Shown: positions 1-32,474 of the stretch, in pieces
How the letters are laid out: each line of letters opens with the position of its first letter
How positions within the stretch are numbered: position 1 is the first letter of the stretch
Source of the DNA: a virus
Reading direction: 5' to 3' (one strand)
DNA: 32,474 nucleotides
IMG/VR virus record: IMGVR_UViG_3300037155_000019
Coordinates: 1-32,474 of that record
The notes under the pieces: model-generated
What the model saw: only the letters and a program-made list of their open reading frames with translations
Told to the model about the DNA's origin: nothing
Databases searched by the model: none
Position numbers and translations under genes: made by a program

Positions 1-658
1 CAAAGCCGTAGCTGTGGCTCGTGGGGTCGCTTCGGTGCGTGTAAACGCTGGCAATTCTGTGGCCTAGCGCCTCGATTTCCTCATCCGTCAGCACCTTTGC
101 GCTTGCTGGCTGCGGTGCGGCGGCGAGCATGGCTGTTTTTGTAATGTTCAACTGAATGTCTATCTGTTCTTGTTGCGAGGTCAAAGGTACAAAAGCAGCG
201 CACATATAGTCGTATAGGTCAACTACTTCAATCGGCACCAGCTTGTAACCTTCCGGCGCGGCTGCGCTTGCTGGCGTGGCGTCACTTGCGCTTTTCGCTT
301 GCCGCGCTATCGACTGGCCGATCAGGAATAGTTGTCCCGGCTCCATCGCAGCAGCAGTTGGTGGAATCTCCAGACCGCGCATCAATTCGGACAAATGCAG
401 ATTGTTTGCTGGCGTGGCACCGGCTGCGCGGAAAACCGGGTAGCTGTTCGTCGCGTGCTTTCTGCACACTTCTACGCCGTGCATCTCAGGAATAGTTGTC
501 GTATCGCGCAACCATGCTACCGCCTCCTGCCCTTCCAGCGCCGTGATTTTGGCCTGAAGCGAATCACGCTCGGCGGTCAGATCATCAATGACAAGCTGCA
601 TTCCGTTTTCTACCAGGACCCGCTCGGCTTGGAGCGCTTGAAGTGCGTCTAGGTTCAT
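1..658 (-). CDS. Phage mosaic protein, Ea22-like style (3' end outside window)
   Basis: The frame is open from an ATG at 658 to the window edge, giving 219 codons without a stop, so the C-terminus lies outside. The first 40 residues are a heptad-like helix (LQALQAERVLVENG, then LTAERDSLQAKITALEG), a probable coiled coil. After it come modules typical of variable phage early proteins: a 'VAWLRDTT' segment, a linker 'AAAPEGYKLVPIEVV' and 'LTDEEIEALGHRIASVY'. The linker resembles one in the 4624-5619 gene. The start overlaps the preceding stop as ATGA. The function is unknown; the family tends to accompany recombination genes. The reading frame is certain and the role is not. Confidence 0.85.
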   Translation of the reverse strand, partial: MNLDALQALQAERVLVENGMQLVIDDLTAERDSLQAKITALEGQEAVAWLRDTTTIPEMHGVEVCRKHATNSYPVFRAAGATPANNLHLSELMRGLEIPPTAAAMEPGQLFLIGQSIARQAKSASDATPASAAAPEGYKLVPIEVVDLYDYMCAAFVPLTSQQEQIDIQLNITKTAMLAAAPQPASAKVLTDEEIEALGHRIASVYTHRSDPTSHSYGF

Positions 659-828
659 TTCGGCGTCTCCGAATCTTTTATAAATGACAGTGCACGAACA
701 AGAATACCTGCTTCAAGCGTCGAGGCAATCTCCGGCTGGATTTCGTCTGTGTAGGTCATGTGTCTGTGCAGCGTTCCGTCACGCATTAGAGTGAGCGTTA
801 CTTCAAGCATTTTGTCGTCGTTGTTCAT
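655..828 (-). CDS. Small phage protein, 57 aa, unknown function
   Basis: The ORF begins with ATG at 828 after a good ribosome site (AAGGAATTGAA) and ends in TGA overlapping the next ATG. The product starts MNNDDKMLEVTLTLMRDGT and is acidic, with an N-terminal strand pattern (LEVTLTLM) and a C-terminal helix. I recognise no catalytic motif. Both neighbours are in the same operon, which supports translation. Confidence 0.75.
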   Translation of the reverse strand: MNNDDKMLEVTLTLMRDGTLHRHMTYTDEIQPEIASTLEAGILVRALSFIKDSETPK

Positions 829-845
829 TTCAATTCCTTGTTAAA

Positions 846-923
846 TTCCCCGCGCACCTAAGCCAAGTGCTTGCGTTATCCGATATGGTGGGCGCGACTG
901 GCGAGGTCTGCGCACGCGGGGAA
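846..923 (-). repeat. Inverted repeat in intergenic gap
   Basis: Perfect 9-bp arms TTCCCCGCG (846-854) and CGCGGGGAA (915-923) are separated by 60 bp. The repeat fills the 119-bp gap between the 948-1541 and 655-828 genes and ends just before the ribosome site of the latter. No T-run follows on the minus strand, so it is not a classic terminator. It may be an RNA processing or translation-control hairpin. I see no convincing gene in this gap. Confidence 0.4.
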
Positions 924-947
924 ATCGTTATGTTGCTTGCATCAATC

Positions 948-1541
948 TCAAACCAGACTAGCGCGCAGCGCCTTGACCCACGCATTGCGCGTTGCCGTTC
1001 TCTCAAGCTCTTTTGCATGCTCTTTGGTGTGATAGAGAATGTCTTTTTCGGCACCGTCTTTCTTGTTTGCAAGCCACTCAGAACCAGTCTGCAAAATAGG
1101 CAAGTCAGTCGCATAGATGCTGCAATCAAACTCAATCGAACTGTTGAGTTGTTCGAGCATGAAGTGGCGCAATCCGTTGTGGTCTGGCGTCGGCGGCTTC
1201 CATTTTTCAACCTTGGATCGCATCGCTATATAGCGAGCATGTTCCGTTGTCCGTTCAAGTTCACGCTTCTTGCGACTGGCAACTGCCTCGTTGAATGCAA
1301 CCACAGCAGCCGCATCGCATTCATTCGGCGTCATTCCGTCCAATGCGAGTAGTCCGGCTCGGGCTTTATCAATCGCCGTTTTGTGATAGTCGGACGGCGT
1401 GAACTCATCAGGGATCGGCGTATCGCTCGGATCGTCGCGCATCATCACGAGCGCACCGAATGCGCGAGCGCATTGCATGGCAAATTCTGGAAACTCTGTA
1501 ATGGTTCCGTTCTGGACTGGGTGTGTATATCCGGTTGGCAT
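948..1541 (-). CDS. Conserved phage protein, 197 aa, unknown function
   Basis: The ATG at 1541 follows AAGGAA at good spacing. The N-terminal half (MPTGYTHPVQNGTITEF, then 'FAMQCARAFGALVMMRDDP') matches the style of a conserved phage early protein I recall as uncharacterised. The middle is a charged helical region (about residues 80-115, rich in R/K/E), and the C-terminus has several cysteines and aromatic residues. There is no signal peptide or membrane segment and no recognised enzyme motif. It is part of the leftward operon downstream of RecT. Confidence 0.85.
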   Translation of the reverse strand: MPTGYTHPVQNGTITEFPEFAMQCARAFGALVMMRDDPSDTPIPDEFTPSDYHKTAIDKARAGLLALDGMTPNECDAAAVVAFNEAVASRKKRELERTTEHARYIAMRSKVEKWKPPTPDHNGLRHFMLEQLNSSIEFDCSIYATDLPILQTGSEWLANKKDGAEKDILYHTKEHAKELERTATRNAWVKALRASLV

Positions 1542-1553
1542 GTTGTTCCTTGG

Positions 1554-1661
1554 TTAAATCGTTTGCATCAATCTCAACGCCCGGGCCGCTGCTTCAAGCA
1601 ACTCGGTTAGCGCGCGCTGGGCGCGTTTGTGCAGTTGTCGGTGTTTTGGGTGGTGGGTCAT
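1554..1661 (-). CDS. Mini-protein, 35 aa, basic amphipathic helix
   Basis: The ORF runs from ATG 1661 to TAA at 1554, four bases after the stop of the upstream gene, and its own stop lies just before the ribosome site of the next gene. The product is MTHHPKHRQLHKRAQRALTE followed by LLEAAARALRLMQTI: a basic, histidine-rich head and an amphipathic helix. The ribosome site is weak, so it probably relies on coupling. It fills a gap that would otherwise be empty. Function unknown. Confidence 0.5.
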   Translation of the reverse strand: MTHHPKHRQLHKRAQRALTELLEAAARALRLMQTI

Positions 1662-1665
1662 GGCG

Positions 1666-1938
1666 TTACAACTCATGTAAATGAATATCGTCTCCGGTGA
1701 TGTCGTTGCACCACTCGAACCACGCAAGTCTAAAAGCCTCTGGCTCTGCTATTTCAAGTCCTTGAGCGTTTGCATAGTCCGGCTTGATGTGGTTATCAAA
1801 CTGAAACAAGTCATATTGCGCCAAAGCGTTCAAAACCAGCTTTGCTTCGGCCAGAGATTGCACAGCAACATGAAACGGTTTGCCTGGAATCTGCGGTATA
1901 TGCCACACACGCAGGTCGCCCGATTTTGGTTCGCTCAT
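1666..1938 (-). CDS. Conserved phage protein with IPQxPxKPF motif, 90 aa
   Basis: The sequence contains 'LRVWHIPQIPGKPFHVAV', then 'YDLFQFDNHIKPDYANA' and an acidic C-terminus. I recognise this combination as a conserved small phage protein of unknown biochemical function. The ATG at 1938 overlaps the stop of the wHTH gene (ATGA), after TGGAGCGAGAG. It looks like a compact soluble alpha/beta protein. A role in superinfection control has been suggested for some look-alikes, but nothing here shows it. Confidence 0.85.
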   Translation of the reverse strand: MSEPKSGDLRVWHIPQIPGKPFHVAVQSLAEAKLVLNALAQYDLFQFDNHIKPDYANAQGLEIAEPEAFRLAWFEWCNDITGDDIHLHEL

Positions 1939-2228
1939 ACTCTCGCTCCAAACAAACCCGCCGCCAGTTCCCGCGCCGCTCGTGCCGTGCCACTAAGCGC
2001 GCCAGTCGGAGCGAACACGACAGATTTGGTTCTGGCCTGATGCTCAAGGCGTTGAGTAGCTCTGCACGCCTTGCCTTCGCTGATCAGCTTTGCCAAGTGC
2101 CATTGCACGGTGCTGCGGGCAAATCCGACGCGCTTTGAAATTCCTCGGACGCTATCGGGCAGGGCGTCAAGCACCAGGGCGCGGTTTTGCAGGCCGTAGG
2201 CGACAGACTTGATGTTGTTGGGGGTCAT
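1935..2228 (-). CDS. Winged-helix DNA-binding protein, 97 aa
   Basis: Residues about 15-60 form a helix-turn-helix: 'VLDALPDSVRGISKRVGF' then 'ARSTVQWHLAKLISEGKA', as in ArsR/MarR-type winged helices where the second helix reads DNA. An alanine/arginine-rich tail follows. The ATG at 2228 is coupled to the end of recT. As one of few evident regulators in the window, it is a candidate to bind the repeated operator-like sites at 7534-7583, though no data connect them. Confidence 0.8.
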   Translation of the reverse strand: MTPNNIKSVAYGLQNRALVLDALPDSVRGISKRVGFARSTVQWHLAKLISEGKACRATQRLEHQARTKSVVFAPTGALSGTARAARELAAGLFGARV

Positions 2229-3187
2229 GCTGCCACCAATGCCTTCAGTGATTCACCGTGCTTTTTCAGGGCTGTCCTGATTTTTGACGGTAGCAATTTC
2301 CAGAGCGCGACTTTTTCATCGCTGTCAATAATCCCGAGATATTCCTCATAGGCTCCGGCAACATCATCGGCGTCAAACAGGTCAACCACTGAGCTGGCAA
2401 CGGCGTCAACAATCTGCTTTCTGTCAATCGTAAGATCGGTGGTTCCTGTTGGGCTATGCACCGGGCCTTTGATCTGCTTTGTGGCTTCGTCAACCAACAC
2501 CGCTAGACCTTCACCGGCTTCGGTGTTCAGGTGGTGAATCGCAGTTTCAAGTCGCTCAGTCTTAGGCCAGTATTTGTAAGCCTGCTTGACACAGGTTTTC
2601 TTGATCATTTCGCCTTCGTCAGTAGCCCACGGGCCTTTCTTTGTTTTCACCCATGACTGCGACCTGTCCCTGATGGCATAAGCATCTTCAATCGTCATTG
2701 TGTGCGTCAGGTATTCGTCATGGATTGTCTTGATGGTGACGTACACCCCGACAACCGGGCCGCGATCCTTGCCAAACGGGTTGAATGTGTGCTGTGGCGC
2801 TTTGTCGAGTCCGGTCAATGAGAATGTGTCAGCCTCATAGACTAACGCAGCCTGCGCCCATTTAACGCTTCCCGTCGCTTGCGCCAAATCCATCAACCCC
2901 ATGTAACTGATGTCAAGGCAAATCTTCCCGTCACGCGGGACAAGGTAGGCTTGCTTTTTGGCCGGGTTGAGGCTGATTCCAATGGCCGCGATGTTGACAA
3001 CAGAGTCAACGACTGATTGCCTATTGTTCATTGCAACGCCCATCGTGTAATCGTTGCGGGCAAGTTGCTGGATGGCAAACCCGGCCTCGCGCTCGAAGCT
3101 GATTGACTTGTCAACCAGTGCCGCGTCAAATGTTGGCCTGACGCTGTAAATGTCATTCGAGATGACGGTTAGTGAATCTGCACTCAT
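2225..3187 (-). CDS. recT: RecT-family single-strand annealing recombinase
   Basis: The 320-aa product carries the RecT core: 'SISFEREAGFAIQQL', 'NIAAIGISLNPAKKQAYLVP', 'ICLDISYMGLMDLAQ', 'HTFNPFGKDRGPVVGVYV', 'DEGEMIKKTCVKQAYKYWPK' and 'AIHHLNTE'. RecT proteins anneal complementary single strands, normally with a partner 5'-3' exonuclease. No exonuclease is in this window; it may lie to the left. I chose ATG 3187 (MSADSLTV) because AGGAAAG sits six bases upstream and the previous gene ends there in an ATGA overlap. An in-frame extension to 3256 has no such support. The C-terminal 60 residues are variable, as usual for the family. Confidence 0.95.
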   Translation of the reverse strand: MSADSLTVISNDIYSVRPTFDAALVDKSISFEREAGFAIQQLARNDYTMGVAMNNRQSVVDSVVNIAAIGISLNPAKKQAYLVPRDGKICLDISYMGLMDLAQATGSVKWAQAALVYEADTFSLTGLDKAPQHTFNPFGKDRGPVVGVYVTIKTIHDEYLTHTMTIEDAYAIRDRSQSWVKTKKGPWATDEGEMIKKTCVKQAYKYWPKTERLETAIHHLNTEAGEGLAVLVDEATKQIKGPVHSPTGTTDLTIDRKQIVDAVASSVVDLFDADDVAGAYEEYLGIIDSDEKVALWKLLPSKIRTALKKHGESLKALVAA

Positions 3188-3351
3188 GATCTTTCCTTTG
3201 CTTCTAGTTGGCACGCATACATCGAGAGAATCACGATCATTTGGTACATTTCCCAACTTGACCGCTCATCTGTTTTTGCTATCTCATTAGCCACTTCCTC
3301 AAGCGAGTCGATGGCGTTTCTCAATTTCACGGACAGGGCGGTTGGTTTCAT
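3184..3351 (-). CDS. Small helical protein, 55 aa
   Basis: ATG 3351 overlaps the stop of the upstream gene and its TGA overlaps the RecT start, so it is coupled on both sides. The product starts MKPTALSVKLRNAIDSLEEV and contains two predicted helices, the second hydrophobic (MYQMIVILSMYACQLEA). The hydrophobic part is short for a membrane span. Function unknown; the position directly before recT suggests an accessory to recombination, which is inference only. Confidence 0.7.
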   Translation of the reverse strand: MKPTALSVKLRNAIDSLEEVANEIAKTDERSSWEMYQMIVILSMYACQLEAKERS

Positions 3352-3644
3352 GCCGCAATTACTTCAAAATACTTCTCGGCTTCAAGATCGCGTTTTTCAC
3401 GGCGTCTCATGTCGGCCAGTTCGTTCAAGTCTTCAAGCGTTGGATCGGGCGTTCCAAGGCACTCGGCGGCGTTTGTCAGCTTGTCGGCCATGTCTTCAAA
3501 GCTCACATCAAGCCATAGCATTTCAGGCGCATCAACCATTGCGGCGTGTAGGGCGGTGCAAAGGTCGATCAGGTCGCTTGCGATCGGTAGTTGTGATTGC
3601 AGAGTTTTGATGTACGCTTGCGTCGGCGTTTCAATAGTTTTCAT
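3348..3644 (-). CDS. Small acidic helical protein, 98 aa
   Basis: Starts at ATG 3644 (MKTIETPTQAYIKTL) after GGAGTG, and ends in an ATGA overlap. The product is acidic and helical, with 'LEDLNELADMRRREKRDLEAEKYF' as a charged C-terminal helix (residues about 70-94). There are no cysteine clusters or nucleotide-binding motifs. An in-frame extension to 3701 is rejected because it has no ribosome site. Function unknown. Confidence 0.75.
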   Translation of the reverse strand: MKTIETPTQAYIKTLQSQLPIASDLIDLCTALHAAMVDAPEMLWLDVSFEDMADKLTNAAECLGTPDPTLEDLNELADMRRREKRDLEAEKYFEVIAA

Positions 3645-3646
3645 AT

Positions 3647-3940
3647 TCACACTCCAAAATACTTGCCATAAATCCAGCCGCAGACAATCGCCACGAACCA
3701 TGCTCCAAGCACCAGCTCGACGGCAAACATCAGTGAGCGAAATATCGACATTGAAGGCGGCTCGGGCTCGCTGCCAATGAAGTCGATAGCGCCAGGCTCG
3801 CGCTTGACAATCGGGATCACCGGCATGATTTCGGCAAAGCTGGCGCGTACTCGGCGCGAGTGCTGGCCGGCTGATCTGTTGAGACGCTGTGCAAGGCGAG
3901 CATTGGCCTCTGCTGCCATTTTTTCGATCATTGCGCTCAT
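3647..3940 (-). CDS. C-terminally anchored membrane protein, 97 aa
   Basis: ATG 3940 overlaps the stop of the upstream gene (ATGA). Residues 1-35 are basic (MSAMIEKMAAEANARLAQRL...), a proline-containing linker follows, and residues about 70-93 are a clear transmembrane segment (SLMFAVELVLGAWFVAIVCG) ending in WIYGKYFGV. The layout is of a small tail-anchored inner-membrane protein with its N-terminus probably in the cytoplasm. Early phage membrane proteins of this kind can act in superinfection exclusion, but nothing specific is visible here. Confidence 0.7.
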   Translation of the reverse strand: MSAMIEKMAAEANARLAQRLNRSAGQHSRRVRASFAEIMPVIPIVKREPGAIDFIGSEPEPPSMSIFRSLMFAVELVLGAWFVAIVCGWIYGKYFGV

Positions 3941-4167
3941 AGTTCTTCTACCGGATTCCACTCATCGCCATCTTTGTGCTTCCCGCTTGGTTCTGACGTG
4001 TAAAAATGTGTTTCAACGCCGCGCCTCATAACCGCCATCATTTCAATAGCATCAGCATTGCGTTTTGTCTTTTTCTCTGCCATGATTTCTATTTTGTGAG
4101 TTGTCATGTCCACGGCAAGCACATCAAATAGTTTGCTGGCCTCTGCGCACATTTGATCGGTGGTCAT
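3937..4167 (-). CDS. Small phage protein, 76 aa
   Basis: The product starts MTTDQMCAEASKLFDVLAVD and ends in a charged tail (PSGKHKDGDEWNPVEEL). The first seven residues resemble those of the next protein upstream in the operon (MTTGQMS), possibly from a small duplication of the start region. ATGA overlaps occur at both ends. No recognised domain. Confidence 0.7.
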   Translation of the reverse strand: MTTDQMCAEASKLFDVLAVDMTTHKIEIMAEKKTKRNADAIEMMAVMRRGVETHFYTSEPSGKHKDGDEWNPVEEL

Positions 4168-4394
4168 TTGCGGGCCTCATACGTTTTTGTTACATGCCCA
4201 TTGAAACCAGCGGCCTGAAACTCATACGCAGAGTTGCAATCTGGACATGGAATAGTGGTTCCCGGTTCAGGGCCAATGACTTCTCCGTGCCCACCGTTGC
4301 AGCAATTGTTTTTGCAGGTTCCACACATGACAACCATTCGCTCACAGTGGTCGCAGTAATCCCAATAGTGCATACTCATTTGGCCGGTGGTCAT
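4164..4394 (-). CDS. Zinc-ribbon-like cysteine-rich protein, 76 aa
   Basis: The preferred start ATG 4394 (MTTGQMSMHYWDYCDHCERM) follows GAGGAAG and overlaps the preceding stop. Cysteines are arranged as CxxC (YCDHC), CxxC (CGTCKNNCC) and CxxC (IPCPDC), enough for one or two zinc sites. Such ribbons mediate nucleic-acid or protein contacts. A longer in-frame start at 4430 would overlap the upstream gene by 40 bases and has no ribosome site. Function unknown. Confidence 0.75.
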   Translation of the reverse strand: MTTGQMSMHYWDYCDHCERMVVMCGTCKNNCCNGGHGEVIGPEPGTTIPCPDCNSAYEFQAAGFNGHVTKTYEARK

Positions 4395-4549
4395 GCTGAC
4401 TTCCTCCCCATCGGTGCGGCGTACAGCCATTTATCGGCCACCAAGCGCCGTGCGTGAACCCATGCTCTTATGTTGTGGCGTGCGGTGTGGGCGGGTGCCA
4501 TGCCATGCACAAAATAGGCCCGCAGGCGTTTAAGCAATTCGGTTTTCAT
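4391..4549 (-). CDS. Small basic protein, 52 aa
   Basis: ATG 4549 has a very strong ribosome site (GGAGGGG) and the TGA at 4391 overlaps the next start. The product begins MKTELLKRLRAYFVHGMA and is rich in R, H and K throughout, suggesting nucleic-acid or membrane-surface contact. No family recognised. Confidence 0.6.
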   Translation of the reverse strand: MKTELLKRLRAYFVHGMAPAHTARHNIRAWVHARRLVADKWLYAAPMGRKSA

Positions 4550-4627
4550 TTATCCCCTCCATGCCAGCAGAATGCCGACGATTGCAAAGCAAAACAAAGT
4601 AGCGAAGGTGTAGAGAGCGTCTTTCAT
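4550..4627 (-). CDS. Single-span membrane micropeptide, 25 aa
   Basis: ATG 4627 overlaps the stop of the 331-aa gene (ATGA), and the TAA at 4550 directly abuts the next ATG. The product, MKDALYTFATLFCFAIVGIL plus LAWRG, is a short charged head, one hydrophobic helix and a basic tail, the layout of small phage membrane peptides. The tight coupling on both sides is the main evidence that it is translated. Confidence 0.55.
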   Translation of the reverse strand: MKDALYTFATLFCFAIVGILLAWRG

Positions 4628-5619
4628 ACTTCAGCCTTCATTGCGGCGTCGATAGCGGCGTCATATTCAATTGCTGTGAGGCCGTTTAGGAATGATTCTG
4701 TTTCCCACGCGCCACGTTCTCTAATCCACCGATACCGTGCAGCGTCTGCCACCAGTTCTACAGTGACGGCCTCTAGTTGGTCGCGTTGCTCACCAATCGG
4801 CACCAGTTGCCAGCCCTCAGGCGCTGCGGGCTGTTGGGGTGTGGCGAAAATAGCGCAAACTTTTTCAGCAAAGGTCTTAAACGGCTGAAACGTTGTAGGC
4901 GGCGCTATTTCAATAGGTGGAGGCTCCATTCCGGTCAACTCTCGAACGAAGTCTATTGACGCTTGGAAGACGGCATCTTTCTTGGCTGCCGCTACCGGCT
5001 CTACCTGCACAGCCTTTGGGGTTCTTTTTTCGATGGCGGCGAACCTGAGAACTGAGATTCCTTGGAAGTTGTTGGCTATGTGCATATTCTCAATTCCCAA
5101 CGCATCCCGCTGGTGAATCATCATGGCGAAATTGGCCACATCAACGGGGTCGCCTTTATCGATATGGTCAATAAGCATTCTTGCGAGTTGATCCGACCGG
5201 CAGCGCTCTTGGTCATCCCACCCGCTGCGACCTTTGGCGCGGGCCACTGCCATCTTGCCCTTCATGGCCTGAGCAAATCTGTCAACGGCAATATCATCCG
5301 GGTGTTGCACTACCGGCTCTATCTGCCCTACGGATGGGGCTGGCTGTTGGGGTGTGTAGTGAAGTAGGTTCACCTCGTACTCTTTGGTTTGCATATCGGC
5401 GGCAACGTCTTTTTCAAGACTGTCCCAATCTGCATAAGCCCACTTCGTCAGACACTTTCTACGCCACCTCCACGCTACCGGCTCTACTTGCGCAGCCTCT
5501 GCCTTGATTGCAGCATCAATTTCACCAAGGGTTTCATCCGCATCGCGTACTGATACACCCTGCAAAAGATCCAAAATGCAACCATGTGCACGCCGCAGCG
5601 CAAGGCTCGCGGCGCTCAT
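4624..5619 (-). CDS. Mosaic early protein with DUF550-like domain, 331 aa
   Basis: Residues about 112-173 ('VDRFAQAMKGKMAVARAKG', 'RSGWDD', 'LARMLIDHIDKGDPVDVANF') match the DUF550 family found in Ead/Ea22-like phage proteins, which is annotated in databases as a dATP/dGTP diphosphohydrolase N-terminal domain. Around it are interchangeable linkers: 'QVEPVA' twice, 'TPQQPA' twice and 'APEGWQLVPIGEQ'. A C-terminal module 'AARYRWIRERGAWETESF' ends in 'AAIDAAMKAEV'. The enzyme activity is family annotation, not visible here; the modular swapping is directly visible. ATGA overlaps at both ends. Confidence 0.85.
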   Translation of the reverse strand: MSAASLALRRAHGCILDLLQGVSVRDADETLGEIDAAIKAEAAQVEPVAWRWRRKCLTKWAYADWDSLEKDVAADMQTKEYEVNLLHYTPQQPAPSVGQIEPVVQHPDDIAVDRFAQAMKGKMAVARAKGRSGWDDQERCRSDQLARMLIDHIDKGDPVDVANFAMMIHQRDALGIENMHIANNFQGISVLRFAAIEKRTPKAVQVEPVAAAKKDAVFQASIDFVRELTGMEPPPIEIAPPTTFQPFKTFAEKVCAIFATPQQPAAPEGWQLVPIGEQRDQLEAVTVELVADAARYRWIRERGAWETESFLNGLTAIEYDAAIDAAMKAEV

Positions 5620-5843
5620 GCTTCAGTCCTCGGTGTCACGCGGTCAAGCAGATAGCATCCACTGACGCCATCGAGCCATATCACGGCGCTATGCCCTGAC
5701 AGGATTTGCGCATCGCTGCGTGTGGTTGTTTCGAATAAGCCGACGTGGTTATCAAGCTGCACGAACACCGGGGAACCGATTGGATGCGCTTGATTCCACG
5801 CATCGCAATCCGCTTGCATTTTCTTGACGTTAGGTTTTTTCAT
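5616..5843 (-). CDS. Conserved small phage protein, 75 aa
   Basis: The sequence has 'MQADCDAWNQAHPIGSPVFV' followed by 'TTTRSDAQILSGHSAVIWLD' and 'GVSGCYLLDRV', a combination I recall from many phage early regions without a known activity. The pattern looks like a small beta-rich fold. It starts with ATG 5843 after GGTGAGG and is ATGA-coupled on both sides. Confidence 0.85.
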   Translation of the reverse strand: MKKPNVKKMQADCDAWNQAHPIGSPVFVQLDNHVGLFETTTRSDAQILSGHSAVIWLDGVSGCYLLDRVTPRTEA

Positions 5844-6028
5844 GCCTCACCCCTTCCGCCGCAAGAACTGCATTTAGTGCCGTCATACTGGCCCTCTCCG
5901 CTACCATTGCAAGCAGGGCAGATGTCAGCGCTGATGTTGGGTTCATCCTCTATCTCAGGCGCGTCAAGCTCATCGCTCATCCAGCGAGCCTCATCGAGCG
6001 CGTCCTCGTCGCAAGTGTGGCGGCTCAT
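5840..6028 (-). CDS. DnaJ-type zinc-finger mini-protein, 62 aa
   Basis: The C-terminal half contains 'CPACNGSGEG' and 'CSSCGGRGEA', the CxxCxGxG pair of the DnaJ zinc finger, which would bind one zinc ion. The N-terminal half is acidic (DEDALDEARWMSDELDAPEI). ATG 6028 follows GGAGG. There is no J-domain, so it is not a DnaJ; small phage proteins with only this finger are common and uncharacterised. Confidence 0.8.
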   Translation of the reverse strand: MSRHTCDEDALDEARWMSDELDAPEIEDEPNISADICPACNGSGEGQYDGTKCSSCGGRGEA

Positions 6029-6342
6029 GGTGCCTCCGGTGTGTATTCAATCGCCAGCAGCTTTTGAATCTTTTGCTCAATTTCTTTGGCTTTCATTTGG
6101 GCCTCTGCGCGAACTGTTTTAATTTCTTTGCGCAGGGAATCCACCTTGTTGGCGATCAATTCGTTTCTGTCTCCACACTCGAAAGTGACCGTGGCGTCTC
6201 CAACAAAACTCCAACCTACCGATGTCATATCACCCATAGAAAAGCACACTTCTTTAACCGCTTGCTCTGGAGTGCCCATAAGGGCATCAGGATTGCCGTA
6301 CTCTGATAGCCACGCCTTTGTCTTGCCAGTGATAACTTTCAT
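6025..6342 (-). CDS. Small phage protein with coiled-coil tail, 105 aa
   Basis: The N-terminal half has strand-like segments ('VGWSFVGDATVTFECGDRNE'). Residues about 58-98 form a long charged helix (DSLRKEIKTVRAEAQMKAKE, then IEQKIQKLLAIE), a probable coiled coil for self-association. Starts at ATG 6342 after GGAGG; coupled by ATGA. No known family. Confidence 0.75.
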   Translation of the reverse strand: MKVITGKTKAWLSEYGNPDALMGTPEQAVKEVCFSMGDMTSVGWSFVGDATVTFECGDRNELIANKVDSLRKEIKTVRAEAQMKAKEIEQKIQKLLAIEYTPEAP

Positions 6343-6566
6343 GCTGCCTCCGTCTTGTTCAAGTAATTAATTTGGTCTTTGAGCGCAGCCGCATCGTGGC
6401 GCTCGGTCTTATTGGCGCTGTTGGCCAGATCAGCGTCAATCCAGTCTTGCTCAGTGGGCTTGATGCCGCAGACTTGGCAAGCGAAGCTGTTCCACATTTG
6501 CCAGTTGGCCGAATGGATTTTTTCTGGCTCGTGCATACCGCGCGGGCGGTGGTGGGTTGTGTTCAT
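6339..6566 (-). CDS. Small phage protein with CxxC, 75 aa
   Basis: ATG 6566 follows AGGAG. The protein begins MNTTHHRPRGMHEPEKIHSA and holds one CxxC (FACQVCGIKP) in an aromatic context (WQMWNSFAC), then a charged C-terminal helix. A single CxxC plus the N-terminal histidines could hold a metal. Unknown function; second gene of the leftward operon. Confidence 0.7.
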   Translation of the reverse strand: MNTTHHRPRGMHEPEKIHSANWQMWNSFACQVCGIKPTEQDWIDADLANSANKTERHDAAALKDQINYLNKTEAA

Positions 6567-6575
6567 GGCAGGCTC

Positions 6576-7286
6576 CTAGTAGTTCTCAGCTTCAATGCGG
6601 CTAATGAAAAAGTGAATTCCGTTTGAGCATTCGTGTTGCCAGTTCTCGTCAAACGAATCAGGCGTGACGCGCTGGCCGACTGCGTAAACAGTTTTTTCGT
6701 CTTGACTGCTGATGCCTTGCTCTGCGCCAAACACTTCCAGCACATCGACAAATTCAGCGCGGCACTTGCGCCCGAATGCGTGAGAGCGTTTGGCATCCTC
6801 TGGGACACGTAATTTCACAATCACGCCGCCCCTGCATTTTTTCCATCCGATCAATGAGCCTTCTCCAATAATTCGGGTCTGTGCGATGGCTAACTCTGCG
6901 TTTTTGGCACCGCTCAGGTCGGCATCGCTCAGGTTGGCATAGCTCAGGTTGGCATCGCTCAGGTTGGCACCGCTCAGGTTGGCATCGCTCAGGTTGGCAT
7001 AGCTCAGGCTGGCACCGCTCAGGTTGGCACCGCTCAGGTTGGCATAGCTCAGGTTGGCATAGCTCAGGTTGGCATAGCTCAGGTTGGCATCGTTCAGGTC
7101 GGCACCGCTCAGGTTGGCATCGCTCAGGTTGGCATAGCTCAGGCTGGCACCGCTCAGGTTGGCCTTGACCAACACGGCTTGCTCAAGTGCGTGACGCAGT
7201 GCAAGGCCACTCGACACGTCAGGCGGCGTCTCGCATTCAAACAGCACGGCGTCTGTGTAGCGGTGCAGGATTTGTGTTTTTGCCAT
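6576..7286 (-). CDS. Pentapeptide-repeat protein, 236 aa
   Basis: Residues about 42-126 are 17 consecutive pentapeptides of the A(N/D/S)LS(Y/D/G) type, which should fold into a right-handed quadrilateral beta-helix. The C-terminal part (about 130-236) ends '[20 protein letters not shown]', matching a C-terminal domain often attached to pentapeptide repeats (I recall DUF5758). I chose ATG 7286 ([10 protein letters not shown]) because AGGAGTGAT lies directly upstream; an ATG at 7319 has no ribosome site. It is the first gene of the leftward operon, downstream of the structured leader. Pentapeptide proteins can mimic DNA, but no target is evident. Confidence 0.9.
6909..7163 (-). repeat. 15-bp tandem repeat array encoding pentapeptides
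   Basis: Seventeen near-identical 15-bp units of the form GCTCAGGTTGGCAnn (plus-strand reading) encode the pentapeptide solenoid. Units differ at only one to three positions, so the array is recent or kept uniform by recombination and can be expected to change copy number. Confidence 0.9.
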
Positions 7287-7349
7287 ATCACTCCTAAGTT
7301 GTTTAATCCACCCAGCCATAGCTGGTTTTGATTCATCGAAAATGATGTG

Positions 7350-7435
7350 GTGGACGGACTGGGCTGCGTTCGATCTGCTTACAAGGCGCAGGTCACTTTC
7401 GTGAGGGAAGCTCTCCCGCCATGCAATCCGTCCAC
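7350..7435 (-). ncRNA. Structured leader RNA, candidate C4/CI-like antisense RNA
   Basis: A perfect 9-bp closing helix joins GTGGACGGA (7350-7358) and TCCGTCCAC (7427-7435). Read on the minus strand, the interior holds a GGGA/TCCC hairpin (7405-7417), a TCAC-GAAA-GTGA hairpin with a GNRA tetraloop (7393-7404), and a CTGCG/CGCAG helix (7387-7391 with 7364-7368). The GNRA loop exists only on the minus strand, so the RNA is probably read leftward, ahead of the pentapeptide gene. This size, position and layout resemble P1 C4 and P4 CI RNAs, short immunity RNAs cut from the leader of the operon they repress. The structure is visible; the family assignment is inference. Confidence 0.5.
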
Positions 7436-7617
7436 TAAATCACTCTCGTTTCTCTCATCGCTAACTTGGCTGCGGTGCTGGCCTGCTTTGTTTGCGATTG
7501 AGTGAATAATACGCCGTCAAAATCTGTTTGTATCTAGGTACTTACCCTAGTACGTAGTCTTACTGACTAGGGTTTATACCTATATGCAAGGCCCGTTTCG
7601 CGGCGCAAAATAGACGC
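7436..7617. promoter_or_regulatory. Divergent control region with two 17-bp operator-like sites
   Basis: The sites are CTAGG-N7-CCTAG (7534-7550) and CTAGG-N7-CCTAT (7567-7583), with centres 33 bp (about three helix turns) apart. A weak leftward -10 (TATTAT on the minus strand, 7511-7506) would place its -35 against the first site. I see no strong rightward promoter, though transcription must start near here for the 7618 gene. No gene is apparent in 7436-7617. Confidence 0.45.
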
Positions 7618-7779
7618 ATGAACGAATTTGAAATCTGCGAAAAACGAGCGGCTGTAGAACTTGTCCGTGTGGCCCGCGCCCATGTGCAGACTTACGCCGA
7701 GCCGCAGGATAGATCAGCAGCACTTGAGGCGGTGCTAAGATTTGCGCTTGAGCTTGCAGAGCAAAAAAATCAGGCGTAG
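7618..7779 (+). CDS. Small helical protein, 53 aa, first rightward gene
   Basis: ATG 7618 opens MNEFEICEKRAAVELVRVAR, followed by a second helix (RSAALEAVLRFALELAEQK). The product is two amphipathic helices, a likely helical hairpin. The ribosome site is poor. It is the first ORF after the divergent control region, a position often held by early regulators or host-takeover peptides. Function unknown. Confidence 0.6.
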   Translation: MNEFEICEKRAAVELVRVARAHVQTYAEPQDRSAALEAVLRFALELAEQKNQA

Positions 7780-7816
7780 AATTCAAAAACCGGCTGTAGT
7801 AGCCAAAAGGAACAAG

Positions 7817-7915
7817 ATGCTTAACCCTTCGATAAACCCGCACAGACCCATCAGGGCGCTCGCCGACTTGTTCCGGGAATACTACCTGTGCGGGTTTTTC
7901 AAAGGGACAGCATGA
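7817..7915 (+). CDS. Mini-protein, 32 aa, coupled to methyltransferase
   Basis: ATG 7817 follows AAAAGGAAC, and the TGA overlaps the methyltransferase start (ATGA at 7912). The product begins MLNPSINPHRPIRALADLFR and ends EYYLCGFFKGTA. The coding sequence contains a perfect 12-bp inverted repeat. It could work as a leader peptide controlling the downstream gene. Low certainty that the peptide itself matters. Confidence 0.5.
   Translation: MLNPSINPHRPIRALADLFREYYLCGFFKGTA
7834..7897 (+). repeat. Perfect 12-bp inverted repeat with T-run
   Basis: The arms AAACCCGCACAG (7834-7845) and CTGTGCGGGTTT (7886-7897) flank 40 bases and are followed by more T residues. The right arm ends 14 bases before the methyltransferase ATG. 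It could be a conditional terminator (attenuator) or a stem affecting access to the ribosome site GGGACAGC. Confidence 0.55.
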
Positions 7916-8871
7916 ATACAGTTTCACTTTACGGCCATGATTTATTCGGCCAAAAGATCAAACCCAAAGCGAGCGGCGTTGTTGCCGAACGATTCACCAT
8001 ACCGCCGTTCACGATCCTGGATGCAAAGCAGGGGGAATGGCAGGAGCGCAAACGGGCTTGGGCTGCATTGGGTATTGCTGGAGAAGTCGGGCGCGGCGAT
8101 GCGCTGACATACAACACGAAAGAAATTAGGAACTTCGATTACTACAGGGTAAAAGAAGGCTTACGAGATACATCCAAAGAATGTGAAACAAGCATTTTCG
8201 ACCCTGTTATTTGCGAACTAGCATACCGCTGGTTTAGTCCCGAAAACGGCCAGATCGTTGACCCATTCGCCGGTGGAAGCGTTCGCGGCATCGTGGCCGG
8301 GGCGCTAGGCCGCAGGTACTGGGGCTGCGATCTAAGGCAGGAACAGATAGATGCAAACAACGTGCAAGCCGATGAAATAGAGACGCACCACAGGCCGGTG
8401 TGGGTGTGCGGTGACAGCATGGAAACGCTACCCGGTGCGCCCGATGCGGATATGGTGTTTTCTTGCCCGCCATACGGTGATTTGGAGGTGTATTCAGACA
8501 ACCCTAATGACCTGTCAAACATGGAATGGCACACGTTTGTCGCGGCTTACAAGCGGATCATTTTGCGCAGCGTTGAGCGCATGAAGCCGGACACATTCGA
8601 TTGCTTTGTTGTCGGCGATTTCCGGGATAAAAAAGGCTTTTACCGCAACTTTGTATCGACAACTATTCAGGCGTTCGAGGATTGCGGGGCACGGCTCTAC
8701 AACGAGGCGATCCTTGCCACCCCCTCAGGAACGGCCGCAATGCGGGTAACGAAGCAATTTCAATCCGGACGCAAGCTGGCAAAGACACACCAAAACGTGC
8801 TTATCTTTGTTAAGGGCGACTGGAAACGCGCCGCTGATAAATGCAATGCCGAATTTGCGGAGGCCGCATGA
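7912..8871 (+). CDS. DNA methyltransferase (N4-cytosine/N6-adenine type)
   Basis: A 319-aa S-adenosylmethionine-dependent DNA methylase. The SAM-binding motif I 'IVDPFAGGSVRGIVAGALG' lies at about residues 116-134, and the catalytic motif IV 'MVFSCPPYGDLEVY' at about 180-193, where SCPPY marks exocyclic-amine methylation. The N-terminus ('PPFTILDAKQGEWQERKRAW') is typical of phage methylases in this subfamily. I chose ATG 7912 (MNTVSLYG), preceded by AAAGGGACAGC and coupled to the mini-gene. Its likely role is to protect phage DNA from host restriction. No cognate restriction enzyme is visible. Confidence 0.92.
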   Translation: MNTVSLYGHDLFGQKIKPKASGVVAERFTIPPFTILDAKQGEWQERKRAWAALGIAGEVGRGDALTYNTKEIRNFDYYRVKEGLRDTSKECETSIFDPVICELAYRWFSPENGQIVDPFAGGSVRGIVAGALGRRYWGCDLRQEQIDANNVQADEIETHHRPVWVCGDSMETLPGAPDADMVFSCPPYGDLEVYSDNPNDLSNMEWHTFVAAYKRIILRSVERMKPDTFDCFVVGDFRDKKGFYRNFVSTTIQAFEDCGARLYNEAILATPSGTAAMRVTKQFQSGRKLAKTHQNVLIFVKGDWKRAADKCNAEFAEAA

Positions 8872-8927
8872 CTACCGAGCCTTCCCTTGATATTTCGCAA
8901 GACGCTATCCAAAGGACAGCAGCATGA
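8868..8927 (+). CDS. Candidate micropeptide, 19 aa
   Basis: ATG 8868 has a textbook ribosome site (GCGGAGG, five bases away), overlaps the methylase stop, and its TGA overlaps the next ATG at 8924. It would make MTTEPSLDISQDAIQRTAA. The ORF may simply carry ribosomes across the 52-base gap. Only position and the ribosome site support it. Confidence 0.35.
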   Translation: MTTEPSLDISQDAIQRTAA

Positions 8928-9253
8928 AACTCAACTGTAGGCCGGGCGATCTGGCTGTGATTGTTGCCGATCACAAAACGCACCCCGACACAGTAGGGTT
9001 GCTTTGCAATGTGTTGCATCAGTCTCCTGCCGGTGATTTTCTATTGCCGGACGGAGTGCTCACAGCAGCCACCCATCATCCATCTTGGGTGATAAAACTT
9101 AGTAGGCCAGTCCAGCTAAGGTGGTATGACGGGATTATCAGGCCGGCAACCTATGCCTCATGTCCTGACTCGCACCTTCGCCCAATCCGCAACGACCCAG
9201 GCGCTGACGAAACCCTGACTTGGTGTGATGTGCCTGATGGAGTCACAGCATGA
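8924..9253 (+). CDS. Conserved phage protein, 109 aa
   Basis: Begins MKLNCRPGDLAVIVADHKTH and ends with 'LRPIRNDPGADETLTW', a pattern I recall from many phage early regions ('RPGDLAVI... LRPIRN'). Probably a small beta-barrel. ATG 8924 follows AAAGGACAGCAGC. Activity unknown. Confidence 0.8.
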   Translation: MKLNCRPGDLAVIVADHKTHPDTVGLLCNVLHQSPAGDFLLPDGVLTAATHHPSWVIKLSRPVQLRWYDGIIRPATYASCPDSHLRPIRNDPGADETLTWCDVPDGVTA

Positions 9254-9621
9254 ATCAGCAATTCTGGCCGGATGGCACAAAACGCAGCACCGGTAATTGT
9301 TTCTGCTGGCGTGAAAAGCCAGAACAGACACAGGATCAGATCGATCACGAAGCCTACAAAGCCGATCAACTTCGCCGCTATGCCTTGCGCAAGGTCGCCG
9401 GTCATCGTGCGTATGCGGCACGTTTTGCGACGCCTGAAGCGCTGGAAAACCATCGGGCTAATGCCAGAGCTTATGAAAAGAAAAAACGCGAACTGGCACG
9501 CGATCAGCGCGAAGCACTCAATACCGCCGCGACTCGCGTCAACAAAGATGCGCAGTCGGGATATTTTCAGCAGCCGAATATGCGCGGGCTGGCGGGCGCT
9601 TCATTTCGGACCATGCCATGA
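9250..9621 (+). CDS. Basic phage protein, 123 aa
   Basis: ATG 9250 overlaps the previous stop. The N-terminus (MNQQFWPDGTKRSTGNCFCW) is followed by an extended charged helix from about residue 30 to 100, rich in R, K, E and A, suggesting nucleic-acid binding or a coiled coil. Another frame (9272-9658) is also open, but this one fits the ATGA chain and has the more natural composition. Function unknown. Confidence 0.65.
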   Translation: MNQQFWPDGTKRSTGNCFCWREKPEQTQDQIDHEAYKADQLRRYALRKVAGHRAYAARFATPEALENHRANARAYEKKKRELARDQREALNTAATRVNKDAQSGYFQQPNMRGLAGASFRTMP

Positions 9622-9701
9622 ATTTCCCAAAGCAAAAACCGCACAAAGCGCGAACTGAGTGCGGTTCTCTATCACCACAAAGAAAGGTTTGTAATGAGTG
9701 A
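9618..9701 (+). CDS. Possible mini-ORF, 27 aa, before helicase
   Basis: ATG 9618 overlaps the previous stop (ATGA) and the TGA falls just inside the helicase start. The product is MNFPKQKPHKARTECGSLSP plus QRKVCNE, basic with two cysteines. It lies over the hairpin at 9637-9666. It may be a leader ORF or only a by-product of the gap. Confidence 0.3.
   Translation: MNFPKQKPHKARTECGSLSPQRKVCNE
9637..9666 (+). repeat. Hairpin ahead of helicase gene
   Basis: The 8-bp arms AACCGCAC (9637-9644) and GTGCGGTT (9659-9666) enclose a 14-base loop. The hairpin ends 27 bases before the helicase ATG. No T-run follows, so it is more likely a processing or translation element than a terminator. Confidence 0.45.
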
Positions 9702-11076
9702 GCAGATTTTATATCAAGACTTCATCCGGCGAAAGACCCACAGCACCGGCGACTTCGGATTTGACCCGGTTTGGATGCCAGAGTGCGCCTTCCCATTCCA
9801 GAAATTTATCATCACGAAGGCAATGCGCAAAGGTCGCATCGGAATCTTTGCTGATACTGGCCTGGGCAAGACCCTGATTCAAATCGCTATCGCTGAAAAC
9901 GTCATTCGTGAGACAAATAAGCGCGTCCTGATTCTCACGCCTTTGGCGGTGGCCTTCCAGTTTATTGATGAGGCCGCGCGAATCGGTGTTGATGACATCG
10001 AGCACAGCAAAGACGGCACATTCACTAAGAGCATTGTGGTCTGCAACTATGAGCGGTTGCACCTGTTAAACCCTGATGATTTTGTCTGCGTCATGCTTGA
10101 CGAATCAAGCATCCTGAAAAACTTTGCCGGTAAAACACGCGACCAGATCATTGCCTTTATCAAGAAAGTGCCATACCGTTTTTTGAGCACGGCAACGCCG
10201 AGCCCGAACGACTTTATTGAACTTGGCAACAGCTCCGAAGCCCTGGGCTACATGGGCTATATGGACATGCTCACCAAGTTTTTCAAATCAAACCAAGGCA
10301 GCGCGGACAGCAACAACCGCAACATCGGAGAAAAGTTCTATCTCAAGCCACACGCCGAGCGAGACTTTTTCGCTTGGGTGAATCAATGGTCTGCGATGGT
10401 GAAAAAACCGTCTGATCTGGGCTTTGATGATGTGGGCTATGAACTGCCTTCGCTGCACGTCAACAAGCACACGGTTAGAAACAGCAACACATGGTGCATT
10501 GATGGGCAAAACGGATTGTTTGCCACGCCTGCAATGACCATGACAGAGGTTCGTGAAGAGCAAAAATTGACGGTCAAAGAGCGCTGCGAACATGCTGTTC
10601 AACTTGCCAAAGATAAGACCTCGGTTTACTGGTGCAACTTAAACGAAGAGAGCACGCTGCTTTCCAGTCTTGACGCCGACGCGGTGGAAATCATTGGTGG
10701 CATGTCGATTGACAAAAAAGAGGAAATCTTAGTCTCATTCGCTCGCGGCGAAATCAAGCGGCTTATCACGAAAGCCCGCATGACTTCGCTCGGTTTGAAC
10801 TGGCAGCACTGCACTCATACGGTGTTTTTCCCAACATGGAGCTACGAGCAATATTACCAAGCCATTCGCAGGTTTTGGAGGTTTGGCCAAAAGTCTGAGG
10901 TCACTTGCGACATGGTGATTTCAGAGGGGCAGGGCAGGGTACTTGAAGCCATCGAGCAAAAGACTCAAAAGGCCATTGAGCTGTACGGGAATCTGGTGGC
11001 CGCGGCTAACCGTGATTTCAGTTATTCAGCCAAAGAATTCAATCAAACCGCCAAGATGCCGGAGTTTCTGCAATGA
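9694..11076 (+). CDS. SNF2-type superfamily 2 helicase
   Basis: 460 residues. Motif I 'ADTGLGKT' is at 53-60, motif Ia near 'LILTPLAV' (79-86), motif II 'MLDESS' at 134-139, motif III 'STATPSP' at 165-171, motif V near 'KARMTSLGLNW' (about 363), and motif VI 'QAIRRFWRFGQ' at about 389-399. The motif set matches SNF2/Rad54-like phage helicases, ATP-driven translocases on double-stranded DNA. Start ATG 9694 follows AAGAAAGG. It is tied to the next methylase by an ATGA overlap, so the pair is made together and probably acts together in DNA modification or replication. Confidence 0.93.
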   Translation: MSEQILYQDFIRRKTHSTGDFGFDPVWMPECAFPFQKFIITKAMRKGRIGIFADTGLGKTLIQIAIAENVIRETNKRVLILTPLAVAFQFIDEAARIGVDDIEHSKDGTFTKSIVVCNYERLHLLNPDDFVCVMLDESSILKNFAGKTRDQIIAFIKKVPYRFLSTATPSPNDFIELGNSSEALGYMGYMDMLTKFFKSNQGSADSNNRNIGEKFYLKPHAERDFFAWVNQWSAMVKKPSDLGFDDVGYELPSLHVNKHTVRNSNTWCIDGQNGLFATPAMTMTEVREEQKLTVKERCEHAVQLAKDKTSVYWCNLNEESTLLSSLDADAVEIIGGMSIDKKEEILVSFARGEIKRLITKARMTSLGLNWQHCTHTVFFPTWSYEQYYQAIRRFWRFGQKSEVTCDMVISEGQGRVLEAIEQKTQKAIELYGNLVAAANRDFSYSAKEFNQTAKMPEFLQ

Positions 11077-12131
11077 ACACAAAAGACCAAATCATCACTC
11101 CAAACTATGCAATTTACAACAGCGATTGCATGGAGGTTATGCCGACAATCCCGAGCGAATCAATTGACTTGTCGGTGTACTCCCCGCCGTTTGCTGGTCT
11201 GTATAACTACAGTTCGAGCGAGCGCGACTTTTCCAACTGCGAAAACAAAGAGCAGTTTCTTGAACAGTACGAATATCTGATCGCTGAAATTGCTCGGGTG
11301 ACAAAACCGGGCCGGGTGACAGCCGTTCACTGCACGGACGTTTTTGATAACTCCTGCAGACTGTGGGACTTCCCGCATGAAATTATCCGACTTCACGAAA
11401 AGTACGGTTTTCAATACCGCAACCGCATCACGATTTGGAAAGAGCCGCTAAAGGTTCGGATGCGGACGATGGTCAAAAGCCTGATGCACAAATTGATCGT
11501 AGAAGACTCTACGCAGTGCTTCACGGCCATGCCGGACTATGTGCTGGTGATGACAAAGAAAGGCGACAACGCGGTGCCTGTGACGCATCCAAGTGGCCTC
11601 AAACGATATTTTGGCGAGACACCAATCCTGCCGAACATTCTCCGTGCCTTCAACAACGCAAACGAGACAAAGTTTAACGAGGAAGAGCTTTGGGAATATC
11701 TCAAAGGAAACTTCAAAGACCACGCCGATCCGAAGTCGAACAAGCTATCTCACTACATCTGGCAGCGTTACGCATCAAGCGTTTGGGACGACATTCGTAT
11801 TGATAACGTGCTGCCTTTCCGGGACAGTCGGGAAGAGGATGACGAAAAGCACGTTCACGCGCTACAGCTTGACGTTATCGACCGACTGATCGAGCTTTAC
11901 AGCAACGAAGGCGAAGTTGTCCTGACACCCTTCATGGGCGTTGGATCAGAGGTTTACAGCCCGGTTTCAATGGGTCGCAAGGCCATCGGGATCGAGTTGA
12001 AGGATAGCTACTTCAAACAAGCCAGGATCAATCTCGAATTTGCTGCAAAGCGGTTTGATGAGGGCGTCACTTTCAAACAGGAAAGCATGTTTTCGCCAGA
12101 TCAAGAGTTGGCAGAGTTGGAGGCAGCATGA
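11073..12131 (+). CDS. DNA methyltransferase, beta-type motif order
   Basis: 352 residues. Catalytic motif IV 'LSVYSPPFAGLYNY' is at about residues 31-44, and SAM-binding motif I 'TPFMGVGSEVYSPVSMGRK' is at about 285-303, followed by 'AIGIELKDSYFKQA'. Having IV before I is the beta-class order of N6-adenine/N4-cytosine methylases, whereas the 7912 enzyme has I before IV, so the two are not recent duplicates. The region between the motifs (about 100-270) is probably the target-recognition part. Directly coupled to the helicase. Confidence 0.92.
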   Translation: MNTKDQIITPNYAIYNSDCMEVMPTIPSESIDLSVYSPPFAGLYNYSSSERDFSNCENKEQFLEQYEYLIAEIARVTKPGRVTAVHCTDVFDNSCRLWDFPHEIIRLHEKYGFQYRNRITIWKEPLKVRMRTMVKSLMHKLIVEDSTQCFTAMPDYVLVMTKKGDNAVPVTHPSGLKRYFGETPILPNILRAFNNANETKFNEEELWEYLKGNFKDHADPKSNKLSHYIWQRYASSVWDDIRIDNVLPFRDSREEDDEKHVHALQLDVIDRLIELYSNEGEVVLTPFMGVGSEVYSPVSMGRKAIGIELKDSYFKQARINLEFAAKRFDEGVTFKQESMFSPDQELAELEAA

Positions 12132-12436
12132 CCATGCAAACACAGCTCGCCATTGATTTCACCGCCCCCTACCAGCGCCACTCTGCCACCAGCAAGGCCG
12201 CTGCAAGGGGGCTGACACCGAGCAAGGTAGATCAGGATCGGCAATCAATCCTGTTTGCGCTACAGCTTTATCCAGACGGCCTGACAGACGATGGATTGCA
12301 ACAGATCACCCATCTGCCGGGCGACTCAGAACGCCCCAGGCGCATCAGCTTGCAAAAGGATGGCCTGATACGCGACAGCGGGCGAAAAGAGCGCACACGC
12401 TCGGGAAAGTCGGCTGTGGTGTGGGTTGTCGCATGA
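12128..12436 (+). CDS. Winged-helix phage protein, 102 aa
   Basis: The pattern 'FTAPYQRHSATSKAAARG', then 'QSILFALQLYPDGLTDDGL' and 'SERPRRISLQKDGLIRDSG' is a winged-helix fold common in phages near replication genes; the last segment is the recognition helix plus wing. ATGA-coupled to the methylase. It could regulate the replication region immediately downstream. No partner is shown. Confidence 0.8.
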   Translation: MTMQTQLAIDFTAPYQRHSATSKAAARGLTPSKVDQDRQSILFALQLYPDGLTDDGLQQITHLPGDSERPRRISLQKDGLIRDSGRKERTRSGKSAVVWVVA

Positions 12437-12557
12437 ATTTAGGCGTGACTAGGGTAGCACCCGAAAAGGCGATTCACCACCGCCCTGTCACTGGCCTTTA
12501 TGTGGTGTTTTTGATATTAGTTTGATATCAGCACGATATCAATCAAGGGTGTTTCAA
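12437..12557 (+). promoter_or_regulatory. Control/origin-upstream region of replication gene
   Basis: This 121-bp gap contains a degenerate copy of the operator-like site (CTAGG-N7-CC at 12449-12462), a CACCAC/GTGGTG stem (12475-12480 with 12502-12507) followed by five T's, and three TTGATAT half-sites (12511-12517, 12522-12528 and inverted near 12535-12542). A terminator or attenuator followed by initiator-binding sites would fit. A 30-codon ORF across it is not convincing. Confidence 0.45.
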
Positions 12558-13178
12558 ATGCTAAAAATTAAGGATTGGGCGAAGTTTCAGCACTTCAAAG
12601 ATCGCAAACCACCGTGGATAAAGCTCTATCGAGACATCCTTGATGACATTCAGTGGCATGAGTTGTGTGGTGAAGATGCAAAACTGCTGGTGATGCTATG
12701 GCTCATTGCATCAGAAAACGAAGGCGAACTACCACCGTTGAAGGAAGTAGCCTTTCGTCTGAGGATTACAGAAAAGTCTTTAAAAACAACTGTCTCAAAG
12801 CTATCACACTGGTTGAGACAAGATGATATCACCCCGATAACTGATAACGCCACGATATCACCAGATCATCAAGACGATATTGCCGCTATACCCCTCACGC
12901 GCTCTCAAGAGACAGAGACAGAGACAGAGAGGCGGTTTGAGGAATTCTGGAAAAAATATCCAAAGCATGTCAGCAGAAAAACTGCGAAGGAGGCTTTTGG
13001 AAAACAAAAAATAAACGAAGAGTTTCAATCCATTCTGGATGACATTGAACTGAAGTGTCACAGCTCGCAATGGCAGAAAAACGGCGGCGAGTTTATCCCC
13101 CATCCTGCCACCTACCTGAACCAGCGCCGGTGGGAGGATGACGCCGTTGCAGAAACCGGCATGGGGAATTTCCTGTGA
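12558..13178 (+). CDS. Phage replication initiator (lambda O-like architecture)
   Basis: 206 residues from ATG 12558, after AAGGGTG. The N-terminal half ('IKLYRDILDDIQWHEL... LAFRL/RITEKSLKTTVSKLS'-type helices, about 20-90) is a winged helix expected to bind the origin. A spacer rich in T/E/D follows, then the C-terminal module 'FEEFWKKYPKHVSRKTAKEA' ending 'FIPHPATYLNQRRWEDD', common in phage replication proteins and expected to contact the helicase. The spacer-coding DNA holds iteron-like repeats. The next gene begins in a GTGA overlap, and a DnaB-like helicase follows two genes later. Confidence 0.85.
   Translation: MLKIKDWAKFQHFKDRKPPWIKLYRDILDDIQWHELCGEDAKLLVMLWLIASENEGELPPLKEVAFRLRITEKSLKTTVSKLSHWLRQDDITPITDNATISPDHQDDIAAIPLTRSQETETETERRFEEFWKKYPKHVSRKTAKEAFGKQKINEEFQSILDDIELKCHSSQWQKNGGEFIPHPATYLNQRRWEDDAVAETGMGNFL
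12825..12884. other. Candidate replication origin: iteron-like repeats inside initiator gene
   Basis: GATATCACC occurs at 12825-12833 and 12854-12862, with relatives GATATTGCC at 12876-12884 and GATAAC at 12836 and 12843. The same GATATCA core is repeated upstream of the gene (12522-12542). A purine-rich GAGACA run (about 12908-12925) and an A-rich tract (about 12951-12960) follow. Iterons within the linker-coding part of the initiator gene match the lambda ori layout. The repeats are visible; the function is inferred. Confidence 0.45.
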
Positions 13179-13504
13179 ACGGCCAGCAAGAAATTCTGAA
13201 AATGCGCCGCAACGGTTTCAAACCTGCCTATGTCTGGCTTCAGGACAGCGGGCTTGCCCCTACCGATTACGCGGTGACGCTTGCTAAAACTGACAACCCG
13301 GCAACGCTTGATCTGCGCTTTTTGGTGGGCACCACGGTACTGGCCGAGAGCGACAACAGGCAGCGCCTGAGCGCAATGCTCAAAGCGTGCATGGCCGCCA
13401 AAGCTGCCCGAGTCATCACAAACCTGCACCAAAAGGCCGACGCATGGCACTTTGAAGTGCTTGAAACAACCGACACCGAAGGGGTAATGACATGGCCGAA
13501 ATGA
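13175..13504 (+). CDS. Conserved phage protein between initiator and helicase, 109 aa
   Basis: Starts with GTG 13175 in a GTGA overlap with the initiator stop: (M)NGQQEILKMRRNGFKPAYVW. It is an alpha/beta protein with 'ATLDLRFLVGTTVLAESDNR' and 'VITNLHQKADAWHFEVL'. I recall similar proteins at this place in other phages, without a function. Its end overlaps the helicase start by 13 bases. A helicase-loader role is possible by position only. Confidence 0.8.
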   Translation: MNGQQEILKMRRNGFKPAYVWLQDSGLAPTDYAVTLAKTDNPATLDLRFLVGTTVLAESDNRQRLSAMLKACMAAKAARVITNLHQKADAWHFEVLETTDTEGVMTWPK

Positions 13505-14454
13505 TTACTCCGGACGATATTGATTTCAGCTTTTACGAGCACGAAACCGACGCAGCGCAAAAGGTCAAACCGGCCAGCCTTTGGGTTGCGGAGCTGATTG
13601 AACGCCTGAAAAACCCGGTGCATGAAGTCCGATCGGTCATGCCGTGGCGCAAGACGCACCTGCAAATCCAGTTCCGGCCCGGTGAGTTGACGGTATGGGG
13701 CGGAGCGAACGGGGCCGGTAAAAGTCTGGTGACGGGGCAGGTCGCCTTGTCTCTGTGCAGCCAAGACGAAAAGGTTTGCATTGCCAGCTTTGAAATGAAA
13801 CCGCGCAAGACGCTTGAACGCATGGCCCGCCAGTGGAGCACCTACAACGTCAACGATCCGGCGTTTTACGGCAACGACGAAGCCAAGGCGCAATTTATCG
13901 ACCTGTACGAGCAATTCTCAGAGTGGACAAACGGAAAGCTCTGGCTTTACGACCAGCAGGGCACGGCCAACGCAAAACAGGTATGCGCCGTGGTGCGCTA
14001 CTGCGCCAAGGAAAAAGGGATCACCCATTTTGTGATTGACAGCCTGATGAAGTGCGTCAGTGCTGAAGATGACTACACCGGGCAAAAGATGTTCATTGAT
14101 GAATTGACCGCCATTGCTCGAGATTACTCAATCCATGTCCACGTAGTCCACCACGTCAAGAAACCCGCTGACGAGGCCCACAAGCCCGGCAAATACGATT
14201 TCAAAGGCTCGGGCGCAATCACCGACCAGGCTGACAACGTGATCGCGGTATGGCGCAACAAAGCCAAGGAAAGCAAGCGCGATGCTGGCGTGGCCGTGGC
14301 TGATCAAGAGCCCGACGCTTTGCTGATTTGCGACAAGCAGCGCAACGGCGAGTGGGAAGGGAAGATCGGCCTTTGGTTTGACAAGAATTCCATGCAGTAC
14401 GTGGCAAGCGCGGGCGACTCACCGCTATCGCTTTACAAGCACCCCGAGCACTGA
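13492..14454 (+). CDS. DnaB-like replicative helicase (RecA-fold ATPase)
   Basis: 320 residues. Walker A 'GANGAGKS' is at 71-78, Walker B 'HFVIDSL' at 179-185, and a histidine strand 'IHVHVVHHVKKP' at about 214-225 resembles motif H4 of DnaB/gp4 helicases. 'KGSGAITDQADNVIAVWRNK' follows, as in the DNA-binding loop region. The usual N-terminal primase or collar domain is absent, so it is the ATPase core only. ATG 13492 is preferred (GAAGGGG upstream); ATG 13501 is an alternative. It likely unwinds phage DNA at replication forks after recruitment by the initiator. Confidence 0.9.
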   Translation: MAEMITPDDIDFSFYEHETDAAQKVKPASLWVAELIERLKNPVHEVRSVMPWRKTHLQIQFRPGELTVWGGANGAGKSLVTGQVALSLCSQDEKVCIASFEMKPRKTLERMARQWSTYNVNDPAFYGNDEAKAQFIDLYEQFSEWTNGKLWLYDQQGTANAKQVCAVVRYCAKEKGITHFVIDSLMKCVSAEDDYTGQKMFIDELTAIARDYSIHVHVVHHVKKPADEAHKPGKYDFKGSGAITDQADNVIAVWRNKAKESKRDAGVAVADQEPDALLICDKQRNGEWEGKIGLWFDKNSMQYVASAGDSPLSLYKHPEH

Positions 14455-14488
14455 TGCAAACCCTCATAGATCGCATTGTGAAGCAAAT

Positions 14489-14635
14489 ATGGACATGAAA
14501 AACGGCACCGACAAAACAACGCCGCAGGTTGACTGCGCGAGAGACGAATTGGCTATTTATCAAGAGATATTTCGCGGCACTGGCATTGATATGAATGTCG
14601 CCGTGCGCGAAGCCATGAAAGCCCCCAATGCCTGA
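14489..14635 (+). CDS. Small protein, 48 aa
   Basis: From ATG 14489: MDMKNGTDKTTPQVDCARDE then a helical C-terminal half (LAIYQEIFRGTGIDMNVAVR). A longer in-frame ORF upstream lies inside the helicase in another frame and is not used. The ribosome site is weak (GTGAAG). The ORF ends inside the next start region. Function unknown. Confidence 0.5.
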   Translation: MDMKNGTDKTTPQVDCARDELAIYQEIFRGTGIDMNVAVREAMKAPNA

Positions 14636-14798
14636 ACTCTCCGAAGCCCAAAGAGCCGAAATTCAGCGTCGCGCCCAGATTGACGCCACAGCGCATAAAT
14701 CAGGCTGGCCGGTATCGAACCCTTATCCGCAAGTGGCTCAGGCTACTTTGTGGAAAAAGACTTTTGACGAAGCGCTCAAGGAAAAAAATCATGAATGA
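14628..14798 (+). CDS. Small protein, 56 aa
   Basis: ATG 14628 overlaps the previous ORF by eight bases. The product begins MPELSEAQRAEIQRRAQIDA and contains 'HKSGWPVSNPYPQ' and a lysine/glutamate-rich tail. Mostly helical; no known domain. Overlaps with both neighbours support it as part of the operon. Confidence 0.55.
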   Translation: MPELSEAQRAEIQRRAQIDATAHKSGWPVSNPYPQVAQATLWKKTFDEALKEKNHE

Positions 14799-15072
14799 AA
14801 AAGGCGCAAAACTTCAAGGGCTTGAAGTGCATCGACGTGATATGGCGTTCGTTCGGGGATTTGTGACGTGTACGAATTGCGGATGTAACTATCACTGCCA
14901 AACAAACGAGCCAACATTCTGCCAAACATACAGCAGGCCGATTGATCCTACTGACACCGATAAAAACATTCTCATGGCCGAAGCATGCGAACAATGGGTT
15001 CCAAACGGCCTTGATCGAAATCAGGTTGTGCATCCAGACCATACCTATCGTTATGAAAAGTGGGAAGATTGA
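14791..15072 (+). CDS. Cysteine-rich, probable zinc-binding protein, 93 aa
   Basis: From ATG 14791 (MNEKGAKLQGLEVHRRDMAF) after AAGGAAAA. Cysteines in 'VTCTNCGCNYHCQTNEPTFC' can form a zinc site. 'DGLDRNQVVHPDHTYRYE'-like aromatic and histidine residues fill the C-terminus. An upstream in-frame extension to 14680 overlaps the neighbouring gene and lacks a ribosome site. Function unknown. Confidence 0.6.
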   Translation: MNEKGAKLQGLEVHRRDMAFVRGFVTCTNCGCNYHCQTNEPTFCQTYSRPIDPTDTDKNILMAEACEQWVPNGLDRNQVVHPDHTYRYEKWED

Positions 15073-15188
15073 TGAAATCCGCCCGCGAAATCGCAGCTCT
15101 GATGATCATGTTTTGCGTGGGCTACCCGCTGCTCTGCCTGGCTTTTTGCGCGATGTGTGTAGCGGCATGGATTGGGGGTGAGGCGTGA
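15072..15188 (+). CDS. Small membrane protein, 38 aa
   Basis: ATG 15072 shares a base with the previous stop (TGATG), and its TGA overlaps the NinG GTG start. MKSARE is followed by one long cysteine-rich hydrophobic segment (IAALMIMFCVGYPLLCLAFC, AMCVAAWIGG). A single-span inner-membrane peptide is likely. Function unknown. Confidence 0.55.
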   Translation: MKSAREIAALMIMFCVGYPLLCLAFCAMCVAAWIGGEA

Positions 15189-15751
15189 GAAAGTGCAAAG
15201 TCTGCAAATGCGAGTTTGAGCCAAATCTGCCCATGCAAACCGTCTGCGGCCTGGATTGCGCGAAGTCGCTGGCTGTGTCGGCGCGCGGCAAAGCTGAAAA
15301 GATCGCACAGGTGAAGGAACGCCGCGAGACAAAGGTAAAACTTGAAAAGCTCAAGACTCGCGGCCAGTGGATCACTGAAACGCAGGCCGTTTTCAATTTA
15401 TTCATTCGTACCCGAGACGCCGGGAAGCCATGTATTTGTTGTGGCCGTTATCGGGATTCCGACAACGGGACTGGCGGGACATGGGACGCCGGACATTATC
15501 GCAGCCGAGGTTCTGCGCCACACCTAAGATTTGATGAGCGCAATTGTCATGCACAACTGAAACAGTGCAATCGCTACGACTCCGGGAACGTGGTGGGTTA
15601 TCGAATGGGCCTGATTGAACGCATTGGGCAGGAAGCCCTGGACGCGCTTGAAGTTGATCAAACGCCGCGGCGGTACACGATTGAAGATTTGCGAGACATC
15701 AAGGCCAAGTACACGGCAAAGACCAAGCAACTCCAAAAGGCTCGGGAATGA
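15185..15751 (+). CDS. ninG: NinG/Rap recombination protein
   Basis: 188 residues starting with GTG 15185. The N-terminal zinc-finger-like part (CKVCKCEFEP, TVCGLDCAKS) is followed by a basic helix (about 30-60). The core has 'PCICCGRYRD', 'WDAGHYRSRGSAPHLRFDE' and 'NCHAQLKQCNRYDSGN', the conserved NinG signature. Lambda NinG (Rap) is a structure-specific endonuclease acting on recombination intermediates, which fits with RecT elsewhere in the window. Coupled on both sides. Confidence 0.93.
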   Translation: MRKCKVCKCEFEPNLPMQTVCGLDCAKSLAVSARGKAEKIAQVKERRETKVKLEKLKTRGQWITETQAVFNLFIRTRDAGKPCICCGRYRDSDNGTGGTWDAGHYRSRGSAPHLRFDERNCHAQLKQCNRYDSGNVVGYRMGLIERIGQEALDALEVDQTPRRYTIEDLRDIKAKYTAKTKQLQKARE

Positions 15752-15861
15752 AGCCGCACATAAAGAAGGTCGGCGACTATTGGTATTGCGCTGGCGCTGG
15801 ATGGGTGGGGTTTGGCTGGTCGCCGTTGGTGGCATATCGTGAGTGGCTGAAACATGAATGA
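15748..15861 (+). CDS. Small aromatic protein, 37 aa
   Basis: ATG 15748 overlaps the NinG stop. The sequence is MKPHIKKVGDYWYCAGAGWV followed by GFGWSPLVAYREWLKHE. I recall this short 'G.WYC...GFG.SPL.AY.EW' pattern from many phages; it is probably a small beta-strand protein. It ends overlapping the next ATG. Confidence 0.65.
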   Translation: MKPHIKKVGDYWYCAGAGWVGFGWSPLVAYREWLKHE

Positions 15862-16189
15862 ATCGCTAAAAGACCCAAATAAAGCAGTTGACTACATCCT
15901 AGCCAACGCGGGCAAGTTTGCAGCGGCCAAAGCGCAGCGCGTGTACCTGGAAGAGTTCAGGAAGTCAAAGAAGGCGATCCTATGCGGCCAGAGCAGCGCC
16001 AAAACAGTCCAAGAGCGCGAAAGCTACGCATACAGCCATGAGGACTATCTTGCGCTTCTAGGCGGTTTAAAGGCCGCAACCGAAGTAGAGGAAAAATTGC
16101 GCTGGGATTTGATCGGCGCACAGGCACGGATTGAAATCTGGCGCACGCAATCAGCAAACAACCGGGCAACAGATCGGGCAATGGCATGA
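15854..16189 (+). CDS. Conserved phage protein, 111 aa
   Basis: A mostly helical protein: 'RVYLEEFRKSKKAILCGQ', 'HEDYLALLGGLKAATEVEEK' and 'AQARIEIWRTQSANNRA'. I recall close relatives next to NinG in other phages, function unknown. The stretch coding for about residues 55-82 (16016-16098) is repeated almost exactly at 17418-17500 in the late control region. Coupled by ATGA to the next gene. Confidence 0.8.
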   Translation: MNESLKDPNKAVDYILANAGKFAAAKAQRVYLEEFRKSKKAILCGQSSAKTVQERESYAYSHEDYLALLGGLKAATEVEEKLRWDLIGAQARIEIWRTQSANNRATDRAMA

Positions 16190-16563
16190 TCAATGACGCT
16201 CAGAGACTGCTAGACGACATCCTTGTAAGCTGGTTTATCTGGGCGCGTTGCTATCGGCAAGTAGCCGGAATAGGATCAAGCCCAATGTTTCGGGATGCCA
16301 AGACAAGCAAAGGATGGGACAGCACAGCAGACATAGTGGATGGTGAACTTGAGCATTGCCGGTGCGCAAGTGTCGATTTTCACATTGGCGAGATGGAGCC
16401 AACCTACAGAACGGCGCTCGGGATCAATGCGCGAAACCCTGTAACAGGCCACAATGTATGGAGTAGCCCTAGATTGCCAAACGACCTAGAAAGCAGGGCG
16501 CAATTGCTAGGGATGGCAAGATCGGCTCTGATGGTGCGATTGGCGGGTGCGGGGATTGTTTGA
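16186..16563 (+). CDS. Candidate late-gene regulator (Q-position protein), 125 aa
   Basis: The product (MINDAQRLLDDILVSWFIWA, 'SSPMFRDAKTSKGWDSTADI', 'YRTALGINARNPVTGHNVW') is a conserved phage protein that I recall following NinG in beta-proteobacterial phages. It is mostly helical with an arginine-containing C-terminus. It lies one small gene upstream of a promoter-terminator pair laid out like lambda pR'/tR', which is where Q antiterminators sit. The antiterminator role is inferred from position only. Confidence 0.7.
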   Translation: MINDAQRLLDDILVSWFIWARCYRQVAGIGSSPMFRDAKTSKGWDSTADIVDGELEHCRCASVDFHIGEMEPTYRTALGINARNPVTGHNVWSSPRLPNDLESRAQLLGMARSALMVRLAGAGIV

Positions 16564-16576
16564 AAAGGAGTTACAA

Positions 16577-16771
16577 ATGCATGAAGAAGCTAGAATATTT
16601 GATCTTACGGTGTGCGAATTTAGAGTGTTAATGCAGCAATGTTTTGAGGCCGATAGACAGAAAACGTGGGATATAAATCATCCAGGCGATGCGGCTTATC
16701 GACAAACAAAACAACTGGAAGATTTTAGACTTTCACAGGATTATCTTCTAGGTGGTAAAAATAAATATTGA
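16577..16771 (+). CDS. Small AT-rich gene, 64 aa
   Basis: ATG 16577 follows a strong AAAAGGAG at good spacing. The product starts MHEEARIFDLTVCEFRVLMQ and is helical with aromatic residues. The codons are more AT-rich than in neighbouring genes, hinting at separate acquisition. Its stop codon overlaps the -35 box of the late promoter. Function unknown. Confidence 0.65.
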   Translation: MHEEARIFDLTVCEFRVLMQQCFEADRQKTWDINHPGDAAYRQTKQLEDFRLSQDYLLGGKNKY

Positions 16772-16796
16772 CACGGCATAAAAATGTTGGTATAAA
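16768..16796 (+). promoter_or_regulatory. Near-consensus sigma70 promoter (late, pR'-like)
   Basis: TTGACA (16768-16773), 17-bp spacer, TATAAA (16791-16796): eleven of twelve consensus positions. Transcription would begin near 16803 and meet a terminator within about 50 bases. This is the strongest promoter I can see in the window. Confidence 0.85.
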
Positions 16797-16830
16797 TGCG
16801 CCCGAGGGGAGAACTGCCCCCAAAATACAG

Positions 16831-16859
16831 CCCGCCTGAGAAATCACGCGGGTTTTTTT
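16831..16859 (+). terminator. Intrinsic terminator (tR'-like)
   Basis: The stem CCCGC (16831-16835) / GCGGG (16848-16852) has a 12-base loop and is followed by seven T's (16853-16859). A smaller GGGG/CCCC stem lies upstream (about 16807-16821). It would end the short RNA from the 16768 promoter unless bypassed by an antiterminator. Confidence 0.75.
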
Positions 16860-17077
16860 ACGCCCAGCGACATTGCCTCACCACTCCGGCCTTAGCGCCA
16901 CAGAGCATTGATCGCGGGCACCTTCACCGAAACCCAGCAAGCGACTAATGCGCAATCCGTCCGGGGCGGCGCAAAGGCAAGGCTGGCCCCACCGGATCGA
17001 TGGGCAAATCACCGAGCATCGGACCCAGATCAGGCCGCTCCACCCTCCTAGCACCCCTGGGGGTCGATGCAACCCAA

Positions 17078-17176
17078 TTAACGCGCTGGCTTGGCAGCTT
17101 GCTTAGGCGCTGGCTGTGTCGGTTTAGCGGGTGCAGCTTGATGATCCGGCTTTGGTGTGGATTGAACGTAATTCAT
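17078..17176 (-). CDS. Antisense mini-gene, 32 aa, Pro/Ala/Lys-rich
   Basis: The ATG at 17176 is preceded by an ideal ribosome site (AGGAG, six bases). It encodes MNYVQSTPKPDHQAAPAKPT followed by QPAPKQAAKPAR and stops at TAA 17078. The composition is a disordered basic PAK tail. It is the only minus-strand gene candidate right of 7290. No promoter is evident for it. Confidence 0.5.
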   Translation of the reverse strand: MNYVQSTPKPDHQAAPAKPTQPAPKQAAKPAR

Positions 17177-17417
17177 GATTAACTCCTAGTTGATGGAGCC
17201 TTATCATCGCCCTGTGAAAACATATTGTCTGTACGGCAACACACTTGAATTGGGCGGGGCGAGGTGGATTAAACACTTAATTAATAATATAACCAAAAAA
17301 CCTGCGCGTGATTTATAATAAATTACCCGCTACATTCCAAGAACCTGAATTGGTTGCAATACGGGCAAATATTGCATTGGACTCTCGCCGCTGCGGTATT
17401 GGCGCTATCAGGGGAAC

Positions 17418-17500
17418 CGCGAAAGGTACGCATACAGCCATGAGGACTATCTTGCGCTTCTAGGCGGTTTAAAGGCCGCAACCGAAGTAGAGGAAAAATT
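17418..17500 (+). repeat. 83-bp duplicate of internal segment of the 15854-16189 gene
   Basis: Bases 17418-17500 match 16016-16098 with one mismatch (17426 versus 16024). The source is inside a coding sequence; the copy lies in a non-coding leader, where the frame is not open for long. High identity implies a recent event or continuing exchange. Confidence 0.95.
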
Positions 17501-17591
17501 AATAGGCCCAGCGACAAAGCCAACAAACTCAGTCTCAATTAGACACCGGGCTTTGATCGCGGGCATTCAGCGTTTTGGATAAAATGACAAC

Positions 17592-17909
17592 ATGAAACCA
17601 GAAACAAAAGAGACGTTCATCCTGGATCAATACTCAGTTGAAAAGTTGGTAATTGATGCCATGCTTTTAACGGTGGATGGTTTGCTGGTGAATATCCCGA
17701 TGGACTGGATTTTCTCAAAAGACTTTCTGCGTCAATGTCCGGCGAAGATTCAATCGACTCTGATGGCTGCTGATCGGATTGGGATGTCGGCTCGGCTGCT
17801 CGAGCTTGACCCGAAGTACGTTGATGTCATTGTCAAGCGCTGGCAGAATTACTCCGGGCGTAGAGCGGTTCACGCAGAAACCGGGGCAGAGTTCCCAGAG
17901 GTGGCTTAA
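17592..17909 (+). CDS. Truncated DNA methylase C-terminus (relic or fusion), 105 aa
   Basis: Residues about 54-103 ('QSTLMAADRIGMSARLLELD', 'PKYVDVIVKRWQNYSGRRAV', then AETG) closely resemble the C-terminal end of beta-class phage DNA methylases. There, 'GSGSTLIAxExxGRxARLxELDPxYVDVIVxRWxxxTG' follows motif I. The glycine part of motif I and the whole catalytic half are missing, replaced by a 50-residue N-terminus of unknown origin. It cannot be an active methylase alone. No ribosome site precedes ATG 17592, but TAAAAT lies six bases upstream. The stop and the terminase start share bases (TAATG). Confidence 0.75.
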   Translation: MKPETKETFILDQYSVEKLVIDAMLLTVDGLLVNIPMDWIFSKDFLRQCPAKIQSTLMAADRIGMSARLLELDPKYVDVIVKRWQNYSGRRAVHAETGAEFPEVA

Positions 17910-18409
17910 TGGCGACCGATTGGGCTGCCTTACAGGTTGAATATGTGCATGGCACTATGACCATGCGCGATCTTGCTGACACCCATAAGATCAAGGCTGC
18001 GGGCGTGATGCGGCGTGGTGCTAATGAAAAATGGGACACAAAGCGTAAGCAAGAATCAGCACGGGTAATCAAAGTCTCCGGGGATAAGCTAGGCGAATAC
18101 AGGGTTGACGAGCTTGTCGAGTTTAACGAGACTGATCTGAAGATCGCAAAGGCAATGAAGCACCAGATAAGCGTGCACATCAGTACGGCGCAGAAGTCAA
18201 ATATGGCCATGTCGCCTACGGATATTCGTACTTTGATGTCGGCCCACGAGTCGGCGCAGCGTGTGGGTAGGCTCGCTCTGGGCGTGTCGACTGAAAATAG
18301 TCAAGTCACTGGCTTACACGGCAAAGACCTGATTCCAGACCCGATTGATTCAATAAAGGCTGAATTGGCCGCGCTTTACGGCAAGGGAAAAGCCATAAAA
18401 CGTAAGTAA
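17909..18409 (+). CDS. terS: Terminase small subunit
   Basis: 166 residues. The N-terminal helix-turn-helix ('LQVEYVHGTMTMRDLADTHK', 'IKAAGVMRRGANEKWDTKR') should recognise the packaging site. A central oligomerisation region follows, and a C-terminal basic tail ends KGKAIKRK. It lies directly before the large subunit with one base between. Terminase small subunits form rings that select phage DNA and stimulate the large-subunit motor. Confidence 0.85.
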   Translation: MATDWAALQVEYVHGTMTMRDLADTHKIKAAGVMRRGANEKWDTKRKQESARVIKVSGDKLGEYRVDELVEFNETDLKIAKAMKHQISVHISTAQKSNMAMSPTDIRTLMSAHESAQRVGRLALGVSTENSQVTGLHGKDLIPDPIDSIKAELAALYGKGKAIKRK

Positions 18410-18410
18410 A

Positions 18411-20048
18411 GTGTCAGGAAACGCGGGTTTATACGATCAAATGCACGATTCTGACCTTGATCTAAGCGTTTACACCGAAGCCGAGCTGCGACGGATGCTG
18501 ACATTGCAGCGCCGGATACAAAAGCACGACGCCGAGCTAAGCCTGTTCAACTTCTACCGTGACTACTGCTGGCCTGCGGTCGAGGGCAAAAAGCCTTTCC
18601 TGGACAACTGGCATCTTCACGCGATTGCCGAGCACCTGGAGGCCGTCAGTGCTGGTGACATCACCCGTTTGCTTATCAATGTGCCATTTCGCACGTCCAA
18701 ATCGACATTGGTGAGTGTTGCTTGGCCCGCCTGGGTGTGGCTCAAAGACCCGTCGTATCAGTGGCTCTGTGGTTCCTACGCTGAAAAGTTGGCTATCCGA
18801 GACTCCCGCAACATGCGCCGGGTGATTACAAGCCCTGCGTTTGTCCGAGACTTTGGTGATAGGTTCGGCATGAGTGCTGACCAAAACCAGAAGGTTCGGT
18901 TTGAAAACAACAAGGGCGGCTACCGGATAGCGTTCGGCATGACCTCGGGCGTTATGGGTGATGGTGGATCGGCTCTGATCATCGATGACCCGATGGACAG
19001 GCAGGCCGCAAACTCCGAGGCCGAGCGCGAGACTGCACTGACAACCTACGATCAAGCTCTGGTCACGCGGCTCAATGATCCATCAACATCGCCGATAGTC
19101 ATCATCATGCAGCGCTTGCACCAGAATGACCTAAGCGGGCACGTGCTCAAAGATCAAGGCGTTTGGACTCACTTGATGTTGCCGATGCGCTTTGAGTCGT
19201 CTAGACGGTGCGTGACAAGTTTAGGCTTTCGTGACCCGCGCACGGTTGAAGGTGAGCTACTTTGGCCTGAGAGGTTTCCCGAGAAAACAGTTCAATCGCT
19301 TGAATCATCGCTGGGAATTTACGGCACATCAGGCCAGCTAGCCCAAAGACCGAGCCCGGCTGGAGGGGGCATACTCAAGGCGGATAAGTTCAGGCTGTGG
19401 CCTTCGAGCAAGGTAATACCTGATTTGCTGTGGGTTGGGCAAAGTTATGACACATCGTACACAAAAGATACAGCGAACGATCCTTGCGCGTGCGGGGTGT
19501 GGGGTGTGTTTGAGTATGAAAAGAAAAATCAGGTTATTCTTTTAGATTCGTGGTCTGACCACATGGAATACTCACCCATGAAAAAGAGAATGCTGGACGA
19601 TTGGCAGGCAAAATATGGCGGTGTGTCCAATGACATAATGAAACCTAGCCGGAAAGCTGACATTATTATCATTGAGGAAAAAGGCAGCGGGATTTCGGTT
19701 ATTCAGGACATCAGGTTATCAAATATTCCGGTGTTTCCTTATAACCCTGGCAAAGCGTCAAAAATTCAGCGGGCGCATATGGTTGCCCCATTACTGGAAA
19801 ACGATATATGCTGGGTGTTGGAGAGTAGTAAAAACAGGGGAAAGGCAAGGAATTGGGCGCAGCCCTTTCTAGATCAGATTGAGAACTTCCCGAATGCTGA
19901 ACATGACGACCATGTGGACACATTCACGCAGCTTATGCTTTACCTGCGGGATAGCGGGATGCTTGAGATCGTCGCATCGCCACACGAAGACCCCGATGAG
20001 ATTGATTACGTCAAAAAGCGCGAAGCACGGGTAAATCCGTACAGTTAG
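18411..20048 (+). CDS. terL: Terminase large subunit
   Basis: 545 residues. The ATPase has a phage-type Walker A 'NVPFRTSKSTLV' (about 90-101) and Walker B 'SALIIDDPM' (about 187-195). The coupling region near 'VIIMQRLHQNDLSGHVL' is typical. The C-terminal nuclease shows 'YDTSYTKD' (first acidic residue), 'ILLDSWSDHMEYSPMKKR', 'IIIEEKGSGISVIQDI' and 'HDDHVDTFTQLMLYLRD'. It powers DNA packaging and cuts concatemers. The start is GTG 18411; ATG 18441 (MHDSDLDLS) is an alternative. Confidence 0.95.
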   Translation: MSGNAGLYDQMHDSDLDLSVYTEAELRRMLTLQRRIQKHDAELSLFNFYRDYCWPAVEGKKPFLDNWHLHAIAEHLEAVSAGDITRLLINVPFRTSKSTLVSVAWPAWVWLKDPSYQWLCGSYAEKLAIRDSRNMRRVITSPAFVRDFGDRFGMSADQNQKVRFENNKGGYRIAFGMTSGVMGDGGSALIIDDPMDRQAANSEAERETALTTYDQALVTRLNDPSTSPIVIIMQRLHQNDLSGHVLKDQGVWTHLMLPMRFESSRRCVTSLGFRDPRTVEGELLWPERFPEKTVQSLESSLGIYGTSGQLAQRPSPAGGGILKADKFRLWPSSKVIPDLLWVGQSYDTSYTKDTANDPCACGVWGVFEYEKKNQVILLDSWSDHMEYSPMKKRMLDDWQAKYGGVSNDIMKPSRKADIIIIEEKGSGISVIQDIRLSNIPVFPYNPGKASKIQRAHMVAPLLENDICWVLESSKNRGKARNWAQPFLDQIENFPNAEHDDHVDTFTQLMLYLRDSGMLEIVASPHEDPDEIDYVKKREARVNPYS

Positions 20049-20100
20049 CGGCACGTCTAACTTTTACCCCATACTTATAAATCCTTGCTAAAATCCCGCA

Positions 20101-22896
20101 ATGCCAAATCTACCAATACCCACTGATGTTCTCCCGATAGATGACGGGACAGATCAATATGAAGTCGAGGAACAGCCCGACGGCTCTGCGGTGGTTAATA
20201 CGAACGCTGATGACAATCAATCAGAGCCGGAAAGCACAGGCTTTGGCGATAACCTGGCTGAAACTCTGGATGTGGCGTTCCTTACTTCGCTAGGTATTGA
20301 CCAGGCTGACCTGATTGATCTTGACAAGGAAGCCCGCAAGAATCGCGACAAGCAACAGGCCGAGGGCATCAAGAAAACCGGCCTAGGCAATGAATCACCC
20401 GGCGGTGCTACCTTTGACGGTGCCAGCAAAGCAGTTCACCCGATGCTGGCTAAGGGCTGCGTTGACTTCGCTTCACGAGCGATCAAGGAACTATCACCGG
20501 CTGCAGGCCCGTGCAAGACGCACATTGTCGGCGAGAGCACGGATATCAAGATCGATAAGGCGGAGCGCAAAAAATCGTACATGAATTGGCAGATGACAAC
20601 TCAAGTACGCGAACAGCGACCCGAGTTTGAGCGACTGCTTAGTCAACTGCCTTTGGGCGGATCTCAATACAAGCGTTGGTGGTGGGACGCCATGCTCGAA
20701 CGTCCACGCACCGAGGTTGTTTACATCGATGATGTCTTCCTGCCCTTTGCGCAGTCTGACTTCTATACCAGCCCTCGGGTTACTCATCGCCAATGGGTGA
20801 GTGAACAGGAATTCGAGTCTCGCATTGACAGCGAGTTGTACCTCGATCTGGGTCTATCGTCGCCACAATCCCCCGATCAATCCCTTTCCAAAGTCGCCAC
20901 GGACAAGGTAGAGGGAAATTCAGAGCCTTCTACCGCCTACAACGAGGAAGGCCAGCGCGAAATCTACATGAGTTATGTGGATTTGGCGATTGATGACGAT
21001 CCAATTACTCAAGGGAGAACAGCTCCCTACATTCTACACATCGAAAACGATAGTCAGAAAGTGCTCGGTTTGTACCGTAATTGGAAGGAAGATGATGAAG
21101 ACTTCGCCAAAAAGCACTGGATGGTCGAGTATTGTTTCATCCCTTGGCGGGGAGCTTATGGGGTCGGACTATTCCACCTCATCGGTAGCCTCGCTTCAAG
21201 CGCTACAGGAGCACTTAGAGCACTGCTTGACTCGGCACATATATCTAACTTTCCAGGTGGCCTCAAACTTAAAGGTGGCAGAACATCAGGTCAGACGGTA
21301 CAGATCAACGCCACCGAGCTTGCTGAAATTGACTCTCCCGCCGGAGTAGATGATATTCGTAAACTGGTGATGCCGTTCCCGTTTAACGGGCCGTCACCAG
21401 TGCTTTCGGCTTTGCTTGACTGGCTAACTCAACAAGGTGAGAGCGTTATCGCCACAGCTAGCGAAAAGATAGCCGATGGCGGGGCAAATATGCCCGTCGG
21501 CACTGCGTTGGCTTTGATCGAGCAGGGTTCTGTAAACTTTTCGGCTATCCATGCACGCTGCCACAATTCATTGAAGATGGAGCTTGAGATACTTCACCGG
21601 CTGGATGAAGAGAATCTGACGGACGAGGAGATTGTTGAAGACCTGGGTGAGTTGGTCGTGTCGAAGTCGGACTTTCAAGGCCCGATGGACATCATTCCAG
21701 TGTCCGACCCCAACATCTTCAGTGAAGCGCAGCGTTATGCTCAGTTGCAGGCAGTCATGCAGTTGGCTGATAACCCGAAGTTTGGGCCACTATTCAAGCC
21801 CGACAAGGTGTTGCAGCGTGCCCTGAGGTTGTTGCAGATACCGTCACCGGAAGAGATTGCAAATCTGTCAAAAGACCCATCGAGACTGGGCGCGCTGGCA
21901 GAGAATTACTTGGTATGCAGTCCTGAACCGGGGCCGATCAAAGTTTATCTCGAACAGGATGATTTGTCTCACATGAAGACGCACCTTACGTTCTTGACAA
22001 GCCCGATGTTCGGCTCAAATCCGTTGATAGGCCCGTCGGCCTTTGGCCCGATGATGGTGCACATCCGGGATCACCTGATGAACTTCTACAAAAAGCACAG
22101 TCAGGCCGCGACCGACGCTGCGTATATGACCGTGCAAGCACAGGGCCAGACAGTGACGCGAGAAGAGGCAGAGGTACAGGGCGCTGCCTTTGCGGACCAA
22201 GTTGCTGCGAACGTCTTGGGTCCACTGATGCCGGTTCTACAGAAAGCCCAACAGACAGCGATGCAGTTCGCTCCGAAGCCGCCGATCGATCCAAGTATTA
22301 CTGCTCAGATTGCAGCGCAGCAAGCACTTCAAAGTGCAACGATTGCGGCTCAAGAAAAGATCGAACAGGCCAAAATCACAGCCCAGCAAACAGTCGAGCA
22401 CGCGAAACTTGCTATGGATGTGCAAGATGCTGACAAGGAACGTCAATTCAAGCTGGAAACGCAGACTAACGCACTCCAAGCGGATCAAACCAGATGGCAG
22501 GCCGAGCAAGATCAAAACGACCGGGCGACCGTCATGGCCACAGCAATTGAGAAGCAGTCTCTGGATATGAATGCCAAGATTGAGCAATTCCAGGCCGATG
22601 TCAAGGCTCGCGCTGATGATACGAATAATCAGGCAGTGGCTTACCGGCAGCAAATGAAAGCGGATACCGATGCGCAGTTGCTGGTGTTGGGTGAACAGTT
22701 AAAAGCACAGGCTGCACAACTGACTCCGCCTGATTTGGTGTCTCAACTTGCACCTATACTGCAGGAGATGCAGGCCAACACGCAGACTATGCTGCAACAA
22801 TTAAGAGACGACTTGAACGCTGTAAAAGAAGCATATGTAGCGCCTGTGTTGAGTTTAGGCGGTAAAATTAAATCTGCAATCGGTTTGAAACCATAA
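20101..22896 (+). CDS. Portal protein, unusually large (931 aa)
   Basis: It follows terL and precedes scaffold and capsid, the standard portal position. The N-terminus is acidic, and the core holds portal-like segments ('GGATFDGASKAVHPMLAKGC', 'YVDLAIDDDPITQGRTAPYI', 'MVEYCFIPWRGAYGVGLFHL', 'ANMPVGTALALIEQGSVNFS'). The last 200 residues (about 735-905) are Q/A/K-rich heptads forecasting a long coiled-coil barrel extending into the capsid. Most portals are 400-750 residues, so the barrel is extended. No ribosome site precedes ATG 20101; TAAAAT ends six bases upstream. Confidence 0.9.
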   Translation: MPNLPIPTDVLPIDDGTDQYEVEEQPDGSAVVNTNADDNQSEPESTGFGDNLAETLDVAFLTSLGIDQADLIDLDKEARKNRDKQQAEGIKKTGLGNESPGGATFDGASKAVHPMLAKGCVDFASRAIKELSPAAGPCKTHIVGESTDIKIDKAERKKSYMNWQMTTQVREQRPEFERLLSQLPLGGSQYKRWWWDAMLERPRTEVVYIDDVFLPFAQSDFYTSPRVTHRQWVSEQEFESRIDSELYLDLGLSSPQSPDQSLSKVATDKVEGNSEPSTAYNEEGQREIYMSYVDLAIDDDPITQGRTAPYILHIENDSQKVLGLYRNWKEDDEDFAKKHWMVEYCFIPWRGAYGVGLFHLIGSLASSATGALRALLDSAHISNFPGGLKLKGGRTSGQTVQINATELAEIDSPAGVDDIRKLVMPFPFNGPSPVLSALLDWLTQQGESVIATASEKIADGGANMPVGTALALIEQGSVNFSAIHARCHNSLKMELEILHRLDEENLTDEEIVEDLGELVVSKSDFQGPMDIIPVSDPNIFSEAQRYAQLQAVMQLADNPKFGPLFKPDKVLQRALRLLQIPSPEEIANLSKDPSRLGALAENYLVCSPEPGPIKVYLEQDDLSHMKTHLTFLTSPMFGSNPLIGPSAFGPMMVHIRDHLMNFYKKHSQAATDAAYMTVQAQGQTVTREEAEVQGAAFADQVAANVLGPLMPVLQKAQQTAMQFAPKPPIDPSITAQIAAQQALQSATIAAQEKIEQAKITAQQTVEHAKLAMDVQDADKERQFKLETQTNALQADQTRWQAEQDQNDRATVMATAIEKQSLDMNAKIEQFQADVKARADDTNNQAVAYRQQMKADTDAQLLVLGEQLKAQAAQLTPPDLVSQLAPILQEMQANTQTMLQQLRDDLNAVKEAYVAPVLSLGGKIKSAIGLKP

Positions 22897-22910
22897 CTGG
22901 AGTAACTCTC

Positions 22911-23156
22911 ATGGTACAAGCAATCAATCAGCACAAGGCCATCGCGATGGGCCTGAAGCCTGCCTTCAAGTCCGGCGGCTCTGTCGGCAAGTACGGCAAA
23001 GAAGGTTCAAAGTCTGAAGAGGCCCATGACAAGAAGGAAATGGCCTTCGGCGGTCGCGTGCCCTTCCTGAAGTCTGGCAAGAAGGACAGCCCGATCGAGG
23101 TTGCCAAACGCTCGAATGGCATTCCTGGGTTTAAGAAGGGCGGGAAGAGTTGTTAG
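22911..23156 (+). CDS. Small Lys/Gly-rich protein, 81 aa
   Basis: ATG 22911 follows TGGAGTAACTC. The product (MVQAINQHKAIAMGLKPAFK) is basic, with repeated short motifs: 'FKSGGSVGKYGK', 'FGGRVPFLKSGKK' and 'FKKGGKSC'. It is probably disordered and may bind DNA or the head interior. It is first in the accessory run after portal. No family recognised. Confidence 0.75.
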   Translation: MVQAINQHKAIAMGLKPAFKSGGSVGKYGKEGSKSEEAHDKKEMAFGGRVPFLKSGKKDSPIEVAKRSNGIPGFKKGGKSC

Positions 23157-23332
23157 AACGAATCCTGCGGGAACTTATCGAAAGACGCGCCGCCATGGCG
23201 CTAGAAGTTTTCGATAGTCCCCCAAAAGATTGGCCTGAATTCAAACAGCGATTCGGTCAATATTTAGAGTTAGATGCACTCATCGGTATCGTAAAAGAAG
23301 CGATGAGCGGACTAGAGATCGACGAAAAGTAG
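23150..23332 (+). CDS. Small helical protein, 60 aa
   Basis: Begins with TTG 23150, overlapping the previous stop, with AAGGGCGGGAAG upstream: (M)LERILRELIERRAAMALEV, then 'DWPEFKQRFGQYLELDALIG'. Two helices, acidic and basic faces. I recall similar short proteins between portal and scaffold of other podoviruses. Unknown role. Confidence 0.6.
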   Translation: MLERILRELIERRAAMALEVFDSPPKDWPEFKQRFGQYLELDALIGIVKEAMSGLEIDEK

Positions 23333-23389
23333 TTCGTCCTTGCCGGTGCGCTGCGGCCTTGTCAGCGTTGTTTTGTAGGAAAACATTTT

Positions 23390-23650
23390 ATGAACTTTGG
23401 CTCAGCGCTTGAGGCGCTAAAAGGCGGCATGAAAGTGTCTCGGGCTGGTTGGAATGGCAAAGGCATGTTTCTATTCCTTGTGCCTGGCAGTCAATTCAAG
23501 GTCAATCGCGCACCGTTACTCGGAATTTATCCTGAGGGAACGGAGATTGATTACTGCCCGCACATTGACATGAAAACGGCAGATAACAAGGTGGTGCCAT
23601 GGCTCGCGTCACAGACTGACGTTCTCGCGGAAGATTGGGAATTGCTATGA
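23390..23650 (+). CDS. DUF2829 protein, Tad2-like anti-Thoeris candidate
   Basis: 86 residues: 'FGSALEALKGGMKVSRAGWN' and 'GKGMFLFLVPGSQFKVNRAP', then 'YCPHIDMKTADNKVVPWLAS' and 'QTDVLAEDWELL'. This is the DUF2829 pattern (xFGxALxxLKxGxKVxRxGWNGKGM ... HIxMKTADxxxVPWLASQTDxLAxDW). Tad2, a DUF2829 protein, sequesters the cyclic-ADPR signal of the Thoeris defence system. The family match is strong; the activity of this homologue is inferred. TAGGAAAAC upstream serves ATG 23390. It sits between virion genes, so it may be made late. Confidence 0.88.
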   Translation: MNFGSALEALKGGMKVSRAGWNGKGMFLFLVPGSQFKVNRAPLLGIYPEGTEIDYCPHIDMKTADNKVVPWLASQTDVLAEDWELL

Positions 23651-23940
23651 ACCGCACCATAGACCCAAGGATATTCGCCACTGTATGCGGTGCGCTTATT
23701 GGCAGCGACGCCAAAACAGCAACCAAGTATCTACTGCCCAACATGGTCGTGCGGGCAACGTGGCACAACAAGCCACACTCCAAAAACCTGTTTGAGTTGA
23801 TGGTTGTCGGTTATGGCAACCCGAACTATCTTGAACGTGATTTTGTCCGCGTCTGCAAGAAAGCTGGCGAGACATTCCCGGTAAAGAAAATCCAGTTTCG
23901 ACCGTGGCCTAAGAAGGCTGCAAAGAAGGGCAAGGTATGA
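23647..23940 (+). CDS. Basic phage protein, 97 aa
   Basis: ATG 23647 overlaps the DUF2829 stop, so the two are coupled. MNRTIDPRIFATVCGALIGS is followed by 'ELMVVGYGNPNYLERDFVRV', 'CKKAGETFPVKKIQFRPWPK' and a lysine-rich tail. I recall the 'PNYxERxFxxxCKKAGExFPVKK' string as a conserved phage pattern without function. Its coupling makes it a candidate co-factor in the same process. Confidence 0.75.
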   Translation: MNRTIDPRIFATVCGALIGSDAKTATKYLLPNMVVRATWHNKPHSKNLFELMVVGYGNPNYLERDFVRVCKKAGETFPVKKIQFRPWPKKAAKKGKV

Positions 23941-24140
23941 AAAACTACTACAGCCCTTCGCTCGCTCAAATCATCGGTACACCGCCCGCATTTACTCATA
24001 CGAAGCAAACCCGTTTCATTAACGCATCCGCTGAACGCCGTGCCCGACGCAAGCTGGTCAAAGCAATCGGCATCAGGCAAGTAAAACGCGCTACTTATCT
24101 TATGCGCGCTCAATTGGAGACAAATAATGGCAGCAGGTGA
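23937..24140 (+). CDS. Small basic protein, 67 aa
   Basis: ATGA overlap with the previous gene. MKNYYSPSLAQIIGTPPAFT leads to a strongly basic helix (ERRARRKLVKAIGIRQVKRA). Likely binds nucleic acid or the membrane surface. Its end overlaps the GroES-like gene by 14 bases. Unknown function. Confidence 0.6.
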   Translation: MKNYYSPSLAQIIGTPPAFTHTKQTRFINASAERRARRKLVKAIGIRQVKRATYLMRAQLETNNGSR

Positions 24141-24576
24141 AGTGGTCAACCCTTATGGGCGCGGCCTAGACGTGACCGACAAGTCACTAGACGAGATGTT
24201 TCCCAAGATCGATCCTGAATTCGTTCCCTTCGGACATCGCGTCGTAGTCCAACTGCGTCGCGTGGTCAGCAAGACAGCCTCAGGCATCATCCTGTCCAAG
24301 GACACCAAAGAGACTGAGGCATACAACTCAACCATTGCTCTGCTGGTTGCTGTTGGCCCGCTGGCATTCAAGAATCGCGCTACTGGCGAGCCGTGGCCCG
24401 AAGGGACCTGGGCGGTTCCTGGGGATTACGTTAAGGTTTCCCGCTGGGGTGGTGAACGCTGGACGGTGGACCTCGACGACGCGCTAGAACCAGTAATGCT
24501 AGCTATCCTGAGCGACGGCGACTTGATTGGCAAATACACAGGGGACGTACGCAAGGTGCGTTCTCATATGGTATGA
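24127..24576 (+). CDS. GroES-like co-chaperonin (Cpn10 fold)
   Basis: 149 residues. 'FGHRVVVQLRRVVSKTASGI' followed by 'ILSKDTKETEAYNSTIALLV' and 'AVGPLAF' matches the Cpn10 pattern: the first strand, then a mobile loop (about 48-66) with a GIIL hydrophobic anchor like the GIVL of GroES. 'VPGDYVKVSRWGGERWTVDL' and 'EPVMLAILSDGDLIGKY' match the remaining strands. An extra 30-residue N-terminus and an insert near 80-97 are unlike bacterial GroES. It may join host GroEL to fold the capsid protein, as T4 gp31 does. Start ATG 24127 follows TTGGAGACAAATA. Confidence 0.85.
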   Translation: MAAGEVVNPYGRGLDVTDKSLDEMFPKIDPEFVPFGHRVVVQLRRVVSKTASGIILSKDTKETEAYNSTIALLVAVGPLAFKNRATGEPWPEGTWAVPGDYVKVSRWGGERWTVDLDDALEPVMLAILSDGDLIGKYTGDVRKVRSHMV

Positions 24577-24689
24577 CTGGGCAACAGTTACTCCAAAAGC
24601 GACTCAAGAAGGCTTGGGCCAAATATGTCAGATCGCTTGAGAGGCTAGCTAAAAAGCCGTGGGTCCCTGTTTTCAAAGACGTAGTATGA
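24573..24689 (+). CDS. Basic mini-protein, 38 aa
   Basis: ATGA overlaps at both ends (24573 and 24686). MTGQQLLQKRLKKAWAKYVR is followed by SLERLAKKPWVPVFKDVV: one strongly basic amphipathic helix. Position between the co-chaperonin and the paralogous pair suggests it is a real coupled gene. Unknown function. Confidence 0.6.
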   Translation: MTGQQLLQKRLKKAWAKYVRSLERLAKKPWVPVFKDVV

Positions 24690-25081
24690 AGCAGTCATAT
24701 TCATTCAGCCATCAGGATGTGGCATGTTCCTCAGGCGCGTCTTCACCTAAAGCAGCATGGTACAACAAGCATATTCGCAAGGTTGCTAGATGGGTTCTAA
24801 AGGCAGAGTTGGCGCATATGGATGCCTGCTACAAATATCAAACTGACTTAGGTATGGCTCACTTGAAAATTATCGACGGTTTTCAATATGGGCAAGACAA
24901 AAGCCACGACGTGATTGAATCGCTGTACTCATTAGCGTATCAACTTATGAGTCCTGAACAGCGGAAATATTTGGAACTATCGCTTGGGCTTCCTAATTTA
25001 ACCGACTCAGGTTTAGAAAACCTAAATCCATATGATCCCAATTTAGAAAACCTAAATCCATATGATCCCAAGAAAGGATAA
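24686..25081 (+). CDS. Paralogue A of a small helical family, 131 aa
   Basis: ATG 24686 (MKQSYSFSHQDVACSSGASS) overlaps the previous stop. The core 'AWYNKHIRKVARWVLKAELA' and 'DVIESLYSLAYQLMSPEQRK' matches the 26537 gene's 'RWVLRYELA' and 'EVIEALYSIAWEHMTPKQRE' at similar spacing, so the two are homologues. The C-terminus contains a ten-residue tandem repeat (LENLNPYDPN twice) encoded by a perfect 30-bp duplication. No known domain. Confidence 0.75.
   Translation: MKQSYSFSHQDVACSSGASSPKAAWYNKHIRKVARWVLKAELAHMDACYKYQTDLGMAHLKIIDGFQYGQDKSHDVIESLYSLAYQLMSPEQRKYLELSLGLPNLTDSGLENLNPYDPNLENLNPYDPKKG
25012..25071 (+). repeat. Perfect 30-bp tandem duplication in coding sequence
   Basis: Unit 25012-25041 is repeated exactly at 25042-25071, within the C-terminus of the 24686 gene. 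Being a multiple of three, it lengthens the tail by ten residues without breaking the frame. Identity without silent changes means it is recent. Confidence 0.95.
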
Positions 25082-25087
25082 GCAAAA

Positions 25088-26005
25088 ATGACAATCGAAG
25101 AACAACCGGAAGAAAAGCTACCCAAAGGCGAAGCAAAGCCTGATGAGGTGGTCGAACACGATCCCATCGAAGGCGTAGAAGACGAGGCCACAGCCAAGGT
25201 CGATACCGAGCTTGACGAAGCTGCGACTGAGGATGAGCGAGAGGAGATTCGCACCCGGCGGCGTGCTGAACGCAAGTCACGAAGCCAGCGCAATCGTGAG
25301 AGAGTCGAGACCCTTGAGCGAAACCTTCAGGCTGTAATCGACCAAAACAAGACCCTGCAACAGCAGGTGTCAGGCATTCAGAATATGAATGTCGGCTCGC
25401 AGCTTGCACAGGTTGACGCAGCCATAGACACGGCAAACAAAGCCGCAGAGCACTTCAAGGGTGTCATAGCTGCAGCGGCTACCCGCAATGATGGCCGAAC
25501 GATTGCGGAGGCCACAGAGTACATGATTGCCAGCAGGCAACGGGCGAACGACCTTTCGGCGTTCAAGCAAAACGCTACCCGCGCCATCAATGCACCGAAG
25601 CCGCTGAATCCCGCGCTGATAAGCAAGTCTCAGGAATTCCTTGCTAAGAACAAGTGGTACGGCGGGCCGACGAGTTCTGATCCTGATAGCAAAGTTTTGA
25701 CGGCGCTGGACAATAGCCTGACCGCTGAGGGGTGGGACCCGACAAGCGATGCCTATTGGTCAGAGCTTGGAAAACGATCAGAGAAGTATCTGGCGCACCG
25801 GTCGCAAGGTGCTCAAGGAAAGCAACGCAGTCCGGTGTCGGGCGGATCATCTGGCGGGTCTGGTGGGTCTGGTGACAGCACTGCATTCACGCTGTCTAAG
25901 GAGCAGGTGGATGCTATCAAGTCTGCAGGCATGTGGGACGACGCCACAAAGCGCGCAAAGATGATCAAGAACTATCAACAGTACAACAAACAATCGAGAG
26001 GTTAA
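25088..26005 (+). CDS. Head scaffolding protein
   Basis: 305 residues between portal and capsid. The N-terminus is very acidic (EEQPEEKLPKGEAKPDEVVE), followed by a basic coiled coil (about 55-100: RRRAERKSRSQRNRERVETL). The centre is alanine-rich helix, and 'FLAKNKWYGGPTSSDPDSKV' resembles scaffold proteins of podoviruses. Then a flexible SGGSSGGSGGSG linker leads to a C-terminal helix-turn-helix with lysines (ATKRAKMIKNYQQYNK), which should bind the capsid protein. AGGATAAGC serves the ATG. Confidence 0.8.
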   Translation: MTIEEQPEEKLPKGEAKPDEVVEHDPIEGVEDEATAKVDTELDEAATEDEREEIRTRRRAERKSRSQRNRERVETLERNLQAVIDQNKTLQQQVSGIQNMNVGSQLAQVDAAIDTANKAAEHFKGVIAAAATRNDGRTIAEATEYMIASRQRANDLSAFKQNATRAINAPKPLNPALISKSQEFLAKNKWYGGPTSSDPDSKVLTALDNSLTAEGWDPTSDAYWSELGKRSEKYLAHRSQGAQGKQRSPVSGGSSGGSGGSGDSTAFTLSKEQVDAIKSAGMWDDATKRAKMIKNYQQYNKQSRG

Positions 26006-26007
26006 TC

Positions 26008-26604
26008 ATGGCACGACCACGTAAAGAAAACACTGAAAACGATCAAATTCAAGATAATCCGGTTATGAATCGCGCCGAAACCAGTGGCGATGACGAACGC
26101 ACCAAGATTGGCGGCGCTCCCGAAGTGCGCGGCGACCGGGGCGCTGAGATTGATTCCGGTCGTGAAGATATTGGGGATTATGAAAAGTTCCTGGAAGATG
26201 AATTCACGCAGTCTGCATTGCCCACGGCTCCGCTGATTCCGGGTCATCACGTCTGCTGGCTAACCACAGCATCAAGTTATGACAGCATTCAAAAGCGTCA
26301 GCGCATCGGCTATACCCTGGTCCGCTCGAGCGAATTACCCGGATTTGACGCCAGCAACGGTCAATCTCTGACTGGATATGACGGGCTGATCACCTGCAAT
26401 GAAATGGTATTGGCAAAGATTCCAATGTCGAAGTATCAGTCAATTATGAAGTATTTTCACCACACCAAGCCCATGCAGGAAGAAGAAGGTATTGTCGGCA
26501 AGTTCAACGAACAGGGCGAACGGCTCAAAGGCGTTGATGACGGCGCGGCAGCTATGGAAAAGGAAATTGCACGGTTGCGGAATAAAGTGCCGGTATTTTT
26601 ATGA
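26008..26604 (+). CDS. Head-associated phage protein, 198 aa
   Basis: ATG 26008 (MARPRKENTENDQIQDNPVM) follows GAGAGG. The N-terminal 60 residues look disordered. Then 'HVCWLTTASSYDSIQKRQRI', 'GYTLVRSSELPGFDASNG' and 'GLITCNEMVLAKIPMSKYQS' form a compact domain, and the C-terminus is a charged helix. I recall this as a conserved protein beside scaffold genes of podoviruses. The last 68 bases also code, in another frame, for the start of the next gene. Confidence 0.75.
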   Translation: MARPRKENTENDQIQDNPVMNRAETSGDDERTKIGGAPEVRGDRGAEIDSGREDIGDYEKFLEDEFTQSALPTAPLIPGHHVCWLTTASSYDSIQKRQRIGYTLVRSSELPGFDASNGQSLTGYDGLITCNEMVLAKIPMSKYQSIMKYFHHTKPMQEEEGIVGKFNEQGERLKGVDDGAAAMEKEIARLRNKVPVFL

Positions 26605-26872
26605 ACATCATTCGCCAATTTGCCGATGGGTTCTGCGATATGAATTGGCCGCACTGAGAACCGAAGTCAAGTTCTTAGAGGCCGTTCAAAAGACGCAGGC
26701 TAACGTCAAGGCCGAAGTGATTGAAGCGTTGTACTCAATAGCATGGGAGCATATGACTCCCAAACAACGAGAGGGGTGGAAGCGCAGGCTTAATCTTCCT
26801 GACCCGAAAATCGAAACGGAAAAGATAAAGGATATTAGGTCTAGAGGTGGCAGGATTGGGTCTAGAAAATAA
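26537..26872 (+). CDS. Paralogue B of the 24686 family, start nested in upstream gene, 111 aa
   Basis: The core 'RWVLRYELAALRTEVKFLEA' and 'AEVIEALYSIAWEHMTPKQR' matches the 24686 protein. After the upstream stop there is no ATG, GTG or supported TTG in this frame, and similarity appears to run back to 'YFYEHH', coded over that stop. The best start is ATG 26537 (MTARQLWKRKLHGCGIKCRY), which has AAAGG five bases upstream, giving a 68-base overlap in another frame. The C-terminus is basic (RSRGGRIGSRK). A +1 slip is the alternative. Confidence 0.65.
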   Translation: MTARQLWKRKLHGCGIKCRYFYEHHSPICRWVLRYELAALRTEVKFLEAVQKTQANVKAEVIEALYSIAWEHMTPKQREGWKRRLNLPDPKIETEKIKDIRSRGGRIGSRK

Positions 26873-27072
26873 TCCCCACACCCAATAAAAGTTGTTTATA
26901 ATTTAATCATTCAAAAGAGACGCTAGTTTTTGCTGAAAAGTAAATCTGGTGTTTCTCAGAATCGAGTCTGAAAATTTGCTAGGTTGAGCGTCAAGCTCCT
27001 TTGCGTATTTGGTTGACCCGCAGAAGGCAGTAATGCCATTTGTGATTCATTCATTTTTGAAGGAGCGTTCTT
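26873..27072 (+). promoter_or_regulatory. Spacer with -10 element before head genes
   Basis: A perfect TATAAT (26897-26902) lies in a 200-bp gap with no clear -35 box. A small TCAGA/TCTGA stem lies near 26956-26971. AAGGAG precedes the next gene. Probably a late promoter for the decoration and capsid genes. I see no gene in the spacer. Confidence 0.4.
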
Positions 27073-27663
27073 ATGACCGCAACCGCAGCCCCATTCGGGT
27101 TAACCCCCGTCTATCACCCGAGCGGGTTGGATCGTGCAAACATGTACACGATTCTCCCCACTTACAGTTCGTCCATCTTCAAGGGCGATCCTGTTCTCCT
27201 CAACGCCAATGGCACCGTTAACGTGGGTGCAGCCGGAACCGCTCTGCTGGGCGTGTTTGCAGGTTGTGAATACGTTGATTCCACTGGCAAACCGACACTG
27301 AGCAATTTCTACCCGGCCTCGCAGCCGGTGCAGTCTGGCTCGGAAATTCGGTGCTACGTTTACGACGACCCGAGTATCGTTTACGAGATTCAGGCTGTTG
27401 GGCAACTCTCCGCAGTTCTCGCTACCGCGATGGCCTACATCGGCGATGAAGCTGACATTACCACTTACGGTGCAGGCTCTACCTCTACGGGTCTTTCCAT
27501 CGTGTCCCTGGCAACAGGAACCATGGCAGGTGCAGCTTCGCAAAAGCAATTCCGCATTATTGGCTTCGGTCTCGCACCGGACAATGCTCCTACGGACTTG
27601 TATCCCATCCTCCGCGTGACGCTGGCTCAGTCTCAGTTCCGCGCTGCAACAACCGCCGTATAA
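27073..27663 (+). CDS. Virion protein upstream of capsid, probable head decoration protein
   Basis: 196 residues: MTATAAPFGLTPVYHPSGLD, 'PVLLNANGTVNVGAAGTALL', 'GVFAGCEYVDSTGKPTLSNF'. It is glycine/threonine-rich and beta-sheet-like, typical of capsid-associated or decoration proteins encoded next to the major capsid gene. Strong ribosome site AAGGAG. Decoration is inferred from composition and position. Confidence 0.7.
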   Translation: MTATAAPFGLTPVYHPSGLDRANMYTILPTYSSSIFKGDPVLLNANGTVNVGAAGTALLGVFAGCEYVDSTGKPTLSNFYPASQPVQSGSEIRCYVYDDPSIVYEIQAVGQLSAVLATAMAYIGDEADITTYGAGSTSTGLSIVSLATGTMAGAASQKQFRIIGFGLAPDNAPTDLYPILRVTLAQSQFRAATTAV

Positions 27664-27675
27664 GGAGAAACCAAA

Positions 27676-28704
27676 ATGAAATACCTTACTCTTTTGGCCT
27701 CCGTTGTAGTTGGTCTGCTTGCCGTTTTGGGCGAAAAGATCCATGCCGCCCTCTTTGGTTACATGGTTCGCACGGGCTTCATTGCTTGCGCGGCCCCTAT
27801 GCGATCAACTGACTTCCGGGCCATTGTCGAGCCCATCCTGAACGAGTTCTTCGATGGCGTTTACGACCTTCGCAAAGACGAGTGGAAGCAAGTCTTTGAC
27901 GAACGAACCGCGACTATCGAACGTGCCTACTTTGAAGAGCCCGTCGGTTATGGCTTCAGTGCAGCTCCCGAGCTTCCTGACGGCATGCCGGTGACGTATC
28001 AACAAGGCGGTATCCTGTTCACCAAGCGCTACAACTACAAGGTGTTCGGCCTTGCGTTTGCGCTGACGAAAGTCCTGGTTGAAGACGGCGACCATATCAG
28101 CATCGGTGCGACGTTCTCGAAGCACCTGGCTCAGTCGCTGATTGAAACCAAGGAAACTCGCACTGCCAACGTCCTGAACCGGGCCTACAACAGCTCGTAT
28201 CTTGGCGGTGACGGCGTGTGTTTGGGAAGCGCTAGCCACCCGATCATTGGCGGCACCTTCAGCAACATCCTGGCTACGCCTGCGGCTCTGTCGCAAACGT
28301 CGCTGGAGCAGGCGCTGATTCAAGTCCGCAAAGCGGTTGACAACAACGGCAAGAAGATTCGCCTGACTCCTGAAAAGCTGGTCATTAGCCCGGACAACAC
28401 GTTCCAGGCCGAGGTCTTGCTGAAATCGGTCTTGCGTTCGGGCACTGCCAACAACGACATCAACCCAGTCAAGAGCATGGGCTCGCTGAGTGCTGAAGCC
28501 GCTGTGTTGTCGCGTATGACCTCTGCAACCGCCTGGGGCATCAAGACCGATGCTCCTGAAGGCTTGAAGCTGATCGTGCGTCGCAAGCTCCAAAAGAGCA
28601 TGGAAGGCGACTTCGAGACCGATTCGATGCGCTATAAGTCAACAGAAAGGTACATCGAGGGGTGGACGGACCCACGTGCGTATTTTTCGACACCCGGCGC
28701 TTAA
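27676..28704 (+). CDS. Major capsid protein with hydrophobic N-terminal leader
   Basis: 342 residues. From residue 41 the sequence 'PMRSTDFRAIVEPILNEFFD' and 'GVYDLRKDEWKQVFDERTAT' matches a phage major-capsid family, and 'SLEQALIQVRKAVDNNGKKI' then 'RLTPEKLVISP' is the HK97-type central region. Before it lies a 40-residue leader with a hydrophobic stretch (LTLLASVVVGLLAVLG, about 4-19), unusual for a capsid protein. The start is well supported (AAGGAG eight bases from ATG 27676), and ATG 27763 or 27799 lack a ribosome site. Confidence 0.9.
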   Translation: MKYLTLLASVVVGLLAVLGEKIHAALFGYMVRTGFIACAAPMRSTDFRAIVEPILNEFFDGVYDLRKDEWKQVFDERTATIERAYFEEPVGYGFSAAPELPDGMPVTYQQGGILFTKRYNYKVFGLAFALTKVLVEDGDHISIGATFSKHLAQSLIETKETRTANVLNRAYNSSYLGGDGVCLGSASHPIIGGTFSNILATPAALSQTSLEQALIQVRKAVDNNGKKIRLTPEKLVISPDNTFQAEVLLKSVLRSGTANNDINPVKSMGSLSAEAAVLSRMTSATAWGIKTDAPEGLKLIVRRKLQKSMEGDFETDSMRYKSTERYIEGWTDPRAYFSTPGA

Positions 28705-28715
28705 CGTACTATAAT
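28687..28715 (+). promoter_or_regulatory. Sigma70 promoter of the homing endonuclease
   Basis: TCGACA (28687-28692), 17-bp spacer, TATAAT (28710-28715): eleven of twelve consensus positions. A CCATTA/TAATGG inverted repeat (28720-28737) begins at the expected RNA start and ends seven bases before the ATG, so it could hide the weak ribosome site. Confidence 0.75.
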
Positions 28716-28744
28716 CAGTCCATTATTAACTTAATGGGCCGATT

Positions 28745-29446
28745 ATGAGTAACACCACACAACACCCGCAAAAATGTTCAATTAGCGGGTGTTCTAATTT
28801 GGCGATAACAAAAGGCTTGTGCGACATGCATCGGAAACGCATGGAAAGACATGGGCATGTATTGCAAACTAGGCCTGCTGATTGGGGTCTTTTAGAGAGG
28901 CATCCTCTTTACCAGTCATGGCGACAGCATTTTAGGAAAACGTCAAAACCAGACCCAAGATGGCTTGATTTTTCTACTTTCGTTAATGATGTCGGCGAGA
29001 GACCGACAAATAGACATTGGCTTTGTAAACTTGATAAAAAACTTCCCATAGGCCCGGATAACTGGTACTGGAGAAACCCGGCTTATGATTCGATAGCAAG
29101 AGAGGATAAAAGGGCTTATGCGAGGGAATACGCGAAGGCTTTTAGGAAAGCTCATCCAGATTATTCATTCAATGCTGGGCTGGTTGCAAGGTATGGAATT
29201 AACACTGATAAATATGTTGATCTTCTTGAATCTCAGGAAGGCGTTTGTGCAATATGCGGAAAGCCAGAAATTAAGGTTGACTCGCGAACTAAAAACGTAC
29301 GGAAACTATCAGTGGATCATTGCCACAATTCCGGAAAGATTAGAGGGCTGTTGTGCACCGCGTGTAATACGTCTTTAGGTGGGTTCAACGATAGTCCTGA
29401 TCTTTTGCAAAAGGCGATTGAATACTTGAGAAAAAATGGTGTGTAA
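28745..29446 (+). CDS. Endonuclease VII-type homing endonuclease
   Basis: 233 residues. The N-terminal zinc-like site has C11, C16, C26 and H29. The C-terminal third is the endonuclease VII/HNH fold: 'YVDLLESQEGVCAICGKPE', 'LSVDHCHNSGKIRGLLCTAC' and 'NTSLGGFNDSPDLLQKAIEY'. The VDHCH histidines and the cysteine pairs (CAIC, CTAC) are the catalytic and zinc residues. The gene is AT-richer than its neighbours, stands alone between virion genes and has its own promoter, all signs of a free-standing mobile gene. Confidence 0.92.
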   Translation: MSNTTQHPQKCSISGCSNLAITKGLCDMHRKRMERHGHVLQTRPADWGLLERHPLYQSWRQHFRKTSKPDPRWLDFSTFVNDVGERPTNRHWLCKLDKKLPIGPDNWYWRNPAYDSIAREDKRAYAREYAKAFRKAHPDYSFNAGLVARYGINTDKYVDLLESQEGVCAICGKPEIKVDSRTKNVRKLSVDHCHNSGKIRGLLCTACNTSLGGFNDSPDLLQKAIEYLRKNGV

Positions 29447-29525
29447 AAACATAACCACGCCATAATATTCTGATTTAAAATCTGCATGTCCATAAACAGT
29501 TAAACTTTTCAAGAAGGAAACTATC

Positions 29526-30269
29526 ATGCAAGAAAATGGCGATCTCTATCTAGGCTCTGCTTTCATTGGCGGGTCTAACGGTTCCGGCGGTTCATCTAAC
29601 ATGACTGTTGGCGTCGGCCCACTTGGCCGCTCTTATTGTTTCGATGTTGTCCCGGTTGCTTCGGGTACGACTACCGGACAGAATCAAATTGCACTGTCGC
29701 AAAACCTTCCCGCAGGATTGCTGGCGCTGACTGCGGGCACTGGTACTACTGTCGGGGTTGATGCTTATGGCAACACCCTCGTGGTGCTGGATTGTGAACG
29801 CAATGTAGCGCTTTACTCTGCCGCGAATCATTCCGGCTCGACTATTACCGTCAGCGGGTATGACCGTTATGGCGCTCCGATGAGTCAGGCGCTTGCCGGG
29901 CCGAATCAGAACACGGTTCAAACGACCAAAACCTTCAAATCCATCAAGTCTATTTCAAGTTCTGGCGCTATCGCCTCGGCCATCATGGCTGGCGTCGGTA
30001 CCAGCATCGGCTTGCCGTATCGCTTGACAGATCTCGGCTATGTCATGTCGGTCATGTATAACCAGACTGCAATTGTCATCAGTAACAGCTTGGTTGTGGT
30101 TGCCGATACGACTTCTCCGGCGACAACGACCACTACGGATGTGCGCGGTTACGTTACCGTTGGCGCTACAGACGGTGCGAAGCGGTTGATTGTCAACTAC
30201 GCATTGCCTGCGCTTGCTGCTGGGCCTAACGCCACTCGCGTCGGCGCTGCGGGGACAGTCCAGGCTTGA
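29526..30269 (+). CDS. Virion structural protein, 247 aa
   Basis: MQENGDLYLGSAFIGGSNGS, then glycine/serine/threonine-rich beta segments ('ALSQNLPAGLLALTAGTGTT', 'AANHSGSTITVSGYDRYGAP', 'SISSSGAIASAIMAGVGTSI'). No enzymatic motif. It sits between capsid and adaptor genes, so it is probably a head or head-completion protein. AAGAAGGAAAC precedes the ATG. A TAAAAT box (29476-29481) lies in the 79-bp gap upstream. Confidence 0.7.
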   Translation: MQENGDLYLGSAFIGGSNGSGGSSNMTVGVGPLGRSYCFDVVPVASGTTTGQNQIALSQNLPAGLLALTAGTGTTVGVDAYGNTLVVLDCERNVALYSAANHSGSTITVSGYDRYGAPMSQALAGPNQNTVQTTKTFKSIKSISSSGAIASAIMAGVGTSIGLPYRLTDLGYVMSVMYNQTAIVISNSLVVVADTTSPATTTTTDVRGYVTVGATDGAKRLIVNYALPALAAGPNATRVGAAGTVQA

Positions 30270-30296
30270 GCCAGTAGCTTTTAAAGGGCTACAGCC

Positions 30297-31301
30297 ATGG
30301 CGACATCAGGCACCATCGGCCAAACGACCTGCGACACTACAAATGTCATAGAACACGCCTTTAGACGTTGCGGGAAACTGGCCTCCACAATCTCCGCCGA
30401 ACTTCAACTCTCGGCGCGAGAAAACCTGTTCTTTCTACTTAGCGACCTCGCGAATCGCGGCTTGTCTCTGTGGTGCGTTCAAAAGTACGTTCTAGGCGTC
30501 AACGCAAACCAGAATTCATATCCGCTGCCTATCGGTGTTGTTGACGTAAACAACGCACTGTATCGCACTAAAACTGACCTGACGGGTTCGACTGTCAGCG
30601 GTGCTGGCTGGCAAGGACAGGACTTGACCACGGCGGCACAGGTAAGCACTGTATCCATCAGCTTCACGACTTCAAACACGGTTACGCTTGTTTTGGAATC
30701 ATCGTCTGACAACATAACGTGGAAATCAGAAGTCGCTTTTCCGCCTGCCCAAACTATCGGCGGCGGATTATGGTTATGCGCTGACCCGGATATGCCCGCT
30801 ACGGCCCGCTACTGGCGCGTTCGGGAGACTTCTGGCACTCTGCCTACGGTTTCCAGTTTAGTGTTCTCTACGACGCCCTACGAAGTCCCGATGGCAAAGA
30901 TGAACGGTGATGACTATCAAAGTTTGCCAAACAAAAGCCTGACCGTTCCTACTGGATCAAAAAGCCTGCAATACTGGTTTGACAAGCAAATCGCTCCGAG
31001 AATAGTAGTATGGCCTGCGTCTCAGGGCGCGGTTGATCAAATAGTGATCTGGACACAACGGCACATTCAGGATGTCGGAGCCTTGACGAATACTTTGGAT
31101 ATTCCGCAGCGCTGGCTTGAATCCATTATTTTGACTCTGGCTTGCCGGTGTGCGCTTGAATTGCCTGCGGGCGAGTTGGCTCCAGGACGATATGAATTGT
31201 TGTCGGCAGAAGCGCAAATCCACTTGACGCAAGCCGAAGCGGGAGAGAGCGATGGGTCCAGTATCCGACTTATGCCCAATTTGTCCTGCTACTCAAGATA
31301 A
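30297..31301 (+). CDS. gp4-like head-tail adaptor with inserted beta domain
   Basis: 334 residues. The N-terminal helices ('NVIEHAFRRCGKLASTISAE', 'RENLFFLLSDLANRGLSLW') and C-terminal helices ('IPQRWLESIILTLACRCALE', 'LAPGRYELLSAEAQIHLTQA') match the P22 gp4-like family, which joins portal to tail and closes the DNA channel. Residues about 95-192 are an extra beta-sandwich-like segment ('SISFTTSNTVTLVLESSSDN', 'ARYWRVRETSGTLPTVSS') reminiscent of discoidin/F5-8 carbohydrate-binding modules. The ATG at 30297 has a weak site (AAAGGGCTACAGCC). Confidence 0.82.
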   Translation: MATSGTIGQTTCDTTNVIEHAFRRCGKLASTISAELQLSARENLFFLLSDLANRGLSLWCVQKYVLGVNANQNSYPLPIGVVDVNNALYRTKTDLTGSTVSGAGWQGQDLTTAAQVSTVSISFTTSNTVTLVLESSSDNITWKSEVAFPPAQTIGGGLWLCADPDMPATARYWRVRETSGTLPTVSSLVFSTTPYEVPMAKMNGDDYQSLPNKSLTVPTGSKSLQYWFDKQIAPRIVVWPASQGAVDQIVIWTQRHIQDVGALTNTLDIPQRWLESIILTLACRCALELPAGELAPGRYELLSAEAQIHLTQAEAGESDGSSIRLMPNLSCYSR

Positions 31302-31316
31302 ACCAGGATAACCAAT

Positions 31317-31544
31317 ATGCCTTTATATATTGATACTTCTGGCTATGCTTCGGTAGCTATCGGCGTGTGTCAAAGATGCCACTTCAAAAAACCGCTGAGC
31401 ACCTTGATAGCAGATCGTAATTCTCCCGGCCTGCGAGTATGCCCTGATTGCGCAGATAACCTTGATCCGTGGCGACTCCCCGCTCGTTATCCTGAAAACA
31501 TAACCCTTCAATATCCGCGACCGGATGAACCTTTGACAGCGTAA
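31317..31544 (+). CDS. Small zinc-ribbon virion-region protein, 75 aa
   Basis: Two CxxC pairs, 'VCQRCHFKK' (about 18-21) and 'VCPDCADNLDPWRLP' (about 42-45), should bind one zinc. The pattern 'RNSPGLRVCPDCADNLDPWR' is one I recall from small proteins beside adaptor genes in podoviruses. Its function there is unknown; a structural minor protein is possible. Confidence 0.8.
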   Translation: MPLYIDTSGYASVAIGVCQRCHFKKPLSTLIADRNSPGLRVCPDCADNLDPWRLPARYPENITLQYPRPDEPLTA

Positions 31545-31553
31545 GGAAACATT

Positions 31554-32474
31554 ATGAAAAATCCACATCTATACGGCAATGTCTTACCCACTGGTAATTA
31601 TGCCCAGATCAAAGTCCGGGGTGCGATTGTCACCACCGGCGCGTCAACGTCTTATGTTGCGATTCCAGACACCTTAGCGGGGACGGCTCCTAATTTCCTA
31701 AAGCTCACCGCCACGGCGGCTTGTTATGCTCGGCTAGGGCTGACAAGTGAAGCGACGGCAGTAATAGCAGCTGCGGGTACAGCTTATGTTACTGGCGATG
31801 CGGTAACGGTATCGGGTGGCACGTTTTCCAGCCCCATGGTTCTAGCAGTCGCAACCTCGAAACTGATCTCTGCGGTCGGTAATGTCTTGGGCAGCGGGTA
31901 TGATGCCGGTGACGTTCTAACAATGGCTGGCGGTACTGCTGCAACTGACGCTACGCTCACATTGACTCACTTGCAACTCGCCACGGCTACGCTCAACGCG
32001 GCGGGGACTGGATATGAATCCGGGCAGGTCATCACCACTGCATCGGCGGGTAGTACAGCAGGTACGCACGCGACGCTAACCGTCACCAACACCAAGCTCA
32101 TCAGCGCAGCGGTCAACGTACATGGCTCTGGCTATCACGCTGCTGATGTGTTGACGATGGTCGGTGGTACGGGGACGGGCGCTACTCAAACTGTGGCGAC
32201 GATGGATGTGGTGGCTGCGCCGACTGTGAACGCGGCTGGTACAGGATATGTTGCAGGTACCAGCGTGGTGACGCTTGCTGTCACCGGATCAACTTCCACG
32301 GTGCCAGCTACTGCAACGGTGAGTCATACCAAAGTCGTTAGCGCTACGGTACAAGCTGGTGGTACAGGTGACTTGAGCGATAGCGCCGGGGTGATCGTTG
32401 TGGGTACTACAGGCACAGGTACCAAGTTCCGCGCCAGTGTGACCATTGCGACCAACGCTATTGCTTCCGTGCAG
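31554..32474 (+). CDS. Repeat-rich virion protein (3' end outside window)
   Basis: Open from ATG 31554 (after AAGGAAAC) to the window edge, 307 codons. A short N-terminal domain is followed by about six repeats of roughly 30 residues with the core 'GtGYxaGDvLTmxGGT' and 'ATLTvT', for example 'GSGYDAGDVLTMAGGT' and 'GSGYHAADVLTMVGGT'. Such repeats form elongated beta structures in tail or neck proteins. The first third (MKNPHLYGNVLPTGNYAQIK) is distinct. Function inferred from composition and position. Confidence 0.8.
   Translation, partial: MKNPHLYGNVLPTGNYAQIKVRGAIVTTGASTSYVAIPDTLAGTAPNFLKLTATAACYARLGLTSEATAVIAAAGTAYVTGDAVTVSGGTFSSPMVLAVATSKLISAVGNVLGSGYDAGDVLTMAGGTAATDATLTLTHLQLATATLNAAGTGYESGQVITTASAGSTAGTHATLTVTNTKLISAAVNVHGSGYHAADVLTMVGGTGTGATQTVATMDVVAAPTVNAAGTGYVAGTSVVTLAVTGSTSTVPATATVSHTKVVSATVQAGGTGDLSDSAGVIVVGTTGTGTKFRASVTIATNAIASVQ

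Follow-up and report, generated by a model that had tools for sequence, protein, structure and literature searches.

Why would a virus carry a gene for what looks like an inhibitor of Thoeris defense among the genes for its own virion, and which signal would the product of such a gene capture? The question arises at positions 23390-23650 (plus strand) of a 32,474-base fragment of an uncultivated virus (the whole stretch analyzed here, hereafter the window), where an 86-aa ORF that starts with ATG and contains 'MKTADNKVVPWLASQTD' was read in a first-pass annotation as carrying the full DUF2829 pattern and as a Tad2-like anti-Thoeris candidate. The pattern is indeed present: the corresponding Pfam profile (PF11195; DUF2829 has been renamed 'Tad2-like' and is also titled 'Thoeris anti-defense 2-like') matches the protein with an E-value of 7.5e-28 and 97.3 bits (cut-off, 25 bits) over profile positions 1-72 of 73. 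The ORF also matches PHROGs 1048 (2.7e-31) and 872 (2e-29), while PADLOC and NCBIfam gave no match; a phmmer search of the PDB returned Tad2 chains at E-values of 7e-24 to 2e-15, the best being MoTad2 (7e-24), SPO1 Tad2 (5e-19), SptTad2 (6e-18) and AcrIIA7/HgmTad2 (3e-16). A Shine-Dalgarno-like AGGA (23377-23380, plus strand), read from the sequence, lies 9 bases 5' of the ATG. Against the seven homologs compared, pN was 0.10-0.17 and pS 0.77-0.96, which means that synonymous sites are saturated and that dN/dS is well below 0.1; that is, the ORF is, as judged from its substitution pattern, a real gene maintained under strong purifying selection. We claim no promoter of its own for tad2, since the matches of a promoter and terminator scan were no more numerous than in shuffled sequence.

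The predicted structure leads to the same family. An AlphaFold model of the single chain, built from 47 sequences of the window and viral contigs, reached a mean pLDDT of 96.5, and the comparison with Tad2 that the first-pass annotation had proposed as a check returned 24 Foldseek matches with E-values of 0.001 or lower, every one of them a Tad2 structure in the PDB (the following match was at only 0.63). TM-scores of 0.67-0.79 for these 24 matches (normalized by query length) show that the protomer fold is present. The top match was 9eib (MoTad2 with His-ADPR, 49% identity) and the third-ranked one 8wjd (SptTad2-cGG), with 8smf (SPO1 Tad2 with 1''-3' gcADPR) found at 7.6e-7. Identity to the characterized Tad2 members is only about 49%; all 17 positions that MoTad2, SPO1 Tad2, SptTad2 and HgmTad2 have in common in the alignment are nonetheless kept in the window protein (F3, A6, G13, R18, G20, W21, N22, G23, K24, M26, F27, W71, S74, D77, A80, D82 and W83), and R18, W21, W71, D77 and D82 are invariant in 163 of 163 aligned homologs. 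Many of the 17 positions belong to loops and a helix described as lining the gcADPR pocket (review, PMC12043709). Conservation of the pocket, on which the earlier reading had been made to depend, thus holds for the beta1-beta2 loop, the last strand and the loop into the C-terminal helix, the region being delimited from the review rather than from ligand coordinates, and the GWNGK loop, W71, S74, D77 and the C-terminal DW are all among the kept core residues. Hence, sequence, fold and the conserved core residues all give strong support to the assignment to the Tad2 family; the family is a known one and the gene itself is an ordinary member of it.

The position between portal and scaffold genes was likewise confirmed, with the scaffold gene recognized by synteny and position, and a GroES-like gene was found to share the interval. 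All ORFs from the portal to the capsid gene described here are on the plus strand. The portal (head-tail connector) gene (20101-22896, 931 aa) was recognized by tblastn to annotated phage portal proteins (43-44% to Caulobacter phage RW and others, including records named 'head to tail connecting protein' or 'portal protein'). It is followed by a small Gly/Lys-rich ORF (22911-23156, 81 aa), which by eye resembles a small ORF at the same place in relatives, and by a 60-aa member of the small s62 family (23150-23332; s62 profile E-value 8.4e-7 among 7 window ORFs, 17.5 bits), a family that directly precedes GroES in relatives. Downstream, a 97-aa ORF (23647-23940) overlaps the tad2 stop by 4 bases (ATGA), an arrangement that suggests translational coupling within one operon, and the two are probably co-translated. 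This ORF had no family match and has three viral relatives (L267-L269, 60-63% identity), beside which tblastn found no Tad2; an obligate partnership with tad2 was rejected on this ground, and the ORF may be a further accessory or anti-defense gene. The next ORF (23937-24140, 67 aa) overlaps both of its neighbors and had no relatives among the loci compared. The GroES-like co-chaperonin gene (24127-24576; PF00166 at 7.9e-6, phrog_3188 at 2e-7) is a constant part of the head module of the lineage, being found in 61 of the 61 relatives that have the interval. Between it and the scaffold gene lies a 140-aa ORF (24659-25081) with no confirmed relative in viral contigs, the end of which (25020-25081) holds a short tandem repeat (LENLNPYDP, twice). 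The scaffold-like ORF itself (25088-26005, 305 aa), named from its place and not from a family match, has homologs at the same place in relatives, and the product of the major capsid protein gene (27676-28704; phrog_4523 at 2.9e-10) matches the capsid proteins of Caulobacter phage and Manatee Spring at 72-74%. Directly after it comes an endonuclease VII/HNH-type gene (28745-29446; phrog_2914 at 2.7e-31) that looks like an inserted (homing-type) endonuclease, given that in the relative L011 the next virion gene closely follows the capsid gene. Searches of the window for tRNAs and Rfam families found none.

Comparison with relatives indicates how tad2 came to lie here. By portal and capsid proteins the window is related to the Caulobacter phages RW, RLK, KcrB and GB2A, with Roseobacter, Pelagibacter and Planktothrix phages more distant, and the gene order in relatives is portal, small ORFs (including s62), GroES-like, scaffold, two more genes, and capsid. 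Only one of the 52 capsid-anchored viral loci that have this interval carries tad2 (L092), and a search with Tad2 itself added eight further interval loci that have the gene; tad2 is an accessory gene in this phage lineage. In 53 loci without tad2, s62 and GroES are adjacent (gap of 104 bases or fewer), as opposed to a gap of about 790 bases in the window that holds tad2 and two other ORFs. The insertion point is not constant either: tad2 lies 3' of GroES in L021, L037, L042 and L067, 5' of s62 in L063, L077 and L092, and between the two in the window. On the Tad2 tree, which rests on few columns and in which many forks are weak, the interval copies require 8 label changes (bootstrap range 7-9), of which the well-supported branches force at least 3, and the window copy groups nearest to copies from outside the interval. 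Because three different positions are used and the interval copies are not monophyletic, tad2 probably entered the interval repeatedly, as opposed to descending from one old insertion. Relatives also carry other inserts between portal and scaffold, i.e., three large ORFs in L093 (3750-7130) and an HNH-like ORF in L099 (1726-2172), and the interval looks, on account of these, like an accessory hotspot.

Alternatively, the protein might be a virion or assembly component (part of the head, or packaged and injected) that has kept the Tad2 fold, as its place within the portal-capsid operon and the presence of other family members in virion modules might suggest. We consider this reading highly improbable. 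Of the 52 related intervals, 51 are without the gene, which is thus dispensable for assembly, and for this reason a core virion protein was rejected; in addition, close relatives (L082 and L083) lie in replication-gene neighborhoods of other phages, and the core common to the ligand-binding Tad2 proteins is intact. The family as a whole was assessed in a sample of 22 annotated phage records with Tad2-family genes, which were used because profiles based on a handful of labelled TerL, portal and MCP seeds did not reach far enough to classify every neighborhood. The earlier view of a location among virion genes as unusual agrees with the 18 of these 22 members that are found elsewhere (three of the genes, counted outside the virion-module cases, being near terminase or lysis genes), but it needs to be softened, since four are inside head, packaging or tail modules (between portal and capsid in phiAH14a, just after the capsid gene in KPPK108.1, between terminase and a DUF1073 gene in IME346, and among virion genes in Momine) and the interval studied here has been occupied on several occasions. 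Some Tad2-family proteins, about 160 aa long, were also observed to have an extra N-terminal domain (L180, 3752-4234, phage N4 gp49; L171, 3773-4243), this domain being common to N4 gp49 and phiAH14a.

Which signal the protein would bind is a narrower question. The solved members vary in ligand according to their PDB entries (gcADPR isomers for SPO1 Tad2, 1',2'-cADPR and cGG for HgmTad2, cGG for SptTad2, and histidine-ADPR for MoTad2); consequently, cyclic ADPR cannot be assumed, and the earlier reading, correct about family membership, was too narrow about the ligand. With SptTad2-cGG so high among the structural matches, the same family and fold could also imply a broad sponge that additionally or mainly blocks CBASS via cyclic dinucleotides, like SptTad2 and HgmTad2. 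However, cyclic dinucleotide binding in these two proteins has been credited to a long insertion between strands (PMC12043709); the stretch between strands 2 and 4 is clearly longer in both of them in the alignment, whereas it spans 27 residues in the window protein and 25 in SPO1 Tad2 and MoTad2, so that the dinucleotide-type insertion is absent from the window protein and anti-CBASS activity appears unlikely. Moreover, SPO1 Tad2 does not bind 3'3'-cGAMP (PMC11722364), and overall we regard a CBASS sponge as very unlikely. Inhibition of type II Cas9, the activity first reported for AcrIIA7, would be another possible role given that AcrIIA7 carries DUF2829 (PMC6739104) and is among the PDB matches, but AcrIIA7 matches the window protein less closely than MoTad2 or SPO1 Tad2 do and has been solved (as HgmTad2) with 1',2'-cADPR and cGG bound, and just one of its homologs was found in a genome that has II-A self-targeting spacers (PMC6739104). 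An anti-CRISPR role is, in our view, scarcely credible. As to gcADPR or His-ADPR, the evidence points both ways: MoTad2, which binds His-ADPR, is the most similar protein overall, but in the loop leading into the C-terminal helix the window protein has SQTD, as do SPO1 Tad2, SptTad2 and HgmTad2, where MoTad2 has SVSD.

Hence, we favor with considerable confidence the hypothesis that the gene, an accessory one within a late virion operon, encodes a sponge of the Tad2 type that would capture a Thoeris signal derived from ADP-ribose and would be made together with the capsid. The anti-Thoeris function is probable from family, fold and core residues. By family precedent, the protein would assemble into a homotetramer, in which two ligand pockets lie between protomers, and would bind, but not degrade, the ADP-ribose-derived second messenger made by the TIR (ThsB) proteins of Thoeris; with the messenger bound, the ThsA effector would stay off. 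Lying in a late virion operon and coupled to its neighbor, tad2 would be made along with the capsid protein, a timing that we infer from the gene arrangement. Early expression had been expected of an anti-defense gene, but late expression also fits a defense triggered by capsid: the phage major capsid protein activates staphylococcal and streptococcal Thoeris (PMC12578639), so that the late placement of tad2 is not paradoxical, and a capsid-sensing Thoeris would fire at the time when the sponge would appear. The repeated arrival of tad2 in the portal-scaffold interval suggests, more generally, that counter-defense genes need not be early if the defense senses the late capsid.

The window protein also belongs to a distinct subfamily. 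Of the 95 homologs at least 60% identical to it, 94 share a strand-2-to-4 stretch that is exactly 27 residues long and carries a near-invariant VNRxPLLGIYPEGTEIxY motif, and H58 (94 of 95) and D60 (93 of 95), two positions that vary in other Tad2 proteins, sit on the strand said to border the pocket; part of this conservation is expected, as the sequences were gathered by similarity to the window protein. The stretch is unlike that of every solved Tad2, and no subfamily member was among the PDB matches. It is tempting, albeit speculative and on balance unlikely, to propose that the subfamily has its own signal specificity, perhaps binding a TIR product different from those known, and that repeated insertion next to capsid genes would link the sponge to the capsid as the trigger of Thoeris. 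A large environmental subfamily with a distinct, conserved pocket-adjacent segment and no structure among the PDB matches makes the ligand an easily tested question.

Compared with the named systems, the window protein has the fold, core residues and 'WLASQTD' loop of SptTad2 and HgmTad2 (AcrIIA7; PDB 8wjd, 8kbi-8kbm), which differ in carrying the longer insertion. SPO1 Tad2 (gp34.65; PDB 8sme, 8smf, 8smg) has the same fold and a strand-2-to-4 stretch of similar length, and its 'SQTDVLAEDW' tail and 'KTADNK' strand are identical to those of the window protein, but it has N25 and F60 in place of G25 and D60 (window numbering here and below), is without the VNRxPLLGIYPEGTEI segment, and its gene sits in a small-gene cluster instead of among virion genes. 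MoTad2 (also ModTad2, from a Myroides odoratus prophage; PDB 9eib, 8v3e), the ligand of which is His-ADPR (title of 9eib; PMC13299392), has T70, V75, Y58 and A60 where the window protein has P70, Q75, H58 and D60; it is the closest of all by both sequence and fold, sharing the short strand-2-to-4 stretch and an identical 'GWNGKGMF' loop.
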